Assembly (NCBI RefSeq): GCF_014193515.1
Contig: NZ_BLXX01000001.1
Coordinates: 310,001-374,000, forward strand
DNA length: 64,000 nucleotides
Reading direction: 5' to 3'
Source of the DNA: Geomonas silvestris
Lineage (GTDB): Bacteria > Desulfobacterota > Desulfuromonadia > Geobacterales > Geobacteraceae
The notes below the pieces were generated by a model, which saw only the letters and a program-made list of their open reading frames with translations, was not told where the DNA came from and ran no database searches. This document shows, piece after piece, positions 1 through 64,000 of the stretch (the stretch's first letter is position 1; each line of letters begins with the position of its first letter). The translations under genes were made by a program, and so were the position numbers.

Positions 1-1004
1 CCCTTCCCGTCAAACTGCGCTTTCGGGCTGCGGCCAGCATCGGGTCCGACTGGAGGGTAAGCGCCGATATCCGCTACCAGGGACTAAGCGACTTGTTCGC
101 AGAGCAGATTGGCATCGGCCCGCTCTCCATCAAGCCGCGTGCGGTGATAGAGGGCCTCACCCAACCGCTGCAACAGGTGCTTAGCAGCCAGGTGAACAAG
201 CAACTGAACGACAGTTTCTCCCTCAAGGCGAAACTTGCCAAAGCCTGGGAGGCCGCCCAGAAACCGATCCTTGTGGACCAGAAGCTGAACGCCTGGTTAA
301 GACTCTCGCCCCGCGAGGTCAACCTGTTCCCGCTCAGGGCGCAGAACAACCGGGTGAGCCTCGCCGTCGGCATCGTCACCTACGCCGAAGTAATCCTGGG
401 GCAGCAGCCGCAGCATGCCGCCCCGCTACTCCCGTTGCCGCCACTTAAGCTTGTTAACAGTCTCGACAGGACTTTCCGGATCGCGGTCAATGCCGACCTC
501 TACTACAAAGACCTCTGCACCGCAGCCGCCCCCTTCCTGCTCAACAAGGAGTTCAACTCCGAAGGGAAAAAGGTCGTGGTGAAGAGCTTCGAGTTGTACG
601 GCAACGGCGACAAGTTCGTCATAAAGGTCGTGACAGAGGGGTCTTTGGACGGCACCTTCTATCTCACCGGTAAGCCGCGTTTTGATTCCCGCAAGAACGT
701 CCTGTCCGTCGAAGAGGTCGATTTCGACCTGCAGACCAAGAGCCTTTTGTTGCAGTCTGCCGACTGGCTTTTGCACAGCACCATCAGGGATCGCATCCAA
801 GAGAGGCTGAACCTCGACCTCTCAAAGCAACTGGAGGAGTCGCGGGAGTTGGCGGGCAAGGCGATTGCACAGCGCAAACTCCTGGACGAGGTGAGTCTCA
901 AAGGGGAGATCAAGAGTTTGAAGCTGGGAGAGTTCCTGCTGGGGCCGGACAGGATTTCCCTGCAGGCCGTAGCGGAGGGAGAATCGGCGCTGGTACTCCA
1001 TTAA
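1..1004 (+). CDS. DUF4403-like protein, 3' part only
   Basis: The reading frame is already open at the left window edge (first full codon at position 3), so the N-terminus lies outside. About 333 C-terminal residues are visible, and the TTG at 93 is not the real start. The protein is rich in alternating hydrophobic/polar beta-type segments and ends in Leu-His. The overall pattern, including repeated segments around 'RTFRIAVNADLYYK' and 'DLQTKSLLLQSADWLLH', fits the DUF4403 family of predicted envelope proteins; this is pattern recognition, not a search. Function is unknown. No membrane segment is visible in this part. The gene converges on the glycosyltransferase gene at 1590, and no strong terminator follows its stop. 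Confidence 0.6.
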   Translation, partial: LPVKLRFRAAASIGSDWRVSADIRYQGLSDLFAEQIGIGPLSIKPRAVIEGLTQPLQQVLSSQVNKQLNDSFSLKAKLAKAWEAAQKPILVDQKLNAWLRLSPREVNLFPLRAQNNRVSLAVGIVTYAEVILGQQPQHAAPLLPLPPLKLVNSLDRTFRIAVNADLYYKDLCTAAAPFLLNKEFNSEGKKVVVKSFELYGNGDKFVIKVVTEGSLDGTFYLTGKPRFDSRKNVLSVEEVDFDLQTKSLLLQSADWLLHSTIRDRIQERLNLDLSKQLEESRELAGKAIAQRKLLDEVSLKGEIKSLKLGEFLLGPDRISLQAVAEGESALVLH

Positions 1005-1110
1005 CCGGTCGCGGATAGCGGAGACAAAAGGAAGAGGAGGGAGAGGCTAAACCGTACCGACCACCCCAGAAGCGTTGCCCCCTGGAACCCGAGGTCGCCG
1101 CTACCGGCGG

Positions 1111-1488
1111 GTGGCCGTCTTTATTAGCGAGGTGGTGGTCTTTATTAGCGAGGTGGTGGTCGTTATTAGCGAAGGGGTGGTCGCTAATAGCGAGGGGGTG
1201 GTCGTTATTAGCGAAGGGGTGGTCGTTATTAGCGAAGGGGTGGTCGCTATTAGCGAGGGGGTGGTCGTAATTAGCGGAGGGGTAGTCGCTAATAACGAAG
1301 GGGTGGTCGTTATTAGCGAAGGGGTGGTCGCTAATTACGAAGGGCTGGTCCTTATTAGCGGAGGGGTGGTCGCTAATTACGAAGGGGTAGTCGTTATTAG
1401 CGGAGGGGTGGTCGCTAATTACGAAGGGGTAGTCGTTATTAGCGGAGGGGTGGTCCTTATTAGCGAGGGGGTGGTCGCTAATTACGGG
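1111..1488. repeat. Minisatellite: 18 tandem 21-bp units with near-palindromic cores
   Basis: Eighteen contiguous units of exactly 21 bp lie in the convergent gap between two gene 3' ends. Each unit has a variable 11-bp near-palindromic core of the type CGYTAWTWRCG (for example CGCTAATTACG, CGTTATTAGCG, CGTAATTAGCG) separated by a conserved spacer, AAGGGGTGGT. Units 13+14 (1363-1404) and 15+16 (1405-1446) are an exact 42-bp duplication. A degenerate partial unit lies at 1091-1110, and the spacer recurs in reverse orientation near 1058-1067 (CGACCACCCC). The period equals two DNA helical turns. Because 21 is divisible by three, the array is open in a plus-strand frame (repeating V-V-V-I-S-E-G) and in a minus-strand frame, so openness is not evidence for coding. 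Confidence 0.95.
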
Positions 1489-1548
1489 GCGTCCCCGCTA
1501 TTTGCGGCATGGCCGGCGGTAGTAGTGTGCGAGGATTTCAAAACGGGT

Positions 1549-1570
1549 TCCTATGGTGTCGACCATAGGA
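1549..1570. terminator. Hairpin downstream of the GT9 gene, possible terminator
   Basis: TCCTATGGT and ACCATAGGA form a perfect 9-bp stem around a 4-base loop. It starts 20 bases past the stop codon of the glycosyltransferase gene read on the minus strand. Only a weak T-run (CGTTTTG) follows on that strand, so termination efficiency is uncertain. It marks the 3' end of the long polysaccharide block. Confidence 0.45.
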
Positions 1571-1589
1571 CATCGAGTTTGATGCCGTT

Positions 1590-2660
1590 TCAGGACAAAA
1601 GTTCCTGTGCAGCCGCGATGACCTCCGCGACGCTGATTTCCGAGAGGCAGCGGGCGCCGTCCGGGCAATGCGGTGTGGTGCCGAAGCGGGTACAGGGAGA
1701 ACAGGCGAGGTGAAGATTTACGATGCGGTGATCCAGGCCGCGGGGTCCCCATTTCGCCTCGATGCCGGGACCGAAGAGCGACACGGTGGGAATACCCAGG
1801 CCAACCGCAATATGAAGAATCCCGGAGTCTCCCGATATTAGCAGACGGCTTTGCGCGATCACAGCCGCGCTGTCGACGAGACTGGTCCGGCCGGCTAAAT
1901 TGAGGCCGCCGCAACCTGCGACGATGGTCTCCCCTTCCCCCCGATCACCAGGCCCCCCAACCACCGCAATACGGCATCCTGCCAAAGTGAGCCTCTGAGC
2001 CAGTTCGGCAAAGCGCGCAGCCCCCCAACGCCGTTCCGGAATGCTGGCGCCGGGGAAAACTGTGACCAGCCGAGGGTCGTGTCCGCCACCGAGCAGCGCT
2101 TCGGCCCGGGAAGCGGCCTCACCGGGGATAGTAAGGAAGGGAACTGACAGGCTTTCGGGTGCGCTGATCCCCAGGGGAGCCAAGAGATTGAAAAAGCTGA
2201 AGGCTTCGTAGTCGTCCTGCGAGTAAGGGACGCCGTGGGAGAAGAGGCGTTTGCGGTCATTGGTGGCGTAGCCGATGGAGAGCGGAGCCCGGGCAAGCCT
2301 GGCCACCACCGCCGAGAGCCGGTGCCACTGTTCCGTATCGATGATCACATCGAAGCCGCCGCGTAGCACTTCGAGGAGATCGGCCGGACGGTCGTAGAGC
2401 AGCAGGCGATCCACCTGTGGGCAGAGCCGAAAGGCCCCGCCATTACGCCGCTCCGCCAAAAGGGTCAGTTCCGCCTCAGGGAAGCGCTTCTTTAGTGCAA
2501 CAAGGGCAGGTGCCAACAACACCGCATCCCCGATCCCTCCCGGGCGGATGACCAGTATCCGGCGCACCACCTCGAGCGGGCGAGAAGCTGCTGCCGGCAG
2601 GCAGGCAGCAGCCCCAGCCCCCAGCAGTTGGTCCAGTAGTTTAAGAAGCTTCGTCTGCAT
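1590..2660 (-). CDS. Glycosyltransferase family 9 (heptosyltransferase-like)
   Basis: 356 residues, normal for GT9/WaaF-type enzymes, which transfer ADP-heptose or related sugars to LPS core or other surface glycans in the cytoplasm. Visible features are the N-terminal 'ILVIRPGGIGDAVLLAPAL' Rossmann segment (about residues 35-53), the family motif 'VFPGASIPERRW' near 200, the nucleotide-sugar loop 'ISGDSGILHIAVGLGIPTVSLFGP' near 270, and a C-terminal cysteine cluster (CSPC ... HC ... C) common in GT9 members. It is the last gene of the minus-strand polysaccharide block, 60 bp after the methyltransferase gene. Donor and acceptor cannot be told from sequence; in this locus it could act on a repeat-unit or adaptor sugar rather than on LPS core. 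Confidence 0.85.
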   Translation of the reverse strand: MQTKLLKLLDQLLGAGAAACLPAAASRPLEVVRRILVIRPGGIGDAVLLAPALVALKKRFPEAELTLLAERRNGGAFRLCPQVDRLLLYDRPADLLEVLRGGFDVIIDTEQWHRLSAVVARLARAPLSIGYATNDRKRLFSHGVPYSQDDYEAFSFFNLLAPLGISAPESLSVPFLTIPGEAASRAEALLGGGHDPRLVTVFPGASIPERRWGAARFAELAQRLTLAGCRIAVVGGPGDRGEGETIVAGCGGLNLAGRTSLVDSAAVIAQSRLLISGDSGILHIAVGLGIPTVSLFGPGIEAKWGPRGLDHRIVNLHLACSPCTRFGTTPHCPDGARCLSEISVAEVIAAAQELLS

Positions 2661-2720
2661 ACCCGTCTTTCCGCTTTCCCACCTCAGGCAGGAATCCTCT
2701 CATGTGCTCCTGGATAGCCG

Positions 2721-3410
2721 CTAGCCCCTGACCCGCAGAATCCCGATTAAGGATTCGCCGCTTCCTGGTGCGAGCAGCATCCGCCCGGCCAGAAACTGCA
2801 GCACCGTCGGCGCACCACGCAGTATCAGGTCCAGGCGGCGGGGGCGGTTCGGGGTGTAGGGAAAATCCCAGAGCCCGTCTGTGCCTATCTGCAAGAGTTC
2901 GAACCCGTTCCTCGAAAAAAACTCCTGCCATTCCCCCCGTCGCTTTAGGTTAATGTGGCTGGGATCGGCAAAACCGCACCAGCCCTCCCCTTTCAGCCGG
3001 TGCCCGCGCCCCTCCAGTTCCGGCATTACGCAAAGGACCTGCCCGTCGGAGGTAAGCGCCCTGCGCCACTGTCCGAGAACCTCCTCGAGTTGTACGTCGG
3101 GAATGTGCTCCAAAACATGGAGGGCGGTGATGCCACGGTAGTGCCCGGAGGGGAGTTCCTCCAGGCTGCGGTAGAGAGGTGCCTGCGGTACCAGCTCTCG
3201 GCAACGGGCCAGGCCGTGCTCTGAGACCTCAAGTCCCTCCGCGGGGAAGTACCGGCTCAATCTCTTCAGGAAGTACCCGGTCCCGCAGCCGAAATCAAGC
3301 ACCGGTCCGGGACGGAAGACTACACGAGCCAGCCGCGTGTAAAACCACAGCGCGGGCCGATCAGCATCCTGGCCGTTGAACTCATAGTATCGGGCGTCAA
3401 AGCTCGTCAA
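2721..3410 (-). CDS. Class I SAM-dependent methyltransferase
   Basis: 229 residues. SAM-binding motif I is clear ('VLDFGCGTGYFL', about residues 37-48), followed by an acidic strand end 'GLEV' and the post-motif 'ALHVLEHIPD' typical of the Methyltransf_11/23 group. The C-terminal part carries a conserved-looking 'DPSHINLKR' segment seen in sugar or lipid methyltransferases of polysaccharide clusters. It sits 3 bp after the UDP-galactopyranose mutase-like gene and before the GT9 gene, so a role in O-methylating a sugar or capping the polysaccharide chain is likely; chain-terminal methylation is a known stop signal in Wzm/Wzt pathways. The substrate is inference. Confidence 0.8.
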   Translation of the reverse strand: MTSFDARYYEFNGQDADRPALWFYTRLARVVFRPGPVLDFGCGTGYFLKRLSRYFPAEGLEVSEHGLARCRELVPQAPLYRSLEELPSGHYRGITALHVLEHIPDVQLEEVLGQWRRALTSDGQVLCVMPELEGRGHRLKGEGWCGFADPSHINLKRRGEWQEFFSRNGFELLQIGTDGLWDFPYTPNRPRRLDLILRGAPTVLQFLAGRMLLAPGSGESLIGILRVRG

Positions 3411-3413
3411 GCT

Positions 3414-4763
3414 TCAGGCTCTCCCATTGAGGGTCGGCTCGTCTCCCGAGTGCAAAATCCGCTCGATCACCTCGACCCCCTGCATGAAGGAGTGGTCCAT
3501 GTTGCCGACCTCATAGCGCCAGGCGCCGAACCGGCCACGCGAGAAGATTCCCCGTTTTTCCAGGTAAGGCTGGATGGCGGCCAGGGCACGGTCGCGCCCG
3601 ATTGTCGGCACCGGATAGGAATACGGGATATCTATCAGGTAGCGGCTCACCACGTGTTCCCGCTCAGTTTCGGAAAGCATCCCGCTGTTCACCAGCCCCT
3701 GCTCGGTCTGGGCAATGATAGCTGCCTTATCCTCGGGTTTGTGGGGCGAATAGGTAGTCTCGCACATGAGCGCGCAGTAGCGCGAGGTATCTGCCTCGGG
3801 TACGTTGGTCGCCGCATAGTTGTGGAAGTTGGTCACCCGGTAGAAGGGAGAGTTCGACTCGGGGAAGTACATCCAGCATTTGGAGTCGTCACGCGGCGCT
3901 TCTACCCCCAGCCCCACGATGAGTCCTCCATTGTGCACGAGGTCACCGGCAGCTTGACGCAGTTCCTGCGGTGCATCACAGGCCTCGACCAGCAGGTCGA
4001 GCGGCGTGGTGTTGATCAGGATGTCGTAGCTCTCCACGCGGCCGTTTTTGAAACGAATCTCCTTCGCCTCGGTATCAACGCTTTGCATTTCGTGACCCAG
4101 GTGAATGCGGTTCTCAAACCTTTGAGCGATGCCCCGGTAGATGGCACCGGTGCCGCCGGCTTTCGGGAACTTGAAGGTGTTATTGGGGCCCCAGCTCAGG
4201 TCGTCGCGTTGCTCGGCGATGTTGCGCTCGATGCGTGCCAAGTCCACCACACTCACCCTTTCCGCTATCCACTGCTTGCTCATCAGGGAAAGAGGCACTC
4301 CCCAGACTTTGCTGTTGTAGGGTTCCATGAAGTGCTTCACGATCCCCGCGCCGAAAACGGCGTCCATCCAGTCCCGGAAGTGCTGCGCCTGCTCCGGCGA
4401 CCCCGCGAGACTCCTGAGCCCGTCCACGCACTCCTTGACAGCATGGTCCGGCAGATAGCGCACGTTGTTCTGGAAAGGGTATGGGACCCAGGTTTCCAGG
4501 ATGCGTACCCAGCTTTCCCGCTGGTGTTCATGGTAAGCGTCCCCCAGCGCGTCGGCGACCGCCCCGTCGAAGTAGTCGTAGTGGGAGAAGAGCACATGGC
4601 CGCCCACGTCCCAGGTAAAGCCCGCGCCGTCGACGAAGGAGGCGGAGAGCCCGCCCACGTAGCTCTCCTTTTCGAAGAGCTGCCAGTCCGCGAAACCCAG
4701 TTTGTTCAGGTGGTAGGCGGCACCAAGGCCGCAGGGTCCGGCACCAAGGATGATGATCTTCAT
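3414..4763 (-). CDS. UDP-galactopyranose mutase, eukaryotic-type sequence
   Basis: 449 residues with an N-terminal FAD-binding fold ('IIILGAGPCGLGAAYHL', residues 3-19, then E-K and 'GGLSAS'). Landmarks run in the order I recall for the fungal enzyme from Aspergillus: 'DVGGHVLFSHYDYFD', 'WVPYPFQNN', 'FMEPYNSKVWGVP', 'WGPNNTFKFPKAGGTGAI', 'CWMYFPESNSPFYR' and 'SRGRFGAWRYEVGNMDHSF'. Classical bacterial Glf is shorter (about 370-390 residues) and diverges at these points. The reaction would be reduced-flavin conversion of UDP-galactopyranose to UDP-galactofuranose in the cytoplasm. The neighbouring GT2 at 4830 is a plausible galactofuranosyl user. The fallback call is a general FAD-dependent amine-oxidase-fold protein; the assignment rests on remembered motifs. 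Confidence 0.75.
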   Translation of the reverse strand: MKIIILGAGPCGLGAAYHLNKLGFADWQLFEKESYVGGLSASFVDGAGFTWDVGGHVLFSHYDYFDGAVADALGDAYHEHQRESWVRILETWVPYPFQNNVRYLPDHAVKECVDGLRSLAGSPEQAQHFRDWMDAVFGAGIVKHFMEPYNSKVWGVPLSLMSKQWIAERVSVVDLARIERNIAEQRDDLSWGPNNTFKFPKAGGTGAIYRGIAQRFENRIHLGHEMQSVDTEAKEIRFKNGRVESYDILINTTPLDLLVEACDAPQELRQAAGDLVHNGGLIVGLGVEAPRDDSKCWMYFPESNSPFYRVTNFHNYAATNVPEADTSRYCALMCETTYSPHKPEDKAAIIAQTEQGLVNSGMLSETEREHVVSRYLIDIPYSYPVPTIGRDRALAAIQPYLEKRGIFSRGRFGAWRYEVGNMDHSFMQGVEVIERILHSGDEPTLNGRA

Positions 4764-4829
4764 ACGGCTCCTAACTGTTCAGCAATATCGGAACGACGCC
4801 ATCCGGGGCGTCGACCTGTGAGGGTGAAG

Positions 4830-6287
4830 TTAACCGACTGCGGAGTCGCGAACGGGTTCTGCTGCTCCAGACAAACCTCCACTTCCGGCATGTCTCGTGC
4901 CAGCGTTCCAGACACTGGGCAACGCTGCTACTGCACTGATAGGTCCCAGCACCAAGGAAAGCGCCACTTTCCAGATTGCCCAAAGGTTCTGATCAGAGGC
5001 GAAAAACCGCTCTTTGACCGGAGCGTAGGTGTAATGTTTTGTCAACAAAAAGGCGTAGGGAGCAGAAAGCCCCTCACCGGCAGTAATCGTCACCCCGTAT
5101 CCCCCGCAAAGCACCTTGATTGCAGTACGAATTTTGCTTGAAAGGGGATCCTTGAGGATGTCAAAGCAGAGATGGCTCACGTTGAGGAAATCGAAGATAG
5201 GCGCACGCTCCCGGTTCACCCCAAGAGTAATATGAGCCCCCGGTGCCACCTCTCGTACCTTGGTAACCGTCTGCACCACCTCGTCGAAGGTACCGCTCGC
5301 GTAGACCAAAACCCGCGACAACCGAGTTGCAAGCTCCTGTTCGGCAACGGGCTGCGATTCAGCGACTGTCAGGCCTGCCGACAGCCGGCCTTTGCCAAAC
5401 CTGCCGAGCAGGAAATCTTCAACCGACGAACGGATCAGACGGGACCAGGCCCGATGCCCCAGCAGGTTCACGTATACCATTGAGCTGAACGCGTTGTTCA
5501 ATACCCCCAAATAAGCAATAAGGCGTCCGATTCCACTGGTGTGCTTGCTGGCGGTGAGGAGGCCGTTTCTGAAGTCGTAATAGATGATTCCAGGGTTGCA
5601 CCCTTTTTCCACACCGTGATAGACCTTCGAAGCGACAACGGCGACCACCCGGAGGCCCTGCCGCTTCATGCGCAGGCAAAACTCGATATCGTCCCAGTGC
5701 AGAAAGTACCGATCGTCCATGACGCCGACCTCCCGCGCTGTCGTGGCGCGGACCAGAGCAGAGCATGCGGCGACGTAATCCACATCGATGATCCTGCTGT
5801 CATCCTGGTCATTCAGACGGGCGTAGCGCAGGTTGGGTGCCCACGTGCCGGAGCGCCAGTGAACAAACCCTCCAGCCTCGACCATGAGCGATTTGTCTTC
5901 GGGGCTCATAATGCACGAACCGGCAGCACCAATGGTGCCATCCGCCTCCATCGCTCGCACCAACTCGGTCAGGGTATAGGGAGTTACCTCTGCGTCGTTG
6001 TCGAGGAGCCAGAGGTAATCCTGCTGTAAGACGTTCAGGGCGTAGCGCATGCCGGTATTGAAGCCGCCAGTGCCGCCCAGGTTCTCAGCGTTTTCCAGAA
6101 GGGTTACCGACAGGGGGTGCGCTTTTATGGCGGGAACCGAGTCGTCGGTGGAGGCGTTGTCCACCACGACGATACTGTAGTTCTTGTAGGCGATGCCCTG
6201 GAGCGAATCGAGGAGATTGATAACGTCTGCCCGCTTGTTCCAGTTTACAACGATGATGGTTACCTTCGGTTCAGGCAGGGTCGACAT
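4830..6287 (-). CDS. GT2 family glycosyltransferase (galactofuranosyl/rhamnosyl-transferase-like)
   Basis: 485 residues. The GT-A core shows 'VTIIVVNWNKRADVINLL' (about 9-26), 'VVVDNASTDDS', the metal-binding 'WLLDNDAEV' and the acceptor-side 'HWDDIEFCLRM', the WDD-E pattern of the GlfT2/rhamnosyltransferase subgroup. After residue ~290 there is a long C-terminal extension with one hydrophobic segment near the end ('VALSLVLGPISAVAAL'), suggesting membrane association. It overlaps the upstream GT4 gene by 17 bp and lies 66 bp from the mutase gene, whose product UDP-Galf is its most economical donor. That link is inference from adjacency. The C-terminal ~190 residues match no domain I recognise. 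Confidence 0.8.
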   Translation of the reverse strand: MSTLPEPKVTIIVVNWNKRADVINLLDSLQGIAYKNYSIVVVDNASTDDSVPAIKAHPLSVTLLENAENLGGTGGFNTGMRYALNVLQQDYLWLLDNDAEVTPYTLTELVRAMEADGTIGAAGSCIMSPEDKSLMVEAGGFVHWRSGTWAPNLRYARLNDQDDSRIIDVDYVAACSALVRATTAREVGVMDDRYFLHWDDIEFCLRMKRQGLRVVAVVASKVYHGVEKGCNPGIIYYDFRNGLLTASKHTSGIGRLIAYLGVLNNAFSSMVYVNLLGHRAWSRLIRSSVEDFLLGRFGKGRLSAGLTVAESQPVAEQELATRLSRVLVYASGTFDEVVQTVTKVREVAPGAHITLGVNRERAPIFDFLNVSHLCFDILKDPLSSKIRTAIKVLCGGYGVTITAGEGLSAPYAFLLTKHYTYAPVKERFFASDQNLWAIWKVALSLVLGPISAVAALPSVWNAGTRHAGSGGLSGAAEPVRDSAVG

Positions 6288-7692
6288 GGTGCTGTCCTTT
6301 ACGAGTGATTATCTGCTTATAAAGAGCGATGAGCCTATCAACATGGGAAAAGCGGTCGGCAATCAGGGTGTCGCGTCGGGCACGTATCTCCTGGTTAAGC
6401 GGCAATAAGCAGGAGGGGTTCTGAATCACCCGTTCCATGATTTCGGCCAATCCAGCGGCACTGCAGGAGACATTGAGCCACCCAGTGCTGCCGTCGAGTA
6501 CATAATCGGTGATGCCCCCTCTTGGGTTGCCGATCACCGGAATCCCCTTCGCCATGAACTCGATACCGGCGTAGCCATAGACCTCTTCGCAAAGTGAAGG
6601 CATCAAGCCGACATCGACTTCGTTGAGTATTGCGTCGAGGTCCTGCTCCCGGTAACGTCCTTTGAGCCCAACCGGTTCGGCAGCTGCCAAGCGGGACCTG
6701 ACGCTTGCATGAACCTCACCCCAGACGTCCAGCCAAAACCGCTCCCCTAGCCCCTTCTGCACCAAAAGATCAACCGCATCCGCAATGATGCCGGCCCCCT
6801 TGAAGGGTGCTAGACAACCGTTGAGGGTGGCAAAACGAACTCGCGCAGGCGCCTGCACCGGTACTCGGGGTATGAGAGCACTGATGTGGGGCAAGGACGA
6901 GTGCAGTACCTGGATGTCGGTGCGCCCGGTACGCTGCTCATATATTTGGGCGGTGCGACTGGATTGCGCTATGAGAAGATCTATCCGGCGCAGGTGCTCA
7001 AGATTGCCTTGCAGCCTCGCAGCGAACACCTCCGCTCCCGGAGGTGCACCACCAAGAACTGACCGTGCGAGGGTTTCAACGGGACGCAGCACCCGGTGCA
7101 GACCACGAGCCACTGTTTTCGCCTCCAGGTCGAAGGTCCTCTGAACTAGATGCTCGCGAAAGTGCCGGCCGGAGCCGCAACAATCGCGGCAGCTTGAGCT
7201 TGGGTCTTCCAGGTCACACAGGGTGCCGTCAGGACGATACAGGTTCAAGGTCGGGCAGAACATGAAGTAGTTGTGCAAGGTCATCGCGACCGGCAGGCGG
7301 TAGACCCGGGAGGCGATGCCCAGCAGGGAAAACGGCAATCCCGCCATTTCATGAACATGGAGCAGATCCGGACGGAAGGTATCGATAACCTGGCGAAAAT
7401 ACGTTTCGCTCTCCGCTTCGGAGAGTTCCCGCTCCGGAGGAAAGTTCCCCTCGTCTCCGGCGTGCAGAAGCCGCGGGTCTTCAATCTCGAAAACCGTAAT
7501 TCCATCACGGGTCCATTGCGACAGCCGCGGGCGCCTCCAGCCAGGGTGAACCCGCCCCGCACAAAAATAGGCCACCTCGTGCCCGCGTTGATGCTGGATT
7601 TCCATAACATCTTCGGCGTAGGCGATAAGCCCTCCGTTCCTCAGCGGCCGGAAGCCCCAGCCGATGTGCAGGATGCGCAGGGCCTCTGTCAC
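6271..7692 (-). CDS. GT4-type glycosyltransferase (GT-B fold)
   Basis: 473 residues from the GTG at 7692. This start gives a 4-bp GTGA overlap with the upstream gene and a purine-rich ribosome site (GGGGGGAAACC), so the longer frame to 7743 is rejected. The N-terminal acceptor domain begins 'ILHIGWGFRPLRNGGLIAYA'; a cysteine-rich loop (C-x-L-x12-C-x2-CC) lies around residue 180. The C-terminal donor domain carries 'VGLMPSLCEEVYGYAGIEFMA' followed by 'GIPVIGNPRGGITDYV', the E-x7-E region of GT4 retaining transferases. It likely adds one sugar of the exported polysaccharide in the cytoplasm. It is translationally coupled within a run of three glycosyltransferase genes. Confidence 0.85.
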   Translation of the reverse strand: MTEALRILHIGWGFRPLRNGGLIAYAEDVMEIQHQRGHEVAYFCAGRVHPGWRRPRLSQWTRDGITVFEIEDPRLLHAGDEGNFPPERELSEAESETYFRQVIDTFRPDLLHVHEMAGLPFSLLGIASRVYRLPVAMTLHNYFMFCPTLNLYRPDGTLCDLEDPSSSCRDCCGSGRHFREHLVQRTFDLEAKTVARGLHRVLRPVETLARSVLGGAPPGAEVFAARLQGNLEHLRRIDLLIAQSSRTAQIYEQRTGRTDIQVLHSSLPHISALIPRVPVQAPARVRFATLNGCLAPFKGAGIIADAVDLLVQKGLGERFWLDVWGEVHASVRSRLAAAEPVGLKGRYREQDLDAILNEVDVGLMPSLCEEVYGYAGIEFMAKGIPVIGNPRGGITDYVLDGSTGWLNVSCSAAGLAEIMERVIQNPSCLLPLNQEIRARRDTLIADRFSHVDRLIALYKQIITRKGQHHVDPA

Positions 7693-8657
7693 GGTTTCCC
7701 CCCCGGACCGTGGTCGGACCAAGATGGCAGCACCTCGCGCCATTTCGCATCCGTCCTAAGCAGCCTGCGGGCCAATCCACGAATCAGCTTGTAGGGAGGA
7801 GATCCCGTTACCAGCCCGAGGTAGTGTTCGTGCCAGGAGAGCCGGGCGGCCATGAGTTCCAGGTGCTTACGTGCCTGCAGCTCACCACCATGCTTCATCA
7901 GCACCAGGCAGGAGTCGACGAGACTCAGGTTGGCAAACTGGGTGGTCTTTGCCGAGCCGTGCAGGCGGGCGCAGGAGAGCATTGCCTCGGTTCGAGCGAA
8001 CCGGAAAGAGCGGCCGAACTTGAGCCAGAGATCAAGGTCCATCGCCATGTGGATCTGTTCATCAAGCGGCCCGCAGCTATTCCAGGCCTGCCGGGTAAAG
8101 AAACAGGAGGGCTGGATGAAGTGGAAATCGTCAAGCCAGGAGAAGAGCGATTCGAGGGAAAGGTCTTCTTTGGGCAGTTTCCGGCCGGTCTCGTGCCCTT
8201 GAGCATCGACAAAGAGCCCGCCCCCGACGAAAATGTCGGCATCCCGGCAGAAACCCCGCAGTTCGGCAACCTTCTGCAACGCGCCGGGAAGCAGGTAATC
8301 GTCGGAATTAAGCCATCCCAAAAGGTCCCCTGTGGTTCGGGCGAACCCTTTGTTGAGTGCATCGCTCTGCCCGCGGTCCGGTTCGCTCACCCAAAAAGAG
8401 AGATGTTCCTGGTACTTCTTGATGATCTCGATGCTGCCATCGGTACTGCCGCCGTCGAGTACCAGATACTCGAGGTTGGGGTACCCCTGGTCGAGCACAG
8501 AGAGGATGGTCTGTTCCAGGTACGCAGCTTGGTTAAACGAGGGGGTGACAATACTGATCTTGGGCAGCTTGGTTTCCCTCTCTGCTGCCGGAGTGACAAG
8601 ATTGCTAACCATTACAGGAGTTCGCCCCCCTTGAGATCTGAGGTGCTCCGCCATCAC
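7689..8657 (-). CDS. GT2 family glycosyltransferase
   Basis: 322 residues if started at the GTG at 8657 (an ATG follows immediately at 8654). The catalytic GT-A domain starts at about residue 33: 'ISIVTPSFNQAAYLEQTI', 'VLDGGSTDGS', 'DRGQSDALNKGF' and the metal-binding 'LLGWLNSDDYL'. This N-S-D-D version is typical of a GT2 subgroup found in O-antigen and EPS clusters. No membrane segment is seen. Stop and start codons overlap by 4 bp with both neighbours, indicating tight co-translation. The donor sugar is not predictable. Confidence 0.85.
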   Translation of the reverse strand: MMAEHLRSQGGRTPVMVSNLVTPAAERETKLPKISIVTPSFNQAAYLEQTILSVLDQGYPNLEYLVLDGGSTDGSIEIIKKYQEHLSFWVSEPDRGQSDALNKGFARTTGDLLGWLNSDDYLLPGALQKVAELRGFCRDADIFVGGGLFVDAQGHETGRKLPKEDLSLESLFSWLDDFHFIQPSCFFTRQAWNSCGPLDEQIHMAMDLDLWLKFGRSFRFARTEAMLSCARLHGSAKTTQFANLSLVDSCLVLMKHGGELQARKHLELMAARLSWHEHYLGLVTGSPPYKLIRGLARRLLRTDAKWREVLPSWSDHGPGGKP

Positions 8658-9667
8658 CGTAACAACCTCTTAAACAGACTGATCCCCTTGGAAGCGGCAG
8701 AGACGAACAGTTCCAGCGCGGCAGACCGCGGTCCAATCCCAACTGCAGCTTGGTCTTGCGAAATGCCCCTACCAGACAAACCCGAGGTAGAAGGGTCACG
8801 GCGCAGAAATCCCTTTTGCGGCTCCGCCGCCAGCCACTCGCGTTCCAGGACTTCTTTGCGTAGCTGCGAGTAGTACTCAGGCACATCGAAATCACGCTGG
8901 CTCTCCCAGAGGTAAAGCGCGGTGCCCAACCAATAGATGAGCCAGGCACAGTAATGGCCAAACAACGGGTCTCCATCTTTGCGTAAACGTTTCTGATAGG
9001 ATGCTACGTGACTCAGGCATTCCTTGAGCTTTGCCGTGGGATCGCTACTTCCCGTGACCTCCGCCTCAAAGTATTGCATCATGTCCGTTAGGTACTGTTT
9101 TGCATTTGGGTGGGTGAAGTGATAGACACAACAATCTTCCCGATAGGGGATCATCCTGGTGTTTTTCGGATTGCTTGGTGAAAAATTCACGTGAATCGTG
9201 TTACAGATTCTGGCCCTTGCCCTGTTAACCATGAACGGGTAGTGACATACCGACCACGGCGAGCGGGCAGAGTGAATGCCGAAAGAGTACATGCGGCGCG
9301 GCACGTAAATCAGGTCGAGATCTCCCCGGGTTTCCTCCAAAATCTGCAGCGCCTCTTGCACAAGGTTAAAGGTCGGAATTTCGGAGGCTGTCACAAGGAA
9401 AACCCAGTCGTGCTTCGGATAACTGAAGATTTCCACCATGTTCTCATGCCCCTTGGGGCTGAACGGCAGTGGGACGACCCGCACGCTGCTGCCATATTCC
9501 TGACAGATCTCGAGGGTACCGTCATCGGACCCTTTGTCGGCTATCAGCACTTCGTCGGCCCATCGAGTCCCCTGTTCCAAAAGCGCTCGGATCCGGGCCT
9601 GCTCGTTGTAGACGACAGCCAGCAGCGTGACCGGCACCTTCCGGGATGTGGAGTTCGACATCGTCAT
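8654..9667 (-). CDS. GT2-like glycosyltransferase
   Basis: 337 residues from the ATG at 9667, chosen because it overlaps the upstream wzt-like stop by 4 bp (ATGA); a longer frame to 9718 would run into that gene. The GT-A signature is present but shortened: 'VTLLAVVYNEQARIRALLE', 'EVLIADKGSDDGT' and 'YPKHDWVFLVTASEIP', where the usual DxD is replaced by a T-A-S-E stretch. The protein is soluble-looking and carries several acidic/aromatic stretches in the second half. The altered metal-binding motif makes catalysis uncertain; it may be a divergent transferase of the TarP/WaaE-like type. It belongs to the co-translated glycosyltransferase run. Confidence 0.7.
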   Translation of the reverse strand: MTMSNSTSRKVPVTLLAVVYNEQARIRALLEQGTRWADEVLIADKGSDDGTLEICQEYGSSVRVVPLPFSPKGHENMVEIFSYPKHDWVFLVTASEIPTFNLVQEALQILEETRGDLDLIYVPRRMYSFGIHSARSPWSVCHYPFMVNRARARICNTIHVNFSPSNPKNTRMIPYREDCCVYHFTHPNAKQYLTDMMQYFEAEVTGSSDPTAKLKECLSHVASYQKRLRKDGDPLFGHYCAWLIYWLGTALYLWESQRDFDVPEYYSQLRKEVLEREWLAAEPQKGFLRRDPSTSGLSGRGISQDQAAVGIGPRSAALELFVSAASKGISLFKRLLR

Positions 9668-10974
9668 GACCCTGCTCCGGAGAGTTCCCCTGCGGCAATC
9701 TTGTTGTCGGCAATCCATTCGGTCTCGACGAAGACGGGCCCTCGTTCCAGACGATACTGGGAACCGGTCTGGTAAGGGTCACACTGGGTAACGGAGAAAA
9801 CCAGAGCCCCCTCGACGGCATCCAGGCATTCGATGTTGGGAATGGTGACGCTGAGGTCGATGCTGTAGCGTCCGATCGAAAGGGGGATCCGTTTCAAGCG
9901 GCATTCCACCCGGTTGGCCCCAAGTGCTGGCGTGAACAGGTAACGGTCCATGGGAGCCGACGAGCTAAACGCCACCGCTGCGCCGCGGCTGTCCCTGATG
10001 GCCCACTCGAATGCGAGATACTTGACCGGTTGGTGCACCTCGTAGCAAATGGTCAACAACAGGTCATCCAGTACCTCGGCCTCTTCACGGCTTTTGCGGG
10101 TGAGATTGAGGAGGGCGGCGTCGACGATCGCCACCTTGGAGGTACCGGAACGGGGTACGCGACGCAGTGCCGGCCTCCCCTCGCCCTGCTGGCGGGGAGC
10201 CAAGTAACGTTCCACGGCCTCCGCCGCACTGCCAAAGTAGTTCAACGTCCCGTTTTCCAGCAGAAGTCCTTTGGTGCACAAGCTGCGCACCGCAGCCAGG
10301 TTGTGACTGACAAAGAGGACCGTTCTCCCCTGCCGGTTGGACACTTCCTCCATCTTCCCCAGGCATTTGGCCTGAAACTGGGCGTCGCCGACCGCAAGCA
10401 CCTCGTCAACGACGAGGATCTCCGGCTCCAGGTGCGCCGCCACAGCAAAGGCAAGCCGCATGTACATCCCCGAGGAGTAGCGTTTGACCGGCGTGTCGAG
10501 GAACTTCTCGATCTCTGCGAAATCTACGATCTGGTCGAAGCGCGCCCGGATTTCAGCGTGCCCCATGCCGAGTACGGCACCGTTGAGAAAGATGTTCTCT
10601 CGGCCGGTGAGCTCCGGATGGAAGCCGGTACCCACCTCAAGGAGGCTCGCTACCCGCCCCCTGATGCGCACGGTCCCCTTGGAAGGCTCGGTAATGCGGC
10701 TTAGTATCTTCAGCAAGGTTGATTTGCCGGCGCCGTTGGATCCGATGATACCAATGCGGTCTCCCTGTTCGACCTCAAACGAGACGTCGTTCAGTGCCCA
10801 AAACTCCTCGAGCCGAGTAGCGGCTGCCGGGGGGCCGGAACCAAGCAGCCGGCTGCCGGTATTTTTGATTTTCTCGGCAAGGATATCGCGCAGGGCAAGA
10901 TAGGGCTCTTTGGTCCCCTGGTGCCGCAAGAGGTATTTTTTGCTGAGCTTTTCTACGGAGATCACGCTAGCCAT
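9664..10974 (-). CDS. wzt: Wzt-type ABC ATPase with C-terminal carbohydrate-binding domain
   Basis: 436 residues from the ATG at 10974 (a GTG at 10980 that overlaps the wzm stop is an alternative). Walker A is 'GIIGSNGAGKSTLLKIL' near residue 75, with the signature 'YSSGMYMRLAFA' and Walker B 'ILVVDEVLAVGD'. This is the Wzt/TagH/KpsT subtype with its N-terminal extension. After residue ~250 comes a beta-rich domain of about 180 residues, the Wzt-C type that recognises the non-reducing end of the finished glycan before export. It pairs with the permease directly upstream (gap of 2 bp). Role: energising export of an undecaprenyl-linked polysaccharide across the inner membrane. Confidence 0.9.
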   Translation of the reverse strand: MASVISVEKLSKKYLLRHQGTKEPYLALRDILAEKIKNTGSRLLGSGPPAAATRLEEFWALNDVSFEVEQGDRIGIIGSNGAGKSTLLKILSRITEPSKGTVRIRGRVASLLEVGTGFHPELTGRENIFLNGAVLGMGHAEIRARFDQIVDFAEIEKFLDTPVKRYSSGMYMRLAFAVAAHLEPEILVVDEVLAVGDAQFQAKCLGKMEEVSNRQGRTVLFVSHNLAAVRSLCTKGLLLENGTLNYFGSAAEAVERYLAPRQQGEGRPALRRVPRSGTSKVAIVDAALLNLTRKSREEAEVLDDLLLTICYEVHQPVKYLAFEWAIRDSRGAAVAFSSSAPMDRYLFTPALGANRVECRLKRIPLSIGRYSIDLSVTIPNIECLDAVEGALVFSVTQCDPYQTGSQYRLERGPVFVETEWIADNKIAAGELSGAGS

Positions 10975-10976
10975 CT

Positions 10977-11804
10977 TCACACCACATCCGCGAAACCGCG
11001 TTCCGTGCGGCGGAAATACCAAAGGCCGAAGACCATCAGGATAACGGCCATCACTGCGCCGGCGCACATCCCAGACCAGTGGACCTGGTAGGCATCCCCC
11101 AGCAGGGCCCAGCGGAAACCGTCGATAACGCCCACCATTGGATTGAGGAAATAGAGCAGACGCCAGCGCTCGGGAACGATGGCTGTCGAGAATCCGACCG
11201 GCGACACGTAAAGGCCGACCTGAACGACGAAGGGAACCACATACCGGAAGTCCCGGTACTTGACATTGAGGGCCGCAAGCCACAGTCCGGCACCCAAGGA
11301 GGCGAGAAGCGCCAGCCCCAGGAAAACCGGGATCAGGACGATTTCCCAGCCGGGAACGACTCGGTACCAGAGCATGAGCCCCGCGAGAAGGATGCATGAG
11401 ATCAGGAAATCCACCAGGCACACAGTCACCGCACTGGCAGGCAAAATGACCCGCGGAAAGTAGACCTTGGCCAAGAGATTGCTGTTGTCGATGAGGGAGT
11501 TGCTGCTCTCAGAAAGGGCGTTGGCAAAGAACTGCCAGGGAAGCAACGCTGCGTAAACCAGGACCGGATAGGGAACGCCATTGGCAGGAAGCTTGGCGAG
11601 CTTTCCGAAAACGACGGTGAAGACCACCATGGTCAGCAGAGGGCGAATCACGCTCCACGCGATGCCGATCACCGTCTGTTTGTATCGCACCAGGATATCG
11701 CGCCAGGCAAGAAACAGGAAAAGCTCACGGTAACGCCACAGCTCGCGCCAGTAATGGGCAGCCCCCATGCCGGGTTTTATAATGATCTCGTTTAGTTGCG
11801 CCAT
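10977..11804 (-). CDS. wzm: Wzm-type ABC-2 polysaccharide permease
   Basis: 275 residues with six predicted membrane segments and the ABC2_membrane architecture of Wzm/TagG/KpsM. It has a cytoplasmic amphipathic N-terminus ending 'YRELFLFLAWRDILVRYKQT', then 'IGIAWSVIRPLLTMVVFTVVF' as the first segment, and 'LNPMVGVIDGFRWALLG' before the last loop. It forms the channel for the polysaccharide made by the surrounding glycosyltransferases, with the ATPase encoded immediately downstream. No wzx/wzy genes are visible, so the locus most likely follows the ABC-dependent route. Confidence 0.9.
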   Translation of the reverse strand: MAQLNEIIIKPGMGAAHYWRELWRYRELFLFLAWRDILVRYKQTVIGIAWSVIRPLLTMVVFTVVFGKLAKLPANGVPYPVLVYAALLPWQFFANALSESSNSLIDNSNLLAKVYFPRVILPASAVTVCLVDFLISCILLAGLMLWYRVVPGWEIVLIPVFLGLALLASLGAGLWLAALNVKYRDFRYVVPFVVQVGLYVSPVGFSTAIVPERWRLLYFLNPMVGVIDGFRWALLGDAYQVHWSGMCAGAVMAVILMVFGLWYFRRTERGFADVV

Positions 11805-11805
11805 G

Positions 11806-12642
11806 TCAGCCGTACTGGAACCCCTTCTTCTTGAAAAGCGCAGCGATCACACCGGCCAAAAAGCCGAGGCCGAAGCGGCCCATCTCACGGTTTTTCCTTC
11901 CCGGACAGAGATACAGCGGGGCGTGGCGCGAGCAGTTAGCGAGGACCGCCAACCAGAGAAGCAGCGGGTAGCGGCGGTGCAGCCGGAAAAAGGACTGCCC
12001 CACTGCCATCGGCTTTCTGAAATTGCCAACCAACAGCGGCGGGTGGAAGTACTCGAGGCTCGGGCAGTTCACGCTCCTGTGGCCGCTCATAAGAAAGCGG
12101 ATAACGAACTCCACGTCCTCTTGCCCGATGAACTGGTCCACAAAACCGCTCAGCTCGGCGAGAACCTTGCGCCGGTAGGCGGTGCAGCGGCTGGTCATGA
12201 AATAGGGGTCGTGGTGATCGTAGCGTCCATCGATGAGCGCAAAGCTCGCGCTGCCATGCGGAACGAGCGCATCTGCCTCGGGATGCGCGGCGAATTCGCG
12301 CAGGACCGTGGAGAGGAAGCCCTTCTGCAGCAGGACGGTATCGTCATCCAGAAAGAGCACGAACTCACCGCGGGACTGTGACAGACCGAAATTGCGGGAA
12401 TGTCCCATGGAGCCGAAATTTACCGGCAAAGGGGTGTAGATGATGGGGAGCTGGTTGGCGAAATCCTCGGCCATGGCACGACCGGCCTCGGTTCCGTTGC
12501 GGTCTTCGACAAGCACCACCTCAAACAGGTCGCGCGGGAGGTCCTGTTCTACCAGTGAAGAGAGTATCCCGGACAGCAGGTCTAGTCTGCCGTAGAAATT
12601 GATGATGCAGGAGAGACGGATGCCTTCGCGATGCTCAGACAC
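11806..12642 (-). CDS. GT2 family glycosyltransferase
   Basis: 278 residues from a GTG at 12642, preceded by AAAGGGG at a suitable distance. A longer frame to 12708 adds residues without GT2 character. Motifs: 'LSCIINFYGRLDLLSGIL', 'VVLVEDRNG', 'NFGSMGHSRNFGLSQSRGEFVLFLDDDTVL' (metal-binding DDD) and 'FIGQEDVEFVIRFL' as the catalytic-base region. A hydrophobic C-terminal stretch suggests a membrane-near location. It lies 1 bp from the wzm gene and 103 bp after the UbiA-type gene. Confidence 0.82.
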   Translation of the reverse strand: MSEHREGIRLSCIINFYGRLDLLSGILSSLVEQDLPRDLFEVVLVEDRNGTEAGRAMAEDFANQLPIIYTPLPVNFGSMGHSRNFGLSQSRGEFVLFLDDDTVLLQKGFLSTVLREFAAHPEADALVPHGSASFALIDGRYDHHDPYFMTSRCTAYRRKVLAELSGFVDQFIGQEDVEFVIRFLMSGHRSVNCPSLEYFHPPLLVGNFRKPMAVGQSFFRLHRRYPLLLWLAVLANCSRHAPLYLCPGRKNREMGRFGLGFLAGVIAALFKKKGFQYG

Positions 12643-12745
12643 AGCGCAATCCCCTTTCAGGTCAAAAGGGAAGCACCGGTAAAATAGTTGAGCCAAAGAG
12701 TGGCGCATGAAACCTCAAGTTCAGTAAATTTCACAGTCAAGACAG

Positions 12746-13585
12746 TCAGCCGGAATAGAGGCCCCATCCTACCATAACCGCCCACAAAAGCCCCACTATA
12801 AAAAGCGGCACATCTTTCAGTAAGGACTCTGTCGGATCCCCCCCCTGCCCGCTTTGTACCCGCATGATGAAGCGCATAAGACCAAAGCAACAAAGAGGAA
12901 CCGTATAGATCATCGTGTGTCGTACGATGACATATTGGGTGTAGGTGACGAGGACTGCGCCCCCGGTCATGTACATCGCCCCCGGAAGAAAGCCGTCGGG
13001 ATAGCTGAGCAGCGATTTGCGGTGGCCGCCTGCCTCCTCTCCCAGACTTTGCTTCTCGCCCAGACGCTTGCCGGTGGCAAGAAACACCGCCAGAAGAAAT
13101 ACCGAGAGAAAGAGCCAGTCGGAGATCACGATGCGGAAAGCCTCGCCACCCGCCTCGAGCCTGAGCAGAAAACCTGAGGCAATACAAAAGAGATCCACGA
13201 GCGGCAACTGTTTGAGCTTGAGCGAGTAACTGACCGATATCGCCAGGTACGCCACAAGGATCAGGAAGAAGGTTCCCGAAACCCGGGAGGCGAGCCACAG
13301 GCCGGCTGCGCAGAGAACGGCGGCCAAGACGAAGGCAGCGCTGAGCGGGACCTTCCCCGCGGCAAGCGGCCGATACTTCTTGCGTGGATGCAGAGCGTCG
13401 TGCTGCCGGTCCATGATGTCGTTGAGGATGTAGGTACTGCTGCTGGCCAGGCAGAAACTGGCTATCGGAACGATTCCAGCGCGAAGCACGCCCGGGTTCA
13501 ACAGCTGCCCGCCCAGAAAAGGGGGGAAAAGGAGCATAAGATTCTTAAGCCACTGGTTTGGACGCAGCAGGGACAGGTAGCTCAT
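12746..13585 (-). CDS. UbiA-type prenyltransferase, decaprenyl-phosphate phosphoribosyltransferase-like
   Basis: 279 residues, about eight or nine membrane segments. The N-terminus 'LRPNQWLKNLMLLFPP' and the first Asp-rich motif 'YILNDIMDRQHDALHPRKKYRPLAAGK' match the pattern known from mycobacterial DPPR synthase (Rv3806c family) rather than from UbiA or MenA. The second motif is replaced by 'YSLKLKQLPLVD'. The predicted reaction moves 5-phosphoribose from PRPP to a polyprenyl phosphate at the inner membrane, the committed step toward lipid-linked D-ribofuranose or D-arabinofuranose donors. No DprE1/DprE2-like epimerase is visible in the window, so the final sugar is open. It overlaps the upstream gene by 4 bp. 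Confidence 0.8.
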   Translation of the reverse strand: MSYLSLLRPNQWLKNLMLLFPPFLGGQLLNPGVLRAGIVPIASFCLASSSTYILNDIMDRQHDALHPRKKYRPLAAGKVPLSAAFVLAAVLCAAGLWLASRVSGTFFLILVAYLAISVSYSLKLKQLPLVDLFCIASGFLLRLEAGGEAFRIVISDWLFLSVFLLAVFLATGKRLGEKQSLGEEAGGHRKSLLSYPDGFLPGAMYMTGGAVLVTYTQYVIVRHTMIYTVPLCCFGLMRFIMRVQSGQGGDPTESLLKDVPLFIVGLLWAVMVGWGLYSG

Positions 13586-15321
13586 GGCGCCTGTTTCCTG
13601 AACTGCTGGGCCAGGCGAATGGCGGCAGGGCGATAGTGCGCGGTTGCCGGTGCGGCTGCCTTGGCGCTGGAGAAACAGCGGTAGGCACTGCTGCGGTTGT
13701 CCAGGCTCAGGTGGGTAAGCCCCAGGCGGTACTGGTAGAAGGGGTTGCCGGTGGCCTGGTACTGCTCGCAGATTACCTCTGCGAGTTCACGGTTAAGTAC
13801 TCTGGACTCGTGCGGAGTTTTAGCATTCGCTTTTTGGGCCTCCAGCACCTGAACCAGCATGTCCAGGACTTTCGCATGATAGCGCGTGTGTTCCTTGTAG
13901 CGCTCACGGAGCAGTTTGTGCGCAGCGCCGAAATCTTTCTCCTCGATCAGTACTTTGGCGATGTTAAGGGAAGCTGCCTGGAAATTACCGACTCCGCCCG
14001 ACTTGAAGATCTTGTAAGCCTCCTCCTTTTTCCCTTGTTTCAGCAACGCCACGCCCAGGTCATTGCGAGCGACACCGAAGTTTGGAGATTTCTTCAAGGT
14101 GTCCGCAAAGAGGGCAGCGTTGTCCTGCCAGAGGATGCCCCGACTCACGGTTGCATAAGCCGACCCGGTTAGTAACAGGCCTAAAGCACTCACCATAACG
14201 GGTGCCCAGGTCAGTCGGTCTTTCAATAGCCGGGAGCCTTGAAACACAAGCCAGATTGCAAAGCAGGCACTGGGCATGTAGAGGTAGCGCTCAGCGATAG
14301 GAGTCCAACTCATTTCGCTTACCGCAAGGATAAAAGAGGGCGCACAGATACAGAAACCTGAAAAGACAAGGAACGCACTGACAGAACGTCGATAGAGGAG
14401 CCAACAGAGTACGAGAAGGAATAACACCCCAGGGACGACGTAAAGGTTCGCTACTTCAACGATGCCGAAGTTGAGCGGAAATGGGAGGAACACCTTCTTG
14501 AGGTAGAAGCCCGTAAGCTTTGCAACAATGCGCGCCAGATTCAAAATATCCGTGGGGGGAGCCTGGATTTGCTTCGTGACAGCGGCGATGCCACTGTCTT
14601 TTGAGGAAAGCGCAGAGGACCGCATGAGTAGATAAGCCGAGGCACCAAGAACGATGAAGAGTACCGGCGCGGCTCCTCGCACGATCCGCGCCCTGATGCT
14701 CTGGTGTAGCCCCTCCATCCGGTCGTAGCAAAGGACCAGGAACAGGGCAGGCGGAGCGAAGAAGAGTGCCGGTTCTTTGCAGAGGCACCCTAAAAGCAGT
14801 GCACAGCCAGAGAGAAACGCAGGTAGCACCTTTGCGGAACGAAGAGACTCAAGGAGCAACCAAAGCGATGTCAGGACGAAAGTCCCGGCCATAAGATCCG
14901 TACGGCCGGAAATCCAGTTGACCGGTTCGGTGTTGATGGGGTGCACCGCGAAGATGAGCGCGGCCGCCAGGGGAAGCCAGTTGTCGGCTTCCTGCCTCAT
15001 CAGTTTGAGCAGCTGTCGGGTGACGGCAAAAACCAAAAGCGTGTTGACAAGATGCAACAGCACGTTTTCCAAGTGCATGAAGCTCTCTTCAAGGCCCCAA
15101 AGGTATTTGTCGAAGACGAAGGAGAGGTACAAAAGGGGGCGGTAGTACTGGCCGGCACCGTGAGGAAAGAAAAGCGCCCTGATACTGAAGTCCTCCATGT
15201 TAAGGAGGTTATTGATCATGTATGAGTCATCGGTCGAGCAGGACGGTGAAAAAAGCGCTGGGTAGTACAGACCGAGAACGATGAATGCCAGGAACAGGAT
15301 CTGGTACTTCGTCTTGAGCAT
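13582..15321 (-). CDS. GT-C membrane glycosyltransferase with C-terminal TPRs (TMTC-like)
   Basis: 579 residues. The N-terminal ~390 residues are polytopic, with an acidic pair on the first periplasmic loop ('SCSTDDSYMINN') and the landmark series 'LENVLLHLVNTLLVF', 'FAVHPINTEPVNWISGRTDLMAG' typical of GT-C enzymes of the TMTC/PMT superfamily, which use polyprenyl-phosphate sugars on the outer membrane leaflet. Residues ~415-575 contain three or four TPR-like helical pairs ('GVARNDLGVALLKQGKKEEA', 'YRLGLTHLSLDNRSSAYRCF'). A lipid-linked sugar donor agrees with the UbiA-type enzyme next door. Target could be the polysaccharide, a lipid carrier or an exported protein; a link to pilin is speculative. 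It abuts the ABC ATPase gene with no gap. Confidence 0.75.
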   Translation of the reverse strand: MLKTKYQILFLAFIVLGLYYPALFSPSCSTDDSYMINNLLNMEDFSIRALFFPHGAGQYYRPLLYLSFVFDKYLWGLEESFMHLENVLLHLVNTLLVFAVTRQLLKLMRQEADNWLPLAAALIFAVHPINTEPVNWISGRTDLMAGTFVLTSLWLLLESLRSAKVLPAFLSGCALLLGCLCKEPALFFAPPALFLVLCYDRMEGLHQSIRARIVRGAAPVLFIVLGASAYLLMRSSALSSKDSGIAAVTKQIQAPPTDILNLARIVAKLTGFYLKKVFLPFPLNFGIVEVANLYVVPGVLFLLVLCWLLYRRSVSAFLVFSGFCICAPSFILAVSEMSWTPIAERYLYMPSACFAIWLVFQGSRLLKDRLTWAPVMVSALGLLLTGSAYATVSRGILWQDNAALFADTLKKSPNFGVARNDLGVALLKQGKKEEAYKIFKSGGVGNFQAASLNIAKVLIEEKDFGAAHKLLRERYKEHTRYHAKVLDMLVQVLEAQKANAKTPHESRVLNRELAEVICEQYQATGNPFYQYRLGLTHLSLDNRSSAYRCFSSAKAAAPATAHYRPAAIRLAQQFRKQAP

Positions 15322-16233
15322 CTACTTCTTCCCCTGCGCCACGACTTCGAGGAAAAAGGATTCCAGGTCCTGGCGGTTGGGTTCGATCAGGGTTATCTCG
15401 GCACCGCGACTGCCAAGCTTTTCCAGGGTAAGAGAAAGCAGTTCACGCGGCACCTGGAGTTCCAGTATCCCCCCCCCGCGGACGGTCACCTCAACACCCT
15501 CGCCCGAGAAATCCGAAAGCCCTGTTACCTGAACCTGGTAGCCAACGACGCCCGCAGCGAGTAATTCATGTACAGCGTTCACTGTCTGCAGCTTCCCTTT
15601 GACAATGACCCCGACCCGGTCGCAGACGACCTCGACATCGGCAGTTATGTGGGTACTGAAAAACACAGTCTTCCCTTGCTGCTTGAGATCGCGGATGATG
15701 TTTTTCACCAGCGCGCGGCCAAGCGGGTCGAGACCGCTCATGGGTTCGTCGAGGACGTAGATCTCCGGGTCGTGCAGCATGGCCTGGGCGAGTCCCAGAC
15801 GCTGGACCATCCCTTTGCTGAAGCCGCGGATCGGCCGGTCAGCAGCACCCTCGAGTTCCAAAAGACCGAGCACTTTGCCCGTGGCCGCCTGCGTTTCTTG
15901 AGGGGACATGCCAAACATCGCCGCAACAAAGCGAAGGTATTCACGTGCGGTCAGGAAATCATAAAAGGCAGGATTCTCGGGGAGATAGCCGACCTTCATG
16001 CGGCAACGGGCGTCACCTACCGGAACTCCGGCCATTTGGGCAGTCCCCGCGGAGGGAGAAATGAGCCCCATCAGGGTCTTTATGGTGGTACTTTTCCCGG
16101 CGCCGTTTGGACCTAAAAAACCAAAGACCTCACCTTTACCAACTGAAAGTGTCAGATCTTGCAGGGCGTCGACACGCCCCCATTTCCTGGTTCGGTAAGT
16201 CTTTGAGAGGTTGCGGATATCAATAGCATTCAT
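15322..16233 (-). CDS. ABC transporter ATPase (possible XapD counterpart)
   Basis: 303 residues. Walker A 'GPNGAGKSTTIKTLMGL', the Q-loop region with 'GYLPENPAFYDFLTAREYL', signature 'FSKGMVQRLGLAQAM', Walker B 'IYVLDEPMSGLDPLGR' and the H-loop 'VFFSTHITADVE' are all intact. The C-terminal ~80 residues resemble the regulatory extension of CcmA/NatA-type ATPases. Its partners are the permease at 17091 and probably the TPR-like protein at 16255. In G. sulfurreducens the ATPase XapD (GSU1501) occupies a similar place downstream of pilA and spc and is needed for extracellular anchoring polysaccharide and cytochrome attachment. Equating the two is an inference from order, recalled from memory. Confidence 0.85.
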   Translation of the reverse strand: MNAIDIRNLSKTYRTRKWGRVDALQDLTLSVGKGEVFGFLGPNGAGKSTTIKTLMGLISPSAGTAQMAGVPVGDARCRMKVGYLPENPAFYDFLTAREYLRFVAAMFGMSPQETQAATGKVLGLLELEGAADRPIRGFSKGMVQRLGLAQAMLHDPEIYVLDEPMSGLDPLGRALVKNIIRDLKQQGKTVFFSTHITADVEVVCDRVGVIVKGKLQTVNAVHELLAAGVVGYQVQVTGLSDFSGEGVEVTVRGGGILELQVPRELLSLTLEKLGSRGAEITLIEPNRQDLESFFLEVVAQGKK

Positions 16234-16254
16234 AACAATTCCTGTTGGTGGTCG

Positions 16255-17094
16255 TTACTGTTTTCCGGCGAGTTTACTTGAGGAGACAACCTTTCCCTTG
16301 GAATCAAGGTAGAAGGTGCCGCCATAGGGATCTTCGGGAATGCGCGAGAGGAACCCTTCCCGTACCAAGGTCTTCAGGTCTGGAGGCAGGGTATGCCGGG
16401 CTTCCCGGAACCGGTTCAGCGCGTCGGAAATAACGGTAATCCCTTCCAGCGCCTTGCGTCGCACCTGGTAGATCTTCTTGACCTTGGCGTCCTTTGCCGA
16501 TTGTTCCATGGCCCTCAGAAAGGTAATACCCAGGGCGCTCTGGCCGGCCTCGTAGAAGTACCGGGAGGCAAGCGTCGTGTAGAGCGGGTTGCCGGAAAGT
16601 TCCGCAGCTTTTTGCATGTACAGCGAAGCTGTGCGGTAATCCTTGCTGAAATAGGCAGCGTTGAAACCCGCATAGAAGGGAAGCTGGGCATCCCACGTCC
16701 GATACTTCATGCCGTAGTCGAGCATGTTGTTCACTTCACGGATCCGTTTCAATTCCCAGGTAAAGGCAGCCTCGGTGAAATAGTAGGCGTCCATGTTGTA
16801 GGGATCGAGTTTCAGTGCGCTCTGCATGGTGGCGAACATGTTGAAGTATTCCGGAGGAGTCGAGACGCGGTGGCCATCCTTCGTGAAGAGCGAGCCGAAA
16901 TAGAAGAGCACACGGTCGACGGCCAGTTGCGCCAACAGGTAGCGCTGGTCGGATGCCACCAGACGCAGCGCCTCACCGGCGGGGGTATAGCCGAGCTTGA
17001 GGGCCACCGGCCGCTGCCTCATGTAGGTAGTGAAGGGTACCACCACCAGAGCGTAGAGAAGCAGCAGGGCGCCAAGGATCAGGCCGCGGGTCAC
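16255..17094 (-). CDS. Membrane-anchored TPR-like protein of unknown function
   Basis: 279 residues. One N-terminal membrane segment (residues ~5-22, 'LILGALLLLYALVVVPF') is followed by a soluble, helical, aromatic-rich domain with TPR-like pairs ('MQSALKLDPYNMDAYYFTEAAF', 'FNAAYFSKDYRTASLYMQKAAEL'). The C-terminal ~45 residues ('HTLPPDLKTLVREGFLSRIPEDPYGGTFYLDSKG') resemble the tail seen in pseudopilin-like and general-secretion-related proteins. It overlaps the permease gene by 4 bp and precedes the ATPase by 21 bp, so it is probably a periplasmic accessory of that transporter. I do not recognise a named family. Confidence 0.6.
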   Translation of the reverse strand: MTRGLILGALLLLYALVVVPFTTYMRQRPVALKLGYTPAGEALRLVASDQRYLLAQLAVDRVLFYFGSLFTKDGHRVSTPPEYFNMFATMQSALKLDPYNMDAYYFTEAAFTWELKRIREVNNMLDYGMKYRTWDAQLPFYAGFNAAYFSKDYRTASLYMQKAAELSGNPLYTTLASRYFYEAGQSALGITFLRAMEQSAKDAKVKKIYQVRRKALEGITVISDALNRFREARHTLPPDLKTLVREGFLSRIPEDPYGGTFYLDSKGKVVSSSKLAGKQ

Positions 17095-17894
17095 GGGAAC
17101 TGCCTCCGCGAGAAGGTGTAGGAGGAAACGCAGAGGAGGATGGCGCAGTAAAGGACGGCGTAGCTGAAGGTGAGCCCGAGCCCCGCGGGAAGTACGGGGA
17201 CCCCATAAATTGCCGGCACCTTAAGGTCAAAGGCGGCAAAGTTGGGGATCAGGTAATAGACCGCCTTGAAGAGGGCAACCGACACCGAGCCCATCTCCTT
17301 GCCAAACTGGCCGCTTACGTACTCGTAGACTTCCTGGGACCCGCTACCCGCAAGGTAAATGCCGATAGAGGCGAAGAAGGGGAAGTAAAACGAGGTACTT
17401 ACCGTGGAGAAGAAGATACCGACCGAGGCAAGCATGATGTACTTTGCGATGTCCGCCAGGAGCGCAAGACCGATTTTATCCCAATGGATGGGGATATCGG
17501 AGGGATACTGTGCTGAAGAAACAGAGATGATGACTGCGGCTGCGGCACCCAGCACAACGCCACAGAGTGCGATGAAACAGGCGATGCCGCAGAACCTTCC
17601 CAGCAGAAAAACTGTCCGCGAAATGGGGAGGGTAAGCACGGAGGCCAGGTAGCGCCGTTCGATGTCACGCCATACCGAGGACGCCCCTAGAAGCACGGTG
17701 ACCATGAGAAGGACGAAGGATATGGCGGAGAGCGAGAGGGTTATCGACAATTCCTGGACCTGGCGCATCGAAAACGTGCTCAGAGCAGGCACCAGGAGAA
17801 TCATGAGCAGGGCGACAGCCAAAATGGCATGCAACACCCTGTCCCGCAAAATCCAACGAAAGGTCATGACGACAGTAGCCCTAAAGACATCCAT
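17091..17894 (-). CDS. ABC-2 family transporter permease
   Basis: 267 residues from the ATG at 17894 (GGAG 11 bases upstream). A longer frame to 17957 would start inside a hairpin and is rejected. Six membrane segments are visible; the first follows 'FRWILRDRVLHAIL' and a long second segment precedes 'WRDIERRYLASVLTLPISR', a layout of the NosY/ABC-2 permease group. The pairing with the ATPase at 15322 makes an export complex separate from Wzm/Wzt. It is the first gene of the block that follows pilA-spc, and its transcription probably depends on read-through from there or on a promoter in the 87-bp gap. Confidence 0.75.
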   Translation of the reverse strand: MDVFRATVVMTFRWILRDRVLHAILAVALLMILLVPALSTFSMRQVQELSITLSLSAISFVLLMVTVLLGASSVWRDIERRYLASVLTLPISRTVFLLGRFCGIACFIALCGVVLGAAAAVIISVSSAQYPSDIPIHWDKIGLALLADIAKYIMLASVGIFFSTVSTSFYFPFFASIGIYLAGSGSQEVYEYVSGQFGKEMGSVSVALFKAVYYLIPNFAAFDLKVPAIYGVPVLPAGLGLTFSYAVLYCAILLCVSSYTFSRRQFP

Positions 17895-17915
17895 TGTTTT
17901 AATCGCTCCAATAGT

Positions 17916-17947
17916 AAGGGGCGAAATGCTTGCACATCCCGCCCCTT
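17916..17947. terminator. Hairpin between spc and the downstream transporter operon
   Basis: AAGGGGCG (17916-17923) pairs perfectly with CGCCCCTT (17940-17947) around a 16-base loop. On the minus strand, the direction of transcription, it lies 34 bases after the spc stop codon and is followed only by the weak run TTACTATT. It could act as a partial terminator that sets pilin transcripts above those of the downstream export genes. Confidence 0.5.
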
Positions 17948-17981
17948 TTTGTAACATAACCGGTTTTACAAAGCTACGGTA

Positions 17982-18326
17982 TTACATTGCGGTCCAGCCG
18001 CCGAAGGCGCTCGAATCAGATGCGGAGATGGAAGCCCCGGCACCGGTCGTGACGTCTTTGGAGAAGATCGCGGTGGAATCAAAGGTGGTTGCAAAGGCCT
18101 TGGTGCCTTTCTGGTGCTGGGTGACGATACCGTAGCCGGTAGCTCCGCCGGTATAACCGAGGCCCACGCTAGCGGAAAGTTTGCCGATGTTCTTGGCGTC
18201 GCCACTGCTTACCACGGTAAGACCTGCGTTGGCGAAATCGATGGTGCCGGTAGCAGCGCCGCCTGCAGCGAATGCGGAGGCAGCAGCCATCATCATAACT
18301 GCAGTCAAAAGTACTATCTTTTTCAT
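17982..18326 (-). CDS. spc: Short pilin partner (Spc / PilA-C type)
   Basis: 114 residues with a Sec signal peptide (MKKIVLLTAVMMMAAASAFA, cut after residue 20 or so) and a mature part of about 94 residues rich in Gly, Ala, Ser and Thr, ending in Trp-Thr-Ala-Met. It has no prepilin motif. Position directly behind a truncated pilA (28-bp gap, site AGGAGA) matches the G. sulfurreducens GSU1496-GSU1497 pair, where the second protein stabilises PilA and forms the globular half missing from the short pilin. The expected role is a PilA partner in the periplasm and pilus. Assignment rests on size, export signal and context. Confidence 0.8.
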   Translation of the reverse strand: MKKIVLLTAVMMMAAASAFAAGGAATGTIDFANAGLTVVSSGDAKNIGKLSASVGLGYTGGATGYGIVTQHQKGTKAFATTFDSTAIFSKDVTTGAGASISASDSSAFGGWTAM

Positions 18327-18354
18327 AAGATTTCTCCTCTTAGGGTAGTGTCAA

Positions 18355-18585
18355 TTATTGAAGGGTCAGGCCGCTCGGGTAAGACTGGCTCGGGCTGTCG
18401 GCCAGGTAGGCTTCCATGCCGGTCTTGATGTTTTTCAGGTCCGAGTTGGCGGCGCTGTTGTAGGCCTTCTGACGGTAAGCGGAGAACTGCGGAATAGCAA
18501 TTGCTGCAAGGATGCCGATGATCGCGACAACGATCAAGAGCTCGATCAGGGTGAAGCCTTTTTTGCTTCTGAGTTTACGTAACAT
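18355..18585 (-). CDS. pilA: Short type IV pilin PilA (PilA-N, geobacter type)
   Basis: 76 residues: leader [10 protein letters not shown], then a mature pilin of 66 residues starting Phe-Thr-Leu-Ile-Glu with the conserved Glu5 and the hydrophobic helix to about residue 24. The globular beta domain of normal pilins is absent. Mature aromatic positions are Phe1, Phe24, Tyr27, Tyr32, Tyr50 and Tyr59, six as in G. sulfurreducens (which by memory has Phe51 and Tyr57 at the end). The ribosome site is AAAGGAGAG. An in-frame TAA lies five codons upstream of the ATG, so a long preprotein isoform like that described in G. sulfurreducens cannot be made here. Confidence 0.95.
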
Positions 18586-18671
18586 GAGTCTCTCCTTTTA
18601 CAGTGTGGTGTTACCGATTGTTGTAAGGCCGCGTGCGGCCCTTCCTCCGAATTCGTAACCACCGCCACTGT

Positions 18672-18687
18672 AGCAACTTGTGCGCCA
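18672..18687 (-). promoter_or_regulatory. Sigma-54 promoter of pilA
   Basis: The minus strand reads TGGCGCACAAGTTGCT. The GG of the -24 element and the GC of the -12 element are 10 bases apart, the exact RpoN spacing. Transcription would start near 18661, giving a leader of about 75 bases before the pilA ATG. Control by PilS/PilR, encoded just upstream, follows from the family. Confidence 0.85.
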
Positions 18688-18699
18688 AAGAAGAGACAC

Positions 18700-18716
18700 A
18701 TATCACTTGGCGATAT
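18700..18716. promoter_or_regulatory. Inverted repeat upstream of the pilA promoter
   Basis: ATATC and GATAT are arranged as an inverted repeat with a 7-base spacer, just upstream of the -24 element. It could be a binding site for an accessory regulator or IHF-like bending; nothing more can be said. Confidence 0.3.
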
Positions 18717-18791
18717 TACAACGACTTACAGGTATCCCGTCTCAAAAGGCACCAGCGAGGCGCCGAAAATGGACACCTCCCCGCAAAATAG

Positions 18792-18808
18792 GTGACAATA
18801 TTTGTCAC
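18792..18808. promoter_or_regulatory. Candidate PilR enhancer site
   Basis: The 17-bp palindrome GTGACAATATTTGTCAC has perfect 7-bp arms and sits 105 bp upstream of the -24 element, 1 bp downstream of the pilR stop codon. PilR in Pseudomonas binds repeated TGTC-type half sites; further GACAC half sites occur at 18693-18699 and 18773-18779. There is no T-run on either strand, so a terminator is less likely. Confidence 0.6.
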
Positions 18809-18809
18809 T

Positions 18810-20183
18810 TCACTCGTCGTCCATGCCGAATTTCGCCAGTCGGTACCGGAAGGACCTAAAGGTCATCCCCAAGAGCGCCGCGGCTTTCTTCTTCACCCCA
18901 CCGCTCTTCTCCAGGGCCTGAACCAAAAGCCGACTCTCGAGGGTGTCCAGGTAGCCCTGCAGGTCCATCCCCTCGGGCGGGATGTCGACGGGATCGAGCG
19001 GGGTTGAGACCGGGACGAAGTTGCGTACCTTCGGCGGGAGGCATTCGAGGGTGATGACGCGGCTTCCGAGTACGACGCAGCGCTCCACGAGGTTCTCGAG
19101 CTCGCGGACGTTGCCCGGGAAGGGGTAGTTCAACAGGGCCGCCGCAGCGTCCGGCGTGACCATGTCGCCGCTGCCGGACCAGAGCGCGTACTTCTTGTAG
19201 AAATGCTCCACGAGCGGCAGGATGTCTTCGGCCCGCTCGCGCAGGGCGGGCATGCGCACCTGGACCACGTTCAACCGGTAGAAGAGGTCCTCGCGGAAGG
19301 TCCCCTCCCCCACCTGTTCTTCGAGGTTGCGGTTGGAAGCGGCGACGATGCGCACATCGGCTTTGAGGGAACTGCTCCCCCCTACCCTGCGGAATTCCCG
19401 CTCCTGCAGCACCCGCAACAGTTTGGCCTGCAGTTGCAGCGGCACCTCGCCGATCTCGTCCAGAAAGAGCGTCCCCCCTTCGGCCTGCTCGAAAAGCCCG
19501 GGGCGGTCTGCTATGGCACCGGTGAAGGATCCCTTGGTGTGGCCGAAGAGTTCGCTCTCGATGAGGGTTTCCGGAATGGCTCCGCAGTTAACGGCGAGGA
19601 AGCTGCGGTCGCGGCGCGGACTGTTGTAGTGGATCGCCTTGGCGGCCAGCTCCTTGCCGGTACCGCTCTCGCCGAGGATGAGGACATTGGCCATGCTGTC
19701 GGCGACCTTCGAGATGAGGTCGTAGACCTCGCGCATCTGCTTGCTCTTGCCGACCAGGCCGCTGAAGCTGAAGCGTTCCTGCACCTCGGCCTTGAGGCGC
19801 TGGTTCTCCTGCACCAGGGTCTTTTGGGCAAGCGCCTTGGCCACCAGGACTTTTACTTCCTCGACTTTGAACGGCTTGCCGATGTAGTCGTAGGCCCCAA
19901 GTTTCATCGCTTCGACGGCCTGCTCCGCGGTGCTGAAGGCGGTGATCATCAAAACGGCGGTTTCGGGGGTCTGCGACTTGATGCGCGACAAAAGCTGGAT
20001 CCCGTTCAGGCCGGGCATGCTGACGTCGGAGATCACCAGGTCGAACTTCACCTGGGCCATCGAGTCGAGGGCGTCCTCGGCGCACTCCGCCTGGTCCACC
20101 TGGTACCCCTCACCTTCCAGGAGAATCGCCAGAAACTCGCGCATACTCAATTCATCATCGACAATCAAAATCCTGGCTGGCAT
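18810..20183 (-). CDS. pilR: Sigma-54 response regulator PilR
   Basis: 457 residues in the NtrC order: receiver domain (Asp9, Asp10, phospho-acceptor Asp53 in 'ISDVSMPG'), AAA+ domain (Walker A 'GESGTGKEL' near 170; Walker B '[11 protein letters not shown]') and a C-terminal Fis-type helix-turn-helix ('[23 protein letters not shown]'). The sigma-54 contact loop reads GSFTGA rather than GAFTGA, a tolerated variant. It activates pilA from the sigma-54 promoter found downstream of its own gene. The ribosome site is AAGAGGT. The gene follows pilS after a 50-bp gap that contains a G-rich heptad repeat. Confidence 0.95.
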
Positions 20184-20202
20184 CTGTACCTCTTAAAACA
20201 GG

Positions 20203-20223
20203 AACTAGGGATCAGGGGTTAGG
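20203..20223. repeat. G-rich 7-bp repeat between pilS and pilR
   Basis: Three heptads in phase (AACTAGG, GATCAGG, GGTTAGG) lie in the short pilS-pilR gap. One of several 7-bp-period dispersed repeats in this window. Confidence 0.55.
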
Positions 20224-20233
20224 GGTGCCGCAA

Positions 20234-21850
20234 CTACCCCGGCAGGAACAGCGTCATGGTAGTTCCTTTGCCGGCTTCGCTGGAGACCGCGATGCGGCCG
20301 CCGTGGGTTTCCACGATCCGGTACACGGTCGCCAGCCCCAGGCCGGTGCCACCTTTCTTGGTCGTGAAGAAGGGCTCGAAGACGCGGTTAACGTCGGACT
20401 CGGACATCCCCTGGCCGTTGTCTTTCACCCTGATGCGCACCTGGTCCGCCTCCCCGCCGCGCTGGACCGAGGCGTCGATCACGATGCGCCCCTCTCCGGA
20501 CATGGCCTCGGCACCGTTAACGATCAGGTTCCAAAAGACCTGCTTGCACTGGTCCTTGTCGAAGACGACCACGATGTGGCCGGGCACCCGGTTCTCGATG
20601 TTCACACGCTCGAGACGAGGATCACGGGCCAAAAGCGGGCTCAGCTCGGAGATCAGGCCGCGCAGTTGCAGGGGAACCTTCGCCGGCGTGGCGGGCTTGG
20701 CGTAGAGGAGAAAGTCGCGCAAGAGCCCATCGAGCCGGTCGGTCTCCCTCAGGATGATGGAGAAGAGCCTCTTGTCCTTCTCGTCGGCCCATTCCCTCAG
20801 GGCGACGAGCTGAACCGAACCGCTGATGGCGGCCAAAGGGTTGCGGATCTCATGGGCCATGCGCGCGGAGAGGGCACCGACGGCGGCGAGTTCGTCGGCC
20901 CGCTTCAGCTCGCCGGCGAGCCGCTTCATCTGGGTCAGGTCGTGCAGGTCAAGGACGGCACCGTTTGGCTCACCCTCCTTGCCGGTGAGCGGAACCGACT
21001 TGAAGGAGAGGAGCATCTGCTCCCCCTCCGGCCCCTGGTGTTCGAACTCCCCCTGTCGGGGGGCCTGATCGACGACCATCCGGTCCGCGAGCCCGGGAAA
21101 AATCTCCCCCAACTCCCGGTCGTAGGCCTGTTCCTGCGAGATCCCGGTCAGTGCCTCGGCATACCGGTTGAAGACCCTGATGCGCAGCGCCGGCGTGACG
21201 GTTACCAGGCCGCTTTGGATGGTGGAGACGATCGAGGTGTTGAGCCGCTCCAGTTCCTCGTAGTCGATCTCCCTTTCCTGCAGGGCGCTCTCGCTGCGCC
21301 GGGCGCGCTCGGCGAGGCTGCCGGCCAGAAACGCGGTGAGGAAAAACGAGGTCGCGTAGAGAAAGATCAGGTAGAAGATGTAGCCTGCGCCGCTTGATTG
21401 CGCGACGGACGGCGGCAGCCCCAGGGCGCTTAGGCGCCCGTAGTACTGGAAGTCGAGGATCGCCCCGTAGAGGATGACGCACAACGACGCCGTGTAGTAG
21501 GCTTCGGAGCGCGCCAGAAGCACGCTCGCGCTGACGATGGAGAGAAAGTAGAGAAAAGCGTAGGGTGAGCTGACACCGCCGGTAACCAGGATGAGCGTGG
21601 TGACCAGCACCAGATCCCAGACGATCTGCGCGTAGCTCAGGGTCCGGACCTGGCGCCGGGTCAGCTTGAGGACTGCGTAGGAGATAAGCGAGAACAGGTA
21701 GGTCGCCAGGACCAGCCGGACCACCACCGTGCGGGCGCCTTCCGCGGCGCTGTCCAGGTGCAGGTCAAGGAAAAGGGTGGAGGCGAGAAAAGCTGAGACG
21801 ACCACCACCCTTAGCAGGATGAACCAACCGATCCTTTTACGGTCGGGCAT
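20234..21850 (-). CDS. pilS: Sensor histidine kinase PilS
   Basis: 538 residues. About six N-terminal membrane segments (residues ~8-185), a PAS-like domain (~205-305, 'SIVSTIQSGLVTVTPALRIRVFNRYAEALTG'), the dimerisation/phospho-acceptor helix with 'RMAHEIRNPLAAISGSVQL', and the ATPase domain with N-box 'NLIVNGAEAM', G1 'KDNGQGM' and G2 'GGTGLGLATV'. It phosphorylates PilR. In pseudomonads PilS senses membrane PilA levels through its transmembrane domain; whether that holds here is inference. The stop of pilC and start of pilS are 3 bp apart. Confidence 0.93.
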   Translation of the reverse strand: MPDRKRIGWFILLRVVVVSAFLASTLFLDLHLDSAAEGARTVVVRLVLATYLFSLISYAVLKLTRRQVRTLSYAQIVWDLVLVTTLILVTGGVSSPYAFLYFLSIVSASVLLARSEAYYTASLCVILYGAILDFQYYGRLSALGLPPSVAQSSGAGYIFYLIFLYATSFFLTAFLAGSLAERARRSESALQEREIDYEELERLNTSIVSTIQSGLVTVTPALRIRVFNRYAEALTGISQEQAYDRELGEIFPGLADRMVVDQAPRQGEFEHQGPEGEQMLLSFKSVPLTGKEGEPNGAVLDLHDLTQMKRLAGELKRADELAAVGALSARMAHEIRNPLAAISGSVQLVALREWADEKDKRLFSIILRETDRLDGLLRDFLLYAKPATPAKVPLQLRGLISELSPLLARDPRLERVNIENRVPGHIVVVFDKDQCKQVFWNLIVNGAEAMSGEGRIVIDASVQRGGEADQVRIRVKDNGQGMSESDVNRVFEPFFTTKKGGTGLGLATVYRIVETHGGRIAVSSEAGKGTTMTLFLPG

Positions 21851-21853
21851 ACC

Positions 21854-23074
21854 TTACCCGCCGACCGTACTGGCCAGCTTGAAGATCGGCAGGTACATGG
21901 CGATGACCAGGCCGCCGACCGTGGTCCCCAGGAACACCATGAGCAGAGGCTCCATCATCGAGGTGAGGGCCCCTACCGCGTCGTCGACCTCGTCGTCGTA
22001 GAAGTCGGCGATCTTGTTGAGCATGGTGTCCATGGCACCGGTGGCCTCGCCGACCGAGATCATCTGCACCACCATGGGGGGAAACACCCCGCTTTCGGCA
22101 AGCGGCTCGGAGATGGTCTTGCCCTCGGAGATCGACTGGCGCACCTTGTAGATGGCCTCCTCGACGATCTTGTTCCCCGCGGTCTTGGCAACGATCTCGA
22201 GGCCGTCCATGATCGGGACGCCGGAGCTTATCATGGTCCCCAGGGTGCGGGTGAACTTGGCGACGGCCACCTTGCGGATCAGCGGGCCCACCACCGGCGC
22301 CTTGAGCCCCATGTTGTCGATGGCCCGGCGCCCCTTGGGGGTCGCGTAGTACTTGCCGATGGCGTACTTGATCCCGAAGAGGGCGGCGATGATCACCAGG
22401 ATGTACTTGGTGAGGAAGTTACTGAGGGCGATGACGATCTTGGTCGGGGCCGGGAGCTCGCCGCCGAAGTCCGCGAACATCTTGGCGAAGGTCGGGATGA
22501 CGAAGACCAGGATGACGCCGACGACGATGACCGCGATGGCCATGATGGTGGCGGGGTAGACCATGGCCCCCTTTACCTGCTTGGCGAGCTTCATCGCCTT
22601 TTCGATGTAGGCCGCCAGGCGCGACAGGATGGTGTCGAGGATACCGCCCACCTCGCCGGCAGCCACCAGGTTCACGTAGAGCTGATCGAAGACCTTGGGG
22701 TGCTTGGCGAGGGCGTCTGCGAAGGTCGAGCCGCTCTCCACGCTCTCCTTCACCTTGGTGAGGCAATCCTTGAAGGTCTTGTTCTCCTGCTGGCTCGCCA
22801 GGATGTCCAGGCACTGCACGAGCGGCAGGCCGGAGTCGATCATGGTGGCGAACTGCCTGGTGAAGACCACCAGGTCCTTGGTATCGACCCTGCCACCCTT
22901 GCGGCCGGGGAGCTTGAGCTCCATGCTGAGCCCGCGCCCCTCCTCCTTCACGGTGATGCCGGTGAAACCGTATTTCTTGAGCTGGGCCTCGACCTGCAGG
23001 GCGCTGCCGGCTTCCATGACACCCTTCTGGGTGCTGCCGGCCTTGCTCCTGGCCTCCCAACTGAACTTAGGCAT
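21854..23074 (-). CDS. pilC: Type IV pilus inner-membrane platform protein PilC
   Basis: 406 residues, the normal PilC/GspF length. Two GspF repeats are visible ('FTRQFATMIDSGLPLVQCLDIL' and 'FTRTLGTMISSGVPIMDGLEIV'), each followed by helices and membrane segments near 170, 220 and 375. Begins 'PKFSWEARSKAGSTQKGVMEAG', typical for PilC. It anchors PilB and PilT to the membrane. In operon with pilT (37-bp gap). Confidence 0.95.
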   Translation of the reverse strand: MPKFSWEARSKAGSTQKGVMEAGSALQVEAQLKKYGFTGITVKEEGRGLSMELKLPGRKGGRVDTKDLVVFTRQFATMIDSGLPLVQCLDILASQQENKTFKDCLTKVKESVESGSTFADALAKHPKVFDQLYVNLVAAGEVGGILDTILSRLAAYIEKAMKLAKQVKGAMVYPATIMAIAVIVVGVILVFVIPTFAKMFADFGGELPAPTKIVIALSNFLTKYILVIIAALFGIKYAIGKYYATPKGRRAIDNMGLKAPVVGPLIRKVAVAKFTRTLGTMISSGVPIMDGLEIVAKTAGNKIVEEAIYKVRQSISEGKTISEPLAESGVFPPMVVQMISVGEATGAMDTMLNKIADFYDDEVDDAVGALTSMMEPLLMVFLGTTVGGLVIAMYLPIFKLASTVGG

Positions 23075-23111
23075 AGAGTTCTCCTTTGGTAGTGACTACA
23101 CGCTGCCGCGG

Positions 23112-24215
23112 CTAGCGCGACGGGCGGGGGCGCGGCTGCCCCAAAACGGCGCTCCCCGGAGAGAGCATCTGCTTCAATTCGTCGGGCTCGGAGGAGCGCG
23201 CCAGGGCGTCGTCCACGCTTATGATGCGCTTGGCCAAAAGCGACATGAGGCTCTGGTTCAGGGTCTGCATGCCGAACTTGTCCTGGCCCACCTGCATCTG
23301 CGAGTAGATCTGGTGCACCTTGTCTTCGCGGATCAGGTTGCGGATCGCCGGGTTAGGCACCATGACCTCGAGGGCCAGGGCACGACCGGTCCCGCCCGCC
23401 CTGGGGATGAGGGTCTGGGAGAGCACCCCTTCGAGCACGAAAGAGAGCTGCACGCGCACCTGGGTCTGCTGGTAGGGGGGGAAGACGTCGATGATCCTGT
23501 TGATGGTCTGGGCGCACGAGTTGGTGTGCAGGGTCGCGAAACAGAGGTGGCCGGTCTCGGCGAGGGTAAGCGCCGCCTCGATGGTCTCCAGGTCGCGCAG
23601 CTCGCCCACGAGGACCACGTCCGGGTCCTGCCTCAAGACGTACTTGAGGGCGTGCTTGAAGCTCTTCGTGTCGGCGCCGACCTCGCGCTGGTTCACGATG
23701 CACCCCTTGTGCGGGTGCAGGTATTCGATCGGGTCCTCGATGGTGACGATGTGGTCGTGGCGCTCGGTGTTGATCCGGTCGATCATCGAGGCGAGCGTGG
23801 TCGACTTGCCGGAGCCGGTGGGACCGGTGACGAGGATCAGGCCACGCGGCTTGTCGCAGAGCTCCTTGACGACCGGCGGCAGCCCCAGTTCCTCGAAGGT
23901 GAGGATCTTGTAGGGGATGACGCGGAAGACACCCGCCACGGCGCCGCGCTGCACGAAGATGTTCCCCCTGAAGCGCGACAGCCCTTTGACGCCGAAGGAG
24001 AGGTCGAGTTCGTTCTCCTCCTCGAACTTGTGCTTTTGGCTGTCGGTGAGGATCGAGTAGCAAAGCTGCTTGGTCTCAACGGGGGTCAAGGGCGGGATGT
24101 CCATCGGCGTCAGCTTCCCGTCGATGCGGATCTGGGGCGAGGTGTTGGTGGTGATGTGCAGGTCCGAGCCGCCCCGTTCCACGAGTTCCTTCAGCAACTG
24201 ATGAAAATTGATCAT
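23112..24215 (-). CDS. pilT: Pilus retraction ATPase PilT
   Basis: 367 residues. Walker A 'GPTGSGKSTTLASM', Asp box 'TIEDPIEYLH', Walker B 'VVLVGELRDLETIEAAL', His box 'ATLHTNS', and the PilT-specific C-terminal 'PAIRNLIREDKVHQIYSQMQ' are all present. Drives pilus retraction as a hexamer at the base of the pilus. In G. sulfurreducens the copy in this place is called PilT4. The gene sits between pilB and pilC, 15 bp after pilB. Confidence 0.95.
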   Translation of the reverse strand: MINFHQLLKELVERGGSDLHITTNTSPQIRIDGKLTPMDIPPLTPVETKQLCYSILTDSQKHKFEEENELDLSFGVKGLSRFRGNIFVQRGAVAGVFRVIPYKILTFEELGLPPVVKELCDKPRGLILVTGPTGSGKSTTLASMIDRINTERHDHIVTIEDPIEYLHPHKGCIVNQREVGADTKSFKHALKYVLRQDPDVVLVGELRDLETIEAALTLAETGHLCFATLHTNSCAQTINRIIDVFPPYQQTQVRVQLSFVLEGVLSQTLIPRAGGTGRALALEVMVPNPAIRNLIREDKVHQIYSQMQVGQDKFGMQTLNQSLMSLLAKRIISVDDALARSSEPDELKQMLSPGSAVLGQPRPRPSR

Positions 24216-24230
24216 GATATCCTCACCCGG

Positions 24231-25940
<1,710 letters not shown>

Positions 25941-26000
25941 GAAAAACCCTCATTGGCGGCGTTAACACCCCGTGAATGGTATTTTGTAACGACGGTATTG

Positions 26001-26873
26001 TCAAGGGTTACCTGGACTTGGGAGCGCAGCCAGCGCCCGGGCCATGCACCCCGTGGGCGGGGTGCGGCCGGTCCAGATGGCGAAGGCCGCCTCTCCCTGC
26101 GCGACCAGCATCCCCAGACCGTTGGCGTTTGGGACCCCACAGGCAACCGCCTCCTTCATGAGCGGGGTGACCGGGGGGGCATATACCATATCGTACACGG
26201 CAAGCCCGGGCTTGAGCCCGGCAAGCGAGAGCCCGGGGAAGGCGTCGTCTGCCATCCCGACGCTCGTGGTGTTGACGATCAGGTCGAAGTCCTCGAGAAA
26301 GGAGCGCTCGGCGAGTGCCGCGAGCCCGTGCACGCTGAACGCGGTCCCGGGAAGGCGCGGTTCGAGGGCCCGAGCCAGCCCAGCGGCGGATTCCAGGCTG
26401 CGGTTGGCGAGCGCGATGCGTGAGGCTCCCGCGCTCCCCAAGGCGGCAGCCGCGGCGCGGGCCGCTCCGCCGGCACCCAGGACCAGGACGCTCTTCCCGG
26501 CGGGTTCGAAACCGAACCCCTCGTTCAGCGCGGCCAAAAGCCCGATCCCGTCGGTGTTGTACCCGGTCATCACCCCGTCGCGGTTGTCCACCACGTTGAC
26601 CGCACCGATCAGTTCGGCCTCAGGTGTGATCCGGTCAAGGAGCGGCATGATGGCCACCTTGTGGGGGATGGTCACGTTGAACCCGGAAACCCCCAGGGCG
26701 GAGAGCCCGGTCACCGCCTCGGCGAGCCGCTCGGGGGGGACGGCGAAGGGGACGAAGCTCCAGTCGAGCCCGAGTGCCGCGAAGGCCGCGTTGTGCATGA
26801 CCGGAGAGAGCGAGTGGGCGATGGGCCAGCCGATGATCCCGGTGAGCCTGGTCTTGCCGGTGATGGGAGCCAT
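26001..26873 (-). CDS. aroE: Shikimate 5-dehydrogenase
   Basis: 290 residues, normal AroE length. Substrate motifs 'GWPIAHSLSPVMHNAAF' and 'GFNVTIPHKVAI' (catalytic Lys), 'YNTDGIG', and the NADP loop 'VLGAGGAARAAAAAL' are present. Catalyses NADPH reduction of 3-dehydroshikimate in aromatic amino acid synthesis. Its ATG shares one base with the stop of the upstream DUF2723 gene (TGATG), so the two are co-translated. Confidence 0.95.
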   Translation of the reverse strand: MAPITGKTRLTGIIGWPIAHSLSPVMHNAAFAALGLDWSFVPFAVPPERLAEAVTGLSALGVSGFNVTIPHKVAIMPLLDRITPEAELIGAVNVVDNRDGVMTGYNTDGIGLLAALNEGFGFEPAGKSVLVLGAGGAARAAAAALGSAGASRIALANRSLESAAGLARALEPRLPGTAFSVHGLAALAERSFLEDFDLIVNTTSVGMADDAFPGLSLAGLKPGLAVYDMVYAPPVTPLMKEAVACGVPNANGLGMLVAQGEAAFAIWTGRTPPTGCMARALAALPSPGNP

Positions 26874-28729
26874 CAGCGTACCCCGTAGCCTTGGCGCAGC
26901 TTGTTGATCTCGGGCGCCAGGTCCGGCTGGATGCGCTGCGCCGCCGCCAGTTCGGTAAGCCCCTGGGCAAACCCCATCTTGAGCAGGGTCTCGCCGGCCT
27001 CCATGTGCGCGGCAGCGTAGATCTGGATCGCCTTCCCCGTGTCGAGGTCCCTGAAGAAGAGGTCGTTACCGAGGACGCCGCGCAGCGAGTAGATCTGCCA
27101 GATGTCGAGGTCCGGCGGCGCAAGCGGCTGCGAGGCCGGCAACAGCTGGTAGCAGATGCCGTGCTGGTGCGGCTGGAACTGGGAGAACTGCACCGAGTAG
27201 CGGGTGGAGAAATCGATGTACACCGGGCGCTTGACGATCTGCTCGGCAGCCGAGACGAACACGGCGTCCTCGGGGGCGATCTGCTCGGGGGGGATGGAGC
27301 GCAGCCGCGAGGTGTTGAAGACCTTCGGGAAGGCGTCCAAATACCATTGGAAGACCAGGTGCGGGGTGTGCAGCAGGTCCAGGTCCTCGCGCATCCGCTC
27401 CACCCCCTGGACGTACCAGAGCGGGAAGGCGCCGGAATCGCCCCAGGTGTAGAGGACGGCCCCTTCGGGGAGGGACTTAAGGGTGTTTGAGGCGTAGTCG
27501 AAGGCGACGTAGTTTTCGTGCTGGTCGTTCTCCTGGTAGTGCAGGAGGCAGACGGTAAGCGGCAGCACCATGAGCAGGGAGAGCAGCGCGCGGCACAAGG
27601 GGCGCTGCTCGGCCCAGGCGGCGGGGAGCCGGGCCGCCAGTTCCTGCACCAGGTAGAAGGTACCGAGCGCTATGAAGACCGCGCTCAACAGGTAGAGCGG
27701 CGTGAAGAACTCCTCGGTGAGGAAGATAAGGTCGCGCGGCGTGTTGAAGTAGCCGACGATCACCAGGAAGAACGAGCCGAGCCCGATGAGGTAGGAGATG
27801 ACCACGTCGCGCTGGCGGCTGAAAAAGGTCAAGAGGCCGAGGAGCAAAAGGGCAAGCCCGATGACGGTGAACTCGTTGGGGACGTTGAAGGCGTTCAGTT
27901 GGGCCCACAAAAGCCCAAGGTCCCGGTCCGGCTTCACCGTCGGGTACCCCTTGCGCAGCATGTTCCAGAGGAACTGGGTGAGGTTCTTGGAGTCGCCCCA
28001 GTTCAAAAGCGGCTTCTGCAGGGCGCGCACGATGAGGTGCAGGTGGATCGAGAAACCGAGGATGCCGAAGGCCAGGGCAAGGAGGAACTCCTTCACCCTG
28101 AAGAGGATGCGCCAGTTCTTCGAGACGATGAGCCAGCCGTACACCGGGATCATCAGCACCATGATCTGGTGGGCGCCGGTCCCCAGGCCGCACAGGAAGG
28201 CGCCCAGGTAGACGTAGGACGGGCGCTCCTCGCCGCGGTCGTAGCTTTCGCGCCACAGGAGCATGAGGTAGAAGACCACGGCGCAGATGAAGGCCAAAAG
28301 CGGGTACGGCTTGTCGTGGTTCGACTGCAGCCAAAGGCGCGCGGTGCCGGCGAAGGTCACCGCGGCGCACAGGCCGGTGAAGCCGCGCGCGGTGCGGAAG
28401 AAGTTCCCCGGGATCTCCTCGTCCTTCAAAAGGCGGGTGACCAGGAGGTAGACCCCGTAGCAGGCGAGCCCCGCCGAGATCGCCGTGGCGAGGTTCACCC
28501 GGAAGGCGACGGAGCCAAACGGGAGCCAGGTGAAGGGCTTCGCGTAGTTGATGAAGAGCGGGTAGCCCGGCGAGTGTGCCGCACCCAGGGAGGCCGTGGC
28601 GGTGATGAACTCCCCCGAGTCGAAGAAGGTGACCGAGGGTGCCAGGGTCAACAGGTAGAGAAACAGGGGGATCAGAAACGAGAGGACGGCGAAGGCATCG
28701 AGTCGTTTAAGGGTGGTCCTGATGCTCAC
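26873..28729 (-). CDS. DUF2723-type polytopic membrane protein
   Basis: 618 residues, around eleven membrane segments in the first ~400 residues, then a soluble periplasmic domain. The first loop reads 'LTLAPSVTFFDSGEFITATASLGAAHSPGYPLF', the hallmark of DUF2723 (TMEM260-like) proteins, which belong to the GT-C superfamily; Asp/Glu in 'DSGE' would be the catalytic acids. The likely role is transfer of a lipid-linked sugar to an exported substrate or polysaccharide. The C-terminus ends in helical TPR-like pairs. It overlaps the downstream end of the LPG-synthase-TM-like gene by 4 bp. Confidence 0.75.
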   Translation of the reverse strand: MSIRTTLKRLDAFAVLSFLIPLFLYLLTLAPSVTFFDSGEFITATASLGAAHSPGYPLFINYAKPFTWLPFGSVAFRVNLATAISAGLACYGVYLLVTRLLKDEEIPGNFFRTARGFTGLCAAVTFAGTARLWLQSNHDKPYPLLAFICAVVFYLMLLWRESYDRGEERPSYVYLGAFLCGLGTGAHQIMVLMIPVYGWLIVSKNWRILFRVKEFLLALAFGILGFSIHLHLIVRALQKPLLNWGDSKNLTQFLWNMLRKGYPTVKPDRDLGLLWAQLNAFNVPNEFTVIGLALLLLGLLTFFSRQRDVVISYLIGLGSFFLVIVGYFNTPRDLIFLTEEFFTPLYLLSAVFIALGTFYLVQELAARLPAAWAEQRPLCRALLSLLMVLPLTVCLLHYQENDQHENYVAFDYASNTLKSLPEGAVLYTWGDSGAFPLWYVQGVERMREDLDLLHTPHLVFQWYLDAFPKVFNTSRLRSIPPEQIAPEDAVFVSAAEQIVKRPVYIDFSTRYSVQFSQFQPHQHGICYQLLPASQPLAPPDLDIWQIYSLRGVLGNDLFFRDLDTGKAIQIYAAAHMEAGETLLKMGFAQGLTELAAAQRIQPDLAPEINKLRQGYGVR

Positions 28730-29757
28730 GCGGGGGCTCCTGACTGGCTGTCGTTTTCAGCGCTTATATTCTTGAGGCTCGTCTTGTCCCGCCACAGGCA
28801 GTAAAGGCCGGCCACGATCACCGGGAAGAAGCTGAGACCGTGGGCCACCAGGGCGATGCTGAGGGCCTGCTCGGAGCGCAGTTCGAAGGCCGAAAGCGCG
28901 GTGACGCAGGCGAAGTGGTAGGTGCCGACAAACCCGGGCGAGGCCGGGACCATGACGGCGAAGACCAGGAACACCATGATGAACATGCTGGCGGTTATGG
29001 GGAGCGTGACCCCGAAGGAGCGCAGCACCAGGTCCACCGGCCAGATCGCGGCGGCCCAGATGAAGAGCGAACTCAGCGCAACGGCGAGGATCTCGCGGGG
29101 CCTATTGGGGAACAGGATGCCAGAGATGAAGTGGCGCAACTGGGTGGCCACCTGCTCGGCCAGGCGCGGAGCAAAGGAGGCCAGGATCCGGGTGACCAGG
29201 CCGACCGTCCAGTCGGTGCGGCTTTTCAAAAGCGCCAGGAAGGCGAGCACTACGACGTAGAGCGTGAAGGTGACATAGCCGCCGGTGACGAGCCCCTTTT
29301 GGATGTGCTCCATCCCCGGGGGGAGCTTGATGGTGAAAAAGGTGATCAGGAGCACCAGGAGGATGGTGAAGCCGTCGCAGAGCCGGTCCACCACCAGCGA
29401 GGCGAACACCGCGGGGGTGCCGATCTTCTCCTTCTGCCCGAGCGAGTAGGCGCGCACGAACTCACCCAGCCGGGCCGGGAGGAGGTTGTTGGCCATGTAG
29501 CCGATCAGGGTGGAGGGAAAGAGGTTCCCCAGGCGGGTCTTCTTGATGGGGAGCAGGAGGTACTTCCAGCGCACCGCCCTCAAGTAGTAGCTCACGAAGG
29601 TCAAGAGGATGGCTGGCGGGATGAAGCGGTAGTCCATCTCGCGGAAGGCGGAGCCGAGCTTCGCGAAGTCGATCTTCCTGAACAACAGGAACAGGAAGAA
29701 GGCGCTGATTGCTATCCCGAGCCAGAGCTTAAAATCCGGTTTTTTCTTCAAACGCAC
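28726..29757 (-). CDS. Lysylphosphatidylglycerol synthase TM-region family protein (UPF0104)
   Basis: 343 residues with about eight membrane segments. 'MDYRFIPPAILLTFVSYYLRAVRWKYLL', 'STLIGYMANNLLPARLGEFVRAYSL' and 'MVPASPGFVGTYHFACVTAL' are typical of the LPG_synthase_TM flippase-like family; the aminoacyl-transferase domain of MprF is absent. Members occur beside lipid or glycan genes and may flip lipids. Begins a coupled set with the DUF2723 gene and aroE. Confidence 0.8.
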   Translation of the reverse strand: MRLKKKPDFKLWLGIAISAFFLFLLFRKIDFAKLGSAFREMDYRFIPPAILLTFVSYYLRAVRWKYLLLPIKKTRLGNLFPSTLIGYMANNLLPARLGEFVRAYSLGQKEKIGTPAVFASLVVDRLCDGFTILLVLLITFFTIKLPPGMEHIQKGLVTGGYVTFTLYVVVLAFLALLKSRTDWTVGLVTRILASFAPRLAEQVATQLRHFISGILFPNRPREILAVALSSLFIWAAAIWPVDLVLRSFGVTLPITASMFIMVFLVFAVMVPASPGFVGTYHFACVTALSAFELRSEQALSIALVAHGLSFFPVIVAGLYCLWRDKTSLKNISAENDSQSGAPA

Positions 29758-29820
29758 TCCCCTAACGGTTGGCCGGATCGGCCGGGTGGACGGATCGGGC
29801 AGGTGGTCTTTGCAGCTCTG

Positions 29821-30774
29821 CTACTCGGCGTCGTGGTACTCGACGATGGCGGCGTCCTTCAGGATCTCCCGGCAGCGCGCCACGTCGGCGGCGATGGCGG
29901 CCTTCAGCTCGTCCAGGCTCGGGAAGCGCCGCTCGCCGCGCAACCGGTCCAGGAAGAACACCGAGACCTCCTTGCCGTAGAGGTCGCCGTCGAAATTGAA
30001 GAGAAACACCTCGAGGGTGACGCGCTCGTTTTGGAAGGTCGGGTTCGAGCCGATGTTGCAGGCCCCGTCGTAGAGTTCGGTGCCGATGCGCACCTTCACC
30101 GCGTAAACCCCGACCTCGGGGAGGAGATCGTCGTCGGTCTCGAGGTTCGCGGTGGGGAAGCCAAGCCCCCGCCCCCGGTGCTGGCCGTGCACCACGGTGC
30201 CCGAGATGAAGTAGTGCCGCCCGAGGACCTCGACCACCCCCTTCACGTCGCCACGCGTCACCAGTTCGCGCACCTTGGTGCTGCTGTAGACGGTGTCGCC
30301 GTTGGCAACCGCGGGGAGGAGTTCCACCGTGTAGCCGAAGCGCCCCCCCAGTTCGCGCAGCAAGGTGACGTCCCCTTCCCTCCCCTTCCCGAAGGCGTAG
30401 TCGTAGCCGATGACCAGGTGCTCGATCCCGAGCGTTCCGACCAGGACCCGTTCCACGAACTCCCCTGCCGAGAGGGCGGCAAAGGCCGCGTCGAAGGGGA
30501 TCTCCAGCAGGTAATCGATCCCGGAGGCCTCGATGAGGGCGGCCTTCTCGCGGGGGCTCGTGATCAGCTTGACCCCCCGTTCGGGGGCCAGGACCTGCAA
30601 GGGGTGCGGGGCGAAGGTGACCACCACCGAGACGCCCCCCGCCTTTTTGGCCAGCTCGCGCACCCGCTTGAAGATCTCGCGGTGCCCCAGGTGCACACCG
30701 TCGAAGTTGCCGATGGTTGCCACCGGGTGCCGGAGCTTTCCCCTCACCTCGGCGATGCTTTGGTAAATAATCAT
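29821..30774 (-). CDS. ribF: Bifunctional riboflavin kinase / FAD synthetase
   Basis: 317 residues from the ATG at 30774; a longer frame to 30954 runs through repeat DNA and is rejected. The N-terminal FMN adenylyltransferase domain has 'IGNFDGVHLGHREIF' (HxGH) and the C-terminal kinase domain has 'HRGRGLGFPTANLE' and 'VFLFNFDGDLYGKEVSVFF'. It converts riboflavin to FMN and FAD in the cytoplasm. No FMN riboswitch consensus was seen in the leader, which instead has simple hairpins. Confidence 0.95.
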   Translation of the reverse strand: MIIYQSIAEVRGKLRHPVATIGNFDGVHLGHREIFKRVRELAKKAGGVSVVVTFAPHPLQVLAPERGVKLITSPREKAALIEASGIDYLLEIPFDAAFAALSAGEFVERVLVGTLGIEHLVIGYDYAFGKGREGDVTLLRELGGRFGYTVELLPAVANGDTVYSSTKVRELVTRGDVKGVVEVLGRHYFISGTVVHGQHRGRGLGFPTANLETDDDLLPEVGVYAVKVRIGTELYDGACNIGSNPTFQNERVTLEVFLFNFDGDLYGKEVSVFFLDRLRGERRFPSLDELKAAIAADVARCREILKDAAIVEYHDAE

Positions 30775-31044
30775 CTGCTGCAAACCTTTAAGGACCAACG
30801 CGCGTTCCGTGGAGGAACGCGCAATCACTGAAAATCGTTGACCGGACAACCCGGTCCGCAGGAAAACCGCACGTGAGGGAGAAACCTCTTGAGAACGTTG
30901 CCCCCCTCCTTGACGGGAGGGGGTTGAAGCTGCCCGCTCCGTTGAGGTGGCCACTTCCCCCTCACCCTGTCCCGCAAGGGGAGAGGGGACCCAGTTCCGG
31001 CTTTCCCGTGTTAGCGGGACAACGAAAGGTTTTAGATACGTCTG
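30775..31044. repeat. Intergenic region with REP-like hairpins and a dispersed element
   Basis: This 270-bp gap between tatC and ribF holds no gene. Hairpins: GCGCGTTCC/GGAACGCGC (30800-30822), GACCGG/CCGGTC (30840-30856) and CCCCCTCC/GGAGGGGG (30902-30923). GAAGCTGCCCGCTC (30926-30939) recurs in the cdaR-glmM gap near 46723. The stretch CCCCCTCACCCTGTCCC, then GCAAGGGGAGAGGGG (about 30956-30987), looks like a common proteobacterial intergenic repeat family. Confidence 0.6.
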
Positions 31045-31902
31045 CTACGCCTCGGCCGGCTCCACGTCGTCGTCGCTCACCGCCGGCACCTTTTTCTTGC
31101 CGAAGACCAGCGCCACCCAGATGCTGATCTCGTACATGAGATAGAGCGGGATCATGATGACGAACATGGTCACCAGGTCGGCATGGAAGGCGGCGATGAT
31201 GGAGCTCGCGAGCAGGGCGTACTTGCGCCGGGCAGCCAGCATCCGGTAGTTCACCAGCCCGAAGCGGGAGAGCATGAAGGCCAAAACGGGGAGCTCGAAG
31301 ATCAACCCGAAGATCAGGATCAGCCTCAAACAGAAGTTGATGTAGGCCGAGATGTTGAACCAGCTCTGCAACCCGAGCTCCTCGTAGGAGAGCGAGAAGT
31401 TGATGATCACCGGCCAGATCACCACCAGGAAGAACATGGCCCCCACGCAGAAGCTCGCCGTGGCGACCGTGACGAAGGGGACCACGTAGCGCCGCTCCTT
31501 GCGCGTGAGCCCCGGCGCCACGAAGAGCCAGAACTGGTGGAAGATCACCGGCAAAACGATGATCATCCCGGCCAGCATGGAGATCTTGCACTGCACGAAG
31601 AACGGCTCGAGCGGGGCCGAGTAGTTGAGCGGCCGGGTCTTCTCGACGACGCCGTGCTCCTCGCCCAGCTTGTAGCGCTGGTAGGCCGCCGGGTAGCGCT
31701 GCTTCACCTCGTCGTACACCTTCTTCTTGATGTCGTTTAGGTAGGTCTTGCCGGTAAGCGGTTTTTCCACGAAGCTCAGGATGTCGTTGGAAAAGTTCCA
31801 GGCCACCCCCATGCCGATGACGATGGCAAACACACAAACGATAAGCCGCTTACGGAGCTCGACCAGGTGCTCCATAAAGGGCAGGACTTTTTCCTCAGCC
31901 AT
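31045..31902 (-). CDS. tatC: Sec-independent protein translocase TatC
   Basis: 285 residues with six membrane segments. Starts 'AEEKVLPFMEHLVELRKRLIVC' with the conserved E-x3-R signal-peptide-binding region. An enlarged first periplasmic loop (residues ~40-100) is richer in Lys and Glu than in E. coli TatC. It receives twin-arginine signal peptides for folded-protein export. No tatA or tatB gene is adjacent within the window. Confidence 0.93.
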   Translation of the reverse strand: MAEEKVLPFMEHLVELRKRLIVCVFAIVIGMGVAWNFSNDILSFVEKPLTGKTYLNDIKKKVYDEVKQRYPAAYQRYKLGEEHGVVEKTRPLNYSAPLEPFFVQCKISMLAGMIIVLPVIFHQFWLFVAPGLTRKERRYVVPFVTVATASFCVGAMFFLVVIWPVIINFSLSYEELGLQSWFNISAYINFCLRLILIFGLIFELPVLAFMLSRFGLVNYRMLAARRKYALLASSIIAAFHADLVTMFVIMIPLYLMYEISIWVALVFGKKKVPAVSDDDVEPAEA

Positions 31903-31981
31903 ATTGGGGAGTTCTCCTCATGAGTACCTAAAAGTTCAAACAAATTCTATACCACAGCGGCCAAAGCGAGTGCAACCTGTT

Positions 31982-34186
31982 TCAGCGACGCCTCGGCTTG
32001 GGGCGCTTCCCCTTGACCGGGATGCGCGGGTAGCTCTCGCCGCCGGCCGGCCGCTGCAGCGGGCGCGACTCAAGCGAGGCAACCAGGGCGAACTCCACCT
32101 GGCGGCGCGCCTCGTTGATGGCCGCCACCTTGACCTTCACCTTGTCGGCGATCCGGTAGCTCACCCGGCTACGCTCTCCTACCAGGGAGTGGCTCTTCTC
32201 CAGGTGGACGTAGTAGTCCGAGGGGAGCGTGGCGACCGGCACCATCCCCTCCACGAAGAGCTCCACGAGTTCCACGAAGATGCCGAAGGGGGCGACGCCG
32301 GTGATGAAGCCTTCGTACTCCTCGCCGATCTTGTCGCGCATGAACTGCATCTTCTTCAGGTCGACCATCTCGCGCTCGGCCTCCATCGCGATCCGCTCGC
32401 GCCGGCTGGTGTGCAGGGCGGTCTCCGGAAGCCGGGCCTCCAGCGCCCCGCGCTCCTTGCCGGAGAGCTTGCCCGCAAGCACCCGCCTCAAGATGCGGTG
32501 CACCACCAGGTCCGGGTAGCGCCTGATCGGCGAGGTGAAATGGGTGTAGGAAGAGGCGGCCAGGCCGAAGTGCCCCAGGTTCTCCGCCGAGTAGCGCGCC
32601 TGCTTCATGCAACGCAAGAGCACCTCGTTGATGAGCCGCTCCTCGGGTTTCCCTTCCACCTCCGCCAAAAGCTTCTGCAGCTCAAGCGGGCTCACCTTGT
32701 CCTCCTCCACCTTGAGCTGGTAGCCGAAGCTGAAGACGAACTCGGCGAGATCCTTCAATTTCACGGGATCCGGGTTCTCGTGCACGCGGTACAGGGCGGG
32801 GACCGGGATCCCCTCCAGGTGGCTCGCCACCGCCTCGTTGGCCGCCAGCATGAACTCCTCGATGATCCGGTGCGCGAAGTTGCGCTCGGCCTTGACGATG
32901 GCGGTGGTCTCCCCCTGCAGGTCGAGGACGATCTGCGGTTCGGGGAGGTCGAAGTCGATGCTGCCGCGCAGGCTCCGTTTCTTGTTGAGCCTCAAGGCGA
33001 GCTCTTCCATCACCTTCAGGTGCGGCACCAGCTCCCGATGCTGGGCGATGGCTTCCGCTTCGGCGTCGACGACGATCCGCTTCACGATGGTGTAGGTGAG
33101 GCGTGCGTGGCTCTTGATCACACTCGGGTAGAAACGGGACTCGACCATCTCGCCGGCGGCGTCGAAGAGCATCTCGGCGGTCATGGTGAGCCGGTCCACC
33201 TGCGGGTTCAGGGAGCAGATCCCGTTGGAGAGCTCCTCGGGGAGCATCGGGATGCAGCGGTCCGGAAAGTAGACGGAGGTTCCCCGCAGGTAGGCCTCCA
33301 GGTCGAGGGCGGAGCCCTCGGGGACGTAGTGGGAGACGTCGGCGATGGAGACCCAGAGCCTGATCTTTTCCCCCTCGCGGGCCACCGACACGGCGTCGTC
33401 GAAGTCCCGCGCCGTCTCGCCGTCGATGGTCACGGTGACCCGCTCGCGCAGGTCGACGCGCCCTGCGGCCGCCTCGGGGGGAACCTCCTGGGGTTCCTTG
33501 CACGCCTCGGCGAGCACCGCCGGGCTGAAGACGTGCGGCAGGTCGAACTTCTTGATCACCGTGAGCACCTCGACCTCGGGGTCGTTGGCGTCGCCGAGCA
33601 CCTCGGTGATGCGCCCTTCCAGGCCGCGCACCTGGCTGGGGTACGAGGTGATCTGCGCCTGCACCACCTGGCCGTCGCGCGCGCCGCCCAGGGCGTTAGG
33701 GGGGACGAAGAGGTCGTGCCCCAGCCGGTCATCGTCGGGGATGACGCGCCCTCCCCTGCCGACCGACTCGAAGCGCCCGACGATGGAGGTGACGCCGCGC
33801 TGGACCAGGGACGTCACCCGCCCCTCGCGCTTGCCGTCGCGGCGCACCGAGACCACCTGGGCCTCGACGAGGTCGCCGTTCATATAATCGCGCAGGTAGC
33901 GGGCCGGCACGTAGAGGTCGCCGCTGCCGTCCTCGGCCATCACGAAGCCGTAGCCGTCGCGGTGCATGGAGAGCTTGCCGCGCAGCGCACCGGCCGCCCC
34001 GGGGAGGGCGTAGATGCGACCCGGCAGCTTTACGATCTCACCCGCCTCGAGCAGGGTATCCAGCATCTCGTCCAGCCTGTTGCGCTCCTGGCCGCGCGCC
34101 ACCCCGAGCATCTTGAGGAGTTGCCGATACGGCACCGGCTCGCCGTTTCTCAGAAGTTTAAGTACTGCCTCTTTTCCCTTGCGCAT
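31982..34186 (-). CDS. rnr: Ribonuclease R
   Basis: 734 residues from the ATG at 34186 (site GAAAGGG); a frame reaching 34291 is rejected because its extra residues lack RNase R character. Order: N-terminal helix-turn-helix (1-70), cold-shock domains, RNB catalytic domain with the acidic metal site 'ETARDFDDAVSV' and 'FTSPIRRYPDLVVHRIL', an S1 domain ('GEEYEGFITGVAPFGIFVEL'), and a short basic tail. A processive 3'-5' exoribonuclease for structured RNA, in the cytoplasm. Divergent from slt. Confidence 0.95.
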   Translation of the reverse strand: MRKGKEAVLKLLRNGEPVPYRQLLKMLGVARGQERNRLDEMLDTLLEAGEIVKLPGRIYALPGAAGALRGKLSMHRDGYGFVMAEDGSGDLYVPARYLRDYMNGDLVEAQVVSVRRDGKREGRVTSLVQRGVTSIVGRFESVGRGGRVIPDDDRLGHDLFVPPNALGGARDGQVVQAQITSYPSQVRGLEGRITEVLGDANDPEVEVLTVIKKFDLPHVFSPAVLAEACKEPQEVPPEAAAGRVDLRERVTVTIDGETARDFDDAVSVAREGEKIRLWVSIADVSHYVPEGSALDLEAYLRGTSVYFPDRCIPMLPEELSNGICSLNPQVDRLTMTAEMLFDAAGEMVESRFYPSVIKSHARLTYTIVKRIVVDAEAEAIAQHRELVPHLKVMEELALRLNKKRSLRGSIDFDLPEPQIVLDLQGETTAIVKAERNFAHRIIEEFMLAANEAVASHLEGIPVPALYRVHENPDPVKLKDLAEFVFSFGYQLKVEEDKVSPLELQKLLAEVEGKPEERLINEVLLRCMKQARYSAENLGHFGLAASSYTHFTSPIRRYPDLVVHRILRRVLAGKLSGKERGALEARLPETALHTSRRERIAMEAEREMVDLKKMQFMRDKIGEEYEGFITGVAPFGIFVELVELFVEGMVPVATLPSDYYVHLEKSHSLVGERSRVSYRIADKVKVKVAAINEARRQVEFALVASLESRPLQRPAGGESYPRIPVKGKRPKPRRR

Positions 34187-34365
34187 GACATACCCTTTCG
34201 GACCGGACGGTTGGTGGGAGACGAGGACGCAGCCGGCCAATGAAAATGTCCTCTGATTCCGGATAATGCAGAACCCCCTGACCGATGTCAACGATTTAAC
34301 CCGGCTGTGGCGGGAGCCCCCCTGAAGAGGCCTTCCTTCCCGCAGTTTTTCAGGGCAAAAAAGCT

Positions 34366-34394
34366 TTGCTATTTGCGGGCCGCTCCGCTAATAA
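34366..34394 (+). promoter_or_regulatory. Sigma-70-type promoter of the slt gene
   Basis: TTGCTA (34366-34371), 17-base spacer, TAATAA (34389-34394). Transcription would start near 34401 and give a 34-base leader to the ATG at 34435. Confidence 0.6.
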
Positions 34395-34434
34395 TGTCGA
34401 TTTAGCTTCCGCATTTACGCACATGGAGTCCACG

Positions 34435-36501
34435 ATGTATCGCCGCACCCTGGCAGGAGCCGCCTGCCTGATAAGTCTCAGCTTCGCAGCCTATGCCGCC
34501 GGCCTCACCAGCCCCGGTGATCCCGCCCTCAGCCAGGCAGCCGCCAGGATGAAGGTGAAGGATTTCGCCGGAGCCCGCGATGCCGCTTTGAAAAGTTCCG
34601 CGACCGGTGCGCGCGCCTTCCTGCTCGGGATGGCGAGCGCCAAACAGGAGAAGTGGGAGGATGCCGCCGGCTACCTCTCCCAGGCCGCCGAGAGCTATCC
34701 CCTTTTGGCCGACTACGCCCTCTACCACCAGGGGAACGCGCTCGCCAAGCTGGGGCGGATCGACCAGGCTCTGCAGCCGCTCTACCGGCTGCTCAAGAAC
34801 TACCCGGACAGCCGGCTGAACCGCCAGGCCACCCTGCTCTATGCCGACACCCTGGTCGCCGGCAACTACCACAAGCAGGCCCTGGACAGCTACACCGTGT
34901 TCATCGAGCGCTACGCCTCCGGTTCCGATGCCCTCAGCGCCCAACTGGGCGCCGCCTTGTGCCGCGACCGGCTGGGTGACCCGGCGGGCGCCGCCGTCAT
35001 CCTGAGAAACCTCTGGCTGAACCACCCCTCCTCGCCGACTGCCGAGCGAGCCGGTGCCGAGCTGCAACGGATCAGCCAGGCGGGGGCCGCCGTGCCCCCC
35101 TACAGCCACGCGGAGCTCTTCAAGCGCGCCGGGATACTCTACGACCTGGGGCGCTACGCCCAGGCCGGACGTGCCTACCAGGAGATACCGCTTAACGGGG
35201 AGAGTGCCGACTTTGTAACCAAGGTGCGCCTCAGGGCGGGACAGGCCCTCGTCAAAGCGAAGAAGGGGCAGGAGGCCGAGCAACTGCTCAAGGAGCTCGC
35301 CCAGCGCGCGGGGAGCCCGTCGGAAGCAAGCTTCTGGCTCGCCAAGGCGCAGGACCGTAACGGCAAGACCGACCAGGCACTCGAACTCTTCTTAAGGCTC
35401 TCCCAGGCACCCGGGTCGTTTGCGGACGACGCCCTCCTGGAGGCCGCCTACCTGAAGCGCCAGCAGAAGCGCTGGGGCGAGTCCGTCCAGCTGTTTCAGA
35501 AGTTCCTCTCGACCCACCAGGACCCGCAGAAGTTCGGCGGCAGTTACTGGGATGCCGCCTGGACCAGCTACCTGGGGCGCGACTTTCCGGCAGCTGCCGG
35601 CTACCTGAAAAAGGCGGCCGCCAACCCGGAGTACCGCGAGAGGTCGCTCTACTGGCTCGGCAAGACCCTTAACAGCCTGCAGGACGCCAAGGGGGCCCAG
35701 CAGGCCTTCGACACCCTGGCCGCCGAGTACCCCTTCGGCTACTACGCCCTGATCTGCAACCGCTGGTGCGATCTCGGCTCCTTCCCGGCTCCGCCCAAGA
35801 ACGTGGTGGAGGAGCTCCCGATGCCGGGGGGCTTCGAACGGGAGAAGGCGCTCATCGCCCTGGGGCTCTACGACGAGGCGTCCCGGGAGCTTTGGGCCAG
35901 CAAGAAGAAGAATCCTCTGGGGATCGCCCGGCTCTTTCTGGAAATGGAGAACTACAACGGCGCCTTCCACCAGGTGGCCAAGGACAACGGCAAGGTGCCG
36001 CCCGAGCGCGGCAACCTGACCGCCTGGGCGCTCACCTACCCGCTCGCCTACCGCGAGGACGTCGTCAAAAACGCGGCCCTGACCGGGCTTCCCGAGAGCC
36101 TCATCTGGGCCATCATGCGTGCCGAGAGCAACTACCACCCCGGCGCGCTCTCGCCGGTGGGCGCGGTAGGGCTCATGCAGGTCATGCCGGGAACCGCCGA
36201 GGCGATGTCCAAGGGGGATTCGGTGCGGCTTACCCGTCCCGAGTTGAACATCAAACTGGGGGCGCGTTACCTCAAAGACCAGATGAACAGCTACGACCGC
36301 AGCATCGTCCTCACCGCCGCGGCCTACAACGCGGGGCCGGGGAACGTGAAGCGCTGGCAGAAGGCCTTCGGCGGGCTCCCCCAGGACGAGTTCATCGAGA
36401 GCATCCCCTTCAAGGAGACGCGTGAGTACGTGAAGAAGGTGTTGAGCAACATGGAGCTCTACCAGAGGCTGTACCGGCTTCCGGTTGAGAAGAAGAACTA
36501 G
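34435..36501 (+). CDS. slt: Soluble lytic murein transglycosylase
   Basis: 688 residues from the ATG at 34435 (GGAG site 8 bases upstream). Signal peptide in the first ~23 residues (ends A-Y-A-A-G). A long superhelical, TPR-like region (~40-500) comes before the SLT catalytic domain near 545-650: 'AIMRAESNYHPGALSPVGAVGLMQVMPG' with the catalytic Glu, then 'LTAAAYNAGPGNVKRW'. This is the Slt70 layout and cleaves glycan strands of peptidoglycan to 1,6-anhydro ends in the periplasm. Convergent with the pyrophosphorylase gene across a strong terminator. Confidence 0.93.
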   Translation: MYRRTLAGAACLISLSFAAYAAGLTSPGDPALSQAAARMKVKDFAGARDAALKSSATGARAFLLGMASAKQEKWEDAAGYLSQAAESYPLLADYALYHQGNALAKLGRIDQALQPLYRLLKNYPDSRLNRQATLLYADTLVAGNYHKQALDSYTVFIERYASGSDALSAQLGAALCRDRLGDPAGAAVILRNLWLNHPSSPTAERAGAELQRISQAGAAVPPYSHAELFKRAGILYDLGRYAQAGRAYQEIPLNGESADFVTKVRLRAGQALVKAKKGQEAEQLLKELAQRAGSPSEASFWLAKAQDRNGKTDQALELFLRLSQAPGSFADDALLEAAYLKRQQKRWGESVQLFQKFLSTHQDPQKFGGSYWDAAWTSYLGRDFPAAAGYLKKAAANPEYRERSLYWLGKTLNSLQDAKGAQQAFDTLAAEYPFGYYALICNRWCDLGSFPAPPKNVVEELPMPGGFEREKALIALGLYDEASRELWASKKKNPLGIARLFLEMENYNGAFHQVAKDNGKVPPERGNLTAWALTYPLAYREDVVKNAALTGLPESLIWAIMRAESNYHPGALSPVGAVGLMQVMPGTAEAMSKGDSVRLTRPELNIKLGARYLKDQMNSYDRSIVLTAAAYNAGPGNVKRWQKAFGGLPQDEFIESIPFKETREYVKKVLSNMELYQRLYRLPVEKKN

Positions 36502-36520
36502 CGGGAGAGTGACACAACGT

Positions 36521-36565
36521 AAAAAAGGGGACAGGCACCGATTGGAGCCCGTCCCCTTTTTTTTT
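36521..36565. terminator. Bidirectional terminator with REP-like arms
   Basis: AAAAAAGGGGAC (36521-36532) pairs with GTCCCCTTTTTT (36551-36562), and the T-run continues to 36565. It serves slt on + and the pyrophosphorylase gene on -. The motif GGGGACAGGCACC on the left arm matches a second REP-like hairpin at 52944-52972. Confidence 0.85.
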
Positions 36566-36617
36566 ACGTCTAAACAGAGAAGCAGTAAAAAAGATGAAGC
36601 GCCAGACGCGCCCCACG

Positions 36618-36634
36618 TTGTCAATCGTCAATTG
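36618..36634. repeat. TTGTCAA heptad repeat
   Basis: Two in-phase heptads, TTGTCAA and TCGTCAA, followed by TTG. The same family occurs at 42221-42251. Confidence 0.5.
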
Positions 36635-36639
36635 CCTCT

Positions 36640-37635
36640 CTACCCCTGCATCTCCAGAAGCGAATGATCCCCGATGTTCATCTTACGGGTCGAGCCGATG
36701 AGGTGTACCGAATCACCCAGGATCGAGTCGTGCAGCACGATGTTGCTTACATGGGAGTTGCCGTTCACGATGGAGTTCTTCAGGATGCTCGACTCGACCA
36801 AGCTGCCGGCCGCGATGGAGACGTTGGGCCCCAGGATGCAGCCGCGCACCACCGCCCCCTTCTCCACGTGCACCGGCGGGATCAGCACGGAATCCACCAC
36901 CTCGCCGTCGATGTGGTGCTCGCGCGCCAAGAGGTAGCTGTTGGTGCTCAAAAGCGTCTCCGGCGTACCGCAATCGAGCCAGGCATCGATCTCCGGCGCC
37001 CGGAAACGGCGCCCGTCCCGGATCATGCGCATGAACACCGCCGGCAGGTAGTACTCCCCCTTCACCGTCTCGCCCAGGCGGATGGTTTCCTCCAGGTAAC
37101 GCATGAAATCCCGGCCGTCCTTCAAATAGTAGAGCCCCACCTGCGCCAGCTTGGAGATCAGGGTCTCCGGCTTCTCCACCATGTCGACGATCACCCCGTC
37201 GCGCACCACGTTGACTCCGAAGCGCTGGTAGTCCTCGACCTCTTTCGAGTAGATGAGCCCGTCGCAGTCGGCGCTCAAGGCAGGAATGCGGGTCAGGTCG
37301 GCATCGAAGATGGTGTCGTTGAACACGATGAGCAGGTCCTCGCCGGGCCCCACGTGGGGTGCCGCCAGGGAGACCGCGTGGGCGGGGCCGCGGCGCTCCT
37401 TCTGCACCAGGTAGCGGCAGGCGAGCTCCGGGAAGGTGCTGCTCATGAACTCCCTCACCTGGCCGCCGTTTTCGTCGGTGATGAAGAGGAACTCGCTGGC
37501 GCCCAGCGGCACCAGTCGGCTGATGATGTGCTCCAGAACGGTCTTTCCGGCAACGTGGACCAGCGACTTCGCCTTGGTATGGGTATGAGGTCTGAGACGG
37601 GTGCCTTTCCCGGCGACGGGAAGCAGTATCTTCAT
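36640..37635 (-). CDS. NDP-sugar pyrophosphorylase with left-handed beta-helix
   Basis: 331 residues from the ATG at 37635 (AAGGAGAACGTCA upstream); a much longer frame to 37986 lacks support. The N-terminal nucleotidyltransferase domain has 'LLPVAGKGTRLRPHTHTKAK' (G-x-G-T-R, then Lys). The C-terminus has hexapeptide-type repeats ('EKGAVVRGCILGPNVSIAAG') of the kind found in GlmU and related enzymes. Makes an NDP-sugar from a sugar 1-phosphate and NTP in the cytoplasm; the sugar cannot be named. It stands alone, with a structured leader, and could supply surface-glycan precursors. Confidence 0.85.
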   Translation of the reverse strand: MKILLPVAGKGTRLRPHTHTKAKSLVHVAGKTVLEHIISRLVPLGASEFLFITDENGGQVREFMSSTFPELACRYLVQKERRGPAHAVSLAAPHVGPGEDLLIVFNDTIFDADLTRIPALSADCDGLIYSKEVEDYQRFGVNVVRDGVIVDMVEKPETLISKLAQVGLYYLKDGRDFMRYLEETIRLGETVKGEYYLPAVFMRMIRDGRRFRAPEIDAWLDCGTPETLLSTNSYLLAREHHIDGEVVDSVLIPPVHVEKGAVVRGCILGPNVSIAAGSLVESSILKNSIVNGNSHVSNIVLHDSILGDSVHLIGSTRKMNIGDHSLLEMQG

Positions 37636-37651
37636 TGACGTTCTCCTTGAG

Positions 37652-37764
37652 AGCCTGGGCATAACATCGGCAATAGAGCTGTATGCGAGACAGTGCGGTT
37701 TCAGAGCAAGCGCTATTGTTCCGGCACCGCATAATTCCCGAATCGTAGCACAGTTGCCCAGGCT
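37652..37764 (-). ncRNA. Candidate structured 5' leader (riboswitch-like) of the pyrophosphorylase gene
   Basis: On the minus strand a 10-base arm AGCCTGGGCA (37764-37755) pairs perfectly with TGCCCAGGCT (37661-37652), closing a 113-base element that ends 4 bases before the ribosome site AAGGAG. Inside are a further pair TGCGGT/ACCGCA, a pair CAATAG/CTATTG and a small hairpin CTGT/ACAG (CTGTCTCGCATACAG). It does not match the GEMM, FMN, SAM or cobalamin consensus elements I know. Whether it is a ligand-binding element is inference. Confidence 0.45.
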
Positions 37765-37948
37765 ATGCCAGTAACGAATTGGGGAATGCCGGTTCGGTGA
37801 AACCAGATAGAGAAGAATGCGTTTTTGCCTCCTGCTTCGGGAGCGCCTAGCGAACCATAAAACTCCACTGTTCCGACCACACTCGCCATTCACACATTGT
37901 TTAGTCAAGTTTCCTAAAATATTTCTTGACCGGTTTGATATTTTTTTC

Positions 37949-37977
37949 TTGAAATTCCCGACTGAAGAGATTAAAAA
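37949..37977 (+). promoter_or_regulatory. Sigma-70-type promoter of the rhodanese gene
   Basis: TTGAAA (37949-37954), 17-base spacer, TAAAAA (37972-37977) in a notably AT-rich stretch. Start of transcription near 37984, 35 bases before the TTG start codon. The rest of the 383-bp divergent gap holds the structured leader and nothing else recognised. Confidence 0.6.
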
Positions 37978-38018
37978 TAGGCCCACATCATCTTTCTTTC
38001 AGTCACCGGGAGGATTCC

Positions 38019-38990
38019 TTGAAACATCAGGCATTAAGGGCGTTGTTGATCATCTCACTCGTTTTATCGTTAGCCGTTTGGGCCTCGGCGGCCCCGGCGA
38101 AGCCCGGCTATAAAGGGTACGCCCGGGCCGGTGCCCTGATCACTCCGAAGGAACTGAAGGCGCTCATCGACTCTCACGATACCAAATTGGTGATCATCGC
38201 TGCAGAGAACGAACTGGAGTACCGCCTGGGTCACGTTCCGGGCTCCTTCAAGGTGGACCGTCCCGATTACGAAGCACCGCCGGAAACCCAAAACGGCATC
38301 ACCGGCAACCTGATCGATCCGGCGGGATTCAGCAAGCTCGCCCAGCGGCTGGGGATCGACAGGGATTCCAAGGTGGTGGTCTACGACACCAAGTACGACG
38401 CCACCCGGCTGTGGTGGGCCTTTTTCTACTACGGCAAGACCGACGTGCGGGTGCTGGACGGCGGTGTGAAGGGGTGGAAAGAGAGCGGCTACGACACCGA
38501 CCTGCTGGCGGCTGAGCCGAAGCGGACCGGCAGCTTCGTCGCCAAGGTGGCCCACCCTACCCTGCGTGTCGACACCCCCGAGATCGTCGTCCTGAGCGAC
38601 CACGCCAGGGGACAACTTTGGGATGAGCGGGACAAGAAGGAGTTCTGCGGCGAAGAGCTTAAAAAGGGAGCCTACCGCAAAGGCCACATCCCCTGGGGCA
38701 AGCACGCCGACTGGGAGCTCTTCAAGAAGAAGGAGAACAAGGCAGAGTGGATCTCGGCATCCGAGGCCCAGGCGCTGCTCAAAAAACTCGGCGCTGACCC
38801 GAAGAAGCACCAGTACTTCTTCTGCCAGTCCGGCGTCCGTTCAACCCAGGCGCTCTTCACCTACTACCTCCTGGGCTGGTCCCTCGACAAGTTGCACAAC
38901 TACGACAGTTCCTGGATCGGCTGGTCCAAAGACCACGCCCTTCCCATCGTGAACAGCTGCAGCGAGGCGACGCTGGCCGGCAACCAGTAG
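38019..38990 (+). CDS. Exported tandem-rhodanese sulfurtransferase
   Basis: 323 residues from a TTG at 38019, supported by GGGAGGA upstream. Signal peptide to about residue 24 ('SLAVWASA', then APAKPGYKG). Two rhodanese domains: the first (~40-160) with 'VIIAAENELEYRLGHVPGSFKV' lacks a catalytic Cys, and the second (~185-310) carries the active-site loop 'FFCQSGVRSTQALFTYYLLGW'. This is the tandem architecture of thiosulfate or mercaptopyruvate sulfurtransferases, here in the periplasm. Geobacter relatives have several such proteins; the physiological sulfur donor is unknown. Confidence 0.88.
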   Translation: MKHQALRALLIISLVLSLAVWASAAPAKPGYKGYARAGALITPKELKALIDSHDTKLVIIAAENELEYRLGHVPGSFKVDRPDYEAPPETQNGITGNLIDPAGFSKLAQRLGIDRDSKVVVYDTKYDATRLWWAFFYYGKTDVRVLDGGVKGWKESGYDTDLLAAEPKRTGSFVAKVAHPTLRVDTPEIVVLSDHARGQLWDERDKKEFCGEELKKGAYRKGHIPWGKHADWELFKKKENKAEWISASEAQALLKKLGADPKKHQYFFCQSGVRSTQALFTYYLLGWSLDKLHNYDSSWIGWSKDHALPIVNSCSEATLAGNQ

Positions 38991-39023
38991 CGAGCACGAG
39001 CAAACATTTGCCTCCCGAACCGG

Positions 39024-39052
39024 AAAGGCCCACCGATATAGGTGGGCCTTTT
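39024..39052 (+). terminator. Rho-independent terminator after the rhodanese gene
   Basis: AAAGGCCCACC (39024-39034) and GGTGGGCCTTT (39041-39051) form a perfect 11-bp stem with a 6-base loop and a T-rich tail. The remaining 150 bases up to the marR promoter show nothing recognisable. Confidence 0.9.
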
Positions 39053-39206
39053 GTCGTTTTCTGTATGGTGACGACTCCCGCTGCAAGCGTCTTCCTCTTG
39101 TCCAAGGTGCAGGACCGTCATAGGGGAGATTTGCACAGAGCATCACACTACAAGCGAGGCGATGAGAGCTGATTGTAGGACTGTTTCCGAGCCATGTTAA
39201 CAAAGA

Positions 39207-39234
39207 TTGACAGTATACTGATAGTATGCATAAT
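39207..39234 (+). promoter_or_regulatory. marR-efflux operon promoter with an embedded operator
   Basis: A perfect -35 TTGACA (39207-39212) and a -10 CATAAT (39229-39234) are 16 bases apart. The spacer holds the inverted repeat ATACT-GAT-AGTAT (39215-39227), placed to block RNA polymerase. A dyad of this size suits a MarR-family dimer, so autoregulation by the first gene of the operon is the simplest reading. Confidence 0.7.
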
Positions 39235-39324
39235 GACCTAATTAGTTTCGATACGGCAGTAGATTAAGGATTCCAGCCAGCTGTTAGGCTTACAACTTAG
39301 GCCCGTCTTACCAGCAGAGTTCCC

Positions 39325-39765
39325 ATGAAAGCAAATGTGCCTGACAATCAACAGCTCGAAATCGGCAAAAGCGTTGGGTTTCTGCTTGCCAAGGCATACC
39401 AGCGTGCCAGCCTCCTATTCAAGGAGACCTTCGAAGGCTACGACCTAACGCCGCAGCAGTTCGGGGTTCTTGGGTTTCTCTGGCAAGAGGACGGCATGAG
39501 CCAGTCGGAGCTCTCCGCTCGAAGCCAGATCGACCGGACCACGATGGGCGGGCTGATCGACCGGCTGGAAAAGGAAGGGCTGGTGGCACGCCGCAGTCAC
39601 CCCGACGACCGCCGCGCCTACCGGATCTGCCTTACCCCCCGCGGGAAGGCTCTGCAGTCAGAGCTCACCCCGCTTGCCCACTCCGCCCTTGCCAAGCTGA
39701 CCGCCAAACTCGACCCGCAGGAAATCGAGACCCTGAAGTCCCTTTTGGAGAAGCTGCGCAGCTGA
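39325..39765 (+). CDS. MarR-family transcriptional regulator
   Basis: 146 residues, normal for MarR. Winged helix-turn-helix: 'LTPQQFGVLGFLWQEDGMSQSELSARSQIDRTTMGGLIDRLEKEGLV' followed by the wing 'RRSHPDDRRAYRICLTPRGKAL' with the family D-x-R. It presumably represses the promoter ahead of it until a small molecule binds. First gene of the efflux operon, 14 bp before the tolC-like gene. Confidence 0.92.
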   Translation: MKANVPDNQQLEIGKSVGFLLAKAYQRASLLFKETFEGYDLTPQQFGVLGFLWQEDGMSQSELSARSQIDRTTMGGLIDRLEKEGLVARRSHPDDRRAYRICLTPRGKALQSELTPLAHSALAKLTAKLDPQEIETLKSLLEKLRS

Positions 39766-39779
39766 TCCCGGAGAATCCC

Positions 39780-41042
39780 ATGCGTACCACACTGCTATCC
39801 CTCGCAGCGCTGCTGCTTCTTGCCGGAACTGCCTGCGCTGAACCGCTCACCCTCAAGGAGTGCCTGAATCGGGCAGCCACCCACAACCAGTCCCTGCGTG
39901 CCACCTCGTACGACACGGCGATCGCGCAGCAGCAGGTGGAAATCGCACGCAGCGCCTGGCGCCCGCGCATCGACCTGCAGGCGGGTTACCAGGCACAGCA
40001 GGCGGCCCAGGCGGTCCAGTTCGGCCCCATTGTCCAGGAGACGCAGGAGGCGGACTTCGCCTTTTTGAACCTGGCGCTTAACAGCACCCTCTACGATTTC
40101 GGCAGGACCGAGGCCCGGGTCGCGGCCGCGAGGATGCAGCGCGAAGCTGCGCGGTACAGCTACTCCGGCGCCGAGCAGGACCTTTTTCTCCAGGTGGTGC
40201 GCGCCTACTACGGCATCCTCGAGGCGCGCAAGGTGGTGCAGGCCGCAGAGGACGAGGTGGTGCAGATGGCCTCGCACCAGAAAACGGCCCAGGCACTTTT
40301 CGAGCAGGGGGTGGTGACCAGAAACGACCTGCTCCAGGCCGAGGTTCGGGTCGCCGCTAGCCGCCAGAAACTCTTGAGCGCGCAAAACGCCGTGGAAAAC
40401 AGCTGGCTGCTGCTGAACTACCTGACCGGGCTTCCCCCCCAAAAGCGTGGCGAGTTGCAGGAAGAGCCGCTGACCACGCTGGCCCCTGCCGCCGACGCAA
40501 CGGTGGACCTCTCCAGGCGCGGCGAAGTCCTCGCCCTGAGAAGCGCAGTAGGCGCGGCGGATTACGCGGTCCAGGAGGCCAAGACGAGCTACTACCCAGA
40601 GATCTTCGGCAGGCTGGGGCTCGATTACGTGCAAAACGACAAGGTGCGCGAGCAGTCCATCATGTACGCCGTGGTGGGCTTCAAGGTGATCCTGTTCGAC
40701 GGATTGGCCACTACCTCGCGGCTTAGACAGGCGGTCGAGGCGAGGTCCCGGGACCAGGAGCGCCTGAGGGACCTGGAAGCGCGCGTGGCACTCGAGTTGG
40801 CCCAGGCGCAAAACGACGTCAAGGTGGCAGCGGCCCGGATCGGGGTTGCCGAAAAGGCTATCCAGCAGGGGATGGAAAACCTGCGTATCACCAAGGACCG
40901 CTACCAGGAGAAGGTCGGCACGGCGACCGAGGTGGTCGATGCCCAGACCCTGCTCACCCAGACCCGCACCGATTACTACCAGAGCGTTTTCGATCTCCAG
41001 GTAGCGGCGGCCCGGGTACGCCGCGCGGCGGGAAACTTGTAG
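39780..41042 (+). CDS. TolC-family outer-membrane efflux protein
   Basis: 420 residues, signal peptide cut after about residue 20 (L-L-A-G-T-A-C-A-E). Two OEP repeats are visible: the first with 'LTLKECLNRAATHNQSL' and 'LNLALNSTLYDFGRTEARVAAA', the second with 'VGFKVILFDGLATTSRLRQAVEA' and 'ITKDRYQEKVGTATEVVDAQTLLTQ'. Forms the trimeric outer-membrane channel for the pump encoded next. Confidence 0.92.
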   Translation: MRTTLLSLAALLLLAGTACAEPLTLKECLNRAATHNQSLRATSYDTAIAQQQVEIARSAWRPRIDLQAGYQAQQAAQAVQFGPIVQETQEADFAFLNLALNSTLYDFGRTEARVAAARMQREAARYSYSGAEQDLFLQVVRAYYGILEARKVVQAAEDEVVQMASHQKTAQALFEQGVVTRNDLLQAEVRVAASRQKLLSAQNAVENSWLLLNYLTGLPPQKRGELQEEPLTTLAPAADATVDLSRRGEVLALRSAVGAADYAVQEAKTSYYPEIFGRLGLDYVQNDKVREQSIMYAVVGFKVILFDGLATTSRLRQAVEARSRDQERLRDLEARVALELAQAQNDVKVAAARIGVAEKAIQQGMENLRITKDRYQEKVGTATEVVDAQTLLTQTRTDYYQSVFDLQVAAARVRRAAGNL

Positions 41043-41090
41043 AGGCAACGTGTAAAGGCAATTGATAACTGAAGTACATCGGGGGGGTTA

Positions 41091-42176
41091 ATGGCTGAAG
41101 GAAGTGAACTGTCTGCGGAAAGCGAACAGGCTCCTGCTGACAGAAAAGGTCTCAACAAAAAACAGCGCGGAGGAATCATCCTCCTTGTCATAATCATCTG
41201 CGCCGGGACCTTCGGGGTCACCCAGTGGGCGCACAGCAAGACCCACATCGAAACGGATAACGCCTTCATCGAATCGCACGTACACTCGATTTCCAGCCGG
41301 GTTCCTGCGCTGGTGAAGCAGGTGACCGTGGTGGACAACCAGTTCGTCCACAAAGGCGACCTGTTGGTGGAACTCGACGCCGCCGACTACCAGGCCAAGC
41401 TGCGCACTGCCGCAGCCTCCCTCGAGATGGCCAAAAACGAGACCTCCGGCGATTACGCCCAGGTGGAAAGCGCCCGCGCCAACGTGGGGCTCGCGGCTGC
41501 CAAGCTGGAACAGGCCAAGCTGGACCTGTCCCGCGGCGCGGCGCTCTTCGCCAAGGAAGTGATCCCCAAGGAGCAGTTGGACCGCTTGCAGACTGCCAAG
41601 AAGGTGGCTGAACTGCAGCTCAAAGAAGCCGAAGAAAGCGAGCGCCGCGCCCAGGCCCTGATCGGCATGTCCGGCAGCGGCTCCAAGGATGCCCGCGTCG
41701 CCCAGAAAAAAGGCGAGCTTGACACCGCATCCTTGAACCTTTCCTACACCCGTATCGTCGCCCCCAGCGACGGGTACGTCACCCGCAAATCGGTGGAACC
41801 CGGCAACTACGTACAGCCCGGCCAAGCCCTGATGGCCCTGGTCACCCTCGAGGATTCCTGGGTCACCGCCAACTACAAAGAGAGCCAACTGACCGACGTG
41901 CGCCCCGGGCAGAAAGTCGAATTCACCGTGGACAGCTATCCCGGCCGGACCTTCACCGGTTACGTCGAGAGCATCATGGCCGGCACCGGCGCTGCTTTCT
42001 CGCTGCTTCCTCCCGAGAACGCCACCGGCAACTACGTAAAAGTGATCCAAAGGATCCCGGTACGCATTGCCATCGACAAGAACAGCGATCCCTCTCACCT
42101 CTTGCGCGTCGGCATGAGCGTCGTCCCCACCATCCTCACCGGCAAGAAGTTCGGGGATGTCATCAAGGGACACTGA
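41091..42176 (+). CDS. emrA: EmrA/HlyD-type membrane fusion protein
   Basis: 361 residues. N-terminal cytoplasmic tail, one membrane segment (residues ~24-43), lipoyl half-motifs 'VHSISSRVPALVKQVTVVDNQFVHKGDLLVELD' and 'LSYTRIVAPSDGYVTRKSVEPGNYVQPGQALMALV', and between them a coiled-coil hairpin (~95-205). This is the EmrA pattern for bridging an MFS pump and a TolC channel. The ribosome site is weak; the ATG follows GGGGGGGTTA. Confidence 0.92.
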   Translation: MAEGSELSAESEQAPADRKGLNKKQRGGIILLVIIICAGTFGVTQWAHSKTHIETDNAFIESHVHSISSRVPALVKQVTVVDNQFVHKGDLLVELDAADYQAKLRTAAASLEMAKNETSGDYAQVESARANVGLAAAKLEQAKLDLSRGAALFAKEVIPKEQLDRLQTAKKVAELQLKEAEESERRAQALIGMSGSGSKDARVAQKKGELDTASLNLSYTRIVAPSDGYVTRKSVEPGNYVQPGQALMALVTLEDSWVTANYKESQLTDVRPGQKVEFTVDSYPGRTFTGYVESIMAGTGAAFSLLPPENATGNYVKVIQRIPVRIAIDKNSDPSHLLRVGMSVVPTILTGKKFGDVIKGH

Positions 42177-42188
42177 CGTCGGTTTATT

Positions 42189-42251
42189 CGCTGAGTCGCT
42201 GAGTCGCTTTCAGGTTTTAGTTGTCAATTGTCAATCATCCATTGTCAATTG
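42189..42251. repeat. Two short tandem repeats in the emrA-emrB gap
   Basis: An 8-bp tandem CGCTGAGT x2.5 (42189-42208) is followed by four in-phase heptads, TTGTCAA, TTGTCAA, TCATCCA, TTGTCAA, then TTG (42221-42251). They fill most of the 88-bp gap inside an otherwise tight operon and end a few bases before the emrB ribosome site region. Confidence 0.8.
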
Positions 42252-42264
42252 CCTTTAGGTTCCT

Positions 42265-43812
42265 ATGTCTGCCGAGAAAAACGTCAACAAGTGGCTGATC
42301 ACCATCACGGTGATGCTGCCCGCGATCATGGAGATCGTGGACACCTCGGTGGCCAACGTCGCCCTGCCCCACATGCAGGGCAGCCTCAATGCCGGCACCG
42401 ACGAGATCACCTGGGTGCTCACCTCGTACCTGGTAAGCAACGCCGTGGTGCTTCCGATGACCGGCTGGCTCGCCCGGATGTTCGGCAGGAAGCGCTTCCT
42501 CATCACCTGCATCACCCTCTTCACCATCGCCTCGTTTCTCTGTGGTGCCGCTCCCAGCCTCGGTCTGCTCATCTTCTTCCGCGTCCTCCAGGGTGCGGCC
42601 GGCGGCGCCCTCATCCCGATGAGCCAGGCGATCATGATGGAGACCTTCCCCCCCTACCAGCAAGGGATGGCCATGGCCATTTTCGGGGTCGGCGCCATGT
42701 TCGGCCCGATCATCGGCCCGGCACTCGGCGGCTGGATCACCGACAACATGACCTGGCGCTGGATCTTCTACATCAACATCCCGATCGGCATCGTTGCCGT
42801 CATCATGGCCTCTTTCTTCATCTACGACCCAAGCTACCTCAAGCGCGCCAGGGCGAGCATCGATTACTGGGGGCTTACCCTGCTCGTCGTGGGGTTGGGA
42901 GCGCTGCAGATCGTGCTGGATAAGGGGCAGCAGGACGACTGGTTCAACTCCCCCTTCATCATCATCTGTTCGGCCGTATCCGCGATTGCCCTGCTCTGCC
43001 TGGTCTACGTGGAGCTCACCCACCCGCACCCGATCGTGAACCTGCGCCTGTTCAAGAACGTCTCGTTCTCGGCGGGGAACCTGATCATGTTCGCGGTGGG
43101 TTTTTGCCTGTACAGCTCCATCATGCTGATACCGCTGTTCCTGCAGACACTGATGGGCTACAACGCGACCATGGCAGGGATGGTACTCGCCCCCGGGGGG
43201 GTCGCCACGCTGGTCTGCATGCCATTTGTGGGGGCGGTTATCCAACGTTACGATGGGAGGAAGGTGGTCCTGCTGGGGCTCTTGATAGGGGCCTGCTCGA
43301 TGTTCATCATGCAACGCTTTTCGCTCGATGCCGCCTACGCCGACTTCGTCTGGCCGCGCGTCGTGCTCGGGGTGGGACTTGCCATGACCTTCGTGCCGCT
43401 TACCACGGTGACCCTTTCCACCATCGCCAAGGAGGAGATGGGGAACGCCACCGGCATCTTCAGCCTGTTGCGCAACATCGGCGGCAGCGTCGGCATCGCT
43501 ATCTCTGCCACCCTGCTTGCTCGTTACAGCCAGTTCTACCAGACCAACCTGGCCGCCCAGATCACACCGTACAGCCTCATCGTGCAATCCCGTATCAACC
43601 AGTTGAAGCAGGCCACCATGCTGCGCGGGGTCGATCCGGTAACCGCCGAGAAGAGCGCCTACGCCATCATCTACGGCACCGTCCGCAAGCACGCCGCGAT
43701 GCTTTCCTATAACCGGATCTTCTTCATCGTCGGCCTCGCCTTCCTGGTCATCATCCCGCTGTTGCTGCTTCTCAAGAAACCGGTACGCCACGTCCGTCCC
43801 GCCGCCCACTGA
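42265..43812 (+). CDS. emrB: DHA2-family MFS drug exporter EmrB
   Basis: 515 residues, 14 membrane segments expected for DHA2. 'VMLPAIMEIVDTSVANVALPHMQGSL' (motif D1 with the TM1 Asp), 'GWLARMFGRKRFLITC' (motif A) and 'GVGAMFGPIIGPALGGWITDNMTWRWIFYINIPIGI' (motif C) are clear. Proton-driven export of hydrophobic compounds through EmrA and the TolC-like channel. Closed by a strong terminator. Confidence 0.94.
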   Translation: MSAEKNVNKWLITITVMLPAIMEIVDTSVANVALPHMQGSLNAGTDEITWVLTSYLVSNAVVLPMTGWLARMFGRKRFLITCITLFTIASFLCGAAPSLGLLIFFRVLQGAAGGALIPMSQAIMMETFPPYQQGMAMAIFGVGAMFGPIIGPALGGWITDNMTWRWIFYINIPIGIVAVIMASFFIYDPSYLKRARASIDYWGLTLLVVGLGALQIVLDKGQQDDWFNSPFIIICSAVSAIALLCLVYVELTHPHPIVNLRLFKNVSFSAGNLIMFAVGFCLYSSIMLIPLFLQTLMGYNATMAGMVLAPGGVATLVCMPFVGAVIQRYDGRKVVLLGLLIGACSMFIMQRFSLDAAYADFVWPRVVLGVGLAMTFVPLTTVTLSTIAKEEMGNATGIFSLLRNIGGSVGIAISATLLARYSQFYQTNLAAQITPYSLIVQSRINQLKQATMLRGVDPVTAEKSAYAIIYGTVRKHAAMLSYNRIFFIVGLAFLVIIPLLLLLKKPVRHVRPAAH

Positions 43813-43864
43813 ATATCAGTTACCGCCCAGGTTACGACTTCCGTTAGGCCGCGAACCGAAACAC

Positions 43865-43896
43865 AAAAAAAGGCGGGGAGTTGCCTCCCCGCCTTT
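43865..43896. terminator. Bidirectional rho-independent terminator
   Basis: AAAGGCGGGGAG (43869-43880) and CTCCCCGCCTTT (43885-43896) form a perfect 12-bp stem with a TTGC loop. An A-run on the left gives a T-run for the minus strand. It separates the convergent emrB and 43901 genes. Confidence 0.95.
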
Positions 43897-43900
43897 AGTT

Positions 43901-44194
43901 TCACTGCTCTTTCTTTTTGTCCCGCTGCTCCGCTTCCAGGCGCTGCCGGTGCGCATCGTGCAGCCGGTTGTGTTCGGCCCAGTGGGCGTCCCAGTCCTTC
44001 CTCTTCACGAAGTGGAGCGCGACACTCCCCCCAACGATACACAGCCCGAAGAAGAACTGCATCACCTTGAACCCGTCGGCCACGCCATAGACGATGCAGG
44101 CGATCCCGATGCAGAAGATGGCACCTTCGGCGGAAAACAGCCGTCTAAGCAGCGACTGCTTCGGCTTTTGCGCGTTTGCGTTTTGAGCGTCCAT
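43901..44194 (-). CDS. Small two-TM membrane protein, unknown function
   Basis: 97 residues from the ATG at 44194, with an excellent site (AGGAGGAGGGAAG). A cytoplasmic N-terminus rich in Gln, Lys and Arg is followed by two hydrophobic segments ('AIFCIGIACIVYGVADGF' and 'VMQFFFGLCIVGGSVALHFV') and a charged C-terminal tail with many Arg, His, Lys and Glu residues. I recognise no family. It lies 16 bp downstream of the parvulin gene and is probably the last gene of that operon. Confidence 0.75.
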   Translation of the reverse strand: MDAQNANAQKPKQSLLRRLFSAEGAIFCIGIACIVYGVADGFKVMQFFFGLCIVGGSVALHFVKRKDWDAHWAEHNRLHDAHRQRLEAEQRDKKKEQ

Positions 44195-44210
44195 CTTCCC
44201 TCCTCCTGGG

Positions 44211-44492
44211 CTAGGCGGTGCGGCTGGTGACCTCGACCAAGTGGTAGCCGAACTGGGTGCGCACCGGGCCGAGCACCTTACCCACCTCGCCGCTGAAGAC
44301 GACTTCGTCGAACTCGCGAACCATCTGACCCGGGCCGAACTCGCCCAGTGCACCGCCCTGACGGCCGGAAGGGCAGGAGGAGTACTGGCGTGCAATTTCG
44401 GCGAAGTCGGCGCCCTCTTCGATCTGTTTTTTCAGTTCGAGGCACTGGGCCTCGGTGGATACCAGGATGTGACGCGCTGCTGCTCTGGACAT
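44211..44492 (-). CDS. Single-domain parvulin peptidyl-prolyl isomerase
   Basis: 93 residues, one complete parvulin/PpiC rotamase domain: 'ARHILVSTEAQCLELKKQI', 'ADFAEIARQYSSCPSGRQGGALGEFGPGQMV', and 'VRTQFGYHLVEV'. There is no signal peptide, so it is cytoplasmic, like E. coli PpiC. It assists protein folding at prolines. Separated from pdxJ by 48 bp. Confidence 0.93.
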   Translation of the reverse strand: MSRAAARHILVSTEAQCLELKKQIEEGADFAEIARQYSSCPSGRQGGALGEFGPGQMVREFDEVVFSGEVGKVLGPVRTQFGYHLVEVTSRTA

Positions 44493-44540
44493 ACGAACTC
44501 CTTATTCACGTGGGATGGTAAAGCAATCTGCAAAATTATT

Positions 44541-45260
44541 TCACGCGTAGCGTACCAACTCGGACATGTCGCGCACGGCGCGGTCCATGCCGACGAAGAT
44601 GGCGCGGGACATGATGGAGTGACCGATGTTGAACTCCTCGATCCCGCCGATGGCCGCGATCTTCTTCACGTTGGTGTAGTTGAGGCCGTGACCTGCGTTG
44701 ACGCCCAAGTCGAGCTTCTTGGCGAGTTTCACCGCGTTCTCGATCTTGATGAGCTCCTGCTGCTCGGTCTTCCAGTCCGGCGCATCGGCGTAGCTTCCGG
44801 TGTGGATCTCGATGTAGTCGGCGCCGGTCTTGTTGGCGGCCTTGATCTGGTCCGGATCGGGATCGATGAAGAGGCTCACGATGATGCCGCCCGCCTGCAG
44901 GCGCTCGATGAACGGCTTCAGCGCCTCCTGGTGGATCCTGACGTCCAGCCCCCCCTCGGTGGTGAGCTCGGCGCGTTTCTCGGGCACCAGGGTGCAGCAC
45001 TCCGGCTTCACGGCAAGGGCGATGGAGACCATCTCCTCGGTAGCTGCCATCTCCAGGTTCAGCCGGGTCTTCACGGTCTCGCGCAAGATATTCAGGTCGC
45101 GATCCTGGATATGGCGGCGGTCCTCGCGCAGATGGATGGTGATCCCGTCGGCACCGGCCATCTCGGCCAAGGCTGCAGCCGTCACCGGATCCGGCTCGAT
45201 GCCGCCGCGGGCCTGGCGCAGCGTCGCCACATGATCGATATTTACCCCCAGTCTAGCCAC
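44541..45260 (-). CDS. pdxJ: Pyridoxine 5'-phosphate synthase
   Basis: 239 residues, the standard PdxJ size, from the GTG at 45260. That start is favoured over the GTG at 45269 because GGAGG then lies 8 bases upstream. Motifs '[17 protein letters not shown]', '[15 protein letters not shown]' and '[11 protein letters not shown]' are present. Condenses 3-amino-2-oxopropyl phosphate with deoxyxylulose 5-phosphate. It overlaps the end of glmM by 8 bp. The acpS gene that often follows pdxJ is not here. Confidence 0.95.
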
Positions 45261-46617
45261 GAGCCTCACCTCCCAGTGCGCAGGAGACCGCAGCCGCGAT
45301 CTCGTTTGCCCAATCCTTGATCTGCCCGGCGTCGCTCCCTTCCAGCATGATGCGCAAAAGCGGCTCGGTCCCGGAGTAGCGGATCAGCACCCTCCCCTCC
45401 CCCTTGAGTTTCCCCTCGACCGACCTGATCAGGTTGGCGATCTCGGGAACCTGCATGATGTCGGACTTCTGGGCCAGGCGCACGTTCACCAGCACCTGCG
45501 GCAGCGGGTCCATGACCAGCGCCAACTCGGAGAGCCGCTTCTGGTGCCGCTGCATGATGGCCAGCACCTGCAGGGCGCTCTGCACGCCGTCGCCGGTCGT
45601 GTTGTGATCCAGGAAGATCATGTGGCCGGACTGCTCGCCGCCTAGGTTGTAGCCACCCTTGAGCATTTCCTCGACCACGTAGCGGTCACCTACGGCGGTC
45701 TTGATGACCTCGCCCCCGGCACGCTTGAGCGCGATGTCGAGCCCCATGTTGCTCATAACGGTCGCCACCAGGGTGTTGTGCTTCAGGGTCCCCTGCTTCA
45801 GCATCTCGGTGCCGCAGATCGCCATGATCCGGTCGCCGTCCACCACGTTGCCGTACTCGTCGACGAAGATGACCCGGTCGGCGTCACCGTCCAGCGCAAT
45901 CCCGAGGTCCGCGCCGTGCTGCTTCACCGCCTCGCTCATCACTTCGGGGTGCAAGGAGCCGCACTGGGCGTTGATGTTGGTGCCGTTGGGCTTGATGCCG
46001 ATGCAGATCACCTCGGCGCCGAGTTCCTCGAATACCGCCGGTGCGACCTTGTAGGCGGCACCGTTGGCGCAGTCGAGCACGATCTTGAGGCCGGAGAGGT
46101 CCAGATCCTTCGGGAAGGTGCTTTTCAGGAAGACCACGTATCGGCCGGCGGCATCGTCGATGCGGTAGGCCTTGCCGACCTCTTTTGCGGTCGGGCGCAG
46201 CGAGTCGATCTTCTTGGAGAAGATCAGCTCCTCCATCATGAGCTCCATCTCGTCGGGGAGCTTGAAGCCGTCGCGCGAGAAGAACTTGATCCCGTTATCC
46301 TCGAAAGGGTTGTGCGATGCGGAGATGACCACCCCGGCGTCGGCGCGCATCGAGGAGGTGATGTTGGCGATCCCCGGGGTCGGCAGCGGCCCGACCAAGA
46401 GGACGTCCACCCCCATGGAGCAGATCCCCGCAACCAGCGCGCTCTCCAGCATGTAGCCGGAAAGCCGGGTGTCCTTGCCGATCACCACGCGGTGCCGGCG
46501 CTTGCCGTTTTTGAAGATGTAGGCCGCGGCACGGCCGATCTGCATCGCCATCTCCGCGGTCATCGGGTACACGTTGGCAACGCCTCGTACCCCGTCCGTA
46601 CCGAACAGTTTTTTCAT
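45253..46617 (-). CDS. glmM: Phosphoglucosamine mutase
   Basis: 454 residues. Starts '[14 protein letters not shown]'; active-site serine loop '[19 protein letters not shown]'; metal site '[13 protein letters not shown]'; sugar loop '[10 protein letters not shown]'; phosphate loop '[15 protein letters not shown]'. Interconverts glucosamine 6- and 1-phosphate for UDP-GlcNAc synthesis. Lies downstream of cdaA and cdaR, an arrangement in which GlmM is known in Firmicutes to restrain CdaA activity. Confidence 0.96.
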
Positions 46618-46908
46618 GTGATATCCACCTCGAAATTGAATGATTACACCACATCTTCCCCTCCGTTGACAGACCTTTGCACTTACGCGCTACGGGTCGT
46701 AAAACGGGAGAGGTGCGGGGGAGCAGAAGCTGCCCGCTCTAATGAAGCGGCGCGCCCTTACCACCACCTCCGCTAAACAGCCTGACTGCGGCAACCGGGC
46801 TGTTCCTGGCCCCGGCGTGCAGTTTCCACGTCAGCAGAAGAACCCGAGATAACGCGGTCGGGCAGCTGCGACACGACCGGCCTACCGCTCCTCAACGGCA
46901 GGATCGCG
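46618..46908. other. Non-coding gap between cdaR and glmM with a dispersed element
   Basis: No gene is seen in these 291 bp. GAAGCTGCCCGCTC (near 46723) is shared with the ribF leader region, and AACAGCC/GGCTGTT (46776-46804) is an inverted repeat with 7-bp arms. The gap is unusual for an otherwise compact operon and may contain a separate glmM promoter. Confidence 0.5.
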
Positions 46909-47298
46909 CTACTTCGAGCCCACCAGGGCGAAGTCCAGGTGCAAGGTCTGGGGGATCGTGCGCACGATCTTGAGCTCGCCATCCACGTCGAACCGGAAAT
47001 CCCCAGTGCTGAGGCTCACACTTCCGGGACCGGCCGTGGAGAGGTCCAGGGTGCAGCGTGCCCCGAGCAAAAAGGGGCGCACCAACAGGACCCTGGGACC
47101 GGACACGGTAACCTGCACCACGCCGGGCGGCGGCGAGACCATGCTCAACCCGCGCGGCAGGTGCTCCAGGTTCACCGGAACCGGAATGGTCACCTCGCCG
47201 GGACGCTCCACCGCAACCGTCAGCCAGATGAGCAGCGCCAGCAGCACGGCGAGGAACTTCACCCCGTACATCTCTTCCAAGGGCCTGGTCTCACTCAT
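46909..47298 (-). CDS. cdaR: CdaR-like YbbR-domain protein
   Basis: 129 residues: an N-terminal membrane segment (~9-26, 'VKFLAVLLALLIWLTVAVE') and a single YbbR-type beta domain ('ITIPVPVNLEHLPRGLSMVSPPPGVVQVTVSGPR'-like region split across residues 33-65). Usual CdaR proteins have several YbbR repeats, so this is a short form. It overlaps cdaA by 4 bp and likely modulates the cyclase at the membrane. Confidence 0.85.
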   Translation of the reverse strand: MSETRPLEEMYGVKFLAVLLALLIWLTVAVERPGEVTIPVPVNLEHLPRGLSMVSPPPGVVQVTVSGPRVLLVRPFLLGARCTLDLSTAGPGSVSLSTGDFRFDVDGELKIVRTIPQTLHLDFALVGSK

Positions 47299-48053
47299 TT
47301 AAGCCACCTTTGATCCACCAGTCTCCTCAGCAACTTGCCCAGTGCCGGAGGGTCCAGGTTGGTGGTCTTCTTCCCCCCAACGAAGACCGAAACGGTGCCG
47401 GTCTCCTCGGAGACCACGATGACCACCGCATCCACCAGTTCGCTCAGCCCCATCGCCGCGCGGTGCCGCGTCCCCAGGCTCTTGCTCACCTCGAGGTTCT
47501 GGGTAAGCGGCAAAAAGCAGCCGGCCCGGGTCAGCTTGCCGCGCTGGATGATCACCGCACCGTCGTGGATGGGGGAGTACGGCAGGAAGATGGAGGAAAT
47601 CAGCTCGCTGGTGACCTTGGCGTCGATCTCGGTCCCCACCGCCAGGTAGCTGTCCACCTGAATGCTGCGCTCGATGACGATGAGGGCGCCGATCCGTTTC
47701 TGGGCGAGCCCCGAGACCGCGAAGACCAGTTCGTCGATCAGGTCGGACATCTCCACGTCCTTCACCGCGCGGCTGCGGATCAGGGCGGCAAAGGCGCGCC
47801 GGATGTCGGTCTGGAAGATGACCGCAAGCACCACCACGGAGGAGACCAGGAAGGTATCGAAGAGAAGCCGAACGGTATGCAGGGAGAGAAGGCGCGCCAG
47901 GAGGTGCCCGACCACCAGGGTGGAGAGGACCGCCAGGATGCGCAGGGCCAGCACGGTCTTCATGAGCCTGGAAAGGCGCACCAGAATCAGGGCCGTCAGG
48001 GACAGGTCCAAAAGGTCCTGCAGCACGCCTATGTTTTGCAGGAGAAAGGTCAT
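47295..48053 (-). CDS. cdaA: Diadenylate cyclase CdaA
   Basis: 252 residues with about three N-terminal membrane segments and a DisA_N catalytic domain. The active-site motifs are 'YSPIHDGAVIIQRG' (D-G-A) and 'LGTRHRAAMGLSE' (R-H-R). Makes c-di-AMP from two ATP at the inner membrane. Followed by cdaR and glmM, the classical trio. The gene begins 31 bp after the folP stop. Confidence 0.95.
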   Translation of the reverse strand: MTFLLQNIGVLQDLLDLSLTALILVRLSRLMKTVLALRILAVLSTLVVGHLLARLLSLHTVRLLFDTFLVSSVVVLAVIFQTDIRRAFAALIRSRAVKDVEMSDLIDELVFAVSGLAQKRIGALIVIERSIQVDSYLAVGTEIDAKVTSELISSIFLPYSPIHDGAVIIQRGKLTRAGCFLPLTQNLEVSKSLGTRHRAAMGLSELVDAVVIVVSEETGTVSVFVGGKKTTNLDPPALGKLLRRLVDQRWLK

Positions 48054-48084
48054 CTGCTTCCGGGGTGGCTGGTTAAGCGAGGCG

Positions 48085-48921
48085 TTAGGCGAGCGCCCGC
48101 GTCACGAGTACGACATCCCTCATGGCCGCCACGTCGTGCACCCGCACGATGGCTGCTCCGTTTAAAATCGAGACGGCGACTGCCGCCGCCGTTCCGAAGC
48201 TCCTGTCTCTGTCCCGGTCCCCGATAACCGCCCCGATGAACGACTTCCGCGAGGGTCCCACCAGTATCGGGCAACCGAGTTCCTGCAATTCGGCAAGCCG
48301 GCGGATCAGCTCGAGGTTCCCCTCGACGCTCTTGGCGAACCCGATGCCGGGGTCCACCACGATGCGGCTTTGTGGTATCCCCGCCTGCCGTGCCAGCTCC
48401 GTCGACTCCCTGAGGTAGAACTTCACATCGCCCAGAAGGTCGCGGTAGCCGGTGTCGTCTTGCATCCGGTCCGGCGTCCCCCGGGTGTGCATCAGCACCA
48501 CCCCCGCCCGGGCCTCGGCCACGACCCGAGCCATCCCGGGATCGAAACAGAGGCCGCTTACGTCGTTTACGATCTCGGCACCGGCGGCGCAGGCGGCGCG
48601 CGCCACCTCCGCCTTGTAGGTATCGATCGAGATGGGAACCCTGAGCTTCCCGGCGAGCCCCTCGATGACCGGGACCACCCGGGCCAGTTCTTCCTCCAGA
48701 CTCACCCGCGGTGCATTGGGGCGGGTGCTCTCGCCGCCGATGTCGATGATGTCGGCCCCCTCCCCTTCCAGCTCCAGGGCCCGCTCCACGGCGCGAGCGG
48801 TTGAGAAGTAGCGGTTGCCGTCCGAGAAGGAATCCGGGGTGACGTTCAGGATACCCATCACCAGGGGGCGCTCAAGTGACAAGGTGCGCCGGGAAAGTTC
48901 CCAGCTACTGCTATTCCCCAT
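48085..48921 (-). CDS. folP: Dihydropteroate synthase
   Basis: 278 residues. 'PLVMGILNVTPDSFSDGNRYF' (pterin/metal site), 'GADIIDIGGESTRPNA', 'PISIDTYKAEVARAA', 'IVVDPGIGFAKSVEGNLELI' and 'LVGPSRKSFIGAV' mark the TIM-barrel active site. Joins pABA to dihydropterin pyrophosphate in folate synthesis; target of sulfonamides. One base separates it from the ftsH stop. Confidence 0.96.
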   Translation of the reverse strand: MGNSSSWELSRRTLSLERPLVMGILNVTPDSFSDGNRYFSTARAVERALELEGEGADIIDIGGESTRPNAPRVSLEEELARVVPVIEGLAGKLRVPISIDTYKAEVARAACAAGAEIVNDVSGLCFDPGMARVVAEARAGVVLMHTRGTPDRMQDDTGYRDLLGDVKFYLRESTELARQAGIPQSRIVVDPGIGFAKSVEGNLELIRRLAELQELGCPILVGPSRKSFIGAVIGDRDRDRSFGTAAAVAVSILNGAAIVRVHDVAAMRDVVLVTRALA

Positions 48922-48922
48922 G

Positions 48923-50755
<1,833 letters not shown>

Positions 50756-50782
50756 GTTTCCTCCCGATGTGTGTATGCGGCA

Positions 50783-50823
50783 AGCTCCGACAGTTAACAC
50801 GTTTTACTGTGTCAGCCGGAGCT
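50783..50823 (-). promoter_or_regulatory. Stem-loop in the ftsH leader
   Basis: AGCTCCG and CGGAGCT close a hairpin whose interior pairs further (GACAC or GACAG against CTGT). It ends 27 bases upstream of the TTG start codon and has no T-run, so it is a leader structure rather than a terminator of tilS. Confidence 0.5.
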
Positions 50824-50853
50824 GGGTTGACGTATCAGACCGGTTTCCACTGC

Positions 50854-50883
50854 TAGATTGGGACTTTGCCCAGTTTATTCAAA
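50854..50883 (-). promoter_or_regulatory. RpoH (sigma-32)-like promoter of ftsH
   Basis: On the minus strand TTTGAA (50883-50878), a 15-base spacer and CCCAATCTA (50862-50854) resemble the heat-shock consensus CTTGAA / CCCCATNTA. The leader would be about 90 bases. Confidence 0.45.
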
Positions 50884-50926
50884 TGAAGAAAAGGATTACC
50901 ACAAAGGGGGCACATTGACAAGAGCT

Positions 50927-52297
50927 TTAGAGCGTAATATCAAGAATTTCAGCCTTTAGAACCAGTCCAGAAGCAGCGGTGACGCGGGCCCGCTCCCCCA
51001 TCCTCACACCGGCCAACCAGATAATCCTGTCCCCACTCACCAGTAACGGTATACGGCCCCGCTGCGGAGCCGGGATCTTGTTGTTGATGAACAGGTCCTT
51101 CACCTTCTGAGTGCCGGCCATCCCGAGCGGGCTGAAGCGGTCGCCGGGGCGAAACGAGCGCACGGTCCAGGGAAAAGGAGCCGCCTGGGGATCGAAAAAC
51201 GCCGCGCTGGGGGCGCCCGCGTCGAGGCGTTCGGGACGCTCCACGAGGGAGACCCTGAGCGTGCGCCCCCCGGTGAGCCGGTACTCGCCCGGGCCGGCGA
51301 CGGCAACATCGAAATCTCCATCCGCCGACTCAGCGGCGGCGAACGACAGCCGATCGTAGCTGCGCAGCACCAGGCAGGTGCCGGGAAGGTTCAGGCGGGC
51401 GTTGGGGCGCTCCGAGCCGGCCAGACGGTCGATCGCCTCCAGGTGGGTGAGCGCGATGCGCTGCAGGTCGCCGCGCTGTTCGGCAAGCGCGCGACGGTAG
51501 AGGCGCAGCCTGAGTCCGCGGGGTTCCCGGGCCAAGCCCGCAACGGAAAAGGACGGCTCGGCGGTTCCGGGGAGGAGCAGCCTGCGGTAGGCGGCGTCGG
51601 TCACCTGGCCGAGCAGCTCCTCGTCGGCGGCGAGTATTTCGGCGGTGGCCGCCAAGCGCTCCGAGACCTTGGGGTTGTACCGGCCAAGCAGCGGCAGCAG
51701 CTCGTGCCGGATCGAGTTGCGCAGGAACTCGGTATCGTCATTACTGGCATCGTTGCGCCAGCTTAACCCCTTCTCCTTCAGGTAGCACTCGATATCGGCG
51801 CGGGAAACGCGGAGCAAGGGGCGCTTCAGCATGCCGCGGCTCAGCCCCATGCCGCGCAACCCGCTCCCCCCCGCGCCGCGCAACAGGCGCATGAGCACCG
51901 TCTCGGCCTGGTCGTCCCGGTGGTGGGCCAGCGCGATGCACGAGGCCTGGTGCTCGCGGGCAACCCCGGCCAGGAAATCGTAGCGGGCCCGTCTCCCGGC
52001 ATCCTCCAGAGAGGTCCCCAGTTCGCGGGCCAGCGCGGCGACGTCACGGCGCTCGGCGACGAAAGAGAGCCCGTAGCCGGCGGCAAGCGCAGCCACGAAC
52101 GCCTGGTCGGCATCTGAGTGTTCCCCACGTAAGGAGTGGTTGAGGTGGGCGACTACCAGCCTAAGGCTCCCCGCGTCGAGCCGGCGCAGCAGGTCCAAAA
52201 GCGCGACCGAGTCGGCCCCGCCGGACACGGCGACTACGACGCGGGCACCCGGCTCGAACAGCTTCAGGTCTTGGATGTGGGTTAGGAGGTCAATCAA
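50927..52297 (-). CDS. tilS: tRNA(Ile)-lysidine synthase
   Basis: 456 residues. PP-loop 'VVAVSGGADSVALLDLL' near residue 25, 'VAHLNHSLRGEHSDAD' and 'CIALAHHRDDQAETVLMRLLRG' identify TilS; the C-terminal ~120 residues form the two TilS-C domains. Modifies C34 of the AUA-reading tRNA-Ile to lysidine. Sits 66 bp after the 52364 gene and 126 bp before the ftsH frame. Confidence 0.94.
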   Translation of the reverse strand: MIDLLTHIQDLKLFEPGARVVVAVSGGADSVALLDLLRRLDAGSLRLVVAHLNHSLRGEHSDADQAFVAALAAGYGLSFVAERRDVAALARELGTSLEDAGRRARYDFLAGVAREHQASCIALAHHRDDQAETVLMRLLRGAGGSGLRGMGLSRGMLKRPLLRVSRADIECYLKEKGLSWRNDASNDDTEFLRNSIRHELLPLLGRYNPKVSERLAATAEILAADEELLGQVTDAAYRRLLLPGTAEPSFSVAGLAREPRGLRLRLYRRALAEQRGDLQRIALTHLEAIDRLAGSERPNARLNLPGTCLVLRSYDRLSFAAAESADGDFDVAVAGPGEYRLTGGRTLRVSLVERPERLDAGAPSAAFFDPQAAPFPWTVRSFRPGDRFSPLGMAGTQKVKDLFINNKIPAPQRGRIPLLVSGDRIIWLAGVRMGERARVTAASGLVLKAEILDITL

Positions 52298-52363
52298 GCC
52301 GGCTGGCTCCTGTCGGACGAGGGCCGCGCGCTCTTGGTGGGGCTAGTCAGGCGGGTTACGGTT

Positions 52364-52879
52364 TCAGGCATCCTTGAGCGAGCACTCCTTCTCCCAGGCG
52401 AGGTAGCCGTCGCCGGTGATGGCCCAGAAGGATTCGATACGGCTTTCGTAGTAGTCGCGCTCCGCGCACTCCGCCTCGATCGCCTGCAGGAACTTGAGCG
52501 AGATGAGCTGGTGGCCGTGCAGGAACCGGTAGAAGGCCTTGATCCCGGCCAGGAACCTGTCGATCTCCGCGATGAGCGGATCCATGGTATTGACGATGTA
52601 CCAGTTCCCGGCGAACTGGCGCACGATGCCGGGGGTCTCCTCGAAGAGGCTGCGCGACTTGATGGAAACCACGAAGTCCCTCACGAAGTAGTCCGCACCG
52701 CTCGCCAGAACGGTCGCGTCCTCCGGAGAGAGGCCGGCTTCCATGCTTTCGTTGTAGAAGCGGTGCAGGAGGTCCTTGCAGAGCCTGTCCACGCGCACCT
52801 CGTCATCAAGCGTGGCCGGCACGAACTCCCGCTTGTCCACCTTCAAAACCTCAAAACCTTCCTGGCAACGCTCTCCCAT
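52364..52879 (-). CDS. Hypothetical helical protein
   Basis: 171 residues with no signal peptide or membrane segment. Mostly helical, with long amphipathic stretches ('RVDRLCKDLLHRFYNESMEAGLS' and 'DPLIAEIDRFLAGIKAFYRFL') and aromatic-rich positions near the end. I recognise no family. It lies between the peptide-type permease operon and tilS, preceded by repeat DNA, and is probably transcribed with tilS. Confidence 0.65.
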   Translation of the reverse strand: MGERCQEGFEVLKVDKREFVPATLDDEVRVDRLCKDLLHRFYNESMEAGLSPEDATVLASGADYFVRDFVVSIKSRSLFEETPGIVRQFAGNWYIVNTMDPLIAEIDRFLAGIKAFYRFLHGHQLISLKFLQAIEAECAERDYYESRIESFWAITGDGYLAWEKECSLKDA

Positions 52880-52902
52880 GCACTCCTCGCAAAAAAACCG
52901 AA

Positions 52903-53036
52903 GTTCTACGTTCTATGTTCTAGGTTCTACGTTATATGTTGCCGGGGACTGGCTCCGCAGATGCCTGTCCCCTTTTGGTTTTCCGTCCCTTTTGGTGTTC
53001 CTTTTGTTTTATCTCCGTGTGCTCCGTGTCTCCGTG
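52903..53036. repeat. Repeat cluster: GTTCTAY heptads, REP-like hairpin and CTCCGTG repeat
   Basis: The 166-bp gap holds three elements in a row. Five in-phase heptads of GTTCTAC/T/G type span 52903-52937. A REP-like hairpin (GGGGAC ... GTCCCC, 52944-52972, with GGC/GCC inside) carries the GCCTGTCCCC motif. Three CTCCGTG units at 8-9-bp spacing span 53012-53036. No gene is seen. Confidence 0.85.
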
Positions 53037-53045
53037 GCAAACCTG

Positions 53046-53900
53046 TTACCGCTGTTTCCTCGGATCCAGCGCGTCGCGGATCCCCTCCCCCACCAGGTTG
53101 TAGGAAAGGACGGTCACCAGGATGGCAAGCCCCGGGAAGAGCGAAAGCCACCAGGCGAACTCGATGTAGTCCTTCCCCGAGGTGAGGATGTTCCCCCAGC
53201 TCGGCGTGGGGGGCTGCACCCCGATCCCCAAAAACGAGAGGGCCGACTCGGTGAGGATGGCACCGGCCACCCCAAGGGTCGCCGACACCAGCACCGGCGA
53301 GAGCGCGTTGGGGAGGATGTGCCGGAAGATGATGCGCCGATCCGAAGCACCCAGCACCCGCGCCGCCGAGACGAAGTCGCGGCTTTTCAGCGAGAGCACC
53401 TCGGCACGCACCAGTCGCGCCACCCCCATCCAACCGGTGAGCCCGATAATCACCATGATGTACCAGATGGAAGGCTCCAGCATGGCTATCACGGCGAGGA
53501 TCAGGAAGAAGGTCGGGAAGCAGAGCATGATGTCCACCAGGCGCATGAGCAGCGTGTCGACCCAGCCGCCGTAGTACCCGGAGATGAGTCCCACCACGGT
53601 GCCGATCGCTACCGCGATCCCCACGGCGACGAATCCGACCTTGAGCGACACCCGCGCGCCGTAGATCACCCTGGTGAAGACGTCGCGCCCCAACTCGTCG
53701 GTCCCGAAGAAATGTGCGGCCGACGGGGGTAGCAGGACGTGCCAGGCGTCGATGGCATCGGGATCGTACGGGGTCAGCAGCGAAGCGCCCAGCGAGAGCA
53801 CGAAGAGCGCCACGATGAGGCAGAGCGCCGCGACGGCAAAGCGGTTCGCCGTAAAGCGCCGCCAGCACTCCTGAAAGGGTCCGCGCCCGGGTTCGCTCAT
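53046..53900 (-). CDS. Peptide/nickel-type ABC permease, DppC-like
   Basis: 284 residues from the ATG at 53900; a longer frame to 53990 overlaps the upstream permease and is rejected. Five or six membrane segments, an OppC-type N-terminal region and the EAA loop 'SRDFVSAARVLGASDRRIIFRHILPN' that contacts the ATPase. With DppB-like 53902 and the binding protein 55105 it would import oligopeptides or a related ligand. The ATPase genes are not adjacent. Confidence 0.9.
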   Translation of the reverse strand: MSEPGRGPFQECWRRFTANRFAVAALCLIVALFVLSLGASLLTPYDPDAIDAWHVLLPPSAAHFFGTDELGRDVFTRVIYGARVSLKVGFVAVGIAVAIGTVVGLISGYYGGWVDTLLMRLVDIMLCFPTFFLILAVIAMLEPSIWYIMVIIGLTGWMGVARLVRAEVLSLKSRDFVSAARVLGASDRRIIFRHILPNALSPVLVSATLGVAGAILTESALSFLGIGVQPPTPSWGNILTSGKDYIEFAWWLSLFPGLAILVTVLSYNLVGEGIRDALDPRKQR

Positions 53901-53901
53901 G

Positions 53902-54882
53902 CTATCCCCTCCCGTGCCGGATGCGCGGGTCGGCGACCGCGTAGCAGACGTCGGCCAAGAGGTTCCCGACCAGGGTGAGGCAGGCACCAATGACCAGGAT
54001 ACCCATGACCAGCGGGTAGTCGCGCGCCATCACCCCCTGGTAGAAGAGCTGCCCCATCCCGGGAATGGCGAAGATGGTCTCGAAGATCACCGAGCCGCCG
54101 ATGAGGCCTGGGAGCGAGAAACCGAGCAGGGTGATCACCGGCAACAGCGCGTTTTTCAGGGCGTGCTTGTAGATCACCACCCGCTCCCGCAACCCCTTGG
54201 CCCGTGCGGTGGTGATGTAGTCCTGCGAGAGCACCTCGAGCATGGTCGAGCGCATGTAGCGCGACAAGCCGGCCAGGCTGCCGAAGGTTGCGATGGAGAT
54301 CGGCAGTATCAGGTGCTTGGTGAAGTCCCAGAAGCGCCCGAAGGCCGAGAGCCGCTCATACCCCAGCGAGTGGAGCCCGGAAATGGGGAGCAGGGAGTAC
54401 TTAACGCCGAAGATGTACATGCACAAAAGCGCCAGCCAGAAGGTCGGCACCGCAAAGCCGACGAAGACGAAGACCGAGATGCCGCGATCCAGAAGCGAGT
54501 CCCGGTGCACCGCGGCGAGGATGCCGATCGGGATGGCCAGGCCGAACTCCAGGATGAGCGCGATGACGTTGAGCTTCAGGGTTATCGGGATGCGCTCGAC
54601 GATCTTGTCGGTCACCGGGCGGTTGTCGGGGGCAAAGGAGCGGCCGAAGTCCAGGTGCGCCAGGTGCCCGAGCCAGCGCAGGTACTGCACGTGCAGCGGC
54701 TTGTCCAGGCCGTAGAACTCGCGCAGGCGGGCCCGGGAGGCCGCCGAGACCTTGGGACTCATGGCGGTCTGCATCTCCACCGGTTCGCCCGGGGCCAGAT
54801 GAATCACCGTGAAGGTGATCAGCGTGATCCCGAGCAGCAGCGGAAACAGCATGATGATGCGTTTGATGAGATAGTTGACCAT
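53902..54882 (-). CDS. Peptide/nickel-type ABC permease, DppB-like
   Basis: 326 residues, six membrane segments, with the typical opening '[34 protein letters not shown]' and the EAA loop '[28 protein letters not shown]'. Adjacent to the DppC-like gene with a 1-bp gap. Inner-membrane channel half of the importer. Confidence 0.92.
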
Positions 54883-54898
54883 AAAAACCTAAGAGTCC

Positions 54899-55099
54899 GT
54901 TCTACGTTCTATGTTAAAACCAAGAACCTGTTCTATGTTCTACGTTCTATGCTCGACGTTAGGTTGGGTCAAGCTGACAGAGGTCTAGGTCGATTCATCC
55001 TGTCAAACACATTCCAAGGTTCAGGTTTCAACGCAGAACGTAGAACCTGGAACTTAGCACAGCTTGTATGGTTTCAACGTAGAACCTAGAACATAGAAC
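54899..55099. repeat. Opposed GTTCTAY heptad arrays between dppB- and binding-protein genes
   Basis: Direct-orientation heptads occur at 54899-54915 and 54930-54951 (GTTCTAT, GTTCTAC, GTTCTAT). Their reverse complements occur at 55033-55053 and 55079-55099 (GTAGAAC, CTAGAAC, ATAGAAC). The two halves face each other and could fold into a long imperfect stem. No gene is seen in this 222-bp gap. Confidence 0.85.
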
Positions 55100-55104
55100 C
55101 GCAG

Positions 55105-56724
55105 TTAATTCTTCTGTTCCGCCTTGGGCACGTACCACTTGATCAGGTTGTGCATGATCCCCGCAGGCGCCGGCTCGATCCCCTGGAAGCGGGAGGCGAC
55201 CGCAGGGAGCGCGTCGGGGACGTAGAGGAAGGTGTAGGGCTGCTCCTGGGCCAGGATGTCCTGGATCCCCCAGTAGCAACGCTTGCGCTTCTCCTGGTCG
55301 AAGGTCCCCCGCCCCTCGATGAGCAGGCGGTCCACCTCGGCGTTCTTGAAGCCGATGAAGTTGAGTTCCTTGGGCTCGGTCTTCGAGGAGTGCCAGACGT
55401 CGTAGAGGTCCGGGTCCTGCCCGATGGTCCACCCCAGGAGCACCGCCTCGAACTTCCCCTTGTCGATGAAGTTGGTGAGGAACGAGGCCCACTCCATCAC
55501 CCGGATCTTCACGTCGATCCCCACCCTTTTCAGGCGGCGCTGGATGATCTGGGCGCACTTCATGCGCTGGTCGTTCCCCTGGTTGGTCATGATGGTGAAG
55601 CTGAAGGGCTTGCCGTCCTTGACCAAGATCCCGTCGGACCCCATGACGAAGCCCGCCTCTTTGAGAAGCTGTTGCGCCTTGGCCGGGTCGTACTCCGGAT
55701 CGGCCACCTGCGGCTTGTAGGCCCAGGTCCCCGGCTTGTAGGGGCCGTGGGCGATCTGCCCCATGCCGAGCAGCACCCCCTGGATGATCTCTTCCTTGTT
55801 GATGGCGTGGCTGATCGCCTGGCGCACCCGGCGGTCCTTGAAAAGCGGCAGGCGCAGGTTGTAGCCGAGATAGGTGTAGGCCGAGGCCGGGTAGCGGTAC
55901 TTGTTGAAGCGCGCCAGGAACTCGGGCGTGTTGGTCTGGCGCTGGTACTGCACCGGGGAGAGCCCCATGGTGTCGATGCCGCCAGCCTTGAGTTCCATGT
56001 ACATGGTGGAGTTGTCAGGGATGATCCGGTAGACGAAGCGGTCCAGGTAGGGGCGCCCCTCCCAGTAGGCCGGGTTCGCCTCCAAGGAGAGCTTCTGCCC
56101 CGGGACCCACTCCTTGAAGATGTAGGGGCCGGTGCCGATCGGGCTTCTGGCAAGCGGGCTCTTGGTGATGTCCTTTCCCTCCAGAAGGTGGGCGGGGAGG
56201 ATCGCGATCCCCCAGGAGGCGAGCGCCGGGGCGAAGGGTTTCTCGTAGGTGACCCGGAAGGTGTAGCGGTCCAGCGCCTCGGCCTTCTTGACCTGCTTGA
56301 AGTCTTCGGAATAGGCGGTGGGGGTCTTGGGATCGACGGTCACCCGGTAGGTGTAGAGCACGTCGTTCGAGGTGAAATCCTTGCCGTCGTGCCACTTCAC
56401 CCCGGGACGCAGGTGGAAGGTGATGGTGAGCCCGTCGCGGGAGACCTCCCAGGAGCGGGCCAGGTCACCCTCGAGCTTGAGGTTCTTGTCGTAGCGCACC
56501 AGCCCGTTGTACACCAGGCCGGCCACCTCGTGGGATGAGGTGTCGGAGGCCAAAAGCGGAATGAGGGTGTTGGGCTCGCCGATACTCCCGGTGATGAGCG
56601 CGTCGCCGTAGGCCGGCGCTCCGCCTTTGGGGCGGGAGAGCGGTTTCTGTTCGGAAGCACCCTGGCCGCAGGCGGAGAGCTGCAGGGCGACCAGGAGCAG
56701 GGTGAACAGGCGACGCAGGGTCAT
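55105..56724 (-). CDS. Peptide-type ABC substrate-binding lipoprotein
   Basis: 539 residues. Lipobox L-S-A-C with Cys at about residue 19. SBP_bac_5 family features: 'YNGLVRYDKNLKLEGDLARSWEVS', 'TITFHLRPGVKWHDGKDFTSNDV' and 'RRVRQAISHAINKEEII'. A tethered periplasmic binding protein that delivers ligand to the permeases downstream. The start overlaps the TPR lipoprotein stop by 4 bp (ATGA). The ligand cannot be named. Confidence 0.9.
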   Translation of the reverse strand: MTLRRLFTLLLVALQLSACGQGASEQKPLSRPKGGAPAYGDALITGSIGEPNTLIPLLASDTSSHEVAGLVYNGLVRYDKNLKLEGDLARSWEVSRDGLTITFHLRPGVKWHDGKDFTSNDVLYTYRVTVDPKTPTAYSEDFKQVKKAEALDRYTFRVTYEKPFAPALASWGIAILPAHLLEGKDITKSPLARSPIGTGPYIFKEWVPGQKLSLEANPAYWEGRPYLDRFVYRIIPDNSTMYMELKAGGIDTMGLSPVQYQRQTNTPEFLARFNKYRYPASAYTYLGYNLRLPLFKDRRVRQAISHAINKEEIIQGVLLGMGQIAHGPYKPGTWAYKPQVADPEYDPAKAQQLLKEAGFVMGSDGILVKDGKPFSFTIMTNQGNDQRMKCAQIIQRRLKRVGIDVKIRVMEWASFLTNFIDKGKFEAVLLGWTIGQDPDLYDVWHSSKTEPKELNFIGFKNAEVDRLLIEGRGTFDQEKRKRCYWGIQDILAQEQPYTFLYVPDALPAVASRFQGIEPAPAGIMHNLIKWYVPKAEQKN

Positions 56725-58421
56725 TTATCGCTGCTCTCCTGACGGCAGCGCCGGATCTTCTCGGCCAGATCGGTACGTTCCGGCTCCAGCTTCTGGAGCT
56801 TCTTGTAGATGGCGATCGCCTTCTTGTAGAGGTGGTCCGCGCAGTAGGCATCGGCCAGATGCCCGAGCACCGTGGCGTCCTCGTCGGAAAGCTCGGCCGC
56901 GCGCTCCAACTGGTAGATCGCCTCCTCGTAGCGCTTGAGCTTGAAGTAGGTCCAGCCCAGGCTGTCCAGGATGAAGCCGTCGTCGGGCTTGAGCTGCACC
57001 GCCTTTTTCAGGTAGCCGAGCGCCTCCTCGAGGTTCACCCCCATCTCCGCGTAGGTGTACCCCAGGTAGTTGAGCGCCTGAGGATCGTTGGGGGTGGCGG
57101 CCACGGTCTTCTTAATCATGGCGACGGACTGATCCTTGTCGCCCAGCTTGTCGTAGAGGATACCCAGGCGGAAGGTGACCCGCGGATCGGCCTGCATGGT
57201 CTCGTTCATCGACTTCAGCACCTCGACGCCGTCCTTGAAACGCTCCAGGGACTCGTAGAGGCCGGCCAGCACCAGGTAGGTCTCGATCTTGCTGGGATCC
57301 CGCTTCACCTCGTCCTTCAAAAGCCCAAGCCCCCGGTCCACTTCCCCCTTCTCCTTGTAGAGGTAGGCCAGGTGCCCCACCGCATCCAGGTAGTAGGTGG
57401 AGCCGACCGGGATCTGGGCGAACTCGGCGATGGCGGAATCCGGCTCTTCCATCTCCTCGTAGGCGGAGCCGAGGTAGAAGCGGACCTGGTGGGTATTGGG
57501 CTCGGCTGCCAGGATCCCCTTGAAGGTGGTTACCGCCTCGTCGTAACGCTCCAGCTCGAGGAACAAGAGGCCTATCTTGCGCTGGGTCTCCAGGCTGTCG
57601 CCTCCGTCGCGCTGCAAGAGGGTCAGCGCCTCGTCCAGCTGGTGTTGCTGGATGTAGAGCTGCGCCAGGTGCGACACCACGTTCACGTTGGACGGGTTCA
57701 CCTCGAGGAGGTTCTTGTAGGTCTGGATGGCGTCGGCCACCTGCCCCTGGGTCTCCTGCGAGATCCCCATCTCGATGAGGGCCTGCTCGAAGTCAGGCTT
57801 GAGCTCGACCGCCTTCTTGTAGTAGGAGAGCGCCTCGTGTGGCAGGCGCATCTGGTCGTAGGTCTTGGCCAGGTAGTAGTACCCAAGCGGAGAATCCGGC
57901 GCCGCCTTGATGAGCGCCTTCAAGGTGTCGACCGCCTGCTCGTACTCGAACGTCTTCAGGTAGAAGATGGCGACGTGCAGGTAGACCTCTTCCCGGGTCG
58001 GCTCGAGCTCCATCACCTTCTTAAGGTAAGGGATCGCTTCCTTCTCGCGCTGCAGGGTCACCAGGATATTGCCGGCCAGAAGCTGGGCCTGCACCAGGGT
58101 GGGGTCGAGCTTGATGGCGGCCTCGCACTCGGCAAGCGCCTCCTCGGGCTTGTTCTGCTGCAGGTAGATCTGGGCCGCCGCGGTGTGCAGGGAGGGCGAG
58201 GCCGGGTCGGCGGCCATGGCACTCTTTAAAAGGGTGAGCGCCCCTTCGGGGTCCCCCTCGCCGGCACGCAGCCTGGCCAGTGCGAAGAAGTAGAGGGTGC
58301 GCCCCTCGGTGGTGGTCGCCTCGTAGGGGGGCTCCGGGGTCGGCACGGCAGCGGCATGTTCGGTGGCGCAGGCGGAGAACAGGGAGCACAGCAACAGCAG
58401 CGCGAGATACTTCGTGGTCAT
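56721..58421 (-). CDS. TPR-repeat lipoprotein
   Basis: 566 residues, lipobox L-F-S-A-C (Cys about residue 19), then roughly fourteen tandem TPR units up to the C-terminus (for example 'YYYLAKTYDQMRLPHEALSYYKKAVELKPD'). This is a periplasm-facing scaffold, of the kind found in secretion, pilus or peptidoglycan complexes. It is the first gene of the peptide-type ABC operon, coupled by a 4-bp overlap to the binding protein. No catalytic domain is seen. Confidence 0.85.
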   Translation of the reverse strand: MTTKYLALLLLCSLFSACATEHAAAVPTPEPPYEATTTEGRTLYFFALARLRAGEGDPEGALTLLKSAMAADPASPSLHTAAAQIYLQQNKPEEALAECEAAIKLDPTLVQAQLLAGNILVTLQREKEAIPYLKKVMELEPTREEVYLHVAIFYLKTFEYEQAVDTLKALIKAAPDSPLGYYYLAKTYDQMRLPHEALSYYKKAVELKPDFEQALIEMGISQETQGQVADAIQTYKNLLEVNPSNVNVVSHLAQLYIQQHQLDEALTLLQRDGGDSLETQRKIGLLFLELERYDEAVTTFKGILAAEPNTHQVRFYLGSAYEEMEEPDSAIAEFAQIPVGSTYYLDAVGHLAYLYKEKGEVDRGLGLLKDEVKRDPSKIETYLVLAGLYESLERFKDGVEVLKSMNETMQADPRVTFRLGILYDKLGDKDQSVAMIKKTVAATPNDPQALNYLGYTYAEMGVNLEEALGYLKKAVQLKPDDGFILDSLGWTYFKLKRYEEAIYQLERAAELSDEDATVLGHLADAYCADHLYKKAIAIYKKLQKLEPERTDLAEKIRRCRQESSDK

Positions 58422-58519
58422 GGGGTACCTTGGTTTCCGGGGTGGGAATGGTCACGAACCAAAAAAACGCGACACCGGTCAGGACACATTATCCTGCAGA
58501 TGGCGCGATATCACATGAA

Positions 58520-58548
58520 AAACTAGCATAATTAGGTAGCAGCGTCAA
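58520..58548 (-). promoter_or_regulatory. Weak sigma-70-like promoter for the TPR lipoprotein operon
   Basis: On the minus strand TTGACG (58548-58543), 17 bases, TAGTTT (58525-58520). The -10 is a poor match, so this is tentative. Confidence 0.35.
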
Positions 58549-58574
58549 ACACCAATTGCTCTCCAATTAGAGGG

Positions 58575-58602
58575 TTGCGACCCCTTCCGGCCGTGGTACA
58601 AT
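58575..58602 (+). promoter_or_regulatory. Sigma-70-type promoter of the APH/AAA gene
   Basis: TTGCGA (58575-58580), 16-base spacer, TACAAT (58597-58602). The start would be near 58609, 26 bases before the ATG. Confidence 0.6.
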
Positions 58603-58634
58603 TCTCAAATAAAATCAGAATGTTAAGGCGAGCC

Positions 58635-60191
58635 ATGGTCCAGAGGCTGAAAAAATCGTTACTTAAACCTGCCGCATATCCGGCACCGACGACGGCCGTT
58701 TCACTCATTGAGACGCATGTTTCGTATATTTTCATTACAGATGAGCTCGTGTACAAGGTGAAAAAACCGGTGGACTTCGGATTTTTGAACTTCACCACCT
58801 TGGACCGGCGCCGCTTCTACTGCGAAGAGGAGGTGCGCCTGAACCGCCGGCTCTGCCCGGAGATCTACCTGGGGGTCGTGGAGCTGCGCCAGGGGCCGCA
58901 AGGGCCGCACTTCGAGGGGGAGGGAACCCTGATCGACTACGCCGTGAAGATGAAACGGCTCCCCGAGGAGCGCATGCTGCAGCGCATCGTGGAGCGCGGC
59001 GAACTCACCCTCGACCAGCTCGACGAACTCGCCCGGGTGATCGGCGCCTTCCACCTCAACGCGGCGCGCGGCCCCCAGATCGACGAGCTGGGGGGGATCC
59101 CGGCGATCCGGGCCAACTGGGCCGAGAACTTCCAGCAGACCGCCCCCTTCGTAGGGCGCACCATACGCCGCGGCGACCTCTCCCTCATCGAGGGGTGGGT
59201 CGCCGACTTTCTCACCCGGCGCCGGGGGCTTTTGCAGGACCGGGTCGCCCAGGGGTTCATCCGGGAGTGCGACGGCGACCTGCACCTGGGGAACATCTGC
59301 CTCACCGACCGGGTCTGCATCTTCGACTGCATCGAGTTCAACGAGCGCTTCCGCTACAGCGACACCGCGGCCGACATAGCCTTCCTGCTCATGGACCTCG
59401 ACAACCTTGGGCACCCGGAGTTCTGCGAGCCCTTTCTGGCGCGCTACCAGGAGACCACCGGCGACCGGGACCTCACCGGGGTGCTCGACTTCTACCGGGT
59501 CTACCGGGCCTTCGTGCGCGGCAAGGTGACCAGCTTAAGGCTCTTGGAGGAGCTCTCCGACGAGGAGGCCGCCCGGCTCGCCGCCTCGGCCAGCCGCTAC
59601 TTCCGCCTGGCCCGCGGCTATTGCCTGCGCGAGCGCCTGACCCCGATGCTCATCGCCACCTGCGGGGTGATGGGGAGCGGCAAGAGCGCCCTGGCGGGCG
59701 AACTCTCCCGCGACCTGGGGCTTACCCTTTTGAGTTCGGACCGGGTGCGCAAGGAGCTCGCCGGCCGCGCCCCCACCGAGCGGGGGAGCGAAGGGTACGG
59801 CGCGGGTATCTATTCCCCCCAGAGCAGCGAGGCGACCTACCGCGCCCTTTGGGAGCGCTCGCGTGAGGAGCTGGTCCGGGGGCACGGCGTGGTGGTCGAT
59901 GCCACCTTCCGGCGCCGGGAGGACCGGGACGCCTTCCGGGCGCTGGCCGAAAGCCTCGGAGTACCCTTCCACCTGGTCGAGATCCGCTGCGAGCGCAAGG
60001 TGCTGGTGCGGCGCCTTCAGGAGCGCGGCCTCGATCCGGGCGCGGTCTCCGACGGTCGGGTCGAGCTCCTGGAGCGCCAGGTGGCCGAGTTCGAGGCGCC
60101 GGGGCCGGGCGAGGCGCTGCTGGTCGAGGGCAGCCTGCCGCTTGACCGGGAAGTGGACCAGGTGCTCGAGGGGCTGGGGGTCCTGCTATGA
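58635..60191 (+). CDS. Aminoglycoside-phosphotransferase-like / AAA kinase fusion
   Basis: 518 residues from the ATG at 58635 (TAAGGCGAG upstream); an earlier start at 58575 lies over the promoter. The N-terminal half (~20-330) is a kinase fold with 'VYKVKKPVDFGFLNFTT' (lysine) and catalytic 'ECDGDLHLGNICLTD', then 'IFDCIEFNERF'. The C-terminal half is a P-loop kinase of the AAA_33 type: Walker A 'GVMGSGKSALAGEL', 'VVVDATFRRREDRDAF'. Proteins of this fusion are widespread but have no firm function. It overlaps the small membrane protein gene by 4 bp. Confidence 0.85.
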   Translation: MVQRLKKSLLKPAAYPAPTTAVSLIETHVSYIFITDELVYKVKKPVDFGFLNFTTLDRRRFYCEEEVRLNRRLCPEIYLGVVELRQGPQGPHFEGEGTLIDYAVKMKRLPEERMLQRIVERGELTLDQLDELARVIGAFHLNAARGPQIDELGGIPAIRANWAENFQQTAPFVGRTIRRGDLSLIEGWVADFLTRRRGLLQDRVAQGFIRECDGDLHLGNICLTDRVCIFDCIEFNERFRYSDTAADIAFLLMDLDNLGHPEFCEPFLARYQETTGDRDLTGVLDFYRVYRAFVRGKVTSLRLLEELSDEEAARLAASASRYFRLARGYCLRERLTPMLIATCGVMGSGKSALAGELSRDLGLTLLSSDRVRKELAGRAPTERGSEGYGAGIYSPQSSEATYRALWERSREELVRGHGVVVDATFRRREDRDAFRALAESLGVPFHLVEIRCERKVLVRRLQERGLDPGAVSDGRVELLERQVAEFEAPGPGEALLVEGSLPLDREVDQVLEGLGVLL

Positions 60192-60433
60192 GGACGCGCC
60201 TAAGAGACGGGGTGCTCAAAAAGCTGAAGCTCACCGACAGCTGGGTGATCTGCTTCGTCCTCGGGTTCATCATGATGAACTACCCCTTCATCAGTATCTT
60301 CAACAAGACGCTGCGCCCCTTCGGCATCCCCCTGCTCTACCTGTACCTGCTTTTGGGCTGGATCTGCTCCATCGTTATCGTGTACCTGTTCAGCCGCGCC
60401 GAGCGGCATAAAAGCGACAAGGAACGCAGCTGA
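60188..60433 (+). CDS. Small two-TM protein coupled to the SLC5-SpoIIE gene
   Basis: 81 residues: a basic N-terminus, two hydrophobic segments ('WVICFVLGFIMMNYPFISIF' and 'LLYLYLLLGWICSIVIVYLF') and a charged tail. The start overlaps the upstream stop by 4 bp and the stop overlaps the next start by 1 bp, so its synthesis is tied to the transporter-like protein. Size and topology recall DUF4212 proteins, small subunits of SLC5 symporters, but the sequence match is not secure. It may be a subunit or chaperone of the 60433 protein. Confidence 0.7.
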   Translation: MRTRLRDGVLKKLKLTDSWVICFVLGFIMMNYPFISIFNKTLRPFGIPLLYLYLLLGWICSIVIVYLFSRAERHKSDKERS

Positions 60434-63400
60434 TGCTGAACGTCGATCTGGTCTGGGGCACCGCGCTCCTCTACATAGCGCTTCTCTTCCTGGTTGCCTA
60501 CTACGCGGACCAGCGCCAGAAACAGGGGCGCTCGCTCACCGCGAACCCGACCGTCTACGCCCTCTCCATCACGGTCTACGCAACCTCCTGGACCTACTAC
60601 GGCAGCGTCGGCAAGGCCGCCACCACCGGCATCGACTTCCTCCCCATCTACCTGGGCCCCACCCTCACCGCCTTCTCCTGGTGGTTTCTCTTAAAGAAGA
60701 TCGTGCGCATCTCCAAGCAGAACAACATCACCTCCATCGCCGACTTCATAAGCTCCCGCTACGGCCGCAGCCAGTGGCTCGGCGCCATCATAACGGTGAT
60801 CACCCTGATGGGGATCATGCCCTACATCGCCCTGCAGCTTAGGGCCGTCTCCACCTCGTTCACCATCATAACCGGCTACCACGACTTCCACTTCAGCTTC
60901 CTGGAGAGTATCTCCCCCTTCGCGCCGCACCCCGGGTTTTTCTCGGCCCTGCTCCTGGGGATCTTCAGTACCTTCTTCGGCGCCCGCCACCTCGTCTCGG
61001 CCGAGCGCCACGAGGGGCTCGTCGCGGCCATCGCCCTGGAATCTATCGTGAAGCTGGTCGCCTTTTTGAGCGTGGGTATCTTTCTCAGCTACGGCGTCTT
61101 CGACGGCATGGGCGACCTCTTCGAGAGGCTCTACGAGCGCGACCCGGCGCTCTTGGTCCGGCTCACCACCCTGGGGAATCCCGGCGGCAACTCCTACGCC
61201 TCGATGTGCACCGTGCTGCTCCTCGCCATGAGCGCGGTGATGCTTTTGCCGCGCCAGTTCCAGGTGATGGTGCTGGAAAACGCCGACGAGAGCCACCTGA
61301 ACCAGGCGGCCTGGCGCTTTCCGGCCTACATGTTCCTGATGAACCTCTTCGTGATGCCCATCGCCATCGCCGGCATCCTCCTGACCGGCGGCGCCCGCGG
61401 GGCCGACTACTTCGTGCTCACCCTCCCCATGCAGCAGGGGCACCCGTGGCTCGCCCTGGTTGCCTTCCTGGGCGGTTTTTCAGCCTCCGCGGGGATGGTG
61501 ATGGTGGAGAGCGTCGCGGTCTCCACCATGCTCTTCAACCACGTGCTGATGCCGGTGGTGACCCGCTTCAAGCCGCAGAACTGGTTCCCGGCGCTGCTCA
61601 TCACCCTGAAGCGGGCCGGGATCCTCCTGGTGGTCTTGTTGGGATACCTGTACCAGGCCATCGTGGGGGACAGCTACACCCTTGCCAACATGGGGCTCAT
61701 CTCCTTCTCCGCCGCGGCCCAGTTCGCCCCGGCGCTCATCGGCGGCCTCTACTGGCCGCGGGGCAACCGGACCGGCGCCATCGCCGGGCTGGTCCTCGGC
61801 TTCTGCGTCTGGTGCTACACGCTGCTCATCCCCTCGCTGGTGCACGCCGGGTGGTGGGACACGAACCTCCTGGTCGCAGGTCCCTTCGGGATCGAGCTGT
61901 TGCGCCCCCAAGCGCTCTTCGGCATGACCGGGCTCGACCCCTTAAGCCATACCCTTTTCTGGAGCATGTTCTTAAACGTCTCGGCCTACCTCGCCTGCTC
62001 GATCCTCTACGTGCAAAGCGAAAAGGAGCGCGACCAGGTGAGGCGGTTCGTCCAGGTCTTCGTGCCGGAGAACGGCATGCCGCACCGGGAGACCAAAAGG
62101 CTCTCCAAGCCGGTCACCATCGTGCAGTTCGTAAACCTCATGTCCAAGTTCATCGGCGAGCAGCAGGCCCACGCCGCGATCGCCGAGTACCTGGGCGAGC
62201 GGGAGATCGACGGGCGCGGCGGGGTCTCCGAGTTCGAGCTCCCCAACCTGAAGCGCTTCGTGGAGAAGACGCTCGCCGCTTCGCTGGGTGGTGCCGCGGC
62301 GGGCGCGGTAGTGGAGAGCTTTCTCTCGGACATAGGGAGCCGCATGGAGTCGGTCTACGACATCTTCTCCACGGTGCGCACCTCCCGCGACCAGAGCCGC
62401 GAGGCGCTCTACGTGCGGCTGAGGGCCTCCGAGATCATGAACCGGTCGCTTGATCTCGACATCATCATCGAGGACCTGCTCACCCTGGTCCTGCGCGAGT
62501 TCAAGCTCGATCTCTGCGTGGTGCGGCTTTTAAACGAGGCCGGGCGCCTCGAGGTGCGCTCCTTCAAGGGGGAAGGCGGTGCGGAGCTCACCGCCGAGGA
62601 GCGCCTCTTGGAGATCGACACCCACGTCGGGGAGGCGTTCCTGGGGCGGCGCACCGAGTTCTTCAACGACACCGCCTTCATCACCAAACCCTTTGCCAAG
62701 GAGGTCTTCCAGCGCGAGGGGATCAGGTCCTTCGCCCATATCCCGCTCGCCAGCGAAGGCGCGCCGCCGGTGGGGGTGCTCTCGGTCTTCTCGCGCTCCA
62801 TCGTGGGACTTTTCACCGAGCAGTTTGTGGAGCTTTTGGAGAGCCTCGCCGGCCAGCTCGCCCAGGCGGTGCGCATCGTCAACGAGCGCGAGGCGCGCGA
62901 GCGGGAACGCGAGCAGAAAGAAGCGGCGCTCCTGGAAAACGCCCGGGTGACCCGTGACCTCGAACTCGCCAAGCAGATCCAGCTCTCGCTGTTGCCGGTC
63001 GAGCCCCCCGCCGTCCCCGGGGTGAGCCTCGCCTGCCGCTGCGTGCCGGCAAGCCACGTGGGGGGGGACTACTACGACTTCTTCCCGCGCGGCAGCGAGC
63101 TCGTCGACCTCGTCATGGCGGACGTCTCGGGGCACAGCGTCGGCGCCGCCCTCATCATGGTGGAGACCCGCAGCGTGTTGCGCGCCCAGATGCAGGCGAT
63201 CCGCTCCCCAAGCGAGGTCCTCGGGGTCCTGAACAGCCTGCTCTACGAGGACTTAAGCCGGGCCGAGCTCTTCATCACCATGTTCTGCGGCAAGTACGAC
63301 ACCACGCGCCGGATCCTCACCTTCTCCAACGCAGGCCACACCCGACCGCTGCTTTTGCGCGAAAACGGGTGGCAGGAACTCGACGCCGACGGTCTCATCC

Positions 63401-63669
63401 TCGGCGTGGAGAAGCAGGTCAGCTTCGAGGAACAGACGGTACAGCTTCAACCTGGCGATCTGCTGTTCCTCTACACCGACGGCATCATCGAAAACGAGAA
63501 CCGCGACGGCGAGTTCTTCGGCGTTCCCCGGCTCTACGAACTGCTGGCCGAGCTGCACCAGGAGCCGCCCGAGAGGATCATCGAGGAGGTCCTGGCGCGG
63601 GTTACCGCCTTCTCAGCCCCGCGTCCTTTACAGGATGATGTTTCCATGGTAGTCATGAAAGTGCATTAG
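60433..63669 (+). CDS. SLC5 transporter-GAF-SpoIIE phosphatase fusion
   Basis: 1078 residues. Residues 1-535 are an SLC5/SSS sodium:solute symporter-like domain with about 13 membrane segments ('YALSITVYATSWTYYGSVGKAATTG', 'SIADFISSRYGRSQWLGAIITV', 'LLAMSAVMLLPRQFQVMVLEN'). A linker with 'VTIVQFVNLMSKFIGEQQAHAAI' follows, then a GAF domain (~660-815), a short coiled coil and a PP2C/SpoIIE phosphatase (~850-1078) with metal motifs 'GGDYYDFF', 'VMADVSGHSVGAALIM' and 'LFLYTDGIIENEN'. Most proteins with this membrane domain (CbrA type) end in a histidine kinase, so the phosphatase output is unusual. Likely target: the STAS protein encoded next. Confidence 0.9.
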   Translation: MLNVDLVWGTALLYIALLFLVAYYADQRQKQGRSLTANPTVYALSITVYATSWTYYGSVGKAATTGIDFLPIYLGPTLTAFSWWFLLKKIVRISKQNNITSIADFISSRYGRSQWLGAIITVITLMGIMPYIALQLRAVSTSFTIITGYHDFHFSFLESISPFAPHPGFFSALLLGIFSTFFGARHLVSAERHEGLVAAIALESIVKLVAFLSVGIFLSYGVFDGMGDLFERLYERDPALLVRLTTLGNPGGNSYASMCTVLLLAMSAVMLLPRQFQVMVLENADESHLNQAAWRFPAYMFLMNLFVMPIAIAGILLTGGARGADYFVLTLPMQQGHPWLALVAFLGGFSASAGMVMVESVAVSTMLFNHVLMPVVTRFKPQNWFPALLITLKRAGILLVVLLGYLYQAIVGDSYTLANMGLISFSAAAQFAPALIGGLYWPRGNRTGAIAGLVLGFCVWCYTLLIPSLVHAGWWDTNLLVAGPFGIELLRPQALFGMTGLDPLSHTLFWSMFLNVSAYLACSILYVQSEKERDQVRRFVQVFVPENGMPHRETKRLSKPVTIVQFVNLMSKFIGEQQAHAAIAEYLGEREIDGRGGVSEFELPNLKRFVEKTLAASLGGAAAGAVVESFLSDIGSRMESVYDIFSTVRTSRDQSREALYVRLRASEIMNRSLDLDIIIEDLLTLVLREFKLDLCVVRLLNEAGRLEVRSFKGEGGAELTAEERLLEIDTHVGEAFLGRRTEFFNDTAFITKPFAKEVFQREGIRSFAHIPLASEGAPPVGVLSVFSRSIVGLFTEQFVELLESLAGQLAQAVRIVNEREAREREREQKEAALLENARVTRDLELAKQIQLSLLPVEPPAVPGVSLACRCVPASHVGGDYYDFFPRGSELVDLVMADVSGHSVGAALIMVETRSVLRAQMQAIRSPSEVLGVLNSLLYEDLSRAELFITMFCGKYDTTRRILTFSNAGHTRPLLLRENGWQELDADGLILGVEKQVSFEEQTVQLQPGDLLFLYTDGIIENENRDGEFFGVPRLYELLAELHQEPPERIIEEVLARVTAFSAPRPLQDDVSMVVMKVH

Positions 63670-63753
63670 CCGTAAGCGTGGCATCCTTGCCAAAAAGCAC
63701 GGCTTATAGCACAATGTTTTTAAGCTGATCGGACCTCACACAAGGAGAAGGCC

Positions 63754-64000
63754 ATGAACCTGGAACAAGAGACGAGGAACGACATTGTCATTCTATACGT
63801 GAAGGAGGAGCGTCTGGATGCGCACAACTCGGTCGATCTGAAAGCTGCGGTCCAGAAGCTGTTTGAGGAAGGTAAGAAGAACGTACTGGTGGATCTTAAA
63901 GAAGTGCGTTTCATTGACAGTTCCGGATTGGGTGCATTGGTTTCCGGCTTTAAAAATGCCATCTCGCACCAGGGCAATCTGAAACTGTCCTCGCTGCAGT
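63754..64000 (+). CDS. STAS-domain anti-anti-sigma factor, 5' part
   Basis: Starts at the ATG at 63754 behind AAGGAGAAGG and runs off the window after 82 residues. A STAS fold is clear: 'VILYVKEERLDAHNSVDLKAAVQKL', 'NVLVDLKEVRFIDSSGLGALVSGFK', with the phosphorylatable Ser in I-D-S-S-G-L-G. Such proteins bind anti-sigma kinases when unphosphorylated, and SpoIIE-type phosphatases reactivate them. It lies 84 bp after the phosphatase gene. An anti-sigma kinase (RsbW-like) may follow beyond the window. Confidence 0.93.
   Translation, partial: MNLEQETRNDIVILYVKEERLDAHNSVDLKAAVQKLFEEGKKNVLVDLKEVRFIDSSGLGALVSGFKNAISHQGNLKLSSLQ

Follow-up and report, generated by a model that had tools for sequence, protein, structure and literature searches.

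Why Geomonas silvestris should carry 18 near-palindromic 21-bp units, head to tail, between the facing 3′ ends of two genes is the question raised by the window, by which we mean the whole stretch of 64,000 nucleotides analysed here. We find that this array is one member of a dispersed family of gene-linked arrays with a period of 20–21 bp, in which the period is kept and the sequence is not. What such arrays do is a matter of probabilities, and we weigh the readings below.

The window array and its home locus

The array is intergenic and its 18 units follow one another without insertions or deletions, as the preliminary description had stated. TRF reports it at 1117–1477, both as a period of 21 with 17.2 copies (score 422) and as a period of 42 with 8.6 copies (score 476). 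The cores had been said to stay within CGYTAWTWRCG, which holds for the 13 of 18 that match it exactly and fails for the other five (two CTTTATTAGCG, two CCTTATTAGCG and one CGTAATTAGCG); the spacer, described as near-fixed, is indeed nearly invariant when the units are compared, and the 21-bp period supports the proposed equivalence to two helical turns. A recent 42-bp duplication had also been noted, and it is exact, units 13–14 (1363–1404) being identical to units 15–16 (1405–1446). The features of this part of the window are as follows.

1..1004, + strand: DUF4403 gene, starting outside the window and with its stop at 1004; left neighbour, reading towards the array
1111..1488, + strand: tandem array of 18 × 21 bp, roughly GGGGTGGTCGYTAWTWRCGRR; an orphan (satellite) copy of the array family
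1363..1446, + strand: exact duplication of a 42-bp unit pair, the latest expansion step visible
1489..1530, + strand: degenerate unit or units, GCGTCCCCGCTATTTGCGGCA..., at the right array edge, which by eye appears to be decayed
1590..2660, − strand: glycosyltransferase family 9 (GT9) gene, the right neighbour, convergent

The array does not have the unique spacers and identical repeats of a CRISPR, its spacer being the constant part. TRF finds only two further repeats in the window, at 54884–54946 (31 bp × 2.0) and 29766–29806 (17 bp × 2.4). In another genus (L186:117–320; G024 C43) the GT9 ortholog is followed on its 3′ side by an unrelated 21-bp array with a GGAATGCATTCC core, placed on the same side of GT9 as the window array and with the contig start just beyond.

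A search of the whole genome for the unit, which had been suggested with the first account of the array, locates its relatives. With up to three mismatches allowed, the unit pattern has 52 forward matches in the 5.1 Mb and 36 contigs, compared with five for the reversed control pattern, and 48 of the 52 fall into just three places, namely the window and 0.5 kb each at the end of contig C6 and at the start of contig C15, which excludes chance. Compared with the window array, identity is 87% for the C15 stretch, 86% for the C6 stretch and 80% for an array in Geomonas limicola (G008). An IS3-type element, named by eye, spans the C6 end and the C15 start, with an OrfA-like start on C6 and an OrfB-like end on C15; its terminal inverted repeats agree in 23 of 28 positions, and it is bordered by TGG on either side. 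We therefore read the C6 and C15 stretches, with 14 (C6) and 17 (C15) units with good cores, as halves of one home array of roughly 30 units, split by the insertion. It is at this element that the assembly breaks (L036 end and L037 start; G000 C6:285.1k and C15:1–130).

The home array has a tRNA-Leu(gag) gene to its left and, to its right and convergent with it, a gene for a protein of about 219 amino acids, referred to here as the C15 protein. Geomonas limicola shares the order of the locus, with tRNA-Leu(gag), the array, an ortholog of the C15 gene and tRNA-Leu(cag), and in its genome the place corresponding to that of the window array is without such an array. Because the unit is at home beside the C15 gene, and because the G. 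limicola counterpart of the window locus has no array, the window array is a satellite without a gene. A pattern scan of genome contigs returned at least 80 stretches, and among those examined only the G. limicola stretch carries a family gene.

The linked gene family and its arrays

Proteins of this family are about 220 amino acids long, with N-terminal helices, a basic linker and a C-terminal fibronectin-III (FN3) domain; the median pI is 8.7, the linker is basic across the alignment, and no signal peptide is evident by eye. The C-terminal half matches FN3 domains both in a PDB profile search and in a Foldseek search with a single-sequence AF2 model (mean pLDDT 62.6), in which the N-terminal half is helical and joined to FN3 by a low-confidence linker; the Foldseek matches examined for this model include no DNA-binding fold. 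Pfam gives a weak fn3 match, below its cut-off, and leaves the N-terminal part unmatched; eight members have no informative NCBIfam match, none of five members matches an anti-phage defence system in PADLOC, and the PHROG phage families yield nothing informative, with weak tail-protein matches for three of five members. The C15 protein has no match in 72,556 plasmid records, and carriage on plasmids was accordingly set aside. The idea that c-di-GMP riboswitches control FN3-type genes, prompted by excerpts of a Geobacter bemidjiensis paper (PMC2996986), was rejected, as the three c-di-GMP-I riboswitch matches found, in two of 13 loci (L204:158–249, L204:3939–4030 and L214:3478–3553), are none of them 5′ of a family gene.

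Orthologs of the C15 protein (58–71%) are present in three further Geobacteraceae genomes (G008, G016 and G024). Those of G016 and G024 lie in different gene contexts, each with a related but degenerate array on the 3′ side, so the C15-type gene and its array have either moved as a pair or been retained as one. All 19 genomes of the genus that were searched have more distant paralogs, as do three of 29 other genomes of the taxonomic family, and the Geomonas silvestris genome has at least 15 members. Sixty-four members were confirmed with an HMM derived from three of them, 60 regions and four home-type loci contributing one each. The genome searches for members, in Geomonas silvestris as in the other groups described below, scored at most 15 or at most 10 candidates per genome, so the member counts they give are lower bounds. 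These 64 comprise all listed matches of nine genomes (61), one of 10 for G016 and two of six for G001.

In this sample, which was picked after the association was already visible, TRF reports a repeat of at least three copies in the 1 kb that follows the gene on its 3′ side for 37 of 64 members, every one with a period of 20–21 bp or close to a multiple of it; in the 1 kb on the 5′ side it does so for five of 64 (four of 21 bp and one of 9 bp). A lag scan (lags 12–30, best 200-bp window within an 800-bp flank, identity threshold 0.45) gives a similar picture: 39 of 64 3′ flanks reach the threshold, and the best lag is 21 (26 flanks) or 20 (13 flanks) in every one of them, while six of 64 5′ flanks do so, all at lag 21. 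Among control segments from the same regions 26 of 503 reach 0.45, eight of them with lag 21, and the comparison of 39/64 with 8/503 gives a Fisher p of 3e-35; when each cluster at 60% identity is reduced to a single representative, 21 of 37 have a 3′ array (p = 1e-21). The remaining 25 of 64 members have no 3′ array at the 0.45 threshold. Base periods of 40 arrays by TRF are 21.0 (19), 20.5 (9), 20.0 (7) and 20.25–21.5 (5), although composite periods were divided by the nearest multiple of 20.7, which pulls long ones towards that value, and the lag scan is the fair test.

The sequence of the unit turns over faster than the protein while the step of 20–21 bp stays. None of 741 pairs with less than 50% protein identity share more than 10% of their array 8-mers, whereas nine of 13 pairs with at least 70% identity share array words on the same strand; some close pairs, however, share none, as in L227 and L228, whose proteins are 81% identical and whose arrays have no 8-mers in common. 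The units also show more dyad symmetry than mononucleotide shuffles, with a mean z of 1.14 over 58 arrays (orthologous arrays among them not being independent) and p < 0.05 in 15 of the 58.

Core variants in the window array had been taken to compensate one another, and the array to be actively expanding under selection on the palindrome. At the two symmetric variable core positions of 63 units (18 from the window, 14 from C6, 17 from C15 and 14 from G. limicola, and thus not independent), we count T/G in 28, C/G in 24, C/A in 11 and T/A in none. As the T/A double change is what a compensated palindrome would be expected to give, compensatory core evolution is not supported; the recent tandem expansion stands, and the palindrome-preserving compensation does not. 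At most one half is changed at these positions, which would suit a dimer tolerating one weak half-site, although with shared ancestry among the units this is a weak test.

Arrays without the gene also occur in Geomonas silvestris. Across 864 kb of its genome, made up of the window plus 40 segments of 20 kb each, there are eight array loci with periods of 20, 21, 41 or 62 bp, of which one adjoins a family gene and two lie at contig starts, with their neighbourhood off the contig; 400 kb from two relatives without a family match contain no array of the 20–21 bp type, compared with 3.7 expected at the Geomonas silvestris rate. When nine home units were compared with the whole genome, satellites were found for five and none for four, and no family gene was found in the pieces examined around them.

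Window: satellite of the C6/C15 home unit
C8:116k and C21:42k: satellites of the second home unit
C1:187k and C6:74k: satellites of the third home unit
C4:172k: satellite of the fourth home unit; weak (73%), yet a clear 41-bp array
C3:65k: satellite of the fifth home unit, whose home adjoins a truncated family gene

A unit shared by C1:382k and the C3 start has no known home, and the relative G003 has a satellite for one of seven home units. The L193 array piece, a heptamer-type repeat matching throughout the genome, was left out of the satellite count. A heptamer-type repeat (CCCGTTCATCCC...) with many genomic copies is present at G000 C7:148515–148627 (query positions 352–464) and constitutes a separate repeat family. 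We also note a truncated family gene with an adjoining 21-bp array of 18.8 units (L275:4475–4930 and 5138–5531), the unit of which forms a satellite at L338:5263–5657, and a 17-unit 21-bp array (L320:8153–8512) between sensor-kinase-like and NtrC-type regulator genes (by eye) on the same strand, with a twin at the C3 start (L335:142–523) and its home gene not found.

The family extends beyond the Geobacteraceae. In its own phylum one of 198 genomes drawn, that of Geomonas silvestris itself, matches at E <= 1e-6, and in other groups two of 31 genomes have matches, one of them full-length, in a Chitinophagaceae MAG. Within the order of that MAG, Chitinophagales, 29 of 198 genomes match. TRF arrays with a period of at least 18 bp are present on the 5′ side at 10 of 31 Bacteroidota loci and on the 3′ side at one, many of these loci being short or partial. 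Wider Chitinophagales loci were taken from 15 regions, one per genome, and from two places in the first MAG. Of 16 testable members there, 11 reach 0.45 on the 5′ side with a best lag of 21 or 22; none of 17 reaches it on the 3′ side, where TRF adds the one array (L388). These 17 were picked after the 10/31 result, so that 11/16 is not blind and 10/31 is the plainer figure. For many Chitinophagales family genes a contig start is no more than about 1.5 kb away, as would happen if the arrays broke assemblies.

In the phylum of a Blastocatellia MAG, which we take to be Acidobacteriota, three of 297 genomes match, and one has four full-length members, all with a best 5′ lag of 21 and, in three cases, a TRF array. 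For the phylum to which a Fuerstiella MAG belongs, presumably Planctomycetota, four of 294 genomes match, and all three full-length members of one genome have strong 21-bp arrays (0.80–0.89) on the 5′ side, by lag and by TRF. The scan of these two genomes used a window of 150 bp rather than 200, and since two 3′ flanks reach 0.54–0.55 at lag 30, the acidobacterial loci L423 (0.51) and L427 (0.55, without a TRF array) are weak. The counts of four and three leave out the partial matches L424, L428, L263, L432 (which has a 5′ lag of 21 at 0.51) and L434, as well as L430, with a 5′ flank of 170 bp, and L431, with no 21-bp lag and a 44-bp repeat overlapping the frame. The association of gene and array is present in four lineages. 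In the Geomonas group the array is on the 3′ side of the gene, and in Bacteroidota, Acidobacteriota and Planctomycetota it is on the 5′ side.

Competing readings of the arrays

What calls for explanation is thus an array with its home locus, an association that recurs in four lineages, a period that is kept while the sequence turns over, and the satellites. The reading we prefer, although we would put it somewhat below an even chance, is that the arrays are DNA platforms for protein assembly, and that the window array is a satellite, lacking the gene, of a system in which gene and array go together. Next to each gene for a helical–FN3 protein of about 220 amino acids there would be a tandem array of its own, with a period of 20–21 bp; slippage or unequal exchange would enlarge and homogenise such arrays, and their units would also seed arrays at other intergenic loci. 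With its many sites spaced by two helical turns, and so all on the same face of the DNA, each array would allow a protein to assemble cooperatively. This would most likely be the linked protein, acting as dimers, and Rep proteins on iterons and partition proteins on arrays of centromere sites would be parallels. For the protein of the C15 home locus, the window satellite would provide one more place at which to assemble or be titrated.

Several observations point this way. A period kept through sequence turnover suggests DNA sites two helical turns apart, and a two-turn step would place the units on one face of the helix; a gene beside its own array suits a self-contained binding pair, and the dyad symmetry of many units suits dimers of the linked protein. 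The high pI of the proteins and their basic linker are counted in favour as well. The protein-nucleating site offered as an option in the preliminary description therefore remains a live reading, and its interpretation as a whole is partly supported. Other observations count against a platform. The unrelated units of L227 and L228 are not what strict protein–site pairing predicts, and the IS3-type element suggests that an unbroken home array is not strictly needed. We also count against it that no DNA-binding fold was recognised, that 25 of 64 members are without a 3′ array, that G003 has satellites for one of seven units, that dyad symmetry reaches p < 0.05 in 15 of 58 arrays, and that the G. 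limicola window locus lacks the array.

Nearly as likely as the platform is that the arrays are selfish or neutral minisatellites, in which some locus-bound process (slippage, or a mobile cassette of gene and array) makes repeats of about 20–21 bp that have no function, with satellites as stray copies lengthened by slippage. The exact 42-bp duplication in the window array, the turnover of units ahead of the protein, the degenerate arrays of G016 and G024, the tolerated insertion in the home array and the empty G. limicola window locus all agree with this. A slipped minisatellite was among the options raised earlier, and slippage does fit the growth of the array; it leaves the gene link and the fixed period unexplained. 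Neutral slippage does not easily account for the fact that each of the 39 3′ flanks above the threshold, unrelated in sequence, has its best lag at 20 or 21, nor for arrays being tied to a single gene family across four lineages, nor for the excess of dyad symmetry.

We consider it rather unlikely that the array acts as RNA, transcribed into tandem hairpins that serve as a terminator or stability element or that hold the linked protein, as in type III toxin-antitoxin systems. Both strands of the window array fold much better than shuffles (z of −9.3 and −13.8), and arrays adjoin the gene, on its 5′ side in three groups. However, these very low values are largely forced by tandem self-complementary units, and against tiled shuffled units, which is the fair null, the excess over 56 arrays is modest and equal on the two strands (mean z of −1.08 and −1.13), as expected of DNA symmetry. 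An RNA would also give no evident reason for a period of 20–21 nt; the arrays follow the gene in the Geomonas group and precede it in the other groups, and nine gene-less arrays that we examined sit between genes of all orientations. The covariance models of Rfam 15 have no match at E<=1 in window positions 900–1700, and the RNA 3′ structure proposed in the first account is accordingly weak.

Regulatory sites for the DUF4403 and GT9 neighbours, such as those bound by a classical regulator, are very improbable; the sites are multiple and near-palindromic, but they lie between the convergent 3′ ends of these genes, where promoter control had already been judged unlikely, and are absent from the G. 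limicola counterpart. A coding repeat, namely a heptapeptide-repeat protein read through a 21-bp unit that is a multiple of three, has next to no chance and is rejected for the window array, because although ORF 1075–1713 runs open through the array and the C15 half is open on both strands, the G. limicola home array of related unit has stops in all three frames of the corresponding strand, five of them in the homologous frame (that strand alone having been translated), and many family arrays have 20- or 41-bp units.

If the platform reading is taken further, it leads to a picture that we think on the doubtful side: a widespread two-part chromosomal system of fast-diversifying helical–FN3 proteins, each with its own array of dyad sites spaced by two helical turns, on which it would form a one-faced filament or cluster. 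Selection would act on geometry and not on letters, pairs would be mutually orthogonal within a genome, and satellites would be sites acting in trans or parasites. Most DNA sites are conserved in their letters, and a gene family in four bacterial lineages tied to DNA that keeps its spacing and not its sequence is an unusual signature. Should the protein bind the array, nature would have supplied a library of orthogonal protein–array pairs that could serve chromosome tagging and assembly, and a case in which to study selection on DNA geometry alone; should it not, one would still have to explain why a minisatellite of fixed period goes with a gene family.

Prior work and known systems

Intergenic repeats of this sort have been noticed before. 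Excerpts of the G. bemidjiensis genome paper (PMC2996986) report intergenic direct repeats of 6 to 42 nt throughout the genome, which may include 20–21 bp arrays, and multicopy intergenic sequences are described in excerpts of that paper and of one on G. metallireducens (PMC2700814); in these excerpts neither a link to a gene family nor a fixed 20–21 bp period is given. The link between gene and array and the kept period were not found in the parts of the open-access literature covered, most subscription papers and all preprints lying outside this scope. The scattered 'intergenic direct repeats' of Geobacter-type genomes thereby become one testable system.

Four known systems each share one trait with the arrays described here, and for none of them did we find every defining feature. 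In REP/RAYT systems a transposase gene (Y1) is flanked by palindromic repeats that are also dispersed without the gene, and the likeness lies in gene-flanking repeats that also occur without it; here, however, the arrays are tandem and their sequence is free, and the linked gene has no Y1 or transposase match in Pfam (six members). In type III toxin-antitoxin systems (ToxIN) a tandem repeat lies beside a protein gene, the repeat RNA being the antitoxin and the toxin a ToxN-type RNase. Our repeats likewise adjoin a gene, 5′ of it in three groups, but those of the Geomonas group are 3′, folding shows no strand preference, and six members have no ToxN-type match in Pfam.

Partition centromeres such as sopC (with SopB) and parC (with ParR) are tandem arrays on which a protein assembles, and sopC units are dyad-symmetric, as are many of ours; the linked protein here differs in being helical with FN3, and gene-less satellites occur elsewhere in the genome. 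Plasmid iterons, finally, are private arrays of sites about two helical turns apart beside the gene for a Rep initiator, with a unit that differs between replicons. Here the arrays are on chromosomal contigs, with many paralogs per genome and often 10–30 units, and the linked proteins have no Rep initiator match in Pfam (six members) or NCBIfam (eight). In their geometry and setting, the home arrays, unlike the window satellite, nonetheless resemble iterons: they too are private, have a spacing of about two turns, lie beside their own protein gene and vary in unit sequence.
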